Assembly: GCA_016207825.1 (NCBI GenBank)
Contig: JACQZI010000032.1
Location: forward strand, 1 to 52,760
From: Planctomycetota bacterium
GTDB lineage: Bacteria > Planctomycetota > MHYJ01 > JACQXL01 > JACQZI01
Reading direction: 5' to 3'
DNA: 52,760 nucleotides
Positions 1 to 52,760 of this stretch are shown one piece after another. A model generated the notes under the pieces. That model was not told the origin of the DNA and searched no databases. It saw nothing but the letters and a program-made list of their open reading frames with translations. A program made the translations under genes and the position numbers. Position 1 is the stretch's first letter, and every line of letters begins with the position of its first letter.

Positions 1-139
1 GAGTTAAGGTTTAAGGGTAACATAATGAATCTGTTTAAGTTTGTTAGCAGAGGTTATCGGAAAGAAAAAGCCATAGCGTAGAGGTAAAACAGCTAATAAA
101 CCGAAAGAAGAAACTTATAAAAATTATTCAACAGAGCAG

Positions 140-293
140 CGGATAGTATACCTATATCATACAGATAGTATGCCTGTATCATGCGGGTAGTATGCCCGCA
201 TCATACGGATAGCATGCCCATATCATGGTGATAATATGCCCATACGATATGGATAGTATTGGTGTACGATACGGGCGGCATGGGGGCAGATAG
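140..293. repeat. Degenerate 22-base tandem array, 7 units
   Basis: Seven consecutive 22-base units start at 140, 162, 184, 206, 228, 250 and 272 with no insertions or deletions. On the minus strand a typical unit contains GCATACTATCCGTATG, in which CATAC and GTATG form a small dyad. The first units (140-227) are most alike and the last (272-293) is the most diverged and G-rich. The array is bounded on the right by G and C runs (about 281-316, containing GGGGGTGCCACCCACCCCC), which sit upstream of the array when read on the minus strand. Bases 1-139 show nothing recognisable. A second array of the same period lies at 25784-26047 on the other strand. Confidence 0.8.
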
Positions 294-369
294 GGGGTGC
301 CACCCACCCCCGTATGTCAGGCTAGAAAGTGTCCAAAATCAGCCAAAAACCGGTTGAATCCCAATTTAT

Positions 370-398
370 TTGACTTTCAGCCCGGCTTTATATACAAA
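370..398 (+). promoter_or_regulatory. Possible promoter for the HTH gene
   Basis: TTGACT at 370-375 and TACAAA at 393-398 are separated by 17 bases; TATACA at 391-396 is an alternative -10 with a 15-base spacer. The match is moderate, and the AAGGAAG at about 454-460 is rather far from the ATG at 477. Confidence 0.35.
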
Positions 399-476
399 AA
401 CAGGGTGAAATTAAGTGATTTTAGAGGATAAGTGGAAGTTAACATATTTCAAAAAGGAAGATAACATTTCACTTTT

Positions 477-956
477 ATGGGACGCAAACTCGCTTTTGTC
501 ATTCTTTCGGACGATGAACTGAAGGAATTAAAAGAATTGATGAGGGATTTGGCGCTCAAGAAAAAGTTCCGCATGCGCCTGCGTTGCAATGCTCTATTCA
601 TGTCCAACCAGTGTAAAACTGTCCGGCAGATTTCACATGAGTTAAACCGTTCAACCAGAACTGTTTACCAGTGGCTCAAGCGCTATCGCCAAAAAGGCAT
701 TGCCGGAATCATGCCCCGGGACTATTCCAGAAAGCTGAACAGGGAACAGTTGCATGAATTATTAAAGGAAAGCCTTTGGTATTTGGTCGGCGCGCATACC
801 AAGGAATTCCATAAGCGCTGGACTTTTCGCGAGATGTCCGAATGGGTTTACAAAAGATGGGATATCACCCTCTCCCCCAACCGCATGAGGCAGATAGTCC
901 GTGAGGCATTGGAAAATGCCGATATGCCGAAAGTGGATAAGAACAGGCATGGCTAA
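477..956 (+). CDS. Helix-turn-helix protein, IS630-like N-terminal type
   Basis: A 159-residue basic protein. Residues about 45-80 form a homeodomain-like helix-turn-helix (TVRQISHELNRSTRTVYQWL), followed by a second winged-helix-like segment, the layout seen at the N-terminus of IS630-family transposases. The DDE nuclease domain that should follow is absent, so this is either a stand-alone DNA-binding protein or the remaining 5' part of an element. The next gene starts at 949 and overlaps its end by 8 bases, suggesting translational coupling. It lies beside the 22-base array, whose units could be its binding sites; that is only a guess from position. Confidence 0.6.
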   Translation: MGRKLAFVILSDDELKELKELMRDLALKKKFRMRLRCNALFMSNQCKTVRQISHELNRSTRTVYQWLKRYRQKGIAGIMPRDYSRKLNREQLHELLKESLWYLVGAHTKEFHKRWTFREMSEWVYKRWDITLSPNRMRQIVREALENADMPKVDKNRHG

Positions 957-1488
957 AATAATATCAAAAGTAATTATTTTTGCCTCGGAATTCCGGGAAC
1001 TGCCCCACTGGCTGACGGATAAACTCCGTTCGTGGAAACCCGAGGCACGCGATAATTTTTTTAACCGTATTCTGCCGCTGGTGGGATACAAGCACGCCGG
1101 CAAAGGGATTGCCGGCTTGGGCGCGATGTGGCTATGCGGGGAGAAAGTTGCCGCGACATACCTCAGGGAAAACGACCGACTCATCAAAGGCGGATCTGTC
1201 CAAATCACTTCACTGGATAATAAAATGGTTTTTAAGAGCCTTATCAGGAATAAGATTGTTGAATACGGCACGAAGATACTGGATAGCACCTATGACCCGG
1301 CAATAATCTCCGAAGGCTCTTATAAACTTAATGAAGCGGTAAACCAATATCTCCTGCCGGAATTTGCGCCTTTCAAAACCGACGGGGAGTCACATATTGA
1401 TTTTATTACGGAAAAACTACCATCCCCCGCCCAACCTGATAATGCCATCCAATCCTTAGGGCTGGATATTCAGGTTAGCAGGATATAA
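949..1488 (+). CDS. Hypothetical protein coupled to the HTH gene
   Basis: A 179-residue protein starting at ATG 949. The frame is open back to 901, but 949 gives the short overlap typical of coupled genes. No family was recognised. It has no signal peptide or membrane segment. The N-terminal half contains a Gly/Ala-rich stretch (HAGKGIAGLGAMWLCGEK, about residues 50-67), and the C-terminus is proline-containing and probably flexible. It does not carry the DDE triad expected if it were the second half of an IS630 transposase. The 265 bases after it, up to 1752, hold only the terminator of the minus-strand gene. Confidence 0.5.
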   Translation: MAKIISKVIIFASEFRELPHWLTDKLRSWKPEARDNFFNRILPLVGYKHAGKGIAGLGAMWLCGEKVAATYLRENDRLIKGGSVQITSLDNKMVFKSLIRNKIVEYGTKILDSTYDPAIISEGSYKLNEAVNQYLLPEFAPFKTDGESHIDFITEKLPSPAQPDNAIQSLGLDIQVSRI

Positions 1489-1697
1489 CACGTGTCTCGC
1501 GGGAGACTCTGCCCAGCGCCCCCGGCGTAAAGTCTGGTCTCTACTTCGTTTCGTTTATCAGATATTAGGAAGCAATTTTCCCTGGTTTACTTAAGTTAAT
1601 CAACGATGCAGAATAAATTTTATTTAGCCTTTAACGCTCGCCTTTACCGCGCCCCGGTAATAACCAGCCGGAAGGCTCATTCTTAATTCCACGCATA

Positions 1698-1735
1698 AAA
1701 AACCCGGCTTTACCTTTCGATAAAACCGGGTTTAT
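1698..1735 (-). terminator. Rho-independent terminator of the surface protein gene
   Basis: Read on the minus strand, ACCCGGTTTTA pairs with TAAAGCCGGGT around a loop (tcgaaagg) and is followed at once by a run of T. It lies about 20 bases past the stop codon at 1753, so the long surface gene appears to end here as its own transcript. Confidence 0.85.
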
Positions 1736-1752
1736 GGTTTCAGGAGTTAGGG

Positions 1753-4700
1753 TTATATTTTGCTTCTAAGAGCAAGCACCTTTTTCCACGCCCGTTTTCT
1801 CAGGGATTTAAAGAGCACCTCAAACAGCCCAATCAGCATGAGCAACACAATCAGCTTCTCGATAAGGCTGCTCTGGAGCATAAATCCGGCAAACCAGATA
1901 AAGGGAGACAGGAACACCCTGGTAACGCCCTTTAAAGTGCTGTTGCCGGCAATCACCGAGGCGACTGACGGGCTATAAAAATAATAAGCATTGACGAACG
2001 CCCTGCCTAGGGAATTAGTCTTAAGGTAGTTATCACGGAAGCTCCTTAAGGTGACGAGTTCCTTTGACATCGGCGTTCCATAAGCGGCTGTGGCGATGAA
2101 GCATCTTAAGTCGTTATCACTGTCATCTTCATCCAGCCAATCAAGTCCTAGCCCCGGAGCAGAACTTCCGGAAGCGGCTGTCCCGGCGGCGCCAAAGACG
2201 CTGAAGCCCGGTGTATCCGCCACGATAATATTGGCATCCGGCACGACTACCTGACTTAAAAGGAGTTCCCATTTTGCGTCTGTTGCGTCGTAACGGTATA
2301 GCTTAAGGGTTTCTTCCTCAATAGTAGTGCCATCAACCGTCCCGTCATTATTAGTATCAGCATAATAATAAATAATTTGGGCAGGCTTTAAGAGCGTATA
2401 ACCGCCGCTTAAGGTTATTTCATGGTATGTGGAAAGGAAAGTTAAACCACCGGCAGAAGGAGCAGCGGCCGGCACCCCAACAGTCACTATAACATCAGTC
2501 AGAACCCCGCCATAGGGAATCGTTAAAGTAACTAGTTTATTCCGATTAAGTTTAGCAGTTAAAGACGAACTTATTGGGTTAGTCTGGTAATTGGTGGTTT
2601 CTTCTGTTTCCGGCGTTGTCGCTTCAATATAGATGAACACCCTCTTATTTGTCTGCGAGGCATTCCAATCGTCATAGGTAACCACCCCATCGTAATTGGC
2701 AAGTGCGACGATTTCGTACCAATGCGCGGCCGTAAGCTGGGTAGCATCTAATTTGGTAATGAAGCCTTCTGCGCCGGCATCCGCCGTGGCAAACGAGGTT
2801 ATGGCAAGAGCGGTTGTCACCCATTCCGCATTGTTAGGGGCGGTAAGAGCCGGGAGTCCGGTATCCGGCAGCACAATGGCGCCGAGATCACGGTATTTTA
2901 GATGTAATGTCGTCGTCAAGGATGTAGGTACGCTGGTTACCTTGACGGTAATATTGCCTTTAACAGTTCTTCTTAAGCCATCCTTATTGCTTCCCGGCAC
3001 GCCCGGCTGGATAATCGCGACTTTAGGCGTGGGAGAGGCCGTCACGTTTATGGTAACCGTGTCTTCGCCGACCAATCCGGAAACGTCTTCCGTGACGCGG
3101 AAGGTTGCGGTATACGAACCTGCGGTTAAATATGTAAATGAGGTGGTCGTTACGACAGGAGAACCGAAATCAAACACGCCATCGCCTTCAAAATCCCATT
3201 CGTATTTGGAAATCGTGCCACTCTCGGCAACGGCGCCGGTTCCGCCAAAACTGACCCCTTCCCCAACTTTGATATTCTGGGTGGCCGCCGGGATGGTTAT
3301 ATTGGCGGTCGGTGCGGTGGATAACGGAGCCTGCGCGGTTATGGTAACGCTTGATTTAGTGACCAATCCTGCGCTATCCTGCACCATGACTGTGGCAACA
3401 TAGGTGCCCGCTTTCGGATAGATATAAATCGCGGTGTTTGTTATCGCAGAAACTGCGGAAACATAGTCATTGACTCCATCAGTATTATAATCCCACAAAT
3501 ATGCTTCAATTTGTCCGGCGCTTGCCGTGGCCGTGGCCACGAAAGTGACAGTAACCGGGGCCGTATCGGTCGGGCTATATGCGCTTAAACCGCTGATGGT
3601 CGGAACGCCGGCCGCAGCGGCAACGGTAATAGTAATATCCTTGGTTATCGTTGAACCGTCCGCATAGGTAATCTTCAGCCTGGCGGTATAAGTCCCGGCT
3701 GTATCGTATGTGAAGGTGGTATCACCGCTTATATTACTGACAAAATCCGGCCGGAACGTGGTTCCATCATAATTAAAGTCCCATTCAAACTGGACGATCG
3801 CACTGCCCGTGCCTAATTGGGCGGTGAAATCAACGCTCAGAGGGCTGGTACCTGTCGTAACGTTTGCGGCCGGTTCGACTATGGTTTTGGCTCCGCCGGC
3901 AACGGGGGCACCAGATGGAGTAATCGCCCGTGTGCTCAAAGCGCCGAGAATCGTGACATCGGCATTGGCGGACACCTGGGAGGAGAAAGTTTCGCCGGTT
4001 GAGGCACTGCCATTCAGGTTATAAACCACCAGCCAGTTTTCGCTTCCGGCAATCGCAATGGTGCGCGGAGAGCCAAGGGTCATGGTAATTGCGGTATTAT
4101 CGGTTGCAAAGGTACTTGAGACCAGGATGGTATCACCGGTATCCGATATTCCGTTATCATTGGCGTCCAAGACGAGCCTGACTGCGGCGATATCAGTATT
4201 ATCATTGGCCGTCCCCGAAGGTGTTACCTTTACTGCGCTGATTGTTGCGTTTTCGGTGCCGGTTGTGACAGATATCTTAAGCTGTAACATGGTCAGGTTA
4301 GTGGTTGTGGTAACTTCGCTGGAAGCCGCGGGGTTATAGGTGCCGGCGCTCAAGATGACGGTTGCACCGGAAATCGCGGTGGTCGCCGCACCGACAGTAT
4401 CTTTCTTTGAGGTATCACCACTGGATGTGGCCACCATAATCAATGTTTTAACAGTGCCGTTGGTAATGGTAGCGTCGGGCGTAACCTCAACCCGTATTAT
4501 TTTTGTGGCTGCCGAGGCCAAAGACGCGGTCGCCCAGCCTGCACCGGTTACATTTGCGGTAATATCGGTTCCCGCGGCTGCGTCATCGTAATATGTCACA
4601 AACCAGCCTGAGCCCCCGGCTGTGCCGGTCAGTGTGAAAACGTCGTTAAAGTTGCCGTCGTTTTCTATGGTGATAAGATAGGTAACAATCTGTGTATTAT

Positions 4701-7509
4701 TGACATTCTGGCTCTTGGTCTGGTTTGTTCCGTCAAGGTTATAGATGCCATTCCCGATATAAGCGCCGTCAGTGCTATTCTTAACCTGCGAATCGACGGA
4801 ATAAGCGGCATTTACCGTAGTGGTTGCCTTGACCAAATCTTTCTGCGTTAAGCCTGTTTCGGAGGTGGCGCAAATTTCCAGGGTGTTGGATCCGCCTCCG
4901 GCAACCGTGCCATCGGGTGTGACTTCGACCCTGATTTCTTTTGAGGCATTCATGGCTAAAGATGCGGTTGCCCAGCCAGCGCCGACGACATTAACGGTTA
5001 TGTTATTGCCTCCGGCAACGTCATCATAATATGTAATAAACCAGCCGCCGCCTGAAGCCGTGCCGGTAATAGCAAAGGTATCACTGAGATTGCCGTCATT
5101 TTGCACCTTGATAAAATACGTTACAACCGCATTATTGTTTACGTTTTGTGCTTCGGTCTGGCTTGCACCGGTCAGGTTATAAACGCCATCACCTGTATAA
5201 GTCGCGCCGATAGAGGTCTTAATCTGCGAATCAGGCTTATATACGTTATTTACGGTGGTCGTAGCTTTTACGACGTCCATTTTTGTGGCGTTATCAAAGG
5301 AAGTCGCCCAGACAAATGAATTCAGCATCGTAGCGCCGGCTAACGTAAGGTCCGGGGTTATTTCGACGATAATTTCCTTAGAAGCGGTCATTGCCAATGA
5401 ACCGGTAGACCATCCTGTCCCGACGAAAGCGTTGGTAAGATTGGTGTAGGTAGGTGAATCGTAATAAGTTATATACCAACCCGACCCGCTGGCTGTTCCG
5501 GTTAGCGTAAAGGCATCCGAAACATTGCCATCATTTTGAATCTTGACATAATAGGTAACGGTCGCCATATTATCCAGCGCTTGCGCCTTGGTTTGGCCGG
5601 TGCCATCAAGATTGTAAATATCATCACCGATATAAGACGGGTCACCATCGTTTTTAATCTGGAGATCTGTTTTATTAGTTTCATTTACCGTTGTGGTTGC
5701 TTTTAGAACATCTTTCTTACTGGTATCCCCCAAAGAGGTTAACCACATTAAGGTGTCCAAAGAAGTTCCGCCGGCAACGGTTAAGTCCGGGGTTACTTCC
5801 ACCCTAACTTCTTTTGAGTTATCACGCGCCACCGGGCCGAAATTCCAGCCTAATCCGATTACGCTTGCGGTAATATCATTCCCGCCGGTTGTTGCGTCGT
5901 AATACGTAATCCACCATCCCGCACCACTTGCGGGACCTGTTATGGTGAATCCATCAGCGGTATTCCCGTCATTTTCCATTTTTAGCAAATAAGTTACAAT
6001 CTCGTTGCGCTCAACCGCCTGGGCTTTGGTTTGTCCGGTTCCATCCAGGTTATAGAGATTGTCACCCGCATAGGCAGGGTCACCTATCTCACCATCAACC
6101 TTATACATATTGTTAACGGTTGTGGTGGCAACGACCATATCGCAAATATTTGTCGCAGTGCTTGCGCATGACCACACTGAAATAGCTTTTAAATCTCCAC
6201 CGGCTACCGTGGTTATAGGTTCCACTTCCGCCCTGATTTCCAAAGCCTGGCCCTTTGCAATAAGATTATACCATCCGCCGGCAATTATATCAGCCGTAAT
6301 GGGATTGCCATTAGTTTTGGCATCATAATAAGTCACCCACCATCCCGCACTGCTGGCAGTCCCGGTTACGCTGTAGCCATAATCACCATTACCGTCATTT
6401 TCGATTTTTATATGGTATGTAACAATCTCGTTATTATCGACACTCTGCGCAACGCTTTGAGAACCGTCAGTAGTATAATCATCATCACCGACATAGCCCG
6501 GTGCTGATTTCTTTTCAATTTGATTATCAACGGTGCTTAGTGCATTTACTGTGGTGGTACAGACGACTACATCGCTAAAATTTGTGGAAGTACTTGCCGT
6601 GGTCCAGATTGTAATGACCTTTTCTTGTCCTCCCATCAAGGTGCTGTCAGGAGTAACTTCAGCCCTTATTTCCATATAACCGCCTGCTCGCGTAATAATT
6701 TCATAAAGCCCGATACCGGTTATTTCAGCCGTAATATCGGTCCCTGTCGGGGCGTTATAGTATGTAATCCACCAACCATCACTGCCATCACCCGTTGTTC
6801 CGGTAACACTGTAGGCATAATCTCCGTTGCTGTCGCTTTCGACTTTAAAGTAGTATGTAACTATGTCGTTATTGTCTACTCCCTGGGTCGTCGTCTGTGA
6901 TGTTCCGGTAGTATTATAAGTTCCATCACCCGTATATGAAGGATCACCGCTGTTTTTAATCTGGGCATCCGGTTTTACCACGGTGTTTGCGGTTGTAGTT
7001 GCGATAACCCAATCACAAATATTTGTGTCAGTTGTTACCATAGCCCAAAATATAATATCTTTTTCTTCACCACCAAGAACTGTTATATCATGAGTAACTC
7101 CGACAGTAACTGTGATTGAACTGCCCTGGGCAATAGACGGAGTTAACCAACCGCTGGGATTGTTGATATTTGAAGTAATATCTCCCGTGCCTGCTTCATA
7201 ATAAGTAATCCACCAGCCGCTGCCGCTGGCCGCAGAACTGCTAACACTGTATTGATAGTCACCGGTTATGCCATCATTTTGAATTACTATGTTATACGTT
7301 ACCACGCCATTATAATCCCCACTTCCGGTTACGGATTGTTCAGTCGGATAGGTTTGCCCATCGCCGACAGGACCGGGAAAAGCAGCGTCTTCTATTTGCA
7401 AGTCAACATCAGCCGCCCAAACATTTCCGGCAAAGGCGCCTGTTATTAATAGTATTATTGCGATGCCTACCGCAGTGCCCAGCGTCTGTTTCGTACGTGT
7501 TAAAATCAT
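1753..7509 (-). CDS. Giant exported repeat/PKD protein with CFI-box C-terminus
   Basis: A 1918-residue surface protein. The frame is open to 7530, but a strong AAGGAGG lies 6 bases before the ATG at 7509, so that start is chosen. Residues 1-32 form a signal peptide ending AGNVWAAD. Seven homologous units of about 130-140 residues follow (to about residue 1000), each with a D-x-Q-I-K start, Y-x-G-D-x-x-Y-N, V-T-Y, and a G-W-W-I-T-Y-Y core. Next come a beta-rich domain (about 1010-1170) and three PKD domains with W-D-F/Y and Y-x-x-x-G-x-Y/T-x-A signatures (about 1170-1460). From about residue 1803 the CFIATAAYGTPMSKELVTLR segment matches the CFI-box C-terminal domain, followed by a hydrophobic helix (about 1883-1902) and a basic tail. 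That ending resembles a sorting or anchoring signal. The partner and function are unknown; an S-layer, adhesion or stalk role is inference. Confidence 0.85.
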   Translation of the reverse strand: MILTRTKQTLGTAVGIAIILLITGAFAGNVWAADVDLQIEDAAFPGPVGDGQTYPTEQSVTGSGDYNGVVTYNIVIQNDGITGDYQYSVSSSAASGSGWWITYYEAGTGDITSNINNPSGWLTPSIAQGSSITVTVGVTHDITVLGGEEKDIIFWAMVTTDTNICDWVIATTTANTVVKPDAQIKNSGDPSYTGDGTYNTTGTSQTTTQGVDNNDIVTYYFKVESDSNGDYAYSVTGTTGDGSDGWWITYYNAPTGTDITAEITGIGLYEIITRAGGYMEIRAEVTPDSTLMGGQEKVITIWTTASTSTNFSDVVVCTTTVNALSTVDNQIEKKSAPGYVGDDDYTTDGSQSVAQSVDNNEIVTYHIKIENDGNGDYGYSVTGTASSAGWWVTYYDAKTNGNPITADIIAGGWYNLIAKGQALEIRAEVEPITTVAGGDLKAISVWSCASTATNICDMVVATTTVNNMYKVDGEIGDPAYAGDNLYNLDGTGQTKAQAVERNEIVTYLLKMENDGNTADGFTITGPASGAGWWITYYDATTGGNDITASVIGLGWNFGPVARDNSKEVRVEVTPDLTVAGGTSLDTLMWLTSLGDTSKKDVLKATTTVNETNKTDLQIKNDGDPSYIGDDIYNLDGTGQTKAQALDNMATVTYYVKIQNDGNVSDAFTLTGTASGSGWYITYYDSPTYTNLTNAFVGTGWSTGSLAMTASKEIIVEITPDLTLAGATMLNSFVWATSFDNATKMDVVKATTTVNNVYKPDSQIKTSIGATYTGDGVYNLTGASQTEAQNVNNNAVVTYFIKVQNDGNLSDTFAITGTASGGGWFITYYDDVAGGNNITVNVVGAGWATASLAMNASKEIRVEVTPDGTVAGGGSNTLEICATSETGLTQKDLVKATTTVNAAYSVDSQVKNSTDGAYIGNGIYNLDGTNQTKSQNVNNTQIVTYLITIENDGNFNDVFTLTGTAGGSGWFVTYYDDAAAGTDITANVTGAGWATASLASAATKIIRVEVTPDATITNGTVKTLIMVATSSGDTSKKDTVGAATTAISGATVILSAGTYNPAASSEVTTTTNLTMLQLKISVTTGTENATISAVKVTPSGTANDNTDIAAVRLVLDANDNGISDTGDTILVSSTFATDNTAITMTLGSPRTIAIAGSENWLVVYNLNGSASTGETFSSQVSANADVTILGALSTRAITPSGAPVAGGAKTIVEPAANVTTGTSPLSVDFTAQLGTGSAIVQFEWDFNYDGTTFRPDFVSNISGDTTFTYDTAGTYTARLKITYADGSTITKDITITVAAAAGVPTISGLSAYSPTDTAPVTVTFVATATASAGQIEAYLWDYNTDGVNDYVSAVSAITNTAIYIYPKAGTYVATVMVQDSAGLVTKSSVTITAQAPLSTAPTANITIPAATQNIKVGEGVSFGGTGAVAESGTISKYEWDFEGDGVFDFGSPVVTTTSFTYLTAGSYTATFRVTEDVSGLVGEDTVTINVTASPTPKVAIIQPGVPGSNKDGLRRTVKGNITVKVTSVPTSLTTTLHLKYRDLGAIVLPDTGLPALTAPNNAEWVTTALAITSFATADAGAEGFITKLDATQLTAAHWYEIVALANYDGVVTYDDWNASQTNKRVFIYIEATTPETEETTNYQTNPISSSLTAKLNRNKLVTLTIPYGGVLTDVIVTVGVPAAAPSAGGLTFLSTYHEITLSGGYTLLKPAQIIYYYADTNNDGTVDGTTIEEETLKLYRYDATDAKWELLLSQVVVPDANIIVADTPGFSVFGAAGTAASGSSAPGLGLDWLDEDDSDNDLRCFIATAAYGTPMSKELVTLRSFRDNYLKTNSLGRAFVNAYYFYSPSVASVIAGNSTLKGVTRVFLSPFIWFAGFMLQSSLIEKLIVLLMLIGLFEVLFKSLRKRAWKKVLALRSKI

Positions 7510-7558
7510 AATACTCCTCCTTTTAAGCATATATTAAAACTGAGTAAATTGCATTATC

Positions 7559-7587
7559 AATATATGCTGATTATAAAAATGTGTCAA
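7559..7587 (-). promoter_or_regulatory. Strong sigma-70 promoter of the surface protein gene
   Basis: On the minus strand TTGACA (7582-7587) and TATATT (7559-7564) are separated by exactly 17 bases. The predicted start lies about 30 bases upstream of the AAGGAGG that precedes ATG 7509. The -35 and -10 hexamers are identical to those at 28761-28789. Confidence 0.8.
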
Positions 7588-7685
7588 ATAAAAACAAATA
7601 ATGTTTAGCTTTTTTGTGCTATACAACCACTTGAAATTATAGTGAGTAAGAAATGACCAGGAAGAATTTATATAAAAGAAACATG

Positions 7686-8366
7686 CTATTTTTGTTCGCC
7701 GGCGAGTATTTTAAAATAGCGCTCCAGCCATTCCTGGTATTCAATGGTAAAATCCTGCGATTTGGACAGCAAAATAGCGTCACGAACTTTGGGAGGCAGA
7801 GTCCCCCAGCGGTCAGTTTCCCCGCCGACGTGTTGCCCGACTCCGGGAGGAGGCGCACTTGCTTCATACGGCTGTGTGGCCGGGTTGGATGCCTTCGGCT
7901 GCGGTTTATTCTGTTGCTGTTGTTGCTGTTTCTTTTGCTGTTGCTGGCTGGATTGGCTTTGCTGCTGCATTTCACGAGCCAGCTTAATGAGTTTGGTGAT
8001 ATCATCTATCGCATTTTTCTGTTTGGTTTGGATTCCCTTAAGCATTTTCTCAAGATTCTCAACTGCTTCCTTTTGTTTTTTGATTATTTCATCAACAGTT
8101 AGTTTGGCTTCTTCCTGTTTTTCAATTGCTTTCCAGTCGCTTGTTGTTGAAAGACCATCTGCCGCATCAAGCATTTTATCCTGTATTTTTTTCAATATAT
8201 CAAGAACATCGGCTTCTTCCGACAATGTTTCCGGTTTAAGCTGGTTGTTGAGTTCGTCAATATTTTCATCAATTTCCTTCTTTTTGGTTTCAATATCGCT
8301 CTCAGCAAAGACGATTCCGGCTGACATGCATAAAATCAGTAGAATCGTGAAGCGTGTTTTTAACAT
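7686..8366 (-). CDS. Exported coiled-coil, Gln-rich protein
   Basis: A 226-residue protein with a signal peptide (residues 1-21, ending IVFAES). A Glu/Lys-rich coiled coil follows, then a polyglutamine tract (about residues 137-155) and a Pro-rich linker. The C-terminal segment begins with WGTLPPKVRDAI, a short motif I associate with small envelope proteins encoded beside BatA/DUF4175-type genes. It is the last gene of the operon that starts at 15755 and lies 2 bases after the 1011-residue coiled-coil gene. It probably acts in the periplasm with that protein. No enzymatic motif is visible. Confidence 0.65.
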   Translation of the reverse strand: MLKTRFTILLILCMSAGIVFAESDIETKKKEIDENIDELNNQLKPETLSEEADVLDILKKIQDKMLDAADGLSTTSDWKAIEKQEEAKLTVDEIIKKQKEAVENLEKMLKGIQTKQKNAIDDITKLIKLAREMQQQSQSSQQQQKKQQQQQQNKPQPKASNPATQPYEASAPPPGVGQHVGGETDRWGTLPPKVRDAILLSKSQDFTIEYQEWLERYFKILAGEQK

Positions 8367-8368
8367 AT

Positions 8369-11300
8369 TTATTCTCCTTCTTCTTCCTTCGGCATTTCGC
8401 GTTTTTCTTCCTCGGCGGCTTTAATAAGCCGTTCGGTAAAGCCTTTGGTTAATTCATATAGATGTAACTGTTCGGCGCTCAGGCGCTGGGCAAGTTTTTT
8501 CTGAAGTATATCAAATTCCTTTGTCCCTTCTTTGACGTTTTTCCCGTAAAAATCCCTAGTCCTGTTCAAAAGATGCTCTTCCATAGTCCTGAGCATTTTA
8601 AGTTCGGCGACATCCGGCAAAAGCTTCGGCTTACCGCCGCCTCCTCCACCGCCGCCCCCGCCGCCCGATTTCATCTTGGATTTTTCCGATTTCAGGGCAT
8701 CAATCAGTTCTTTTAATTTATTTACAATGTCCTGTTCAATTCCCTGGGTATATTCATCGGTGCGTTGCTCATTATCCAATAATGTTTTAACCGTGGACAT
8801 GTCGTCGACGACCGTCTTTAAAACCCAAGAAAATACCGCCGAATCTTCCTTTAGCAGCTTTTCGATTACCTCCGATGTTTCTTTAACCAGCTCATCCTGG
8901 CTTTGGGCTACTTTTTTGAGGTTGATTAATTCGGCTCTTGATAATTCCTTCTCCTTTGTTTTAACATCCTCCAGTCGGATTGTTTCCGCGTTGATTTCTT
9001 CCTGTTTGCTGATAATCCGCCCGAGCATCTGGTCTATTTTTTCAAGGAGTTGTTGTTTTTGCTGCTGGGCAAGCGCTTCTTTTTTACGCGCTAATTCTTC
9101 ATACATTCTTTCCAGTTCTTCAATAGCTTCCTGCTCTTCTGACTGCGCCTGTTGGGGAGAACTTTTGGACATGCTTTCGGATGCAGATTTCATTTGCTCG
9201 GAAGCTTTTTTAGCCTGCTCGCTTGCCTTTGGCTCATTTTTGGATTTGGCATCCTCGGCAAGTTTCTTGGTTTGCTCTTCAATTTCCTGCTGGCGGCGTT
9301 TTAGTCTTTCAAGCTGGCGTTTTTCCTCGTCGGTTAAGGTGCGATTTTTAAGTTTTTCCAGTTCATCCTTGGCTTTGGCAAGTTCGTTTTCGGCGTTTTT
9401 CTGGTTTTCCTGGGCTTCTTGTTTTTGCTCCCGGCTTGATTCCGGTGATTTAGAGCCCTGCTTCAAGCTATCCGAAGCCTTTGACATCTGCGACGATGCA
9501 TTCTGTGAATTTTCGGAAGCCTTGCTCATTCCCTGTTTAGTCTGCTGGCTTGCATTAGGCTGGTTTGAAAGCTTCTGAAGCTGTTTAGAAAGCGCATCAG
9601 CCTGTTCGGACAGCTCTTTTTGCGTTTGGGCCAACTCGTCAAGCTTTTTCGTATCATCAAGCTTATCAAGTTCTTTAAGGAGCTCCTCCAATGATTTCTC
9701 CGCATTTTTTAACGAATCAATAGATTTTTCCTGTTGATTATTTGCCTGATTGGTGTTATTTTGAGAAAGGCTTTGTTTTGCCTGGCTCATTTCCTGCGAC
9801 GCCTGGTTAGTCTGCTGTGCGGCATTTTGAGACGATTCCTGTGTTTTGGGCGGATAAAATGGGGATGATTGCATCTGCTCGGAAATCTTTTTTAGGTCAT
9901 CATGCAAACCATTTGCCTGGTCATTGAGTTTTTCCTGTTTGTCGGCGACATTCTGGAATTTTTCATGTTCCGGATTGGCCAGTTGTGTTCTCAAAGCATC
10001 CAGCGTTTCTTTGGCATCTTTCAAGTCATTCAAAGCTTTGACTTGTTCCGGTTCGGCGGTTTTGGAATCGTCCGCCTTAAACTTTTGCTGGGCGCTATTC
10101 ATGTTTTGCGCAGCTGAACCGGTTTGTGCCGAAGATTTCGTCAACGCCTGTTTCATAGCCGGTTGTCCGGAAGATTGCCCGCTTGATTTCATTTCCTGGG
10201 ATAATTTATTCGTTTCTTCCTGAAGTTTATTCTGTATTTCGGCCAGGCGTCCTGACTGGTCTTCTGTGTTTTTAGCCAGTTCCTCAGACATTTTTTGCAT
10301 GGCATCGCGCACTTTTTCCATGTTTTTTAAGGCGTCACCCTGATTTTGCATTGCCTGATCGTATGATTCATCATTCAAGTTTTGCGCAGCCGAATCGGTG
10401 TTTTCCAGGCTTTTATTCATCGATTCAATTGCTTTGTTCTTATCTTCCTTGGGCAAAGGAAGCTTGTTAATTAGTGAACTGATTTTATCGGCATGCTTTG
10501 TTATATTTTTCTGCTGTTCGGTTAATTCTTCAGGCTTTGCTTTGTTTGGATTGCCGGAAGCCTTTTCGGTTTCATTCATTAGTGATTTTTGTGCCTGCAT
10601 AAGGTTATTTAACTGTTTCAGCGCATCATCAAGCCCATGTTCGGTTTGTTGCAACGCCTTGTTTTCATTGAGTGCCGCAGCCTGTTGGTTGACAAGTTTA
10701 TCAAGTTTATTTATAAAATTGGTCAATTCTTTCAAGTCGCCCTGTTCTATGTTTTTAGTTTCATCAAGAAGTTTTTCCTGTTCCTTTATTAAATCAGCGA
10801 TTTTCTGTTTGGCTTTTTCAATATCCTTCTTGTTGTCTGAAAGCGTTGGCTGGAGGACTTCCTGCCTTAATTTTTTTTGCTCCGCCATCAAGCGCTCGAT
10901 ATTCTGAATTGCATCGTTTATCTGCTGATCCTCCGCCGGATTAGTTTTTTTTGTATCATCAAGTATTTTTTGTTCTTCGCTTTTCAGGCGGTCCGTTTCT
11001 TTCATCAAAGATTCAAGCGCTTTGATTTTTTCCTCAATATCCTTCGCGCCCATTTTATCTTCCAGGAAACCAAGTAATATTTCCAGTTCACCGGTCACTT
11101 CCTCGCCTTTTGAAATGGCCTTGCCGACCAATTTATTTTCCAGCAAGGTGAGTATTTCGTTAACATCATCAGCGACAAGGTCTTTTTTGAGTATCTCGAT
11201 TGCCTGAAGCAGTTTTTCTGCATAGTATGGCTGAATTTCTTTCAATTTGTCCGCAATCCGGCGCATCTTGGCTTCAAGGTTACGTAAATCATCAGCGGCC

Positions 11301-11404
11301 TCCTTTTGCCGGTCAATAGCGCTTTTAAGTTTGCCTTCAGGGGACTGCGCATAAAGCAGCGGGCTCAAAAGGAGCAGAATCAAAAGACAGGTGATTTTCT
11401 TCAT
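8369..11404 (-). CDS. Very long exported coiled-coil protein
   Basis: A 1011-residue protein with a signal peptide (residues 1-19, ending LLYAQS). Almost the whole mature chain is Lys/Glu/Gln/Asn-rich heptad coiled coil, without Trp or Cys over long stretches. Near residue 910 a run of eleven glycines interrupts it. The remaining 90 residues form a helical end domain (PDVAELKMLRTMEEHLLNRT, then LAQRLSAEQLHLYELTKGF) and a Glu-rich tail. The layout suggests a periplasm-spanning or filament-like spacer. It lies 14 bases after the DUF4175-like gene, with which such proteins co-occur in planctomycete-type genomes (family knowledge). Low-complexity composition will draw many spurious database hits. 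Confidence 0.7.
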   Translation of the reverse strand: MKKITCLLILLLLSPLLYAQSPEGKLKSAIDRQKEAADDLRNLEAKMRRIADKLKEIQPYYAEKLLQAIEILKKDLVADDVNEILTLLENKLVGKAISKGEEVTGELEILLGFLEDKMGAKDIEEKIKALESLMKETDRLKSEEQKILDDTKKTNPAEDQQINDAIQNIERLMAEQKKLRQEVLQPTLSDNKKDIEKAKQKIADLIKEQEKLLDETKNIEQGDLKELTNFINKLDKLVNQQAAALNENKALQQTEHGLDDALKQLNNLMQAQKSLMNETEKASGNPNKAKPEELTEQQKNITKHADKISSLINKLPLPKEDKNKAIESMNKSLENTDSAAQNLNDESYDQAMQNQGDALKNMEKVRDAMQKMSEELAKNTEDQSGRLAEIQNKLQEETNKLSQEMKSSGQSSGQPAMKQALTKSSAQTGSAAQNMNSAQQKFKADDSKTAEPEQVKALNDLKDAKETLDALRTQLANPEHEKFQNVADKQEKLNDQANGLHDDLKKISEQMQSSPFYPPKTQESSQNAAQQTNQASQEMSQAKQSLSQNNTNQANNQQEKSIDSLKNAEKSLEELLKELDKLDDTKKLDELAQTQKELSEQADALSKQLQKLSNQPNASQQTKQGMSKASENSQNASSQMSKASDSLKQGSKSPESSREQKQEAQENQKNAENELAKAKDELEKLKNRTLTDEEKRQLERLKRRQQEIEEQTKKLAEDAKSKNEPKASEQAKKASEQMKSASESMSKSSPQQAQSEEQEAIEELERMYEELARKKEALAQQQKQQLLEKIDQMLGRIISKQEEINAETIRLEDVKTKEKELSRAELINLKKVAQSQDELVKETSEVIEKLLKEDSAVFSWVLKTVVDDMSTVKTLLDNEQRTDEYTQGIEQDIVNKLKELIDALKSEKSKMKSGGGGGGGGGGGKPKLLPDVAELKMLRTMEEHLLNRTRDFYGKNVKEGTKEFDILQKKLAQRLSAEQLHLYELTKGFTERLIKAAEEEKREMPKEEEGE

Positions 11405-11417
11405 AAATAAGTCCTTT

Positions 11418-13517
11418 TCATTCTTTTAATTCCTGGATGATTTTATTTTGTTTCTGAAGTAATTCTCGAACTACCCGTACTACTTCCTGGTAATCTTCCC
11501 ATTCCTCCATTTTGGCAAGAGCTTCCCCCAAGTTTTGGATAACTTGTGACTGGAAATCGAGCACGCCGTTGTAGATAGTTTCGCGACGTGAAGGATCCGG
11601 CAAATTCGCCAGTTTGCTGATTGCATCGGAAGCCTGGGTGGATTTGTTTTCACCGGCATCTTTGATAAGCCCGTTTATTAATTTCAGCTTATCTGAAGTA
11701 GTCGTATCCCATAATTTATTTATGACTATATCGCTGATAATTTCGTCAAATTCCTTGCCAACCCGATCCAGGATTTGGACAATTCTGCGTTGTTCGGTCT
11801 GGTTTTTCTGAAGGCAGCGTTTTTCAGGCTGGCTAAATGCTTCGTTATCAAGCAAGGTGTCTTTGCTTTTAACAAACTCATCTTTTATTTCTGTCTGGAG
11901 CTGCAGCGTTTTTTTGACCTCTTCTTTAATCCGCAACTCGATTTCCTCTATTCTTTTCTGCAATTGGGCGGCGTCGACAATCATGAACTTGAATTCGCGC
12001 GTACGCGTGATATTTGTGGCGGATATGGCGCAATTATCTTCCGCTTCAATCTGATAACCGATAACATCCCCTTCTTTAACACCCGTTTCGACGATATTGA
12101 AAATATAATTAGATTCGATTCTCGGCGAACCGTAGGGCACACCATTATGCCTATCGGTTAGGAGTACGGATTTTTCTTCGGGAGCCTCGCGGTTCTGTAT
12201 TTTATAGAATAAGGAAATCCGGTTGACGCCGTAATCATCCGTCGTCAATAATATTACCGGCACTTCAGCATTAGACGTAACCTGTTTGGCGTCTTTTTTA
12301 GGCTCAATGATTTTAATCGTTGGGGCTGTATCGGCAATCGCCTTAATAGGATAGCGAACAGATTCCAGGTTTTCCAGTCCATTCTGCGCCTTCAGGGAAA
12401 TAATATATTCGGCAGCACTGCCCACCTTCAATGCCATTGACATTTTTTTAGGTTCATTCAGGATGTCGTTTTCGATGGCAATTTCCCTAAGGTCGCTTTC
12501 ACCCAATAGCAATTTTGCCGAAGTCAAAGGGATATTCGCGAAGGCAATAAGTTTTACATCGGTTCCGTATGGGGCATGTATTAATCCGCCTTCTTCCGGC
12601 TGGCTAGCCGGGGTGTTCGACAGTTTAGTATATGGGGGATAATCATACCAAGCCTGGATTTTTTCCAGGCGTGGCGGCGTCAATACCTGGATTGTTTTAG
12701 GGTCGGTTCGATCATCGCCACCTTGGACATAAAACGTAAAACTATTATGCACCTGCCGGAAATCGTAAGTGAATTTTTTATCGTCATTCTCATCGGCGCC
12801 CATTCTTTCCCATCCGGATTCCCCTGTTTCAAATTCATAATAAACGTATACTTTTTTCGGAGACCCCTTACGTGCTAAGACGGTCAGATTAAAATCCTGC
12901 CCTTTTGCAATAACCTCACTTTTGATGCTTACTTCCAACATGGTTTTTTTAGGCCAGCGGGCATCGCCGATTAACATGCGGTTAAACCAGATATTTGCAT
13001 ACGAAGGATAAAAACTGCAGTATAAAACAATTATCACCAGGAGCGATCCGGCAACGGCAAAAAGTTTCGCCATCTGCTGCGTGCTTATTATTTTACTGAA
13101 ATCCAATGGTGTGGCAACCTCATTTGCTTCAGTGACTAAAAGGCGGATTAATTCAGGGGAATTGCACCCATGGGGATTTTCCAGTGTTTTGCCCAATTGA
13201 AGAGAGCTAATCAGGCGCTCTTTAAGTTCAGGGTAAAATCTCTCCACGCATATCGCAATGTCTTCGTCTGTTATCGGTTTCCTCAAAGGGTATGCCAAAT
13301 ACTTGAACACAAAATAAACCAAGGTGATAAATCCGATAACAAGGAATGAAATTCTTACGCCTTTCGGCAGGTCTGGAACAGACCAATCAATGATAAATGT
13401 TGCAATGCTAAAAACCGCCAGGAAAATGACGGAATGTATCAAACCGTTTATCCAAAAAACGCGCCTGATGCGGTTTCGAACTTGTCCAAGCCGTTCAGAT
13501 ATTGCCGGTAATAACAT
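11418..13517 (-). CDS. DUF4175-like membrane protein
   Basis: A 699-residue protein with two N-terminal membrane helices (about residues 22-42 and 50-70) and a third near 150-170. A large presumably extracytoplasmic region follows, with beta-sandwich-like segments and phrases such as PRLEKIQAWYDYPPYTK. The C-terminus from about residue 520 is coiled coil. This matches DUF4175/DUF4159-neighbourhood envelope proteins. It lies between the FecR-domain gene and the two coiled-coil genes on one transcript. No catalytic motif was found, so a structural or sensing role in the envelope is inferred. Confidence 0.65.
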   Translation of the reverse strand: MLLPAISERLGQVRNRIRRVFWINGLIHSVIFLAVFSIATFIIDWSVPDLPKGVRISFLVIGFITLVYFVFKYLAYPLRKPITDEDIAICVERFYPELKERLISSLQLGKTLENPHGCNSPELIRLLVTEANEVATPLDFSKIISTQQMAKLFAVAGSLLVIIVLYCSFYPSYANIWFNRMLIGDARWPKKTMLEVSIKSEVIAKGQDFNLTVLARKGSPKKVYVYYEFETGESGWERMGADENDDKKFTYDFRQVHNSFTFYVQGGDDRTDPKTIQVLTPPRLEKIQAWYDYPPYTKLSNTPASQPEEGGLIHAPYGTDVKLIAFANIPLTSAKLLLGESDLREIAIENDILNEPKKMSMALKVGSAAEYIISLKAQNGLENLESVRYPIKAIADTAPTIKIIEPKKDAKQVTSNAEVPVILLTTDDYGVNRISLFYKIQNREAPEEKSVLLTDRHNGVPYGSPRIESNYIFNIVETGVKEGDVIGYQIEAEDNCAISATNITRTREFKFMIVDAAQLQKRIEEIELRIKEEVKKTLQLQTEIKDEFVKSKDTLLDNEAFSQPEKRCLQKNQTEQRRIVQILDRVGKEFDEIISDIVINKLWDTTTSDKLKLINGLIKDAGENKSTQASDAISKLANLPDPSRRETIYNGVLDFQSQVIQNLGEALAKMEEWEDYQEVVRVVRELLQKQNKIIQELKE

Positions 13518-13518
13518 G

Positions 13519-14688
13519 TCAGTTTTTCTCCTTCACCTCAAATGCCAATGGCGCTGATTCTATAACGCCCTGCCAGATTTTCATCTTGGAAACTTCTGCA
13601 GTATTTGGTGCAGCCGCTCCGTAGATTACCCTTAAAACATATTTTCCGGGTAGAGTAAATATATTTCCGCCCTGGCATTCAAACGCATATGGCGAATCTT
13701 TCGGAAACGTAAACCAGCCATTCCGTGACTGCAACCCACACGGTTCACCGATGGAATCCTTTAAGATATTCAAGCGGCTATAAAACACTTTGCCGTTCGG
13801 GGCAGTAACATTCAACAGTAGATAAGATGTATCAGCAGCAAAAGAGGTAAACCACATATCCTTATTTCTATTTAAAACCTGGATCTTTAATTTCAAATCA
13901 TCCCCTGCCGTATATGTGATTTTATCCGGAATAATCATAATTACCGGATTACAAACATTTTTATCATTTCCTGATAATTTATTAAGGGTTAAGATATTCT
14001 TTGGTATCGGCTGGAGCGGTGCGCGGTTTAAACCCGCAAGGGTTTGGAAGCCTGCGGTGACCTCAACCGTTCCGTTCTCATTCCCGAATTCAACTACGCC
14101 CTCTGTTACCTCAAGCAAGGTCGTTTCGGAAGCAACCTTAATATAAAATTTCGTCCCGGTTACTTTGACCGAAGCGAACGGGGTTTTTACGAAGAAACCA
14201 TCGGGTCTTTTCTCGTTTATTTCAATTTCCATCTCGCCGATTGCCACTTCCAGTATATTTTTAGCGACAAACTTGAACTGGTTATATCCCATAATCTTGA
14301 CGCTGCCAAAACCCAGGCGAAGCGCCGCAACCGTCCCTTCGCTGGAAACTAACTCCTGCTTTACCTTAACACTGATATTATTGCCAAAATCAATCCCGCC
14401 GCTTTTTATCATTCCTTTTTCAATGCTTGAAATTGCCGCGACTGCGTCATTATTGCTTACGGGGAATTGCAATGTGAAGTAAGAAACGATACCCACTAAC
14501 ACGAGCGCCGCTATACTGCCGGCCACTAACAATCTATATTTGAACCGTACACCTTTGGATGCCGATAGGCATGAAGAAGAATCATTAATCCTATCTAAAA
14601 CGGTTTGCCATACATCGCCAGACACAGCGAACTTATCCGAAAATTCATAATCAGACAATAATTCAGGAATATCTTTATATTTTTTCAT
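13519..14688 (-). CDS. FecR-domain membrane protein
   Basis: The reading frame begins with GTG 14694, but the ATG at 14688 (MKKYKDIPELL) is the likelier start. The cytoplasmic N-terminus of about 50 residues is short, and a membrane helix lies near residues 50-70. Residues about 100-215 contain a FecR-type domain, with the characteristic FVKTPFASVKVTGTKFYIKV segment followed by LLEVTEGVVEF. In FecR proteins this domain sits outside the membrane and relays signals to an extracytoplasmic sigma factor. No sigma gene is adjacent, so the partner is unknown. The last 150 residues form a beta-rich domain. It lies 2 bases before the DUF4175-like gene. Confidence 0.75.
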   Translation of the reverse strand: MKKYKDIPELLSDYEFSDKFAVSGDVWQTVLDRINDSSSCLSASKGVRFKYRLLVAGSIAALVLVGIVSYFTLQFPVSNNDAVAAISSIEKGMIKSGGIDFGNNISVKVKQELVSSEGTVAALRLGFGSVKIMGYNQFKFVAKNILEVAIGEMEIEINEKRPDGFFVKTPFASVKVTGTKFYIKVASETTLLEVTEGVVEFGNENGTVEVTAGFQTLAGLNRAPLQPIPKNILTLNKLSGNDKNVCNPVIMIIPDKITYTAGDDLKLKIQVLNRNKDMWFTSFAADTSYLLLNVTAPNGKVFYSRLNILKDSIGEPCGLQSRNGWFTFPKDSPYAFECQGGNIFTLPGKYVLRVIYGAAAPNTAEVSKMKIWQGVIESAPLAFEVKEKN

Positions 14689-14750
14689 ACACACTGTTCT
14701 TGTATGATTAAACCGCTGAGGTTCTGAATAGTATATAGATATTTTCGTAT

Positions 14751-15755
14751 TTATTTTTTTATTTCGGTGTGTTTATTCCACCAATCATTCCAAAGCCCAT
14801 TAACCATCTCGGGATCCTGTTTTTCTTTTGGGCGGTTTCCGATAACAACCGCAATTTCCTGCTTTTTCCCTTCCCGAACTAATGTTAAGTTAACTCTCGT
14901 TCCGGGGGATGTGGATTTCAACGTTTCCGCCCAATCATTTATACTTTCAAACCCTTTATCATTCAAGGCAATTATTATATCATTTGCTTTTATGCCATAC
15001 TTTTCAGCCGGCTGATCCGGAATCAAGCTGCTGACCATTATGCCGCAACCTTCTTTTATATGTTCGGTAACAGCAGGGGCATTTATTTCCAACTGGTTCA
15101 TATAAATCCCAAGCCAACCGGTTTGTTGAATCAAGAAAGAAGGCACTATTTCCGAAAGTATGTAACGCAAACGCATTTTCACTTCCGCATCACTGGTATT
15201 GAGGATTTTCAAAGCCTCCGGCACGACGATTTTCCCCATCCGGACAAGCTTTTTAGTGGCATTTTCCCTTTTTTCCCAATCATCATCGGCAAGTTGCGCC
15301 AATAATTCCGGAACATATTTCGCAATATCGTTGAATTCCGCTTCCAACCCGGATTTTGTTATTACAACTCCGGTAAGCGGCGTGCTGCTTATCGGGCTTA
15401 TTTTCTCGCCATCAATCGGCGCATTGATTGTATAACTCACCTTAAGCTTCTTTCCAAATGCATCAACAGAATGGATTTTAACCTCATAGCCGGTGCTCGT
15501 ACATTCCCCTCCGGTTACGATTAAAACCTCATCTATCGCAAAATCAACATTCGGTTTATTTTCCAGGTTATTATCTTTGCAAAAAGCATCCCATTTTTCA
15601 CTATCGCGGATTACAATCTTTTCGACTTTTTTATATACCGATTGCTCCGTGGAAAACCCGCCTTTGATTTCCACGGATTTAGCGTTTTGCGCCTCCCCAT
15701 TTGTGCTGCTAAAGACACAAAACAAAAGGCAGGCGATGAAAATAATACGTTTCAT
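14751..15755 (-). CDS. Exported PrcB-like / HEAT / PDZ protein
   Basis: A 334-residue protein with a signal peptide (residues 1-22). Residues about 45-130 resemble the PrcB C-terminal (protease-complex subunit) domain: DSEKWDAFCKDNN, then VLIVTGGECTSTGYEV. Residues 150-205 look like one or two HEAT-type repeats. Residues 215-305 form a PDZ domain (WLGIYM, then IKANDIIIALNDKGFES), which in other proteins binds C-terminal peptides. There is no catalytic Ser/His/Asp set, so it is an adaptor rather than a protease. It is the first gene of the envelope operon, behind the promoter at 15783-15811. Confidence 0.7.
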   Translation of the reverse strand: MKRIIFIACLLFCVFSSTNGEAQNAKSVEIKGGFSTEQSVYKKVEKIVIRDSEKWDAFCKDNNLENKPNVDFAIDEVLIVTGGECTSTGYEVKIHSVDAFGKKLKVSYTINAPIDGEKISPISSTPLTGVVITKSGLEAEFNDIAKYVPELLAQLADDDWEKRENATKKLVRMGKIVVPEALKILNTSDAEVKMRLRYILSEIVPSFLIQQTGWLGIYMNQLEINAPAVTEHIKEGCGIMVSSLIPDQPAEKYGIKANDIIIALNDKGFESINDWAETLKSTSPGTRVNLTLVREGKKQEIAVVIGNRPKEKQDPEMVNGLWNDWWNKHTEIKK

Positions 15756-15782
15756 ATTACTTCTCCCAACACCACCGTATCA

Positions 15783-15811
15783 ACGATACAAAAAAATTGT
15801 ATTACTGTCAA
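15783..15811 (-). promoter_or_regulatory. Promoter of the envelope operon
   Basis: TTGACA (15806-15811) and TATCGT (15783-15788) on the minus strand are separated by 17 bases. They lie in the 73-base gap between folK and the PDZ gene. GGGAG precedes the ATG of that gene. This separates the folK/pssA group from the downstream envelope genes. Confidence 0.65.
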
Positions 15812-15828
15812 CGAATAGGCAGATGGAT

Positions 15829-16290
15829 TCAGCATATCGTTTCCAACAACTTTTTAATCGTAACTTTAAATAATGGATGCCTTAATCCGGGTGCGATTTG
15901 GGCAAGCGGCTGTAAAACAAACGCCCTTTCGTGCATTCTCGGGTGCGGTATGGTCAGGCCGCGCATTTTTACGATTCTCTTGCCGTATAAAAGGACATCG
16001 ATATCTATTATCCTTGGCCCCCATCTATGTACTCGAACCCGCCCCATTCGTTTTTCTATGCCCTTAAGCAGTTTCAATAATTGTTCCGGGGAAAACACCG
16101 TCCGGATTTTGACCGCGGCATTGATAAAATCCGGCTGGTTAATAAATCCCACAGGCTTGGTTTTATAAAAGCGTGATCGGCGCAAAATCTGGATGCCGGC
16201 TTCTTCCATCAAACGGATTGCCTTTGAGATGTTGTATTTTTTTCTTCCCAGATTGCTGCCTAAACCAAGATACGCCGTGTTTTCAAGCAT
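15829..16290 (-). CDS. folK: HPPK, hydroxymethyldihydropterin pyrophosphokinase
   Basis: A 153-residue protein of typical family length. It transfers pyrophosphate from ATP to 6-hydroxymethyl-7,8-dihydropterin in folate synthesis. The N-terminal AYLGLGSNLGRK, the central PVGFINQPDFINAAV, and RWGPRIIDIDVLLYGKR with the metal-binding Asp pair and substrate Arg are all present, followed by LTIPHPRMHERAFVLQPL. It begins 4 bases after pssA ends, so the two are probably co-transcribed. folP and folB are not in the window. Confidence 0.93.
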   Translation of the reverse strand: MLENTAYLGLGSNLGRKKYNISKAIRLMEEAGIQILRRSRFYKTKPVGFINQPDFINAAVKIRTVFSPEQLLKLLKGIEKRMGRVRVHRWGPRIIDIDVLLYGKRIVKMRGLTIPHPRMHERAFVLQPLAQIAPGLRHPLFKVTIKKLLETIC

Positions 16291-16294
16291 AACG

Positions 16295-17092
16295 CTAATG
16301 AGATTCCGGCTCCCCGGTCAGTTTCGGCTGGGTCCGGTATTTCGGGAAGAGACGAACTAAAAATGTGAACGGCCCGCTTAACGTATAGACCAAAAACGCC
16401 ACTATCAGCGTTTCTTCCGTCCTGAAATACATAAGCAAAACCACCAGCGTTATCTGGACCAGTTGCATAAAGCGGTGTTTGGATTTAATCAACCGGTTTA
16501 AAGGATGCATATACCGCATCCGGCTGACCATGAGAAATGCCAGGATAAGCGTGACAAACGGCAGCAAAAGCGGGATTATTTCACTGCGATAAACATTATA
16601 TGGCAAATCAGGCTCTTCATGGAAAATAATTATTGCCATAAGCATTCCGGCAGCGCCGGGCGTCGGCAATCCCGCAAAATATTCATGCGCGTCAAAACCC
16701 TTGCCTGTTTCCACGTTGTAGCGCGCCAAACGCAAAGCGGCGCATGCAACATAAAATGCGCAAATGACAAAAGTAAATTTATATGATATGAAATGGGTGC
16801 CGGTCCTGTGGATGATTGAATAAGCTAAAAATGCCGGTGCAATCCCGAAGGTTACGACATCGGCTAGCGAATCCAGTTGTGCGCCGAATTGGCTTGCGGA
16901 TTTCGTAGCGCGCGCAATCAAGCCGTCCAGCCCGTCAAATACCACCATCCCGACAAAGACAAGCTGTGCCGCTTGCAGGTAATTCCCCTTAACCGCATAA
17001 GTCAGCGCACCGAATCCGCACAGGAGATTTCCCAGCGTAAAAAGCGTAGGTAAAATCGCCACGCGGCTCAACTTTTTAGGCTTAAATTTCAT
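16295..17092 (-). CDS. pssA: CDP-diacylglycerol-serine O-phosphatidyltransferase
   Basis: A 265-residue integral membrane protein with about seven helices. It makes phosphatidylserine from CDP-diacylglycerol and serine. The CDP-alcohol phosphotransferase signature is intact: D-G-x2-A-R-x8-G-x3-D-x3-D appears as DGLDGLIARATKS, then FGAQLDSLADVV. CdsA in the same window (19531-20367) makes its substrate. The next enzyme, Psd, is adjacent but truncated. The gene lies between the small cysteine protein and folK with gaps of 2-4 bases. Confidence 0.93.
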   Translation of the reverse strand: MKFKPKKLSRVAILPTLFTLGNLLCGFGALTYAVKGNYLQAAQLVFVGMVVFDGLDGLIARATKSASQFGAQLDSLADVVTFGIAPAFLAYSIIHRTGTHFISYKFTFVICAFYVACAALRLARYNVETGKGFDAHEYFAGLPTPGAAGMLMAIIIFHEEPDLPYNVYRSEIIPLLLPFVTLILAFLMVSRMRYMHPLNRLIKSKHRFMQLVQITLVVLLMYFRTEETLIVAFLVYTLSGPFTFLVRLFPKYRTQPKLTGEPESH

Positions 17093-17094
17093 AA

Positions 17095-17322
17095 TCAGAT
17101 ACTTCTGACACTTGGTTTGATTTCAGGCTGCGGCGGCATCTGGATAAGCATCTCCGGCCTTCCGGCAAGACCGCAATATCCCTGATCATTATACGGCGCC
17201 TGCGTCTTGAAAGGATACGCCCATCTCCACATCATGCAGCTTTCACCGAGGCAGTTTGTATCGTCCTTCTTTGAAAGCATCGGGCATATTTTTCCGGATA
17301 TTTCTCTTTTGTGCACTATCAT
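17095..17322 (-). CDS. Small cysteine-containing conserved-looking protein
   Basis: A 75-residue protein with no signal peptide. It has four Cys in the pattern C-P-x9-C-x4-C-M-M-W-R-W followed later by Y-C-G-L-A-G, and a proline-rich tail. The spacing suggests a metal or Fe-S site. No family name was recognised. It sits 2 bases upstream of pssA and 3 bases downstream of the psd remnant, so it is part of the phospholipid transcript. Confidence 0.55.
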   Translation of the reverse strand: MIVHKREISGKICPMLSKKDDTNCLGESCMMWRWAYPFKTQAPYNDQGYCGLAGRPEMLIQMPPQPEIKPSVRSI

Positions 17323-17325
17323 ATC

Positions 17326-17712
17326 TCAGTTCCCCTTCACTTTAGCCATAATAGTTTTAGCTCCCTTGACCTTATCCTTAACTTTAACCACTACGGATTC
17401 GACATTCTTCTTGGGTATAAAAAGCTCGGTTCGCGAGCCGAACTTAATCATTCCGATTCTTTGCCCTTTTCGAACGGCGTCACCCGGTTTAACGGCGCAA
17501 ACAATGCGGCGGGCGAGAATCCCGGAAACCTGCCTGACCAGCATTCTAACCGAACCGGCAACCATTCCGATGGCGTTGCTTTCGTTTTCCGAAGAAGCCT
17601 CCGGCACGGATGCCACCAGGAATTTTCCCTTACGGTAATCGGTCCATTCCACCTTGCCTTCCAGCGGAGCTCGGTTAATATGGACGTTAAAGACGGAAAG
17701 GAATATGGCAAT
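17326..17712 (-). pseudogene. psd: Phosphatidylserine decarboxylase, 5'-truncated
   Basis: The open frame 17712-17326 encodes only the second half of a short-type Psd: IAIFLSVFNVHINRAPLEGK (with the active-site-region His), then DYRKGKFLVAS, GILARRIVCAVKPGD, and IKFGSRTELFIP. The last contains the Gly-Ser site of self-cleavage that yields the pyruvoyl group. A TAG at 17713-17715 stands directly before this block. Farther upstream is the divergent ftsB-like gene, and no frame encodes the missing N-terminal part with the conserved Asp-Gly. No normal start exists except GTG 17652, which would remove the FNVHINRAP block. It is probably a decayed gene, with phosphatidylethanolamine synthesis depending on another copy or absent. 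Confidence 0.75.
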
Positions 17713-17725
17713 CTAACGCATATTC

Positions 17726-18007
17726 ATGGACGCCGCCGAAAACTACTCGTTTTTCTTCTATACCGCCCTTTTGTTCCTGGTCATGGTGTTTCTCCTGACG
17801 ACCACATTGACCGCGCACCTCAAAAACAGCAAGATGGAAAATTATTATCAGGGACTTGTTGATGAAACCAAGCAGATTAAGGAAGATTGCACCCGTCTTG
17901 AGAAAGAAAAGCGCGCGATATTATCCGACCCCTTCTATTTAGAGATGTATATCAGGCGGACACTCCGTATGCAGGGCGATGGGGAAATCATCCTCAAGTC
18001 TAAATAA
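17726..18007 (+). CDS. FtsB/DivIC-like septum initiator protein
   Basis: A 93-residue protein with one N-terminal membrane helix (about residues 9-30) and then a coiled coil (about 35-68). It ends with a segment typical of the FtsB/DivIC family: DPFYLEMYIRRTLRMQGDGE followed by two or three hydrophobic residues. Family members link FtsL and FtsQ at the division septum. In many genomes the gene follows enolase; here enolase is 16 kb away. No clear ribosome-binding site precedes ATG 17726. Its 3' end overlaps the CPBP protease gene tail to tail by 69 bases. Confidence 0.75.
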   Translation: MDAAENYSFFFYTALLFLVMVFLLTTTLTAHLKNSKMENYYQGLVDETKQIKEDCTRLEKEKRAILSDPFYLEMYIRRTLRMQGDGEIILKSK

Positions 18008-18577
18008 ATTAATCGCATTAACCAAAACATGCGTAATAATCGGGGTAAGCAAACTGCCTGTTAATTCATAAAACCAACCCAGCATAAATCCCATCCCGAC
18101 GGCAAATACTGTCCAGATGATATATACCCGCTTTACCGGGAAGTGAAGCATCCCGAAAATTACCGAGGTGATAGCTAGACCGAGATACGGCTGGAGCAAC
18201 CCGCGGAAAAGGACTTCCTCGGCAATGCCGCTTGAAAGCGCCACGACAATAATCTCAAAGCTCGAAAGCCTGCCCAATATTAATGTGAATTCCTGTTGCA
18301 GGTCTTTTACGCGCTTAAAAAGGTATGCGCTTATTATGGAAACCGCAACCACCCCGCAACCCCCGCCTAAACCAAGCCCTATTATTATATATGTATCAGG
18401 ATAGATATGAAAAGCGTCCAGGAGATACGCTAATCCTTTAAAATAGTAAATACCTAGAAGGCTGATAATAAGTACGATTGAATAAATTACGGCCATCGGG
18501 AAGACGATGCGGCTCTCGCCTCGCCAAAGGCGGAGAATCAAGCAAGGGGATTTCGGCGGAGCATGGCGGAAAAGCAT
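17939..18577 (-). CDS. CPBP-family intramembrane metalloprotease
   Basis: A 212-residue membrane protein. All three motifs of the CAAX-protease/bacteriocin-processing family are present: EEVLFRG (EExxxR), FGMLHF (FxxxH) and HVLVNAIN (HxxxN). These are the metal-binding and catalytic residues within the membrane. It starts 3 bases after phoH ends, so it closes the purA-uppS-cdsA-phoH transcript. An internal ATG at MAVIYSIV (about residue 28) is an alternative start, but the preceding RLWRGESRIVF looks like coding sequence. The substrate is unknown. Confidence 0.85.
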   Translation of the reverse strand: MLFRHAPPKSPCLILRLWRGESRIVFPMAVIYSIVLIISLLGIYYFKGLAYLLDAFHIYPDTYIIIGLGLGGGCGVVAVSIISAYLFKRVKDLQQEFTLILGRLSSFEIIVVALSSGIAEEVLFRGLLQPYLGLAITSVIFGMLHFPVKRVYIIWTVFAVGMGFMLGWFYELTGSLLTPIITHVLVNAINLFRLEDDFPIALHTECPPDIHL

Positions 18578-18580
18578 AAA

Positions 18581-19534
18581 TCAATGGCTTTTCTTGCCTA
18601 TCATGCGCTTTTTTTCGTAGGCATCTACAATGGATTGGACCAAGGGATGGCGCACGATATCTGCTCGAGTGAGATATGAAAACGCAATACCTTCGACATT
18701 CCCCAAAACGCTCTGTGCTTCGACCAATCCCGAAACCTTCCCCAAAGGCAGGTCTATCTGGGTAATATCGCCGGTCACCACGATTTTAGAGCGCTCCCCC
18801 ATACGGGTCAGGAACATCTTCATTTGCTCGGAGGTGGTATTTTGCCCTTCATCCAGAATCATAAAAGCATGATCGAGGTTTCTCCCGCGCATGTAAGCAA
18901 GCGGAACGACCTCGATAATCTCGTTATCAATTAATCGCTTGGTCTGCTGGAACGGCAGAAAGCTGTTCAAAGCATCATAAAGCGGACGCAAATACGGATT
19001 GACCTTTTCCTGGTAATCTCCCGGCAGGAATCCCAACCTTTCGCCGGCCTCAACCGCTGGGCGCGCCAGGATAATCTTATTAACGGTGTTAGTGCGCAGG
19101 CAATGAAGAGCGCGCGTTACTGCCAGGTAGGTCTTGCCTGTCCCGGCCGGGCCGATAGACACCACAATGTCATTAACTTCCATCAATTCAATATAACGGC
19201 GTTGCCCCTCACTGCGCGGCTTGACCATTTCCGATTGTGTTTGAGGAACGGGCGAATATCCTTTACGAACAGGCGGTTTGCCGCTGATGATATCGTTTAG
19301 CGCGTCTTGGCTTAATTCATCTTCAGATGAGCGCAGGCGTTCCGAAATTTTCCGTAAGGCTTCATATGCCTTTTCCACGTCGCCCCGTTCTCCCGTAATT
19401 TTCAGGAAATTGCCTTTGAGGTAAACCTTAACCCCGCAACTATGGCTCACCTCGCGCAAATAGCGGTCATACGTCCCGCAAAAGCGCACGGCTTCATCCT
19501 GTCCGGATAACTGTATCACCCGTTCTGTTTTCAT
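18581..19534 (-). CDS. PhoH-family ATPase (YbeZ type)
   Basis: A 317-residue cytoplasmic P-loop protein. An N-terminal KH-like region (VKVYLKGNFLKITGERGDVE) precedes a Walker A GPAGTGKT (about residue 135). The family blocks ARPAVEAGERLGFLPGD, ILDEGQNTTSEQMKMFLTRM (Walker B region) and VVTGDITQIDLP are intact. YbeZ homologues act with YbeY in ribosome and RNA maturation (family knowledge); ybeY is not in the window. The start codon overlaps the cdsA stop (ATGA), indicating coupling. Confidence 0.9.
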   Translation of the reverse strand: MKTERVIQLSGQDEAVRFCGTYDRYLREVSHSCGVKVYLKGNFLKITGERGDVEKAYEALRKISERLRSSEDELSQDALNDIISGKPPVRKGYSPVPQTQSEMVKPRSEGQRRYIELMEVNDIVVSIGPAGTGKTYLAVTRALHCLRTNTVNKIILARPAVEAGERLGFLPGDYQEKVNPYLRPLYDALNSFLPFQQTKRLIDNEIIEVVPLAYMRGRNLDHAFMILDEGQNTTSEQMKMFLTRMGERSKIVVTGDITQIDLPLGKVSGLVEAQSVLGNVEGIAFSYLTRADIVRHPLVQSIVDAYEKKRMIGKKSH

Positions 19535-20367
19535 AATAAATATAAAACGTATTTAGCGAAAAATAAAGCAAGACCTGAAAAAATAATTGAGTCAATCAAA
19601 TCAAGAACTCCCCCCAATCCGGGAATAAATCCCGAATCTTTAACGCCGCAATGCCGTTTAATCGCGGATTCCACCAAATCACCGACTTGTCCAAAAAACG
19701 CAACAACGCATCCCAGCACTAAAGCACTCAAGGATGTTTTTAATATTAATGAAGAGTTAAGTATGTCAAGAGGGCTAAGCAGCCTGAAAACGATTGAAGC
19801 CAATGCCCCAAAAATAAGAGCAACTATAAATCCCTCCCATGTTTTGTTCGGGCTTATGTTAGGAGCGAGCTTTCGTTTGCCGAAAAACTTTCCGCCGAAA
19901 TATGCGGCGCTGTCGGCAACTTTATTGACGACAATCAGGTATAAAATAAAATCATCAAGATATATGACTGTCAACGGCAAGATTATATAAATCACGCTCG
20001 ACATAACTGCGTAATTAGCGGGAATTTTTTGATATTTTCCTGACAAAACAGTTATAATCAACTGGTGCGTTAATAAAACGAAAACCCCGATAAAAAGCAA
20101 ATTACCCGCAAAATCAGCCGTCGGTTTGATACTGAACAGCACCCTTTCAAAGCCAAATAATATTACAAACAGCGCAATTGGTATTATCTTATTAAATTTT
20201 CCATAAATATTCTCATGCATCTTGTAGAATTCATACAGCGCCAGAACCCCGGCGACCAGGATTAAACTAAATACGCCCCAATTAGATTCCGTCGCATAAT
20301 CTATATAAAACAACCCGGCCACCAGCGCAACCAGGATGATTCCCACAATCACTCTCGTTTTTAACAT
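19531..20367 (-). CDS. cdsA: Phosphatidate cytidylyltransferase
   Basis: A 278-residue membrane enzyme with about eight helices. It converts phosphatidate and CTP to CDP-diacylglycerol, the substrate of the PssA encoded at 16295-17092. The signature region is clear: DSAAYFGGKFFGKRKL, then SPNKTWEGF, GQVGDLVESAIKR, and KDSGFIPGLGGVLDLIDS. It lies 25 bases after uppS, the usual arrangement in bacteria, and overlaps phoH by 4 bases. Confidence 0.93.
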   Translation of the reverse strand: MLKTRVIVGIILVALVAGLFYIDYATESNWGVFSLILVAGVLALYEFYKMHENIYGKFNKIIPIALFVILFGFERVLFSIKPTADFAGNLLFIGVFVLLTHQLIITVLSGKYQKIPANYAVMSSVIYIILPLTVIYLDDFILYLIVVNKVADSAAYFGGKFFGKRKLAPNISPNKTWEGFIVALIFGALASIVFRLLSPLDILNSSLILKTSLSALVLGCVVAFFGQVGDLVESAIKRHCGVKDSGFIPGLGGVLDLIDSIIFSGLALFFAKYVLYLL

Positions 20368-20392
20368 ATCATTCCTCTTCGTTCCTCAGTGG

Positions 20393-22450
<2,058 letters not shown>

Positions 22451-22498
22451 CGCTCAATCCGCCCATTCTAAACTCCATATTATTGGGCGTACTGATAA

Positions 22499-23806
22499 CT
22501 ACTTATCCTTCATTATGGAATAGACGCAGATTTCGCCGCACATGGAACAGGCTTCTTCATCTTTCTTGGGCTTGCGCTTGGCGCGGTAAGCGCCGGCCTT
22601 TTTCGGGTCAAGCGCGTATTTAATCTGGTTATCCCAATCCTGGTTCCTGCGGTATCCGGAAAACCTGCGGTCTTCATCCATGGCGCCTTTGATGCCCTTG
22701 GCGATATCCGCGGCATGGGCGGCAATCCGGCTGGCAATCACGCCTTCACGGACATGCTCTTCCTTGGGTAGTCCCAAATGCTCCATAGGCGTCACATAGC
22801 ACAGGAAATCCGCCCCTGCCCAGGCAGCCAAAGCCCCGCCGATTGCCGAGGTTATATGGTCGTATCCGGGCGCGATATCCGTCACCAACGGCCCCAGGAC
22901 ATAAAACGGCGCGCCGTCGCATAATTGCTTTTCCAATAATACCTGAGCCTGAATCTGGTTTAAAGGGACATGCCCGGGACCTTCTATCATTACCTGGACA
23001 TCCGCCTTCCTTGCTTCCTTGGCAAGCCTGCTTAAAACCATCAGTTCCTTTATTTGGGCTTTATCAAAGGAATCCGCAATGGCGCCTGGACGCAGGCCGT
23101 CGCCCAGGCTTAAGGTGACATCATACTCGCGCGCGATATCAATCACGCGGTCAAACTTTTCATAAAGAGGGTTTTCTTCCCCGTTCGCCTTCATCCATGC
23201 GGTGAGTATCGCCCCGCCGCGGCTGACCACTCCGCCCACGCGCGGTTCTTTATCAAGATGGCTGACCACGTCACGAGTCACGCCGGAGTGTATGGTGATA
23301 AAATCAACCCCGTCTTTGGCATGCTGTTCTATGGTCTTGAATAATATATCATCATCCCAGTCGCAGACAGTTTTATGCGCCTTACGGGATGGAAGGACAG
23401 CCTCATAAATCGGAACCGTACCGAACGAAACAGTTGCTTTAGCGAGCAATGCCTGCCTGATTTTCGTAATATCGCCTCCGGTGGATAAATCCATCACGGC
23501 ATCAGCTCCAGATTCTTCGGCAGCACGGAGTTTCTTAAGTTCAACCTTTATATCCGCATAATCGGAAGAGGTGCCCAGGTTCGCGTTGACCTTGGTCTTT
23601 AGACCCTTCCCTATGCCGCAAACTGCTTTGGCCGGTATCTTACGCCCGGCGGATAACTTCTTCCAGCGGTTGGTGTTTGAAGGGAGGACGATATGGCCTG
23701 CCTTGATTCCTTCAAGGATATAAGAAACTTTAACACCCTCTGCCTTGGCAACCAGTTCCATCTGGGGTGTTATTTTATTGGCGCGCGCCGCTTTTAATTG
23801 CGTCAT
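22499..23806 (-). CDS. thiC: Phosphomethylpyrimidine synthase
   Basis: A 435-residue radical-SAM-like enzyme. It rearranges aminoimidazole ribotide to hydroxymethylpyrimidine phosphate in thiamine synthesis. ADAVMDLSTGGDI, GVDFITIHSGVT, SRGGAI, LGDGLRPG, EGPGHVPLNQI and GPLVTDIAPGYDHITSAIGG are family blocks. The C-terminal cluster-binding motif reads CSMCGEIC (C-x2-C-x3-C), one residue shorter than the E. coli C-x2-C-x4-C form. The length places it in the shorter ThiC group without the long N-terminal domain. AGAGAGAA precedes the ATG. Its leader carries a palindrome but no recognisable TPP riboswitch. Confidence 0.95.
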   Translation of the reverse strand: MTQLKAARANKITPQMELVAKAEGVKVSYILEGIKAGHIVLPSNTNRWKKLSAGRKIPAKAVCGIGKGLKTKVNANLGTSSDYADIKVELKKLRAAEESGADAVMDLSTGGDITKIRQALLAKATVSFGTVPIYEAVLPSRKAHKTVCDWDDDILFKTIEQHAKDGVDFITIHSGVTRDVVSHLDKEPRVGGVVSRGGAILTAWMKANGEENPLYEKFDRVIDIAREYDVTLSLGDGLRPGAIADSFDKAQIKELMVLSRLAKEARKADVQVMIEGPGHVPLNQIQAQVLLEKQLCDGAPFYVLGPLVTDIAPGYDHITSAIGGALAAWAGADFLCYVTPMEHLGLPKEEHVREGVIASRIAAHAADIAKGIKGAMDEDRRFSGYRRNQDWDNQIKYALDPKKAGAYRAKRKPKKDEEACSMCGEICVYSIMKDK

Positions 23807-23830
23807 TAAATTCTCTCTTGATTTAATCTT

Positions 23831-23885
23831 GCCACGAAGACTCTAAGACACAAAGAAAAATTTAGTGGCTTTGTGCCTTGGTGGC
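23831..23885. repeat. Imperfect palindrome in the thiC leader
   Basis: The left part GCCACGAAG...ACACAAAG and the right part CTTTGTGC...TTGGTGGC are near-complementary around an AT-rich centre, so the thiC 5' leader can fold into a long interrupted hairpin. Similar text (CTCTGTGCCCTCTGTGG) occurs at about 25570-25586. These look like members of a dispersed intergenic palindrome family rather than a gene-specific riboswitch. Confidence 0.55.
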
Positions 23886-23902
23886 TAATCACTAACAAGA
23901 AA

Positions 23903-23931
23903 AGTATAACAAGCTAATAACGGATAGTCAA
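23903..23931 (-). promoter_or_regulatory. thiC promoter
   Basis: TTGACT (23926-23931) and TATACT (23903-23908) on the minus strand are 17 bases apart, close to the sigma-70 consensus. The implied leader is about 90 bases long and contains the palindrome at 23831-23885. Confidence 0.75.
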
Positions 23932-23962
23932 GAAATGATTATTAGGATTAAAAACAATCCAA

Positions 23963-25321
23963 TCACTCCCCCAACACCTGCGGCAAGAGCCAGGCATGCA
24001 CCAGCGGCAGATAGACAATCTGGGTTGGTGCGATTTCCTCCCATCCGGCGTAATCACGGGTCAAGACAATAATTTTTTTCGCCTTTATGCGCCTGCCGAA
24101 ATTTACCAGCGCCCATCTGCCGGATTTCTCCAGCGGGAAATCATATCGCGCGCCGACTAAGTGCCTGACCAATCCGCGCTTCAGGCAGTAGCCGGTAACG
24201 TCGCTCGTCTCACCCATCCAGTATTTTATCTCTTTTATCCACGGGATGAAACGCAATTCGTTATAAACTAAATTATCAATCAGCGCTTTCCGGTCGGGGC
24301 GGGTATCAACCGGCTGGAACGAATCTATCAGCATATTCCTTAAACCGTTGTCGTTAAAATATAAAATCGGCGCGTCCTTGGCGATATTGGTTTTCTCAGG
24401 ATACGGATAAACCTTATTAATGTAATAATTAGATTCAAGTGTATCTACAAAAGCCGAAACCGTTTTCCAGTTCGCCTTGGTCTCCTGCGACAATTTGGTA
24501 ACGTTTAAGACCGTGCCGTGCGTGCGGGCTAATTCGTCCAGTATCTTCCTTTGCTGGGTTTGTTGCAGCCTTTCTTGCTTAGATTTGGGTTGATGGTCAA
24601 ACTGTGTCTGGTAAATCTTCCGCAAAATAGCCGGACGCTTGGAAATGGTGTATTCCTTGACCGCTTCGGCATATCCGCCGTAACGCAGGTATCCATCCAG
24701 GACTGGACTGAACGGTTTTAAATAACTGACACTGGTTAAATCCTTGATTTTATCAGGCAATTTCAGCTTGGGGCGCCTGTCTTTCCCGTCAGGCAAATAG
24801 ATGTTGTTTGGATTCAGCATCCGGTTCATATATTCCGTGTAGGAAGCCAAGCCGAGTTCGAGATTTACCGCGCTGTCATAGTGATATGCCCTGGCAGAAC
24901 TTGTCATAATCAACTTTGTATTATCCAATACCTTTTCTAATTCCTGAATCATATCGAAATCGATATTCTGGGCTTCGTCAAGCAAAATCAAGAGCCGTGT
25001 TTTCTTATCCGGGCTGAAGCCGTTAATAAACCTGGCGACATCATCCGCGCCGGTAAAGCATTCGCGCGTCAGGACATCATCGAGATTGAAATAAAATATG
25101 GCGGATGGGGAAACGCCCTTATCTTTTATGAGGTGCCTGATAGCCAGTTGGAGGAGAGTGGTTTTCCCAGCCCCGCGCGGGCCGGAAAGCAGAATAGGCG
25201 TGTTGCCTTTAAGCGCTTCCTGTAATTGGGGCAATAAGGAACGGTCGAATGTCCAGCTCATCAGTTTGGAGGCGTCATCGCGCCAGGGGTTTTGTTGTAA
25301 GAAATTTTCTACATTAAACAT
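23963..25321 (-). CDS. AAA-type ATPase with DUF4143-like C-terminus
   Basis: A 452-residue P-loop ATPase. Walker A is SGPRGAGKTTLL (about residues 43-54) and Walker B is RLLILLDEAQN (about 112-122). The sensor region IMTSSARAYHYD matches the archaeal-type ATPase/DUF4143 family. The middle carries a winged-helix-like segment. The C-terminal 110 residues correspond to the family's nuclease-like end, but the usual E-V-D and E-V-K motifs are not visible; instead it reads TSDVTGYCLKRGLV. Function is unknown in the family. AAGGAGGAGC before the ATG is a strong ribosome-binding site. It stands alone and is probably accessory. Confidence 0.8.
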   Translation of the reverse strand: MFNVENFLQQNPWRDDASKLMSWTFDRSLLPQLQEALKGNTPILLSGPRGAGKTTLLQLAIRHLIKDKGVSPSAIFYFNLDDVLTRECFTGADDVARFINGFSPDKKTRLLILLDEAQNIDFDMIQELEKVLDNTKLIMTSSARAYHYDSAVNLELGLASYTEYMNRMLNPNNIYLPDGKDRRPKLKLPDKIKDLTSVSYLKPFSPVLDGYLRYGGYAEAVKEYTISKRPAILRKIYQTQFDHQPKSKQERLQQTQQRKILDELARTHGTVLNVTKLSQETKANWKTVSAFVDTLESNYYINKVYPYPEKTNIAKDAPILYFNDNGLRNMLIDSFQPVDTRPDRKALIDNLVYNELRFIPWIKEIKYWMGETSDVTGYCLKRGLVRHLVGARYDFPLEKSGRWALVNFGRRIKAKKIIVLTRDYAGWEEIAPTQIVYLPLVHAWLLPQVLGE

Positions 25322-25783
25322 TGCTCCTCCTTGTCAAATATGAACACGAATATTTCGAATTAAGCCGAATAATCACGAATGAATTCGTGGGATTAGTTCT
25401 ATTCGTGCTATTCGTGTTAACTCTTTTTAGGAGTTTTGTCAACTCAAATCTTCCACTTTGTCAACCCAAACCTTCCATTTATCCCATAAAACTCAATATA
25501 ATCAACAGCCATATTCAATATAATGAGTTTATTATAAGTCTTATATTGAAAATGTATCTTTTTATACTCCTCTGTGCCCTCTGTGGTCGTATTTTACCCC
25601 AAAAAAGTCGGTTAATCCGCCCTCATCGGGAGATAAAAGGGGGGTTTTATTTCCGCACTTTTAATATTTATCGGCTAAAATTATCTGATTCTTGATTATA
25701 TTGAGTATTAGGCACAAAAAACTCGGTTAATCCGCCTTAGCATGGAGATGAGGGTGGAGGTATCCTACCCCTACACCCCCCTA
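25322..25783. other. Gene-free region rich in short inverted and direct repeats
   Basis: No convincing gene was found. CACGAAT occurs at 25345 and 25374, and its complement ATTCGTG at 25383, 25401 and 25410. TTCAATATAA (25514-25523) pairs perfectly with TTATATTGAA (25541-25550). TCGGTTAATCCGCC occurs twice (25608-25621 and 25723-25736), each preceded by a run of A and followed by G-rich sequence. The last part (about 25750-25783) has GAGGGTGGAGG and then C runs directly before the 22-base array. Confidence 0.6.
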
Positions 25784-26047
25784 ACCATACCTCTATACCT
25801 CTGTAGCCATAGGTATACTCCATGGTGGCCATACCTCTACTCTACTATAGCCATTACTATACTCCGGTATAACCATACCGCTACTCCATTATAACCATAC
25901 CGATACTCTACCCTAACCATACCTCTATCCCCTTGTAACCATATCTATACTCTATAGCAGCCATACCCATACTCCATGGCAGCTCTACCTATACTCTATG
26001 CTAGCCATACCCCTATATACCGACAACCACTCCTCTACTCCCGGATA
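25784..26047. repeat. Degenerate 22-base tandem array, 12 units in exact phase
   Basis: Twelve 22-base units start at 25784, 25806, 25828, 25850, 25872, 25894, 25916, 25938, 25960, 25982, 26004 and 26026, with no insertion or deletion although the sequences have diverged widely. Most units begin ACCATAC or GCCATAC, have TACTC near the middle and end in TA, CA or TG. Many contain CCAT and ATGG as a dyad. A thirteenth unit at 26048 is barely recognisable. There is no spacer of unrelated sequence. The block from 26070 to 26112 is unassigned. Confidence 0.85.
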
Positions 26048-26112
26048 GGAATAGATGTACTTACAGACGGCACTATTAACCTTCCCTACTAACACCTCTT
26101 CTAAATTACGTG

Positions 26113-27342
26113 TTATTTATTCGGATTTGGGTTAGGCGGAGTCGGCGTCTGCGGAAAAGGATTTTGCGGCGCAGGCGGTTGAGGAGGATTCATCATCCTT
26201 TTCCGGTTTTCCTCATTTGCTTTCATTATATCCTGAGCATGGTTTTCTTGGTTAATATCTATTAGAACGGGCTTATTTTTAGGTTTGGTTTTTATTTTTT
26301 CCAGTCTGGCAATTTCTTTATCCCTGGCTTTTTCCAGATCCGTTGTATCTATCCCTTTTGCCTTTGCTTTCTCTATGCACTCTTTTATATATTTTAAGCT
26401 CCATTCCGTATCATCTCTCTCAAAATTAAAATATAACTCTTTTGCCTTATTAAAATACTTCTCCTTATTTGCTATATCGTTTAGTCCCGCATAAATATTT
26501 GCCAGCCCCAGGCAGACTTCTGAATTAAGCGGATTGAGCTCCAATGCCTTTTTCAAATCCCTTATTGCATGGTCAGTTTGCTTTTCCCTTGTAGAATAAT
26601 TTCCTCTCGCTTCAAACATGTTTGAGACAACCTCTTTTTTGGACAACGTTCGTAGGAAAACACCCAACCGTATTTCATCTTTTGATATAAGAAAATCTTC
26701 GGCATATTGTCCATCAGTGTTTATTCCCGCTTTACCGGTCACTTCAATATTAGAACGGTATTTACCGTCGTCATATCTAAGAAAGAAATGGCTTGGCGCA
26801 TTTACTCCATGAATGGCAATGCCTGCCCTATCTGCCAGGCAAAGGTATAATAAAGGCATGGTAAAACAAGCGCCTTTTTTCTCATCCATAATAACGTTAA
26901 GGAAAAAATTAGTGTTTGTCTGCCCTAAACAATCATTGAAATCATACTCATATTTTTGTTTAAAGTAGTAGAAGCTGTTTATAGCGCTTATTTTATATTC
27001 GGGGTCGTATATGTTTCCTTTTGCCGCATACATAAGCCATTTTATTTCATCCACCATGTTGTCGAGTTGTTTAAGGTATGCCGGGATATCAAGATTCGGA
27101 TAAACCTCTTTTGCGATGAGCAGGGCGGCTTTGCCGAGATCTATTTCGCTATCCGGCCCGGCAAGCATCTTATCCAGCTCGGATTGGGGATTTGCGGGAA
27201 GGGCAAAAAATATGATTGCTGAAATGAGGATAATAATAAAAATGATGCCAAAAGTAAATCTTAAGAAATGTTTTGGCTTACAAATTGTTTTAACCTGCTG
27301 GTTTTTATCTGACCGCCCATTTAAGCTATTTCTTTTTCTCAA
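26113..27342 (-). CDS. Membrane-anchored SirB1/transglutaminase-like TPR protein
   Basis: A 409-residue protein with one membrane helix (about residues 30-50). Residues about 75-215 match the Transglut_core2 (SirB1-type) domain: F-L-N-V-I-M-D-E-K-K-G-A-C then TMPLLYLCLADRAGI and GVNAPSHFFLRY. These give the Cys-His pair of that fold. Residues about 255-300 form one or two TPR motifs (AIRDLKKALELNPLN). The tail is rich in Pro and Asn. The role is unknown; in other bacteria SirB1-like proteins are uncharacterised. It overlaps the upstream gene by 17 bases. Confidence 0.7.
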   Translation of the reverse strand: MRKRNSLNGRSDKNQQVKTICKPKHFLRFTFGIIFIIILISAIIFFALPANPQSELDKMLAGPDSEIDLGKAALLIAKEVYPNLDIPAYLKQLDNMVDEIKWLMYAAKGNIYDPEYKISAINSFYYFKQKYEYDFNDCLGQTNTNFFLNVIMDEKKGACFTMPLLYLCLADRAGIAIHGVNAPSHFFLRYDDGKYRSNIEVTGKAGINTDGQYAEDFLISKDEIRLGVFLRTLSKKEVVSNMFEARGNYSTREKQTDHAIRDLKKALELNPLNSEVCLGLANIYAGLNDIANKEKYFNKAKELYFNFERDDTEWSLKYIKECIEKAKAKGIDTTDLEKARDKEIARLEKIKTKPKNKPVLIDINQENHAQDIMKANEENRKRMMNPPQPPAPQNPFPQTPTPPNPNPNK

Positions 27343-27823
27343 TAATTTCTTCTTTCATTGGGTTATCAAAATCAAATAATTCATCAGGCGTGCTAATTCT
27401 AAAATATTTCTTCCTGCTCCCTCCTAAATAAAACTCATATCGTTGCAACACACCGCTCTCGTCAATTTTATATATCGGCCCCCCATTATCATTACCCTGT
27501 AATGATGGAGTATCAGCTAAACATAAGTAAGACTTTTCATCTGCCCAAACAACTATACTGAAAACCTTAAGCCCATTTAGCATTTCGACAATATCTTTTG
27601 TTAGGTATCCCTTTTCCAGCTCATCCCGCATGCCGTAACGCTTATTAGCATTAAAAAATGTCTGCTGGCTATTGTGAACGGAAAAAAGTATTCTAAATAC
27701 CTTGGGGACTTCATTTGCTTTATGGTTAGAATGCATGGGAGGAAGAATCAATGCCGCTAAAATAGCCGCCAACGACAGAACACTGACAATAATAACAAAT
27801 ACCTTTTGCCATTTTTTCATCAT
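27326..27823 (-). CDS. Hypothetical protein, single membrane helix (pilin-like layout)
   Basis: A 165-residue protein. A short basic N-terminus (MMKKWQK) and a hydrophobic helix (residues 8-28) precede a soluble domain. The overall layout resembles pseudopilin-like proteins, but no prepilin cleavage motif was seen. The downstream phrase SYLCLADTPS and a Gly-Asn-Asp loop have no recognised match. It begins 31 bases after the small Rhs gene and could belong to the same transcript, making it a possible partner or immunity gene; this is inference from position. Confidence 0.45.
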   Translation of the reverse strand: MMKKWQKVFVIIVSVLSLAAILAALILPPMHSNHKANEVPKVFRILFSVHNSQQTFFNANKRYGMRDELEKGYLTKDIVEMLNGLKVFSIVVWADEKSYLCLADTPSLQGNDNGGPIYKIDESGVLQRYEFYLGGSRKKYFRISTPDELFDFDNPMKEEIIEKKK

Positions 27824-27853
27824 GATTTCTCTTTTACATTACTATGCTATATG

Positions 27854-28705
27854 TTAGCGTTGAGGTTCATCCCTATAATCATAATGTTCAGGGCATTTTT
27901 CTTTCGTTATCTTCCTCAAGGTTGGTTTTTCATAGGCTTCAGGTGAGATAATTGTAGCCAGTTCCGGGCATGGTTTTATTGGATCAAGCGCTAAATGAAA
28001 ATAATTATTAACACAACGGTTCATAAGATTTCCCCCACAACCGCAGTCTGGATTAATTCCACCAAGCTCTGGCGTTCCCGCGCATACCGAATGCATAAAT
28101 TCATGTATTATAGTGTGTGGAGTATAGTCGCTCGCAGGTGCTCCTTGATCAATAGTTTTTCCTGTGCATATATGAATAGTACCTCCGCCACCAATCGGAT
28201 TATGATAACCGAATGCACCAAATAATTTACATTTCCAGTTATCGCTACAAGTTATTTCCGCTCCCCCACTTAGATTAGTCAATCTGTTTTCCATGTTTTT
28301 TATCATGCCATCAAGTATATTTTGTGGGGTTTTTGGACAAAGAACTTTTGCGTTATCGCGCATACACTTTGTTATCTCTAACCATTTTAGTAAAACATCA
28401 GACACAGCCTGATTGATTATTTTTTTATGCTTTTCCGAACACCCAACAACCTTGGGACCGGGAACGACAACGGGAGCACCTGACTCAAAAAGCCCCATAG
28501 GATCAGTTTTATTAACCGGATCGTTTTTAACATAGGTGTATAAATTGACGTTAAGCCTTCCGTTATCATCCGTATATTCAATTGGGTCGCGCTTTGTGAA
28601 TCGCCCGGTTGTCGGGTCATAGTCGCGGGCAAACGCAGAGGTTGAAACCACGCCGATTAATACTATTATGCCTAAGGCTATGTCGAGCAGTCTAAATTGT
28701 TTCAT
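27854..28705 (-). CDS. Small secreted Rhs-core protein with zincin-like C-terminus
   Basis: A 283-residue protein that begins with a signal peptide (residues 1-26, ending TSAFAR). It then runs directly into the Rhs-associated core end (DYDPTTGRFTKRDPIEY, NLYTYVKNDPVNKTDPMGLF), which normally lies at the end of proteins over 1000 residues long. The C-terminal variable part (about residues 75-283) contains HTIIHEFMHSVCAG, a HExxH zinc-protease-type motif, and eleven or more Cys. The normal Rhs shell is missing, so this is a stand-alone exported tip/toxin module or a remnant fused to a signal peptide. AAAGGA precedes the ATG and a consensus promoter lies upstream, which argues for expression. 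Confidence 0.75.
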   Translation of the reverse strand: MKQFRLLDIALGIIVLIGVVSTSAFARDYDPTTGRFTKRDPIEYTDDNGRLNVNLYTYVKNDPVNKTDPMGLFESGAPVVVPGPKVVGCSEKHKKIINQAVSDVLLKWLEITKCMRDNAKVLCPKTPQNILDGMIKNMENRLTNLSGGAEITCSDNWKCKLFGAFGYHNPIGGGGTIHICTGKTIDQGAPASDYTPHTIIHEFMHSVCAGTPELGGINPDCGCGGNLMNRCVNNYFHLALDPIKPCPELATIISPEAYEKPTLRKITKEKCPEHYDYRDEPQR

Positions 28706-28760
28706 ACAGATCCTTTCTTTTTATAAGTTATTGTATTTTCGCCAATCAAGTAATGTTAAA

Positions 28761-28789
28761 AATATACACCAATAATATAGTTTTGTCAA
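28761..28789 (-). promoter_or_regulatory. Consensus promoter of the small Rhs gene
   Basis: TTGACA (28784-28789) and TATATT (28761-28766) on the minus strand are exactly 17 bases apart, the same hexamers as for the giant surface protein. A 15-base palindrome lies just upstream of the -35. Confidence 0.8.
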
Positions 28790-28800
28790 CAGATTTTTCC

Positions 28801-28815
28801 ATTTTCCCGGAAAAT
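28801..28815. promoter_or_regulatory. Palindrome next to the -35 box
   Basis: ATTTTCCCGGAAAAT is a perfect 7+1+7 palindrome placed 11 bases upstream of the -35 of the small Rhs gene. Position and symmetry suit an activator or repressor site; no regulator is identified. Confidence 0.4.
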
Positions 28816-29018
28816 TTCGTTCGGGATCATATCTTACACTTATAATTTGGATTACCTCTTGTTTTTAACCGCCTACGCACAAGCAAAAACGGTTACGCAG
28901 CAATAATGTTTTCGTAAAACTTATCGCGGTAATTACAAGTGCATATTAAACTTCATTTCCATAACAGGATAAACAAATATCATAAATGTCAAGCATAATA
29001 TGGCAAACACTACTGATT

Positions 29019-29609
29019 TTACAACTTAATCCCAGCCGGCAGTCCGAGCGCGGATATGAGTTTTTTGTCGTTTTGGACAGTGCGGACCCATTCGTAATAA
29101 AGGCTTTTAATAGATATAACATTTACGTCTTTAGTTTTCATGCGCTCGATACCAAGCTTGTGAGCATTGCCGGGAGAAGCCACCGCCTCCTCCGGCACAA
29201 CCACCTTAAAACCAAGCCCCAAAAGCCCGATTGCGGATTGGTATATGCAGACATCGGTTTCCAGCCCCACGAGTATAGCCGTCTTACGGTGAGTCTTTCC
29301 AATCGCGGACATAATTTTCTTATCAGCCGCCAGGCCGAAGGACATTTTATTATAAACCTTTGCATTGGGAGGAAGCTTCTTTTTAAGCGACGGGGCAACT
29401 CCGCCTGAATTCGGGATATCCTCCGCGGTAACAACCAGCGGAATATTTAATCGCTTTGCAAGTTCAACCAGCCAGCCAATCCGGTCAATCAGGACTTTAC
29501 CGTCTTTTTCAGCCAGCTTCTTTATGAAGTGCTCCTGGACATCTATGATTATTAGAATTGAATCCGCGGCGCTTATCAAATAATTATTCTTACTTTTTCT
29601 GTTTTTCAT
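29019..29609 (-). CDS. Isochorismatase-family hydrolase
   Basis: The frame is open from TTG 29621, but ATG 29609 (MKNRKSKN) is the likelier start, giving 196 residues. The fold's blocks are intact: LIIIDVQEHF with the catalytic Asp, VYNKMSFG with the catalytic Lys, and VGLETDVCIYQSA with the nucleophilic Cys after a cis-peptide-type turn. Family members hydrolyse isochorismate, nicotinamide or related amides, and the substrate cannot be told from sequence. Its start lies a few bases from the alkD remnant at 29631-29690. Confidence 0.85.
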   Translation of the reverse strand: MKNRKSKNNYLISAADSILIIIDVQEHFIKKLAEKDGKVLIDRIGWLVELAKRLNIPLVVTAEDIPNSGGVAPSLKKKLPPNAKVYNKMSFGLAADKKIMSAIGKTHRKTAILVGLETDVCIYQSAIGLLGLGFKVVVPEEAVASPGNAHKLGIERMKTKDVNVISIKSLYYEWVRTVQNDKKLISALGLPAGIKL

Positions 29610-29630
29610 ATATCCAAGCAATCAAGCCCC

Positions 29631-29690
29631 TATTTACCCATATAATACTTTCTTTTTGATTCCGGGAATTTTTCTATGGCGCATCGAACC
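29631..29690 (-). pseudogene. C-terminal remnant of a second alkD gene
   Basis: On the minus strand this stretch encodes AIEKFPESKRKYYMGK and a stop codon, preceded by LVRC. It differs from the end of the intact AlkD gene at 31226-31918 (MLRYAIEKFPESKRKHYMGK) by a few residues. The DNA is about 84% identical over some 50 bases, with most differences at silent positions. No more of the gene is found, because the ATPase gene ends at 29708 immediately upstream. Confidence 0.8.
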
Positions 29691-29707
29691 AAAGGTTCGG
29701 AAATCAA

Positions 29708-30964
29708 TTATACATATAAAAACGGGATGCGCGCGGCATAATAATGCGGCGCAAATATTATTTTTGCCCTGCTATAGGCCAATTCTCCGAATAAATTGTC
29801 ATTTAAAACTATCGCCGTCCGGCATTCCGGATATTGCCGAATGAATTGCTTTATGCCGGCGGGGATTTCCAAAGCCGTCATCTTTGATTTTACTTCCACG
29901 GCAATCGGAACCCGATCCTGAACCAGGATAAAATCAACCTCGTTTTTTTCCCGCGTCCGCCAGTAATAAATCTCCTGGGAGACCCGCAGTGTTTTCTGCA
30001 TCTCGTGCAAGACAAAAGATTCTAAAAGCATCCCCTTATCAATCCGCTGGTCGAGCCCCCTGAAATCACGCAGGATGGCATTCCTTATTCCGCTGTCAAA
30101 ATAATATATTTTATTGACCTGCTTCAATTCCCTGCCCCGATTGGTAAAATACGGCTTCAATGTATCCAGCAGAAACATTTGGCTTAATATCGCAATATCT
30201 TTGCGCACCTGACGCAGTGAATAATTCAAGCCTTGCGAAAGGCTGTTTTCGCTTAAAAGGCCGCCTTCCTGCCGGGCCAATAAAACAAGCAGCCGGTTAA
30301 ATGAAAGGATATCTTCTTCCCTTAAAAGCGCTTTGATATCTTTTTGGATATAGGTGGAAACCAAATCCAGCAAAAGTCGTTTTTTGGCCTCCGCCGTCTT
30401 TTCGTGGACCAATCCCGGCATCCCGCCGAAGACAATAAATTCGTTAAGATACTTTCTTAATTTAGCGTGTGTTTTGGGGCTGATTCCGGAATTCATTGTT
30501 TCGGGCATTTTTATTACCGCTGATTTAGCCGGCAGCCATTCCGCAAATGACAGCGGAAATAAACGGTAAAGGCGTCGCCGCCCTGCCAAGCTTTCTTTTA
30601 AGTGGCGGTGCATTTCAATCGCCGAAGAGCCGGAAGCATAAATCTTTATCGCTTTGAATCCGTCATAGATTGCCTTAAACAGCCGGGTGGCATTGGGCAA
30701 ATAATGGAATTCATCTATTAAAACGGTTTGTTTCTTGCGGCCGAGCCCTGAAAGAATAGATTGGAAATCACGGGCGAAGTAATTCGCGTCAGCCGGCATT
30801 TCCAGATTGAAATACCGGTAATCGGCCGTAGCCTGGCGGCAATAACGGGCGATTTCCTTAAGCAGAAAAGTCTTGCCGACCTGCCGAGGACCGATGATTA
30901 TCCCGATTTCATGTCGCTTAAAATCGCTGATTATCTCGCGATACGCAATCCGGCTTAATTTCAT
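29708..30964 (-). CDS. AAA-type ATPase with DUF4143 nuclease-like domain
   Basis: A 418-residue protein. Walker A is GPRQVGKTFLL (about residues 25-35), Walker B is VLIDEFHYL, and the sensor block is KIYASGSSAIEMHRHLKESL. LFPLSFAEWL is typical of the family. The C-terminal DUF4143 domain keeps the E-V-D-F and A-V-E-V-K residues (EKNEVDFILVQ, IAVEVKSKM), unlike the ATPase at 23963. This family is common in accessory DNA and its function is unsettled. It is followed directly by the alkD fragment, suggesting it came in by recombination at that gene. Confidence 0.85.
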   Translation of the reverse strand: MKLSRIAYREIISDFKRHEIGIIIGPRQVGKTFLLKEIARYCRQATADYRYFNLEMPADANYFARDFQSILSGLGRKKQTVLIDEFHYLPNATRLFKAIYDGFKAIKIYASGSSAIEMHRHLKESLAGRRRLYRLFPLSFAEWLPAKSAVIKMPETMNSGISPKTHAKLRKYLNEFIVFGGMPGLVHEKTAEAKKRLLLDLVSTYIQKDIKALLREEDILSFNRLLVLLARQEGGLLSENSLSQGLNYSLRQVRKDIAILSQMFLLDTLKPYFTNRGRELKQVNKIYYFDSGIRNAILRDFRGLDQRIDKGMLLESFVLHEMQKTLRVSQEIYYWRTREKNEVDFILVQDRVPIAVEVKSKMTALEIPAGIKQFIRQYPECRTAIVLNDNLFGELAYSRAKIIFAPHYYAARIPFLYV

Positions 30965-31115
30965 ATAATTGACATTCTATACACTAGCGTATAATTTGTC
31001 AAGAAAAACCTTGGCCGCCTGAACGGGCATTTAATAGCCGGATAACCCGGGCGATAAAAAATCGCCCCGCCTTAATCAACCTGTTCACTAATTCACCGGT
31101 TAACTAATTGACCCC

Positions 31116-31201
31116 TCGGGGAGTTTTTCGTATCTGTCCGAAGGGTCTCCCGGAACCTTCGTTACTTCGCTCCTCAGGAGGACGACTCGGAAACTCCCCG
31201 A
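31116..31201. repeat. Inverted-repeat element, about 86 bases
   Basis: TCGGGGAGTTTTTCG (31116-31130) is largely complementary to CGGAAACTCCCCGA (31188-31201). The interior contains a smaller hairpin (TCCTCAGGAGGA). Direct sequence ACCCCTC flanks it on both sides (31111-31117 and 31201-31207), as would be left by a small mobile element. The remaining bases of the gap 30965-31225 are unremarkable. Confidence 0.5.
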
Positions 31202-31225
31202 CCCCTCAACTAATTAACTCTTAAG

Positions 31226-31918
31226 CTATTTCCCCATATAATGCTTCCGCTTGGATTCAGGGAATTTTTCTATGGCATACCTAAGCATGGTGCGCGGCAT
31301 GATATTGGCATATTTTCTGAGGAATATCTCTTCCGAATTAATCGAACAGCGCTTGCCCACTTCCCTCAGCATCCACCCCACCGCCTTGTGTATCAGGTCT
31401 TCTTTATCCTTTAAAAGCACCCGGGCGATGCGCAGGGCATGGTCTGAACAGCCCTTGCTGATGGAGTAAAACGTGGCGAGTATCGCAATCCGGCGCTCCC
31501 ACAAAGATTTGGAACGGGCAAGCTTAAATAAAACACCCTTGTCCTTATCCTCCAGATACGTGCCGACAATACGGGGAGCGGTCAAATCCACCAGGTCCCA
31601 GTTGTTTATGTATTTGGTGTTTTTGAGATAGACTTGGTAAACGCGTTGGGGATATTCTTTAGCCTTTTCGACCAGGATTAAAAGCGCGGCGAGGCGCACC
31701 TCGTGCACTTTATGGCGCATGAGTTTTTCTACCTCGGTAAACCCGAGCGATTTGTATTTGGAGACGACATCGCGAGTTTGCGGCACCTTTAAGCCCCAGA
31801 AGATATCGCCCTCGCCGTATTCGCCCTTACCGGTTTTAAAGAAACGCTGTAAGAGCATGGCTTGCTTTTTATCCGCTAAGCGTTTCAAGTCGTTTATGAG
31901 ATTATTTTTAGACAACAT
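31226..31918 (-). CDS. DNA alkylation repair glycosylase (AlkD family)
   Basis: A 230-residue HEAT-like-repeat protein. AlkD enzymes remove positively charged 3-methyladenine and 7-methylguanine bases. NNWDLVDLTAPRIVG contains the Trp-Asp pair of the active site. WERRIAILATF carries the conserved Arg, and HKAVGWMLREVGKR carries the Trp near the end. Length is typical. It appears complete, unlike the fragment at 29631-29690. Another repair enzyme, the MGMT at 38790, occurs in the same window. Confidence 0.88.
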   Translation of the reverse strand: MLSKNNLINDLKRLADKKQAMLLQRFFKTGKGEYGEGDIFWGLKVPQTRDVVSKYKSLGFTEVEKLMRHKVHEVRLAALLILVEKAKEYPQRVYQVYLKNTKYINNWDLVDLTAPRIVGTYLEDKDKGVLFKLARSKSLWERRIAILATFYSISKGCSDHALRIARVLLKDKEDLIHKAVGWMLREVGKRCSINSEEIFLRKYANIMPRTMLRYAIEKFPESKRKHYMGK

Positions 31919-32004
31919 GTTTCTACAGCCGAATTAAACAGATTAAGCGGATTAAAAATAAATCCGGTAAATCAGTTGAATCCTGTTGTTAAAAGAGTTT
32001 TATC

Positions 32005-34467
32005 TTAAAGCAAACGGACGAGTTTGCGGATAACCCATTCGGCAGTGATGGCAAAGATGAATAGGAGGAAGAACAAGGGTGAATCCCATAAATCGTCTTC
32101 CTTTGCTTCGGTCAGGACAATCTTTCCGGTCGGCTTTATGAGTTTAGGGAGGTTTTCGATATCATAAAGCTGGACGAATGCGCCGTTGGTTTTCTGCGCT
32201 ATCTGTTCCAGGACAAAGGTGTTAATGGCGGATTTTTCAAACTCGCGCATGGGCAGTGTCACCAGGAACGATGTATAAGACCTTTCCTTTTCCTCGCCGA
32301 TTCCCGCCGGTCCGGCCCAAATCCAGTGGTTGCCGGTATCGGTTGCCTTGATAGTGCCTTCATAAGTCCCGCGGCTGTTAGGAGCGAGTTTAAGTTCGAT
32401 ATCCTGTTTCAAACCGGTGGATAATTCCAGGTGGGCGTTAAAGGTCGGCTCTTCGAGGGGTTTGAAATCCTCGTTGTAGATACGTGCGGATATGATTATT
32501 TTATCACCCAGCGCGTAGGACGCCTTATCCACCTTGATATTATAGCGTTTGCTTCCCATGAGGCGTCCGCCCCGCAGGTCGCGTATCACCTCGCCCCAGA
32601 AAGAGTAGAAATATTTGTCTCCGATAAACGAGCGCCAGCGCCAGGTTTCGTCCGTGGCGGAGAAAAAGACCCGGCCGCTGCCGTACCATTGCGTGACAAA
32701 TATCGGGTACGGACCGTATTTATTTTTTAAGGTCGGATGTTCAGCCAGCACCTCGGCGCCCGGTTTTGACTGCTTGACCGGGCAGAACCACCAGAATTCC
32801 GCAAGGCCGTCGCCTTTTTTATCGTCATCGCTCCAGAGTTCCATGTTGGCGGCGTTATCCGGCAGGAGGCGGGTAATCATGCTGTCTTTGCCCTTGGGGG
32901 TAAGGCGCGGGCGGAACGAATCTATGAAAGTAGAATCACCCGTGCCGAGAGAATAATCCTCATCCAAAACGATGGGCAATAGTTCGGCAAACGGCGTATC
33001 CTTAAAACTGCGCGGGTTAAAACGTGTTCCGGAAACGAAGGCAATGCCGCCGCCCATATCGGAGACAAAAGTCGTCATATTTTCCATGACCTTTGTCCAA
33101 TCCGTAAACGCAGAGCCGGTCGTGGTCGGGTCGGCCAGATGGCGCGGGGAAACGTCTCCGAGGATAATTACATCGTAGTTAAAGAGGTCTTTTTTATCCA
33201 GCGAAAGCTGCTTCAAAGGTTCCACCCCCGGAGAGCTTTCCTGGACGAATTCCGGGTCGGAATCTATAAGCCAGCAGGAAGCCTTGATGGTATGGTCGCG
33301 AATCAGGGCGTTTTTTATGGCGCGGTATTCCCAGCGCGGATAGGTTTCTATATAGAGAACTTTTATTTTCTCGTCTATTATCCTCAAGTGGTGTGAAACG
33401 GTATTGTTTTCCTCGACGATTTCTCCCTTCTGGAATGGGACATTCACCTGGCAGAGATGTTCGCCGGGCTCCATGGGCTTATATTTCAAAACTATTTCCT
33501 GCTCGCGGCCTTTGCCGGTCAGGGTTATTTTTTCCTCGGCGACTACATTTTTATCCTCTTTAAGGTAGGCCGTAACGGTTTCGTTATCAAATCCGGAACT
33601 CCTGACGGTGAACTTGAATTCCACGAAGTCCTTGGCAACTGCCACGGGCAATGCCTGGAGTTTCAAAACCTCGATATCCTTGGATTCCTGGGTGCTGCCG
33701 GCGGCAATGGTCCAGACCGGCGCCATGTTCCCGTGCTCGACCAGCGACTGCACCGCATTCAAGGGATCGCTTCCCAAATTATTCTGTCCGTCGCTTATAA
33801 GAACGACTCCGGCAAGCGGTTCGGCGGAAAGGATATTCACCAGGCTGGTCATGCTGTCGCCTATGGATGTGCCTTTACCGACCGGGTCGACTTTCGTAAT
33901 ATCCGCCAATTCACGGTTGGTAAGCTGGTTGGAAAAAGTATAGAATTTTATTTTGTATTTCTCGTCCAGCTTGCCTAAGATACTGGGGTATGTATTGGTA
34001 AGCACCTTGGAAACCAGGTCCAAGCGGCTTATTTTATCAAGGATAGCCTCTTTTTCCGGAGTGGGCTTTTCACCTTTCGCATATAGGCCCATAAGAGAGC
34101 CCAATTTGGCGCGCTCGCCGGCATCGGTGAATTTGGAATCAAAGCTCATGCTCAATGATTCGTCCATCATGATAACAAGGTTAGATTGCCGTTCCAGGAC
34201 AGTCTCCACCAGAAGGACAGGCTCAAAGATAATCACCAGGAGCAGGAAAATAAGGATACATCTCAACATAACGAGGAAAATCCTTACGGGAAGCGGAATG
34301 GGAGTATGTTCCTTGTGGTAGAAATAATAAGTCAGGACCAAAACACCCGGGATAATAACGAGTATTAGGAGCCAGGTTAAAGGCGGATTGCGCCAGAAGA
34401 TGCTCCAATCGCCTTTGCCCATTGCCACACGGTCTATCCCAAGCAAGGTATCAATTATCCATTGCAT
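32005..34467 (-). CDS. VWA-domain membrane protein with amidotransferase-like C-terminal region
   Basis: An 820-residue protein. Two membrane helices (about residues 30-50 and 60-85) precede a von Willebrand A domain with the metal-ion site D-E-S-L-S-M-S (about residue 102) and GVVLISDGQNN. Immunoglobulin-like regions follow, then a class-I glutamine-amidotransferase-like fold (IKVLYIETYPRWEYRAI, VIILGDVSPR, GGGIAFVSGTRF) whose catalytic Cys is absent. A last membrane helix lies at the C-terminus (about 798-815). Such proteins are encoded with BatA/DUF58/DUF4175 genes in planctomycete-like genomes. Here it follows enolase by 3 bases and probably shares its transcript. Confidence 0.8.
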   Translation of the reverse strand: MQWIIDTLLGIDRVAMGKGDWSIFWRNPPLTWLLILVIIPGVLVLTYYFYHKEHTPIPLPVRIFLVMLRCILIFLLLVIIFEPVLLVETVLERQSNLVIMMDESLSMSFDSKFTDAGERAKLGSLMGLYAKGEKPTPEKEAILDKISRLDLVSKVLTNTYPSILGKLDEKYKIKFYTFSNQLTNRELADITKVDPVGKGTSIGDSMTSLVNILSAEPLAGVVLISDGQNNLGSDPLNAVQSLVEHGNMAPVWTIAAGSTQESKDIEVLKLQALPVAVAKDFVEFKFTVRSSGFDNETVTAYLKEDKNVVAEEKITLTGKGREQEIVLKYKPMEPGEHLCQVNVPFQKGEIVEENNTVSHHLRIIDEKIKVLYIETYPRWEYRAIKNALIRDHTIKASCWLIDSDPEFVQESSPGVEPLKQLSLDKKDLFNYDVIILGDVSPRHLADPTTTGSAFTDWTKVMENMTTFVSDMGGGIAFVSGTRFNPRSFKDTPFAELLPIVLDEDYSLGTGDSTFIDSFRPRLTPKGKDSMITRLLPDNAANMELWSDDDKKGDGLAEFWWFCPVKQSKPGAEVLAEHPTLKNKYGPYPIFVTQWYGSGRVFFSATDETWRWRSFIGDKYFYSFWGEVIRDLRGGRLMGSKRYNIKVDKASYALGDKIIISARIYNEDFKPLEEPTFNAHLELSTGLKQDIELKLAPNSRGTYEGTIKATDTGNHWIWAGPAGIGEEKERSYTSFLVTLPMREFEKSAINTFVLEQIAQKTNGAFVQLYDIENLPKLIKPTGKIVLTEAKEDDLWDSPLFFLLFIFAITAEWVIRKLVRLL

Positions 34468-34470
34468 ATA

Positions 34471-35859
<1,389 letters not shown>

Positions 35860-35892
35860 TTATAAAACAGCGAACAAGGAAGGGTGAACTTG

Positions 35893-36345
35893 ATGAAAAA
35901 GCATAGGCCGACCGATATAAAATATTCGAGCACGCATACCTGGGTGAGGATGGAAACCGATAAGGATGCGATTATTGGCGTGACCGATACGCCGTTTAAA
36001 GGATGGTCGGAAGTCAAATCCATCGACCTGCCTAAAAAAGGGATAAAAGTAAAACAGGATATGACCCTTGCCAAGATAGAATCCGAAGACAGCTTGCAAT
36101 CCGTGATTTCACCCTTGAGCGGTAAGATACTTTTAATCAATCCGGAACTCGCCAAAAATCCAAGCTTGATAACGGAAGAGCCTTATGACGACGGGTGGCT
36201 TATGAAAATCCGGATAGAAGACCCTTCAGAACTGACCGCGTTAATGGAACGGAAAGATTACGAAGAGCTGGTAAAAGAGGAAGAAGAAGAGGCGGAAGCA
36301 GGCAAGGAAATCTTTGAAGAAATCATTGAAGAAGATGATGAGTAA
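35893..36345 (+). CDS. GcvH-like protein lacking the lipoyl lysine
   Basis: A 150-residue protein. A GTG at 35884 is in frame, but AAGGAAGG lies 9 bases before ATG 35893, which is the better start. Residues about 8-120 align along the glycine-cleavage H protein: SSTHTWVRM, GVTDTPF, PLSGKILLINPEL, and EEPYDDGWLMKIRI. At the lipoylation site the family has E-S-V-K-A and this protein has E-S-E-D-S, so the modified Lys is Asp. A 25-residue very acidic tail follows. It cannot carry lipoate at the usual place, and no gcvT or gcvP is nearby. A different role is inferred. Confidence 0.8.
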   Translation: MKKHRPTDIKYSSTHTWVRMETDKDAIIGVTDTPFKGWSEVKSIDLPKKGIKVKQDMTLAKIESEDSLQSVISPLSGKILLINPELAKNPSLITEEPYDDGWLMKIRIEDPSELTALMERKDYEELVKEEEEEAEAGKEIFEEIIEEDDE

Positions 36346-36353
36346 GCTCTTAA

Positions 36354-36704
36354 TCAGGTTTTCATTATCCACCAATATCCCTTAACACCACAAACCAGGC
36401 AGTAACAACCCTTCAGTATCTTACCTTCAAGTTTAACCAGAAGCGGCTCAGATTCCCTGATTAAATCATACCTGCCCTTATCGTATATCTTGACCGAACC
36501 GCGCCCGCGCGAGATTTTACCCTGGTAAGTAAGGTAAACAATCCGGTGAGGCGGAAACTCTTTGGATGGTGAAATGCCCCCGGATTTGCGCAAGGGAGAA
36601 ACATCATTTATTGACCAGGTAAGCAGTGCCCCGTTCTTTTCGAGCATTAAATCGTAGTGGCAAGTATTCCGCTTCCTATGTTCCTGAATAACAAAGTGAG
36701 GCAT
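36354..36704 (-). CDS. Stand-alone LigD-type 3'-phosphoesterase domain
   Basis: A 116-residue protein beginning HFVIQEHRKRNTCHYDLMLE, the His-containing signature of the LigD phosphoesterase (PE) domain. A matching middle part (SPSKEFPPHRIVYLTYQG) and GRYDLIRES follow. In LigD this domain trims 3' ends during non-homologous end joining. Here it is encoded alone, without ligase or polymerase domains and without ku in the window. The start overlaps the yidC stop (TAATG). A two-Cys segment (GCYCLVCG) near the C-terminus is unusual. Confidence 0.85.
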   Translation of the reverse strand: MPHFVIQEHRKRNTCHYDLMLEKNGALLTWSINDVSPLRKSGGISPSKEFPPHRIVYLTYQGKISRGRGSVKIYDKGRYDLIRESEPLLVKLEGKILKGCYCLVCGVKGYWWIMKT

Positions 36705-38512
36705 TAGATTTTAAGATGGTGCCGCTTGATATACTGCTGTTCGGCCACGCTCAACAAAGTCTGGATGAACCAGTAAAGAGTGAGTCCGGACGGCGCATTA
36801 TAGAAAAAGAACAGGAATATCAAAGGCATAAAGGTAAATATTTTCTGCTGCTGGCGCGCCTGCGGGTCTGGTGATTTAGGCTGTGTTAAAGACTGCACCA
36901 GCCATGACGCGGTCATCAACAGCGGCAAAAGATGAAGCTTGGTGGCGCCGAGGATTGTGAAAGGCAGGTCGCATAATTTATCCGGCTGGGAAAGGTCGTT
37001 TATCCAGAACATGAAAGGCGCATGCCGCAACTCAATCGCCCAATAAAGAGCCTGGTAAAGCCCGATAAAAACCGGTAACTGGAAAAGAATCGGCAGGCAT
37101 CCGCCGACCGGATTCACCCCGTGCTCCTTAAAAAGCTTCATCTGTTCAATGCCCAGTTTCTGCTTATCACCTTTGTATTTTTCCTGAAGCGCCTTGATTT
37201 TGGGCTGTAGCTGCTGCATCTTATACATGGAAACCTGCCCCTTGCGCGTCATCGGGAAAAGCAGTAATTTAATGAGGATGGTTAAGGCAATTATCGCCCA
37301 GCCGTAATTGCCGAAAAGGGAATAAAATAATCCCAGTATTCCCAGGAGTATCACGCTGATGAAGCCGAACCACCCGTAAGAAATCAGTTTTTCAAGACCT
37401 TTCCCGGCAAGAGGCGACAGGGTGCTTTCGGCTTTTGGCCCGATATACGCGATAAAATCATAATCGGCCTTTGCACCCGGTGCAAGGTTAATCTCCGCGG
37501 ATTTCGCGTAAAAAGATATATTACGCATTCCTGTCTTCAGTTCTGCCTCAAGCTTCTGGTCAACCACATCGCCCCGTTCCTTGCGACGCTTGATTTCTTC
37601 CAGAACGCAGATATTATCGTTCAAGACGCCGAAACCGTAATCAACCAGCATTTTCTCGGTAAAGGGGTTTGCCGGAATTAAAACGGCCGTGAAATATTTA
37701 TTTACCATGCCCGTCCATGCAACATTTTCCTTTTGGGCGGCGTTATCGCCTCTTTGCAAGACATACGGATTTCCCTCTGTTTCCCTTTTTACCAACGCGG
37801 CGATATCCATCTCTTCTTTGACCACCCATTTATTTTCCGATTCCCGGTAACCGCGGACGGTCTTGATATCTATCCGCGCGGCATCTTCAGAACTGATGCC
37901 GGCAAAACCGTCGAAACGGATGGTTGCGGTAATTGGTGTGGAATCCGTGTTCTCTGCCGACACGCGATAATTTATGGTATAAGTATCCGTGGCGGCCGAA
38001 AATTGCTTGATGAGGGTCAATCCGGCTCCGGTCCGGCAGCGGAAGGTTATCGACTTATCGCTGACTGGCTCATCCACGTGCCAGTTAATATTATTAAAAT
38101 CCAGGTTGGATTCCGCCAACCCCAGGGAATACCTTCCGGTTTCGTAATCGTTAAGCAATGACATCAAGCCGTCGCGCGATGCGGATTGGTATTGCAAAAG
38201 TGTGAGCGATTTAAGCCTGGCTCCTTTATTGGTAAAAACCGCTTTGAAATATTTATTGCCGATGGTATAATCCGGTTTCAGGTCGGCTTCGTCTATCCCG
38301 ATGGTGTCGGGACTGACCGGTTTTACAACCGCTTCAGCAGTCGGCGTAAGCACTTTTGACGGTTCGGAAGCAACCTTATCCGGCGGCTGTAAGGTGCTTT
38401 CGGCAGGCGTCTGTTTCTTGGGTGGCTTTACAAACAACGGCACCACAAACTGGACGTAAATTATCCAGACAAAAATTGAAATCACTAAAAATAAAATCGT
38501 CCGCCTGTCCAT
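36704..38512 (-). CDS. yidC: Membrane protein insertase YidC
   Basis: A 602-residue protein. An N-terminal signal-anchor helix precedes a periplasmic beta-domain of about 330 residues. The conserved five-helix core follows (ISYGWFGFISVILLGILGLF, then MTRKGQVSMYKMQQLQPKI, GGCLPILFQLPVFIGLYQAL, and the C-terminal APSGLTLYWFIQTLLSV). Length and the large periplasmic domain are as in Gram-negative bacteria. YidC inserts and folds inner-membrane proteins with or without SecYEG. rnpA and rpmH, its frequent neighbours, are not here; instead it lies between a Trm112-like gene and the LigD-PE gene. Confidence 0.95.
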   Translation of the reverse strand: MDRRTILFLVISIFVWIIYVQFVVPLFVKPPKKQTPAESTLQPPDKVASEPSKVLTPTAEAVVKPVSPDTIGIDEADLKPDYTIGNKYFKAVFTNKGARLKSLTLLQYQSASRDGLMSLLNDYETGRYSLGLAESNLDFNNINWHVDEPVSDKSITFRCRTGAGLTLIKQFSAATDTYTINYRVSAENTDSTPITATIRFDGFAGISSEDAARIDIKTVRGYRESENKWVVKEEMDIAALVKRETEGNPYVLQRGDNAAQKENVAWTGMVNKYFTAVLIPANPFTEKMLVDYGFGVLNDNICVLEEIKRRKERGDVVDQKLEAELKTGMRNISFYAKSAEINLAPGAKADYDFIAYIGPKAESTLSPLAGKGLEKLISYGWFGFISVILLGILGLFYSLFGNYGWAIIALTILIKLLLFPMTRKGQVSMYKMQQLQPKIKALQEKYKGDKQKLGIEQMKLFKEHGVNPVGGCLPILFQLPVFIGLYQALYWAIELRHAPFMFWINDLSQPDKLCDLPFTILGATKLHLLPLLMTASWLVQSLTQPKSPDPQARQQQKIFTFMPLIFLFFFYNAPSGLTLYWFIQTLLSVAEQQYIKRHHLKI

Positions 38513-38514
38513 TG

Positions 38515-38793
38515 TTAAATCTTCCCGTTTACGGTGAACCCGTATTTTATTTCACTATGGCATTCAGTGCAGCTGATGACCCCGGTTTCTTCGTTCCAGT
38601 CCCTCTGTTTTCCGCATTTCGGGCAGGGACGCCCGGCTTTATCAATAAGCATAATCGGGATATCATTCTGGACCGGATATTCAAGAGCGCATTCGGGCCT
38701 CTGGCATTTAATGACATTACCTTTACCATCCGGCTTAACTTCGGATTTGCAAAAAGGGCAAACCAGGATATCCAACAAGTCTTTTGATATCAT
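38515..38793 (-). CDS. Trm112-like zinc protein with extra zinc ribbon
   Basis: A 92-residue protein. Residues 5-55 match the Trm112p-like family (LLDILVCPFCKSEV, then IKCQRPECALEYPVQNDIPIML), which in bacteria is about 60 residues long. It is extended by a second four-Cys ribbon (PCPKCGKQ, then ISCTECHSE). The first C-x2-C and C-x4-C sets and the second C-x2-C and C-x2-C sets could each bind a zinc. Trm112-like proteins activate methyltransferases (eukaryotic and archaeal knowledge). It overlaps the MGMT gene by 4 bases and lies 2 bases before yidC. Confidence 0.75.
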   Translation of the reverse strand: MISKDLLDILVCPFCKSEVKPDGKGNVIKCQRPECALEYPVQNDIPIMLIDKAGRPCPKCGKQRDWNEETGVISCTECHSEIKYGFTVNGKI

Positions 38794-39293
38794 TTCCTCG
38801 ATCCTTCCAAATCCAGTAAATGCTTTTTAAGCCCGACGCCGCTTAATGCGGAAAACCTGCCGATAGACCCGTTGCTTTTTATCACCCGGTGGCAGGGAAT
38901 AACCAGGGGCAAGGGATTCTTTGCCATGGCATTGCCCACAGCCCGGGCCGCGTAAGGCATCCCGATATTTTCAGCCAGTTTCCCGTAAGTGGTTATCGCG
39001 CCATACGGTATTTTCCGCAACGCCTGATACACTTTTTTCTCGAACCCAGAACACCCGGCCAGGTCAATCTTTAAATCAAACTTCTTCAGGCAGCCCTCAA
39101 AATATTTCCTGACTAATCCGGCAGCCTTGCGTAATTCACCGGTAATTCTCTTTTCTGCTTCCGGGCAGCTGCGTCTTATTTTATCAAGAATTTTCCTTTT
39201 GTTTTCCGCCGGCAAGACTATCATCTTTACGCCGGAGGCTGAAGTTACTACACCGGCCCAGCCGCGGGGTGTTTTAAAGATACAATAATTCAT
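38790..39293 (-). CDS. O6-alkylguanine-DNA methyltransferase
   Basis: A 167-residue protein. It transfers the methyl group from O6-methylguanine to its own Cys and is consumed in the reaction. The active-site PLVIPCHRVI, the helix-turn-helix region YGAITTYGKLAENIG with MPYAARAVGNAMAKN, and GLKKHLLDLEG at the end are all present. It is the first gene of a short transcript with the Trm112-like, yidC and LigD-PE genes, overlapping the next one by 4 bases (ATGA). Confidence 0.93.
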   Translation of the reverse strand: MNYCIFKTPRGWAGVVTSASGVKMIVLPAENKRKILDKIRRSCPEAEKRITGELRKAAGLVRKYFEGCLKKFDLKIDLAGCSGFEKKVYQALRKIPYGAITTYGKLAENIGMPYAARAVGNAMAKNPLPLVIPCHRVIKSNGSIGRFSALSGVGLKKHLLDLEGSRK

Positions 39294-39307
39294 CTGATTT
39301 AGCTAAC

Positions 39308-39335
39308 ATTTTAGCGATAATCCGAAATAAAGCAA
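39308..39335 (-). promoter_or_regulatory. Possible promoter of the MGMT-yidC transcript
   Basis: TTGCTT (39330-39335) and TAAAAT (39308-39313) on the minus strand are 16 bases apart, in the 79-base gap upstream of the MGMT gene. Confidence 0.45.
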
Positions 39336-39372
39336 GAAAATCATTACCTTTATAACCACAAGAAAACCTGCT

Positions 39373-40953
39373 TTATTTAGAAGGCGGGCATGTTTCAAAC
39401 GGGATTATCCATAATTCGGGATATGAACCTGCATCACGCTTTCCGGGAACGGTATTCCATCCGGCTAAATAGCCGCCGGAGGGCATATCATCCAATTTAC
39501 TATCCCTGGCCAGCCACAACTTGAGTAAACGGTTTTTATATCGCACGGACTTGTTTTCACCCGTAAGATAATTCATCATAAAATTATTCAAATCCGTAAA
39601 TTCACCACCTTCCGGGTTGATTTCCTTAACCTCTCCCCCGCTGATTTTACCCAAGTACCTGCAACCGCCCCGGGTCATGATAAAACAATCATCCAAAACA
39701 GTTTCGGACTCGTTTATTATCTTATATTTATAGCCGTTCTCCGCAAGCCGGCAATCGATTCTTCCCATCAGCCCGTTTTTCCGTACAGTATTCCTGCCTA
39801 AAACCATGGAAGCCCCGGCTTGCCTTTTTTGGGTGATGGCGGTCTTTCCATCGGCATAGCTGACGGCAAGCGTTGAAGCATTAAGGATATTGATATTTTC
39901 ATAAAGAGGCTTGTAAAACTCACCGCCTGTTTCGACGGTTAGTTCATTAAACCCGGACGGATGAACCGCCATGAAGTCATCGTCGATAACGATGTCCTGC
40001 GCCGGGACAAATTCCAAGAGATGCAGGCGTTCCGTAATAAAATCCGGTGGTGCCACGCCGAGCGCGCCAATCAACCCGAAAGAAAGCAGGTTTAATACGG
40101 CAACACATATTACAATGATCAAATAATACTTTTTCTTTTGGCAAGCCCATGCACCGATTATCCCGATTATCAGGATAAAGAGGACGTATAACAGGCTAAA
40201 CCTTAAAAAACCTTTTTCAGTAGCAGGGAACCAGCGCGGTTTTTCAAAAAGGCCGCTAATTTCCGGGGAAATGAGAAGATGACGGTTGTATTTCCGGGTA
40301 AAGCGGGCAATCATGTTTAAATCTATATCAGAATCTTTTACTACCATTAGATTTCCCTTGCGCCCGCCCTGCCACAAATCAAAGGCGGGTTTTAAGCGCT
40401 GCTCGCAGTAGGTGCCGTAGGAAATCACAAGCAAATCGACCGGCTCGAAATAATTATATTCATGCGGCAAATCATCGGGAAGGAAGGTGAAAAATTCCGA
40501 ATGGCGGGCCGCTTCCGTAAAACGTCCGAATTCCGCCATGAAAACATTATATAATCTTTTTTCGACTCCAATAAGGAATTTCCCCTGTTCAACAGGTTTT
40601 ATGGGGATTAACCCCTCTTTAACCGGCGTTTCGCTGCCGGAAGCAATAAGCCTGTGTTTTATAGTTGTCGAGGATGAATAAATGAGTATGGGAAATGAAA
40701 TATCTTTTTGTGCGTGCGGAGGTATTTCCAACGGCTTTTTATAAATTGCCTGCCCGCTGTCTATTTCCAGATAACCGTTAAATGGATTGCCGCCGGAGCT
40801 GATTTTAAGCCTTACCGGACACCAGGACCCTGGACGGTAATACCCATCCAGCCCGGCATCGAGCCTGATTACTTCCAAAGACTCCGCCTGCGCTAAATTA
40901 CCATAGAGGAAAAGGCAAAACAGCGCAAAGCACATGCACAAAATATTACGCAT
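39373..40953 (-). CDS. Exported membrane protein of unknown function
   Basis: The frame is open to 40977, but ATG 40953 (MRNILCMCFALF) gives an immediate signal peptide and a 4-base gap to the gene upstream. The protein has 526 residues. After the signal peptide comes a beta-rich part with YYRPGSWCPVRLKISSGGNP, a phrase I associate with planctomycete envelope proteins encoded near BatA-type genes. Two membrane helices follow near residues 255-310, then another beta-rich part. No catalytic motif was seen. With the neighbouring 177-residue membrane protein it may form a two-subunit complex (inference). Confidence 0.6.
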   Translation of the reverse strand: MRNILCMCFALFCLFLYGNLAQAESLEVIRLDAGLDGYYRPGSWCPVRLKISSGGNPFNGYLEIDSGQAIYKKPLEIPPHAQKDISFPILIYSSSTTIKHRLIASGSETPVKEGLIPIKPVEQGKFLIGVEKRLYNVFMAEFGRFTEAARHSEFFTFLPDDLPHEYNYFEPVDLLVISYGTYCEQRLKPAFDLWQGGRKGNLMVVKDSDIDLNMIARFTRKYNRHLLISPEISGLFEKPRWFPATEKGFLRFSLLYVLFILIIGIIGAWACQKKKYYLIIVICVAVLNLLSFGLIGALGVAPPDFITERLHLLEFVPAQDIVIDDDFMAVHPSGFNELTVETGGEFYKPLYENINILNASTLAVSYADGKTAITQKRQAGASMVLGRNTVRKNGLMGRIDCRLAENGYKYKIINESETVLDDCFIMTRGGCRYLGKISGGEVKEINPEGGEFTDLNNFMMNYLTGENKSVRYKNRLLKLWLARDSKLDDMPSGGYLAGWNTVPGKRDAGSYPELWIIPFETCPPSK

Positions 40954-40957
40954 CTCG

Positions 40958-41491
40958 TTACCCCAATATCCCGGCAAGAAGCCAGAACGGATTAAAATAC
41001 AATAAGGCGCTTATCCTGGCGCCGTAAAATTCGGCGAATAAATAATAGCACAAAGGCAATCCGGTGCTGACAGTAAAAACGGACAGGTAATACCACCGGA
41101 TACGGCTCCCTGACAAATCGCCGCTAATTAGCGCCATCATCACGAGCCAGATGAAAAGTATCAGTAAATGCACGGCCATAACTGCGCCGAAAGAGTATGA
41201 ACCGAGCAAAGCACCGGCTAGGCTCAGCGGCATGAATATAAAGATAAACAGGGCAAAGCCGGAAAGCCAGTTTAAAACGGCCGAGAAGCCAAAAACGGCA
41301 TTGCGCTCGGTTTCAAACACGAAGAGCGGAATAATTATAAGCAACAAAAAGAGCTTGAGCTCCTCGACTATCAGTAAAATCGCCTTCTGCGAAACGAAGT
41401 CAAAATAATTACTCCCCGCGCACAGCATATACACCACTAAACCCGCCAGGCATGCCGATATTAAATAAACAAACAAATGTCGCCATTTCAC
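40958..41491 (-). CDS. Polytopic membrane protein of unknown function
   Basis: A 177-residue protein with about five membrane helices (around residues 8-26, 39-58, 68-90, 100-120 and 130-150). Few charged residues lie between them. The ABC-2-type permease layout cannot be excluded, but no signature was seen. It is immediately upstream of the exported protein at 39373. It is divergent from the histone-fold gene, sharing the 96-base gap. Confidence 0.5.
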   Translation of the reverse strand: MKWRHLFVYLISACLAGLVVYMLCAGSNYFDFVSQKAILLIVEELKLFLLLIIIPLFVFETERNAVFGFSAVLNWLSGFALFIFIFMPLSLAGALLGSYSFGAVMAVHLLILFIWLVMMALISGDLSGSRIRWYYLSVFTVSTGLPLCYYLFAEFYGARISALLYFNPFWLLAGILG

Positions 41492-41518
41492 AATATTTAC
41501 GTTATACTTAAAATATTC

Positions 41519-41547
41519 TTGACATGCGAATTATTTTAGCATAAAAT
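41519..41547 (+). promoter_or_regulatory. Consensus promoter of the histone-fold gene
   Basis: TTGACA (41519-41524), a 17-base spacer and TAAAAT (41542-41547). AAGGAG precedes ATG 41588 by 8 bases. The combination predicts strong expression. Confidence 0.8.
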
Positions 41548-41587
41548 TTAGTAGTCTAATCAGTAATTTAAATAAAGGAGATGTGCC

Positions 41588-41767
41588 ATGGCAGAAACAC
41601 TGGTAGTCGTCAGCAAGGTGAAGAAAATGGCAAAGGAAGCAGGTATGCGCACAGGCGCGGATGCCATTGAAAAATTAAGCCTGATGGTTGCAGATAAAGT
41701 CAAAGCCGGGATGGAAAAAGCAAAGGCTTCAGGCAAAAAGACCGTTCAAGCTATTGACTTGGAATAA
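41588..41767 (+). CDS. Single histone-fold DNA-binding protein
   Basis: A 59-residue basic protein, too short for usual gene-length cut-offs. Helix 1 (about residues 4-18: VVVSKVKKMAKE), loop 1 (GMRTGAD), a long helix 2 (about 24-48: AIEKLSLMVADKVKAGMEKA) and loop 2 with the conserved K-K-T-V (ASGKKTVQAIDLE) follow the histone fold. Archaeal histones have the same end (GRKTIKAEDIE). Bacterial histones of this short type are known from Bdellovibrio and Leptospira (family knowledge). It stands alone behind a consensus promoter with AAGGAG, as expected for an abundant chromatin protein. Confidence 0.8.
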   Translation: MAETLVVVSKVKKMAKEAGMRTGADAIEKLSLMVADKVKAGMEKAKASGKKTVQAIDLE

Positions 41768-41781
41768 GAGAAAAGAACCAT

Positions 41782-41825
41782 CACCCGGATTAACATCCCT
41801 GATTTCGCTGTAAAGCGGCCGGGTG
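41782..41825 (+). other. Nested hairpin downstream of the histone-fold gene
   Basis: CACCCGG (41782-41788) can pair with CCGGGTG (41819-41825), enclosing CGCT-GTAA-AGCG (41806-41817), a GNRA-capped stem. GGTG at 41822-41825 could alternatively pair with CACC a few bases later. No T run follows, so it is not a simple intrinsic terminator. The rest of the gap 41826-41996 has no gene; no riboswitch class was recognised. Confidence 0.45.
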
Positions 41826-41996
41826 GAAACTCTCACCGCCTTTCCGTTCCCCCACCGCAAAAGCTGGTTCCCTCTCGGAAAAAAGACGCTAACAAAAGAC
41901 ATCGCCGGTTCGTATTTGCTTTATGATTGCTCTTTTTTATACCGATAACTACATATATATACTTAAGTAAACAACCACATATTTAAGAGGTGCAAT

Positions 41997-44600
41997 ATGA
42001 TTCAAAGACAAAATTACGATAAGATACTCTATTTTCTCATCATGGCATGGCTGGTGCTAAACCCGTGTGTTTACGCCCAGAGCGGCGAACTTGAAGCGCT
42101 CAAAAAGGAACGGGATGACCTGAAAAAACAAAACGAGGCGCTGGAACAAAAAGTAATGGAGATGGAAATCAAAATCTTGAACCAAGGACCTGCCTCCGGC
42201 GACCAAGCCGCCCAGTTAAAGCAGCTGGTTGAAAAACTGCAGGCGCTGATTCAAGACAACCTGACCGTCACCATCCGCCAGGAAAACGGGCTTGACCAAA
42301 GGATTGCGGAGCTTAACAACGCCCTTATCAAGGAAACCATAGAAAAAAATCTGGTTGAAATCCAGCTTAAAGAGTCCAAAACACAGAATAATGCGTTTAA
42401 TGCGGAAAAAGCCAATCTGCAAAATAAAATTTCTGCGCTTGAGAAAGAGCTCAACGAATTGAAACTGGCGAACAAGGACGTTATTATCCTGCTGGACCAG
42501 GCGAAATCACTCAAAGAAGCTAACGACACCATCAGCCTGCGGAACGCCCAGATGCAGGCGACAATCCAGACGTTCTTTTCGGAAAAAACCGTATATGATT
42601 CCAAAATAGACGACTTGCAGCAGAACCTCCGCAAAGAAATAACGGAAAAATCCGAATATGCCAGGCAACTGAAGCTTGCCGGAGATAAACTTAACGCCCT
42701 GACCGTGGAAAACACCGAGCTTAAAATTAAATACGCCTCGATTTCCAAGGAACTATCCGGCATAAAGGAAACGCTTTCCAAAGAAACCTCCGACCGCTTA
42801 CAGGCTGCAGACAAACTAAATGAAGCAAATACACAAATAACTAATCTTACCAAGGAAGGAACTTCTTTAAAGGCGGATAATGAAAACCTAAAACAACAGC
42901 TTGCCCGGGACGAAGATAAAATCGCCGGGAATATCTTAGCGCTTTCGGAATATGAAAAGCAGGTAACCGCTTTGACCAAGGAAATAAGGGAACTCTCCCA
43001 AAACGTGAGCCAACTGAAAGGGGAAAACGCCCGGCTGGCATCCGGAGAAAATGATACGATTAACCAGCTTAACCGCAAAGTTTCCGAATTAAACGGTAAC
43101 GTCCAAAGGCTAACCCAGGAAAAACACGATTACATAAACCAGCTTAAGCTTTCCAATGACCGCATTAATTCACTTTCCAACGAAGTAAACCGCCTGGAGG
43201 AACGCACAAAAACCTCGGAAAACGAGCTGAGAGCCACGCAGGCCGACCTGACACGGCAGACCAATGATAAAAACCAGTATTTTAACCAGTTGACAAATGC
43301 CAATGCCCAGGTTAACCAACTTTCAAAGGAAAAATCCAGCCTGACCGATACACTAGCGAAGGAAACCAAGGAAAAAACATTTTACAGCGAGCAATGCAAA
43401 ACTCTCAAAGAAGCTAACGATTCCTTAACCGGCCAGGTTAACCAGCTCATCGGGACAAAAACCCAGCTTGAAAAAAAACTTACGGAGCTTAATCTGACGC
43501 TCCAGGAAACGACCGGTGATAAAGAAAAATACCGGGGTGAGGCGTCTAACCTTGAGAGGCAAATCGGCATCCTGCAAAACGAACTGGCGCTCGTAAACAC
43601 GGAAAACGCTTCGCTCAAAAACAGCGCACTGCTGGAAGCGGACGAAATAAAAAAGCGCCTGCTGCAATCTGAAAAAGAGAAAGCCTCTTACCGGGAGCAG
43701 TTCTCCGCGGCACAGGCGAATATTACCGAGCTTGCCGCGGAAACAAATGACCTAAAAACCAAGTGCAAGCTTGGGGAAGATGAAATCTCCACCCTAAAAC
43801 TGGAACACAACCGAAGCATGGAAGAAAAGAACAAATATTCAACGGAGTTAAACAATGCCAAATCTAAAATAGCCGAACTGGAAAACGAAATAACGGCATT
43901 GAATAAGGAAGTGAACGGCTTAACCGAAAAAGAAACCTTGCTAAACAACTCACTGGATGAACTTACCAAAGCGAATAACAGCCTGAAAACCGAACTTGAT
44001 GAAAGCAATAAATACCGGCTACAAATCGAAGAAACCACCCGGAGCAACATGAAAATACTGGAAGAGGAACTGTCCGAGCTAAGAAAAAAGAACACCGCCA
44101 TAAAAGAAGAACTAAGTGAAAATAACCGCCAGATAAAGGTCCGAGAAGCCGAATTAAAAGAACAAATCGTCAGGATGGAAGGCGAAAAAAACATCTTAAC
44201 ACTGCAGTTTTCTGCCCTGAAAGAAAAGGCGGATTCATTCAATAAAACCGAAATGGACCTTCGGCGCCGAATCAGCGAGGTGGAATCCAAGGACGAAACC
44301 GCCCCATTAAAACAGCAACTCTTATCACAGGAAATAGACTTGCGCGGCCGGCTTGCGCAGGCCTACCTGGAAAATAAGAAGCCGTATGAAGCGCTCCACC
44401 AATATGAGCTTTTGCTCAAAGCAAAGCCTGATGACCCAATAACCGTCTATAATATCGGTTCGGTCTACCATAAAGACCTTAATAACAAGGCCAAGGCAAT
44501 CGAGTATTACCAGGAATATTTGAGGCTGGTACCCGCAACTAACCTGAATCCTCCGATAAGCAGGCAGCTGGTGGAAAAGCTGATAAAAGAACTGCGTTAA
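41997..44600 (+). CDS. Exported coiled-coil protein with C-terminal TPR
   Basis: An 867-residue protein with a signal peptide (residues 1-27, ending CVYAQS). Residues 30-770 are almost continuous heptad coiled coil, with recurring phrases such as LTKE, LNKEV and LENEI. The last 90 residues hold two or three TPR motifs (RLAQAYLENKKPYEALHQYE, ITVYNIGSVYHKD, then AIEYYQEYLRLVP). AGAGGTG precedes the ATG. It resembles tol-pal/YbgF-like or filament-forming envelope proteins in layout only. It is convergent with the C1B peptidase gene 10 bases downstream. Confidence 0.65.
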   Translation: MIQRQNYDKILYFLIMAWLVLNPCVYAQSGELEALKKERDDLKKQNEALEQKVMEMEIKILNQGPASGDQAAQLKQLVEKLQALIQDNLTVTIRQENGLDQRIAELNNALIKETIEKNLVEIQLKESKTQNNAFNAEKANLQNKISALEKELNELKLANKDVIILLDQAKSLKEANDTISLRNAQMQATIQTFFSEKTVYDSKIDDLQQNLRKEITEKSEYARQLKLAGDKLNALTVENTELKIKYASISKELSGIKETLSKETSDRLQAADKLNEANTQITNLTKEGTSLKADNENLKQQLARDEDKIAGNILALSEYEKQVTALTKEIRELSQNVSQLKGENARLASGENDTINQLNRKVSELNGNVQRLTQEKHDYINQLKLSNDRINSLSNEVNRLEERTKTSENELRATQADLTRQTNDKNQYFNQLTNANAQVNQLSKEKSSLTDTLAKETKEKTFYSEQCKTLKEANDSLTGQVNQLIGTKTQLEKKLTELNLTLQETTGDKEKYRGEASNLERQIGILQNELALVNTENASLKNSALLEADEIKKRLLQSEKEKASYREQFSAAQANITELAAETNDLKTKCKLGEDEISTLKLEHNRSMEEKNKYSTELNNAKSKIAELENEITALNKEVNGLTEKETLLNNSLDELTKANNSLKTELDESNKYRLQIEETTRSNMKILEEELSELRKKNTAIKEELSENNRQIKVREAELKEQIVRMEGEKNILTLQFSALKEKADSFNKTEMDLRRRISEVESKDETAPLKQQLLSQEIDLRGRLAQAYLENKKPYEALHQYELLLKAKPDDPITVYNIGSVYHKDLNNKAKAIEYYQEYLRLVPATNLNPPISRQLVEKLIKELR

Positions 44601-44609
44601 TCCCGCAGG

Positions 44610-45959
44610 TTAATGCATTATTGCCAGGGAACCCATCGGATCCCAGGGCTTAAGCACAATCGGCTTTTGTTTTAATATGGCGTTGAGCCTTGGCGGAAGA
44701 TACTTTTTGGGCACGACCACCTGATACATGTATTCATCAAACCACTCGTCGCTCATTACATAAAAACCCTTATCCCCGCCTTTATCACCCCAGCTGTTTT
44801 CCACCTTCCATTTGGTCGGCTTGTTATTGACGAGGTTAACCCCGGTAAAGACCATGGCATGGGTCATCCGGCTCTCCCCATAATCCACCCGGCCGGCTTT
44901 ATCCAGGTTGAACGATGTGCCAAGGAGCTTATCATATTCATACATCCGCTTATCCATGATGCCACCGTCGCGGTGAAGCATCTTGCCGACATCACAGCCG
45001 AACCAGACCGGCTGGTTATCTTTTAATACCTTTACGGCAATCTCCTTCAATATTTTGATATCAATATTAAGATACCGGACAATCTCCCCGCCCACGACAT
45101 TACCCAGGTATTGCAGTGTATACATCCGCTGATACGGCTTGTCTTTGGTCGGGCAATTTATAAGGCTGACCATTTCGTCCAACGGATAATCCACGTATTT
45201 CTTAAAGAATGACTGCGGAGTCAGGGTGCCGGAATCGCGGCGAAAACGGTGCTTTTTATCCCGGTATTGCCAGTTGAATTCGCGCGGAGGCTCACCCATG
45301 TAAATGGCAAGTAATTTGTAGATATCCGCCATCATGTCTTCTTTCTTGCGGCGTAGTTCCGTAATGCCTTTACCCTTTTTATGCATCTCGCGGAGGAGCA
45401 TGGCATCCTCGCGCAGTTTAAGGGTAAGGAAATGGTTGAGATACTGTGAATTACTGCTGTTAAAGGTTTCCGGCATGACGGATTTTGGGACGACTCCGTA
45501 ACGGCGGATGAGGTTGGCAAACATATCCCACTGTCCCCCATCACTCATAGGTCCGGAAAGAAGCCACATCATGATACGGCTGTAGATATCCTCATTACGC
45601 GTTTCTATGGCGGTTTCCAGGAAGTAATTAGCGCGCTCCAGCTTATCCCAGAAAAAGGAATAGCTCTGGGAAAGCTCGAATGTATCCAGGTTCATCTTTC
45701 TAATAGCGGCAAGGCGCAGGGTATTAAGCCCGGCGAACATCCAGCAGCGGCCGCTTTTTTCCTGGTTGGTGATAAGTCCGGTTTTAATATCATGGGAGAA
45801 GGTGAAATCGGTTTTGGCGACAACTTCGCGGTTCATCGCGATATCCGGTATGGCCGTCCGGGTAACCGCGTTTAAAGCCACGCGATTGGCAGGCTGGCTG
45901 TGGAAGGCCTTCTGGTATTTAGCGATTAAATCATCTCTTAAAACCCCGCCGTTAATCAT
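44610..45959 (-). CDS. C1B-family cysteine aminopeptidase (bleomycin hydrolase type)
   Basis: A 449-residue papain-fold cytosolic peptidase. The catalytic Cys block NQEKSGRCWMFAGLNTLR, the His block RMTHAMVFTGVNL and the Asn block WKVENSWGDKGG are intact. WFGCDVGKMLHRDGGIMD is a family segment. Members act as self-compartmentalised aminopeptidases that cut their own C-terminus to size. There is no signal peptide. AAGGAG lies 8 bases before the ATG and a near-consensus promoter precedes it. Confidence 0.93.
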   Translation of the reverse strand: MINGGVLRDDLIAKYQKAFHSQPANRVALNAVTRTAIPDIAMNREVVAKTDFTFSHDIKTGLITNQEKSGRCWMFAGLNTLRLAAIRKMNLDTFELSQSYSFFWDKLERANYFLETAIETRNEDIYSRIMMWLLSGPMSDGGQWDMFANLIRRYGVVPKSVMPETFNSSNSQYLNHFLTLKLREDAMLLREMHKKGKGITELRRKKEDMMADIYKLLAIYMGEPPREFNWQYRDKKHRFRRDSGTLTPQSFFKKYVDYPLDEMVSLINCPTKDKPYQRMYTLQYLGNVVGGEIVRYLNIDIKILKEIAVKVLKDNQPVWFGCDVGKMLHRDGGIMDKRMYEYDKLLGTSFNLDKAGRVDYGESRMTHAMVFTGVNLVNNKPTKWKVENSWGDKGGDKGFYVMSDEWFDEYMYQVVVPKKYLPPRLNAILKQKPIVLKPWDPMGSLAIMH

Positions 45960-45991
45960 AGAATAAACTCCTTAATAACTATAGAGGAAAA

Positions 45992-46020
45992 ATAATATCA
46001 AAAATTATTAAATAAGTCAA
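45992..46020 (-). promoter_or_regulatory. Promoter of the C1B peptidase gene
   Basis: TTGACT (46015-46020) and TATTAT (45992-45997) on the minus strand are 17 bases apart, in an AT-rich leader. Confidence 0.7.
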
Positions 46021-46570
46021 ACAAAGATTTAATATCTTATAAGTAAAAAAAGGCATACTGTTAAGGTAACGTGATTTAGCCTAAACACCTTACTTTTTAA
46101 TTGAGAACAGGAGAATTATCCGGTGTATTTACTGCAGAAAGAATCATATCAATCTGAACCATATAAACTTTGGAACGGCTAAAGACTTTGCACCCCCATG
46201 GTGAACTGAAAATACCCCCCTACCCCCACCATACCCTCCCCCCGGCCAAATTATTTAGCCTGGACGGTGAAATGATTTGATTTAGGAGCCAAAAGCGTTT
46301 AATTAACCAAACTTATGAAATTTAGGCTACTTGAGGCAAATCTTTACCCCACCCCTACCCACCATACCCCCACCCCCCTATAATTCTTTAATCCGGCACT
46401 CCAAATCAGTGGAAATGGGGTGCCCGACGGAAAAGTATAAAAAGCAAGTGTGGAGTTCAGGAGTGAGTCCCGTAAAACGAATATAACGCATCTAATAACG
46501 AATTGGACAGCAGGACAGAGGGACACATCCCACCGCCTGTATCCCTTTATTTTCCACGCTTACGAGTCTT
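46021..46570. other. Gene-free region with two C-rich segments
   Basis: No credible gene was found. Two C-rich stretches (46213-46245 and 46345-46380) share CTACCC(CC)ACCATACCC. They resemble the leader and first unit of the 22-base array at 25784, but no array follows. The 3' part contains one arm of the RAYT inverted repeat (46520-46535). Confidence 0.5.
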
Positions 46571-46894
46571 TTAACACAGGCTTACCCCATGCATCATCTT
46601 GGCAAATGATTCTTCTTTAGCCGGTCTGGCAAGCAGGTGAACATGATTAGTCATCAGACAGTAAACCATTATAGAAATATCCCATTTGGCGGCATATTCT
46701 TTCAGTAAATCCAAATATTTAGTGTATGTTTCCTGAGCAAAGAAAACCTTTTGTCTGTTATTACCGCGCTGAATAATGTGGTGAGGATAATCAACAACTA
46801 CGGCTCTGGCGATTCTCGGCATAACGACGATTTTAATAAAACTACGCCTTATATGTCAAGAAAATCGGAGGTTATAACCGGTGGGATGTGTCCC
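46520..46894. mobile_element. RAYT remnant bounded by 16-base inverted repeats
   Basis: GGGACACATCCCACCG (46520-46535) and its perfect reverse complement CGGTGGGATGTGTCCC (46879-46894) bracket the transposase-like fragment at 46571-46822. Beyond the right arm, the 17-base unit GTGTCCCCTATGTCTCC is repeated twice in tandem (46888-46904, 46905-46921). The layout is that of a small REP/RAYT-type element. Confidence 0.7.
46571..46822 (-). pseudogene. REP-associated tyrosine transposase, truncated
   Basis: This 83-residue frame matches only the N-terminal half of Y1/RAYT transposases: YPHHIIQRGNNRQKVFF, then MVYCLMTNHVHLLARP with the His-x-His metal motif, and FAKMMHGVSL. Full proteins exceed 180 residues and carry a catalytic Tyr in the missing part, where a TAA stop interrupts after GVSLC. 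Nothing homologous is seen downstream. It is probably dead but still bracketed by its inverted repeats. Confidence 0.85.
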
Positions 46895-47429
46895 CTATGT
46901 CTCCGTGTCCCCTATGTCTCCATGTCTTTTGTGTTCTTTTAAGATATAAATTCATTTTAGCTGCCACTATTTTACCTACTTTAATAGATTTTTGAATATT
47001 GGTTGCATGTTTTGCATAGTAATATTTCTTTCTTTTTCCCTCATTAAAACCAAGTAGCCCTTCTAATATCAAAATATTACATATGGTGACTTCATGTAAA
47101 GATAATCGTAATATTAAAGGTGTTATACGTTTATTTATACCTTTTCTTAATATCGCGACTAAATTGTCATCTGGCTCTATCCCCATGTGATTTAGTGTTT
47201 TCCTGCCATATGCACCAGCTTTGACAGCATTTTTAATGTACGGATTTATCCAAGTATTCATGATTTTAACTTCTACGTTGTAGCAGTTGTTATATTCAAA
47301 CAATATAGGATGTGAAACATCTTTTCGTCGCATTCTTAGAATGCCTTCTACTAATACATCTGCAAAAGCATTTACATCATGAGGTGTTAATCGTAACAAT
47401 AAATTTACCGATTTTTTATTATTTTCCAT
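46872..47429 (-). CDS. Candidate immunity protein of the orphan Rhs toxin
   Basis: The frame is open to 47504; ATG 47429 (MENNKKSVNLLLRL) gives an 11-base overlap with the Rhs gene stop at 47419 and is preferred, making 185 residues. No signal peptide and no recognised family; it is mostly helical and basic. Its place directly after an Rhs toxin C-terminus is that of an immunity gene. The last 20 or so residues (WRHRGHGDIGDTSHRL) are encoded by the tandem 17-base repeats and the inverted repeat of the adjoining RAYT element, so the original C-terminus has been replaced. Confidence 0.6.
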   Translation of the reverse strand: MENNKKSVNLLLRLTPHDVNAFADVLVEGILRMRRKDVSHPILFEYNNCYNVEVKIMNTWINPYIKNAVKAGAYGRKTLNHMGIEPDDNLVAILRKGINKRITPLILRLSLHEVTICNILILEGLLGFNEGKRKKYYYAKHATNIQKSIKVGKIVAAKMNLYLKRTQKTWRHRGHGDIGDTSHRL

Positions 47430-49101
47430 GATGTTTTTCTCCATCAGGTTTAATATTTTCATGACTATTTGTCTTTGGATCTGTAACATCCCAATGAGTT
47501 CCATCCTTACTTAAAACCCATATCTTTCCTTTTTCATCTACAAAACCTTTGCCATGAGGATTCTTTTTAAAGTCTTTGTCCGGATCAACGCCTTTCTCGT
47601 TAGGTGCTCTATATGGATTGCTACCTCCTGTTGGTAATTTATCCGCAGGATGTTTTAGCCCAGGGCGAGGAACTCCTTCGTTACTCCCCGACTCCTCTGG
47701 CGGTTGTGTATCCTCTGGTGTTGTTTCTTCCGGGGTTACTTCTGGCGTTTCCGGCGGGGTAGGAACTTCTTCATCTGATGTTACTTCTACCAGAATAATA
47801 ATCGCAGCCGCCAGGACAGCTGCTTGTTTAATTAATGCTTTTTTCTTGGTCGTATCCGCATCCTTTAGTTCGGCTATTGCTTTTTGTATCTTTTCCAATG
47901 CCTCTATCGTTTCTTTCAATTTATCAATGCCAACATCAGGTTTTAAAGCCCCTGTTTCCTTCCCCAATAGGCCCGTTACAATGCCTGTCAGCTTTTTCAC
48001 CAGTTCTTCTTGCTGTTTTCTTGGATCATCTTTCGGCTGCACTATCGCTGGTATAGGTTTTATTATCATGGGCGGGGGTTGCACTATTGCTGGCAATGGT
48101 TGTTTAGCGCTCCCCGATGAACCTCCAAATTGTTTTTTGAACCATCTCCAAAAGCTTTCCGCAGGCGACTCTCCATACTCTTCATCATACATACCTGAAG
48201 AATCTGTCCGATTAATTGGATTGTTACAAACATAGGTATATAAATTTACTCCTCCACCATAACCGATAGGGTCTCTTGTGTTAAAGCGGCCTGTGTATGG
48301 ATTGTAATGTCTTGCCCCGTAATCGTATTCACCGTTTTCTGTGTTGTACTCCTGCCCCGTAAATCTGTATCTATTGTTCACTTGTTCAGTAGTTGATAAG
48401 CTCGCACCAAACGCATAATACGAATAAGCATTACGGGTTATCTGTGAGCTATCATTAATATCCGTCACGCTCCCCAGTCCATCATGGAAATAATAATATG
48501 TCGCGGAGTTTGTTACGACTAATAGATTGTGGTTCAACCCCGGCGTAACATATTTCGCCGTGAGGTTGTTACCGCTGTCATAATCCACTATCACATTAGC
48601 ACCATCATAGACGAATTTCTCAACGTTCCCGTTGGCAGTCTTTTGTATCCTCCTGCCATACGCGTCATGGACGTATAAACCTGTGTTTCCCGAAAGGCTT
48701 TCATAATATGAAACGACCTTATTTTCATAACTATGCGACCAGTTCCAGATGTTCGTCCCGTCCGATTTGCTTACGACATTGCCATTCGCATCCAATGCGT
48801 AGGTATACGTGGTGGTAGACGTGCTTTCCTGCGTAAGCTGATTGTTGTTATTGTGCGTATAGTTTGTCGTGGTGATATAACTTTCCACTTGCGTCTTTCT
48901 ATTACCTACCAAATCATACGTCCAAGTATTTGTGTAACTAATACTACCACTCCGGCTCTCGCTTGTCAACTGGTAAATGCTGTCATAACCATAGCTAATG
49001 GAATCGCCTCCATTCAAATTCATAGCCGTCCGATTGCCGACTAAATCATGAGTATAAACAAAGGATGAGATTAAGGTTGAGGTTTGATTATGATTCTTCA
49101 T
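47419..49101 (-). CDS. Orphan Rhs core with toxin C-terminus
   Basis: A 560-residue protein that starts inside the Rhs repeat region (FVYTHDLVGNRTAMNL) and continues with YD repeats. The Rhs-associated core follows (YRFTGQEYNTENGEYDYGAR, PYTGRFNTRDPIGYGG, NLYTYVCNNPINRTD). A Pro/Glu/Thr-rich linker leads to a C-terminal domain ending GTHWDVTDPKTNSH and NIKPDGEKHHGK. H-W-D-V followed by N-x-x-P-x-G is frequent in polymorphic toxin tips. It lacks the N-terminal half of the shell and any secretion signal. It aligns with the 3' part of the Rhs gene at 49832-52660, so it is a displaced duplicate. Confidence 0.8.
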   Translation of the reverse strand: MKNHNQTSTLISSFVYTHDLVGNRTAMNLNGGDSISYGYDSIYQLTSESRSGSISYTNTWTYDLVGNRKTQVESYITTTNYTHNNNNQLTQESTSTTTYTYALDANGNVVSKSDGTNIWNWSHSYENKVVSYYESLSGNTGLYVHDAYGRRIQKTANGNVEKFVYDGANVIVDYDSGNNLTAKYVTPGLNHNLLVVTNSATYYYFHDGLGSVTDINDSSQITRNAYSYYAFGASLSTTEQVNNRYRFTGQEYNTENGEYDYGARHYNPYTGRFNTRDPIGYGGGVNLYTYVCNNPINRTDSSGMYDEEYGESPAESFWRWFKKQFGGSSGSAKQPLPAIVQPPPMIIKPIPAIVQPKDDPRKQQEELVKKLTGIVTGLLGKETGALKPDVGIDKLKETIEALEKIQKAIAELKDADTTKKKALIKQAAVLAAAIIILVEVTSDEEVPTPPETPEVTPEETTPEDTQPPEESGSNEGVPRPGLKHPADKLPTGGSNPYRAPNEKGVDPDKDFKKNPHGKGFVDEKGKIWVLSKDGTHWDVTDPKTNSHENIKPDGEKHHGK

Positions 49102-49189
49102 GCCATTTTAACCGTTTTCCCCCCGTTCAGATGTCCATCACAGGTACAGGTGTCCCTCCGAACTCGCCCCGCACCCTCCCGCATATATA

Positions 49190-49810
49190 TTACGTAAACC
49201 AAAAAATATACCAATAATCATCTAATTTTTCTGCTCTGTATATTCCAGCTCCAAAAAGCGGCACAATAGATTTAAGCTTTATAGTATTTATTATTTCGCC
49301 AGTCGGGTCATAAACAATTCCACACCAATGGTCTAATGTCCCGCTTTGTAGATGAAATGCAACTCTTAGGGGGGGGCCTTCGTCTATAATAATTCTATCA
49401 TTTTTTGCCGTGTTTCTTTGGCCTGAATATATTTCAAAAACAATCCGCTCATAATAAGTTCTTTTGATCTCAAATCTAATTTTAATAGTAAGCCATGACC
49501 CGTAAATCACGAGTAATACGACTAACAAGATATATATTACTGAATAACCAAGTGATATGAGAAAAGTCTTATATCTCCATAAACGAAGTGCACTAGTAAC
49601 AAAAACAACGAAAATGACCAAGCTTATTAATAACCAGAGTATTAATAAAGGGAAAACAATAATAATTTTGAAGGCATAAAGAAAGTCTTGAATTGGGTTA
49701 TAAGTAAACATGAATATTAGAAAACTAACCAGCACCCAGATGTAGGGAAGAAGCAATATATGTGTTTTAATCGGATTAGTTGTACTTATACTTGTTGTTT
49801 CGGTAGTCAT
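49190..49810 (-). CDS. Membrane protein, candidate immunity to the type-44-like Rhs toxin
   Basis: A 206-residue protein with three or four helices in its first half (about residues 18-38, 45-75 and 85-110). A soluble end contains PPLRVAFHLQSGTLDHWCGI and GAGIYRAEKLDDYWYIF. It starts 21 bases after the Rhs gene and precedes the orphan Rhs gene, the position of an immunity gene. No family was recognised. A membrane immunity protein would fit a toxin acting in the periplasm or membrane (inference). Confidence 0.5.
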   Translation of the reverse strand: MTTETTSISTTNPIKTHILLLPYIWVLVSFLIFMFTYNPIQDFLYAFKIIIVFPLLILWLLISLVIFVVFVTSALRLWRYKTFLISLGYSVIYILLVVLLVIYGSWLTIKIRFEIKRTYYERIVFEIYSGQRNTAKNDRIIIDEGPPLRVAFHLQSGTLDHWCGIVYDPTGEIINTIKLKSIVPLFGAGIYRAEKLDDYWYIFWFT

Positions 49811-49831
49811 TATGGTTAAAAGCTTCTTGGT

Positions 49832-52660
49832 TTACTTTCCTTCCCCATATTTTAATGAACATGTAGAACAATTTGTTGGATCAAAACCTGCTTCCGCTAC
49901 TTCTCCTTTCCTGAGTTTTTTTATACTCGACCCAGTCATTTCTGCACAAAGCAAGTCTTCAGAAATACCACCCCAGTTATTCACAAATAATCTTATCCCG
50001 ATATTGATAGCTTCGGTATCACGTGCCGTATCTTTGCCAGGCGTAATAGTTTTTTGTGCCTTAGCAGCTCGAGCATGTAGTATAGATGGATCTATTCCTC
50101 CAAAGACACCCATATACCCAAAATGAATGTTTCCTGGAACGTCATAAAAGACGCATTGATCACAAAGCGTTACTGTTTTTTTGCAGTTAGAAGAGGGGCA
50201 TTTCTCTGACTCACAGGATTCTGTAAATTGTTCACTGTTTTTGAAATCCCAAATTCCGCCTTCTTGGACTTTCATTTTGAACTCTTCAAGCCCTTGCAAA
50301 TGCGTCAACGGTCCACCACGTAACTTTTGTATAGTTGAATCTTGTTTATGCTGATGAATCATATTAACTAACCAAGCTGTTACATCTGGCCCACACTTCT
50401 TTGGTTCTGTGTGAGATTTTTTACTGCATTGAAATTTCCCACTAAGCATCTTATATATATCATGTTTCAGGAAACTCATAAATAACTCCCATGGGTCTGG
50501 CATACGAAACGCCCAATGTGGGTCTGGTGGAAGCGAAAAAGGAGCCGCGAATAATCCACTGGGATCTATTCTATTAACCGAATTATTTTGAACATAAGTG
50601 TATAAATTTAATCCGGTTCCATATCCACTTGGATCCCTTTGTGTAAATCTCCCCGTAAAAGGATTATATTTTCGTGTGCGATAGTCGTATAATTGGCTTT
50701 CTGAATCCCATTCCCTTGCGGTAAATTTATACCTCTGCGGAACATTTTCTGTCTGGGATAAGATTTCGCCAAAGGCGTAATAGTCATATGTATTCTGGAC
50801 TACTTCCGATGTGTTTATGAGATTCCTCACCGAGCCTAACCCGTCGTGCATGTAATAGTAAGTACTGCCACTACGTGAAATCGTCAAGTTTTGGTCTAAG
50901 AACGGAGTAATATACTGGGCAGTGAGCGCATTACTCCCGTCGTAATCCGCAATAATGTTCATACCATCGTACGTATAGTTTTCAGTTGTTCCATTGACCG
51001 TCTTGCTGATGCGCCGGCCCATCGCGTCCCAAGCGTAAGTCGAGTTGTTGGTCGTTATCGGGTCGTAATATGAAATAACAAGATTATTGTAGTTATACAC
51101 CCAGCTCGTCACATTCGCGCCCTGTGTTTTCGTAATCATATTCCCGTTCGCATCGTAATCATACATATTCGTCAAGCTGTTTACCGTATCACTGATTAAC
51201 TGGCAGGCATTGTTATACTCATAATAAGTCACCACCCCGCCGCGCGTCTGCGTCTCACGGTTTCCGACTTCATCATAGGTAAAGGTGTTCTGGTATATCG
51301 TGTTATTCAGACTATCTTTTTTATGCTCGCTTGTCAACTGATAAATATTGTCATAATCATAATCCACGTAATCCCCGTTTGTAAGCGTCATCTTCGTCCG
51401 GTTGCCCACTTTATCCAGGACATAAGTAAACGATGAAACCGTTGCCGTGGAGGTATGGTTCTCCACTACGGTCAGCCACCTGGTCGGCACGGCGCTGTCA
51501 TATGTATAATGCGTGTGCGAGCCGGATTTATTCGCCCCGAAATAGAGCTCCGTCCTCTGCCCGAGCTTATTATAATCATAATCCGCTATCTGCGTCCCAT
51601 CGCGCTTGACCGTATCCAGCCGCTTTGCCATATCATAAGTATACTCTATCTTATCCGTGGTGCCGGATTCCGGGCCGTCCATGCTCTTTCTTGTGCCGTC
51701 TTCCCAATAGGTATAATCTATCACCTTTGCCGGAGAATACTTGTTATCCGTTACTTTCGTCAGGCGATTCAGGTAATCGTATTCATTATCCGTATCGGTA
51801 TTGGCGTCGGTTACATTCAATACATTGCTATTGGCATCCAGGGTATACTGGACAGTTTCAGTGTTACATTGTTTCATTGTTAAACGGTTGTTCTTGTCAT
51901 AGGTAAAGGTTTTGGTCTGCCCCATGGCATCTACTGTGCTGGTCGGGTTGCCGTTGGCATCGTAGTAGTTCGTGGAGGTATTGGTGCCGGTGAAACCTGA
52001 ATAACTCGTGGTTTCCAGGAGATGGTTATCATAATAAGCGTAAGTGGTATCCACCTTGTTGGAATCACGGTAATAGGAAAGTTTGGTGCGCAATCCGTCC
52101 GCGTTGTATTCGTATTCGGTGTAATCGCCCAGTGCGTTGGTGACACGGGTCAGGCGTCCGCCCTTATCATAGGTATTTTCCGTGTAATAGGGAGTTCCGG
52201 CGTTCAAGCCTTCGGCGTCGTAGATGCGCAAAACCTGCCCGCGCTTATTGTAGGTATACTCTGTGGCATAAGTATCGTTATTGGCAAAGGGACGTTTCTT
52301 GGTCAGCCAACCGGCATTATTATAGACGAAGTAAGTGGATGTTTCCAACGCATCGCCATAAGCCGCCTGTATACGGGTCTGCCGGCCGAGATTATCATAG
52401 GTAAAATATGTCTGTTCGTTCAAGCCGGAGGGGTCTAAAGCGGTCTTTTCCAAGCGTCCGCCTTCATCGTAATAATTAACGACGGTCAGATAAACGCCGG
52501 TATCCACCAACGACCTTGTTGAGTGGATGGTCTTATCGCCCGACATATCGGCATAGTAATACTCGACGTTGGCGTGTTCCGCGCCGCCCGCCTCCTTGAC
52601 ATAAGTCTCGGTTACGCGCCCGGCATTATTATATTGCAGATAGATAAATAGGTATCTCAT
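49832..52660 (-). CDS. Rhs-repeat protein with polymorphic toxin type 44-like C-terminus
   Basis: The frame is open to GTG 52675, but ATG 52660 (MRYLFIYLQYNN) is likelier, giving 942 residues. About twenty YD repeats (AGRVTETY, NLGRQTRI, KRGQVLRIYDAEG and so on) lead to the core (YKFTAREWDSESQLYDYRTR, PFTGRFTQRDPSGYGTG, NLYTYVQNNSVNRIDPSGL). The last 220 residues contain CGPDVTAWLVNMIHQ, GIWDFKNSE, CDQCVFYDVPGNIHFGY and DPSILHARAAKAQKT. I recognise these as the type 44 polymorphic toxin domain, with a Cys-rich end. The N-terminal shell of normal Rhs proteins is missing and there is no signal peptide, so the 5' part was lost or lies outside. Confidence 0.8.
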   Translation of the reverse strand: MRYLFIYLQYNNAGRVTETYVKEAGGAEHANVEYYYADMSGDKTIHSTRSLVDTGVYLTVVNYYDEGGRLEKTALDPSGLNEQTYFTYDNLGRQTRIQAAYGDALETSTYFVYNNAGWLTKKRPFANNDTYATEYTYNKRGQVLRIYDAEGLNAGTPYYTENTYDKGGRLTRVTNALGDYTEYEYNADGLRTKLSYYRDSNKVDTTYAYYDNHLLETTSYSGFTGTNTSTNYYDANGNPTSTVDAMGQTKTFTYDKNNRLTMKQCNTETVQYTLDANSNVLNVTDANTDTDNEYDYLNRLTKVTDNKYSPAKVIDYTYWEDGTRKSMDGPESGTTDKIEYTYDMAKRLDTVKRDGTQIADYDYNKLGQRTELYFGANKSGSHTHYTYDSAVPTRWLTVVENHTSTATVSSFTYVLDKVGNRTKMTLTNGDYVDYDYDNIYQLTSEHKKDSLNNTIYQNTFTYDEVGNRETQTRGGVVTYYEYNNACQLISDTVNSLTNMYDYDANGNMITKTQGANVTSWVYNYNNLVISYYDPITTNNSTYAWDAMGRRISKTVNGTTENYTYDGMNIIADYDGSNALTAQYITPFLDQNLTISRSGSTYYYMHDGLGSVRNLINTSEVVQNTYDYYAFGEILSQTENVPQRYKFTAREWDSESQLYDYRTRKYNPFTGRFTQRDPSGYGTGLNLYTYVQNNSVNRIDPSGLFAAPFSLPPDPHWAFRMPDPWELFMSFLKHDIYKMLSGKFQCSKKSHTEPKKCGPDVTAWLVNMIHQHKQDSTIQKLRGGPLTHLQGLEEFKMKVQEGGIWDFKNSEQFTESCESEKCPSSNCKKTVTLCDQCVFYDVPGNIHFGYMGVFGGIDPSILHARAAKAQKTITPGKDTARDTEAINIGIRLFVNNWGGISEDLLCAEMTGSSIKKLRKGEVAEAGFDPTNCSTCSLKYGEGK

Positions 52661-52675
52661 ATTAGTTAATATCAC

Positions 52676-52760
52676 GGCGTTCTAAATGGGTTTATCAATA
52701 GCACAGTATTTTATTTTTCCGTACCCCTTATTTCTAATCTTTCACCCTATTACCCCCTAC
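52676..52760. other. Window end, pyrimidine-rich
   Basis: No gene was found. The last 40 bases are pyrimidine-rich and end CACCCTATTACCCCCTAC, similar to the C-rich leader ahead of the 22-base array at 25784. Whether an array follows cannot be seen. Confidence 0.3.

Follow-up and report, generated by a model that had tools for sequence, protein, structure and literature searches.

In this study, we followed up a short gene in a 52,760-nt stretch of DNA (hereafter the window) from a Planctomycetota bacterium of the Candidatus Brocadiia and show that its product is a true bacterial histone belonging to the described HBb, or 'bacterial dimer', type. The protein, MAETLVVVSKVKKMAKEAGMRTGADAIEKLSLMVADKVKAGMEKAKASGKKTVQAIDLE, has 59 amino acids, a pI of 9.6 and a net charge of +4, and is encoded on the forward strand from an ATG at 41588 to a TAA at 41767 (Table 1). 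Taken by itself it is an unremarkable representative of a family already in the literature. By analogy with HBb, its function is most likely that of an abundant, non-specific nucleoid protein which bends DNA as a dimer, and we give a probability of roughly 0.8 to the reading that it is an HBb-type handshake dimer which acts as a non-specific bender of nucleoid DNA and forms neither nucleosome-like nor face-to-face (FtF) tetramers.

Table 1. Features of the histone gene and its product, in window coordinates
Feature	Coordinates	Strand	Basis
Sigma-70-type promoter TTGACA-17-TAAAAT (-35 TTGACA 41519-41524; 17-nt spacer; -10 TAAAAT 41542-41547)	41519..41547	+	Consensus match; 29/29 identity in congener
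Shine-Dalgarno AAGGAG, 7 nt 5' of ATG	41575..41580	+	Sequence
HBb-type (bacterial dimer, alpha3) histone, 59 aa + stop	41588..41767	+	phmmer, AlphaFold2, Foldseek, dN/dS
Predicted helix 1, residues 8-17, with S9, K10, K12, K16	41609..41638	+	AlphaFold2 model; all four contact DNA in HBb
R21 codon, loop 1, sprocket-arginine position	41648..41650	+	Alignment with archaeal arginine
Predicted helix 2, residues 24-47	41657..41728	+	AlphaFold2 model
Loop-2 KKT motif and clamp, K50-K51-T52 to D57	41735..41761	+	Alignment with HBb R51-K52-T53...D58
Predicted one-turn helix 3, residues 55-58	41750..41761	+	AlphaFold2 model

In a phmmer search of the PDB the best match was HBb (Bd0055) of Bdellovibrio (E 9.5e-10), followed by HLp of Leptospira and Asgard archaeal histones (E 0.003-0.004), and the Smith-Waterman score against HBb was 131, compared with a mean of 29.6 (sd 5.4, maximum 79) for 2000 shuffles. 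A Pfam search with the window histone gave no meaningful match, and the NCBIfam archaeal histone model scored 16.5 bits, below its cut-off of 50. Weak NCBIfam matches that would have made the protein a phasin or a kinase were also below cut-off, are contradicted by the structure and were rejected. When AlphaFold2 was run with a 20-sequence alignment, it returned a single-chain model with a mean pLDDT of 92.8 and three helices; this supersedes the two-helix model obtained without an alignment, which had a pLDDT of 77 and no good match in the PDB. In Foldseek searches with the alignment-based model, HBb structures came top (TM 0.92-0.93, rmsd 0.8-1.2 Å), followed by HLp (0.84-0.85), HTkC (0.81-0.82) and the archaeal nucleosomal histones (approximately 0.6). 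The original prediction had proposed a histone fold and had named a predicted structure lacking it as evidence against itself; in the predicted monomer the fold was found, and the claim is borne out by the HBb match, by the confident model and by the purifying selection described below. The K-K-T-V...D signature had likewise been described correctly.

It has been established that alpha3 histones are defined by a helix 3 of three to four residues (Schwab et al. 2024, PMC11390915). In our model helix 3 is a single turn of four residues, and helix 2, which superposes on that of HBb, does not reach the length that it has in nucleosomal histones. That helix 3 is nearly missing, as read originally from the sequence, is thus reproduced in the predicted structure; the short helix is real, but it is not peculiar to this protein, since it defines the whole alpha3 family (PMC11390915). 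The archaeal resemblance pointed out at the same time holds for the fold but not for kinship, as the close relatives are bacterial. The archaeal nucleosomal histones HMfB and HHoB share with the window histone the fold, the loop-2 K-T, the clamp aspartate and the sprocket arginine; however, their helix 2 is longer (in HMfB by one turn relative to HBb), their TM scores are low, and archaeal histones align with the window histone only through extra columns. They also have the three-turn helix 3 for a four-helix bundle, whereas the window protein ends after one turn.

The bacterial-dimer group was originally set by sequence clustering in a CLANS map (PMC11390915). Our sequence-based assignment to it is supported by HBb/Bd0055 being the best PDB match and by the tree neighbour being Elusimicrobiota, a listed carrier of dimer-type histones. 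HBb of Bdellovibrio bacteriovorus (PDB 8CMP, 8FVX, 9EZZ, 9F0E) is identical to the window histone at 31 of 58 aligned residues, and the two have in common their size, fold and one-turn helix 3, S9-K10-x-K12 and K16, the loop-2 K-T, the clamp aspartate and the absence of the FtF residues. The helix-1 lysines of the published dimer-type profile (11, 13 and 17) correspond, via the HBb alignment, to K10, K12 and K16. The dimer-type RKTxxxD motif reads KKT....D, with K-T and D kept and the clamp arginine replaced by lysine, a conservative change common to 22 of 24 Elusimicrobiota members.

Comparison with a congener, a Candidatus Brocadiia MAG (record JAGVQN010000081; relatives at the level of the order are labelled Brocadiaceae or Planctomycetota), revealed strong purifying selection on the histone gene. 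The two proteins are 95% identical, and their codons differ by 16 synonymous and 3 non-synonymous changes (dN 0.022, dS 0.74; dN/dS approximately 0.03), whereas the products of the neighbouring genes show 70-74% identity, with the exception of a cysteine peptidase (91%). As had been predicted, a sigma-70-like promoter precedes the gene; it agrees with the consensus at 11 of 12 positions and is the top-scoring site in the region. It is unchanged in the congener, as against only 73% identity in the next 30 nt and 65% in the 3' intergenic stretch, and because the 27 nt upstream of the promoter are also 93% identical, the conserved block may serve the divergent gene as well. Most relatives of the window histone also have purine-rich ribosome-binding sites upstream, and from the promoter, the ribosome-binding site and the homologues it seems fair to infer high expression. 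Neither a terminator, in a pattern search, nor an Rfam RNA was found near the gene. The gene neighbourhood is kept in the congener only and therefore offers no functional hint. In the same region, a 48-nt stretch at 41914-41961, upstream of a gene for an 867-aa coiled-coil/TPR protein, is 47/48 identical in the congener although the intergenic region around it is otherwise poorly conserved (65% overall); this is probably a promoter or regulatory site of the coiled-coil/TPR gene.

Homology, the predicted monomer fold, purifying selection, promoter conservation and the missing FtF residues are results of the present analysis; we infer dimerisation, DNA binding, bending and abundance from HBb. 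Two chains would pair as a handshake dimer, in which two elements would hold the DNA backbone at minor grooves, namely the loop1-loop2 pair (R21, T22, K51 and T52) and the opening turns of helix 1 (S9, K10, K12 and K16). This contact would have no sequence preference, and single dimers would bend DNA and condense the nucleoid much as HU and IHF do. Because helix 3 has only one turn and the protein lacks the FtF tetramer residues, it would form no nucleosome-like or face-to-face tetramer. The main DNA contacts of HBb in simulations are N22, R57, S9, T53, T8, S24, K10, K12, K52 and K16 (PMC11317129). Six of these ten are unchanged in the window histone (S9, K10, K12, K16, K51 and T52), N22 is replaced by R21, and three are lost (T8 to V8, S24 to G23 and R57 to I56). 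The HBb RD clamp R51-D58 becomes K50-D57, HBb D49 becomes S48, and loop 1 is one residue shorter than in HBb. The loss of the T8, S24 and R57 contacts, the K-D clamp and the additional presence of HU in the genome all speak against this reading of the protein.

A further point against this reading is that the DNA-binding mode of HBb is itself disputed, straight DNA coating having been proposed in one study (PMC10627809) and bending in another (PMC11317129). As the window histone is close to Bd0055, it could be a histone that coats DNA as a straight filament, as first proposed for Bd0055 from the 8FW7 crystal packing (Hocher et al., PMC10627809), rather than a bender. We regard this as improbable, since the more recent evidence on HBb, from structures, solution experiments and simulations, points to bending (PMC11317129), and the additional arginine in loop 1, R21, would be expected to promote insertion into the minor groove.

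It is slightly less probable still that the window histone is of the FtF type, forming tetramers which wrap approximately 60 bp of DNA as HLp of Leptospira perolatii does (PDB 9QT0-9QT2). HLp has a similar alpha3 fold and is the next structural match after HBb (TM 0.84-0.85), and the other planctomycete histones that we compared are of the FtF type: all 26, including a second histone of the same genome, have the arginine and asparagine which characterize the dimer-dimer interface of FtF histones (R48, N52; PMC11390915). However, HLp is only 29% identical to the window histone, in which these two residues are replaced by K and S. The same pair occurs in its close relatives except for one alanine; both tetramer-interface residues are missing in 5/5 proteins of the window clade, and this clade clusters with dimer-type histones of Elusimicrobiota (support 99/99).

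The second histone of the genome (58 aa, locus L055:1501-1674, G000:C10:204862-205035, forward strand) lies behind GGAGGT and is of the FtF type, its tetramer interface bearing Arg and Asn. Genomes with a dimer-type histone like that of the window often carry an FtF histone as well (loci L083, G063:C65; L084, G060:C52; L085, G062:C12): besides the window's genome, the pairing occurs in that of locus L023 and in two of the Elusimicrobiota genomes checked, and we found no discussion of it in the histone literature cited here. HU is encoded in the window's genome and in every searched genome of the class, and the window histone would therefore add to HU rather than replace it. This differs from the Leptospira species studied, which have a histone without HU (PMC12701072). 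With HU and a second histone present, the window histone is not the only candidate organiser of the nucleoid, and Schwab et al. leave functions other than genome organisation open for prokaryotic histone-fold proteins generally (PMC11390915); a role as a specific regulator or as a subunit of a larger complex is nevertheless very unlikely, given that the protein has no extra domain, is basic, retains DNA-contact residues and has a strong promoter that would fit an abundant protein.

The HBb-type histone of the window has close relatives (75-95% identical) within its order in 2/2 genomes of its own family and in 2/2 of another, with none in the four genomes of a third family or in the single genome of a fourth. 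The original prediction had stressed how few bacterial groups are reported to have histones and how informative one from this lineage, with its shortened helix 3, would be; the histone is present, but Planctomycetota are already listed as carriers of both FtF and bacterial-dimer histones, the latter published from this and five other phyla (PMC11390915), and of 294 planctomycete genomes searched with a 20-sequence profile, 124 had a histone match. In the good-quality subset the count was 78 of 154, and both frequencies are far above the 1-2% reported for all bacteria (alpha3 histones occur in 1.15% of bacterial proteomes; PMC11390915).

In our tree, built on 58 columns and weak at its deep forks, the window clade joins 24 proteins of an Elusimicrobiota group (including a few MAGs labelled only 'bacterium') and three histones from virus contigs with support of 99/99; the joint clade adjoins Chlamydiota and lies apart from the planctomycete FtF clade. 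Constraining the window clade with four other Brocadiia histones was not rejected (p-AU 0.22), and constraining it with the second histone of the genome was marginally disfavoured (p-AU 0.07). The 34 named loci are biased toward near relatives. Transfer between Elusimicrobiota and this planctomycete order is plausible from these sequences, and it is possibly new that the histone of the order groups with Elusimicrobiota and not with the FtF type of the 26 other planctomycete histones. Two further observations concern unusual carriers. Four IMG/VR virus contigs of 45-190 kb (L017, L018, L019 and L020, each at 3001-3174) encode a stand-alone HBb-type histone that shares 38-50% identity with that of the window and has R(K/M)T....D in loop 2, whereas published 'phage histones' carry a helical domain at the C-terminus and have no RxTxxxD (PMC11390915); a large-terminase match was seen only in L020, and the viral origin of the four is taken mainly from IMG/VR. 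A MAG labelled 'archaeon' (L037, JAJSAI010000019) carries a histone of the FtF type, which clusters with four Brocadiia histones (support 98/89), reflecting either cross-domain transfer or an error of binning or labelling.

Within the joint clade, the Elusimicrobiota dimer histones (for example L025, 66% identical) share with the window histone the MAETLVVVSK start and R21-T22-G23, but their loop 2 is one residue longer (GKKKT rather than GKKT) and they have Glu at the position of I56. In the phmmer alignment R21 falls opposite the archaeal histone arginine, and an arginine occupies this sprocket position in 5/5 proteins of the window clade and 24/24 of the Elusimicrobiota group, whereas HBb has Asn. 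It has been reported that the sprocket arginine is not conserved in bacterial histones (Hocher et al., PMC10627809); however, Schwab et al. name an arginine R20 in the sprocket connection (PMC11390915), so its presence in part of the dimer group may not be new. The combination of a sprocket arginine with a mostly Lys-for-Arg RD clamp in the joint group is possibly a new detail.

While the novelty of the window histone is low, the residue variant and the pairing of dimer and FtF types are worth noting, and the genome adds a planctomycete that has histones of both types, dimer and FtF, together with HU. The natural replacement of Asn by Arg at the sprocket and of Arg by Lys in the clamp would allow the question of bending to be addressed by comparison. 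Rather doubtfully, we suggest that the proteins form a sub-class common to one Brocadiia order and Elusimicrobiota, perhaps exchanged between them, which has retained or reacquired the sprocket arginine of archaea, has lost two arginines of HBb (that of helix 3 and that of the RD clamp), would engage DNA unlike HBb and would act beside a wrapping FtF histone and HU. If this were true, such a sub-class beside an FtF histone and HU in one cell would represent a two-histone bacterial chromatin.
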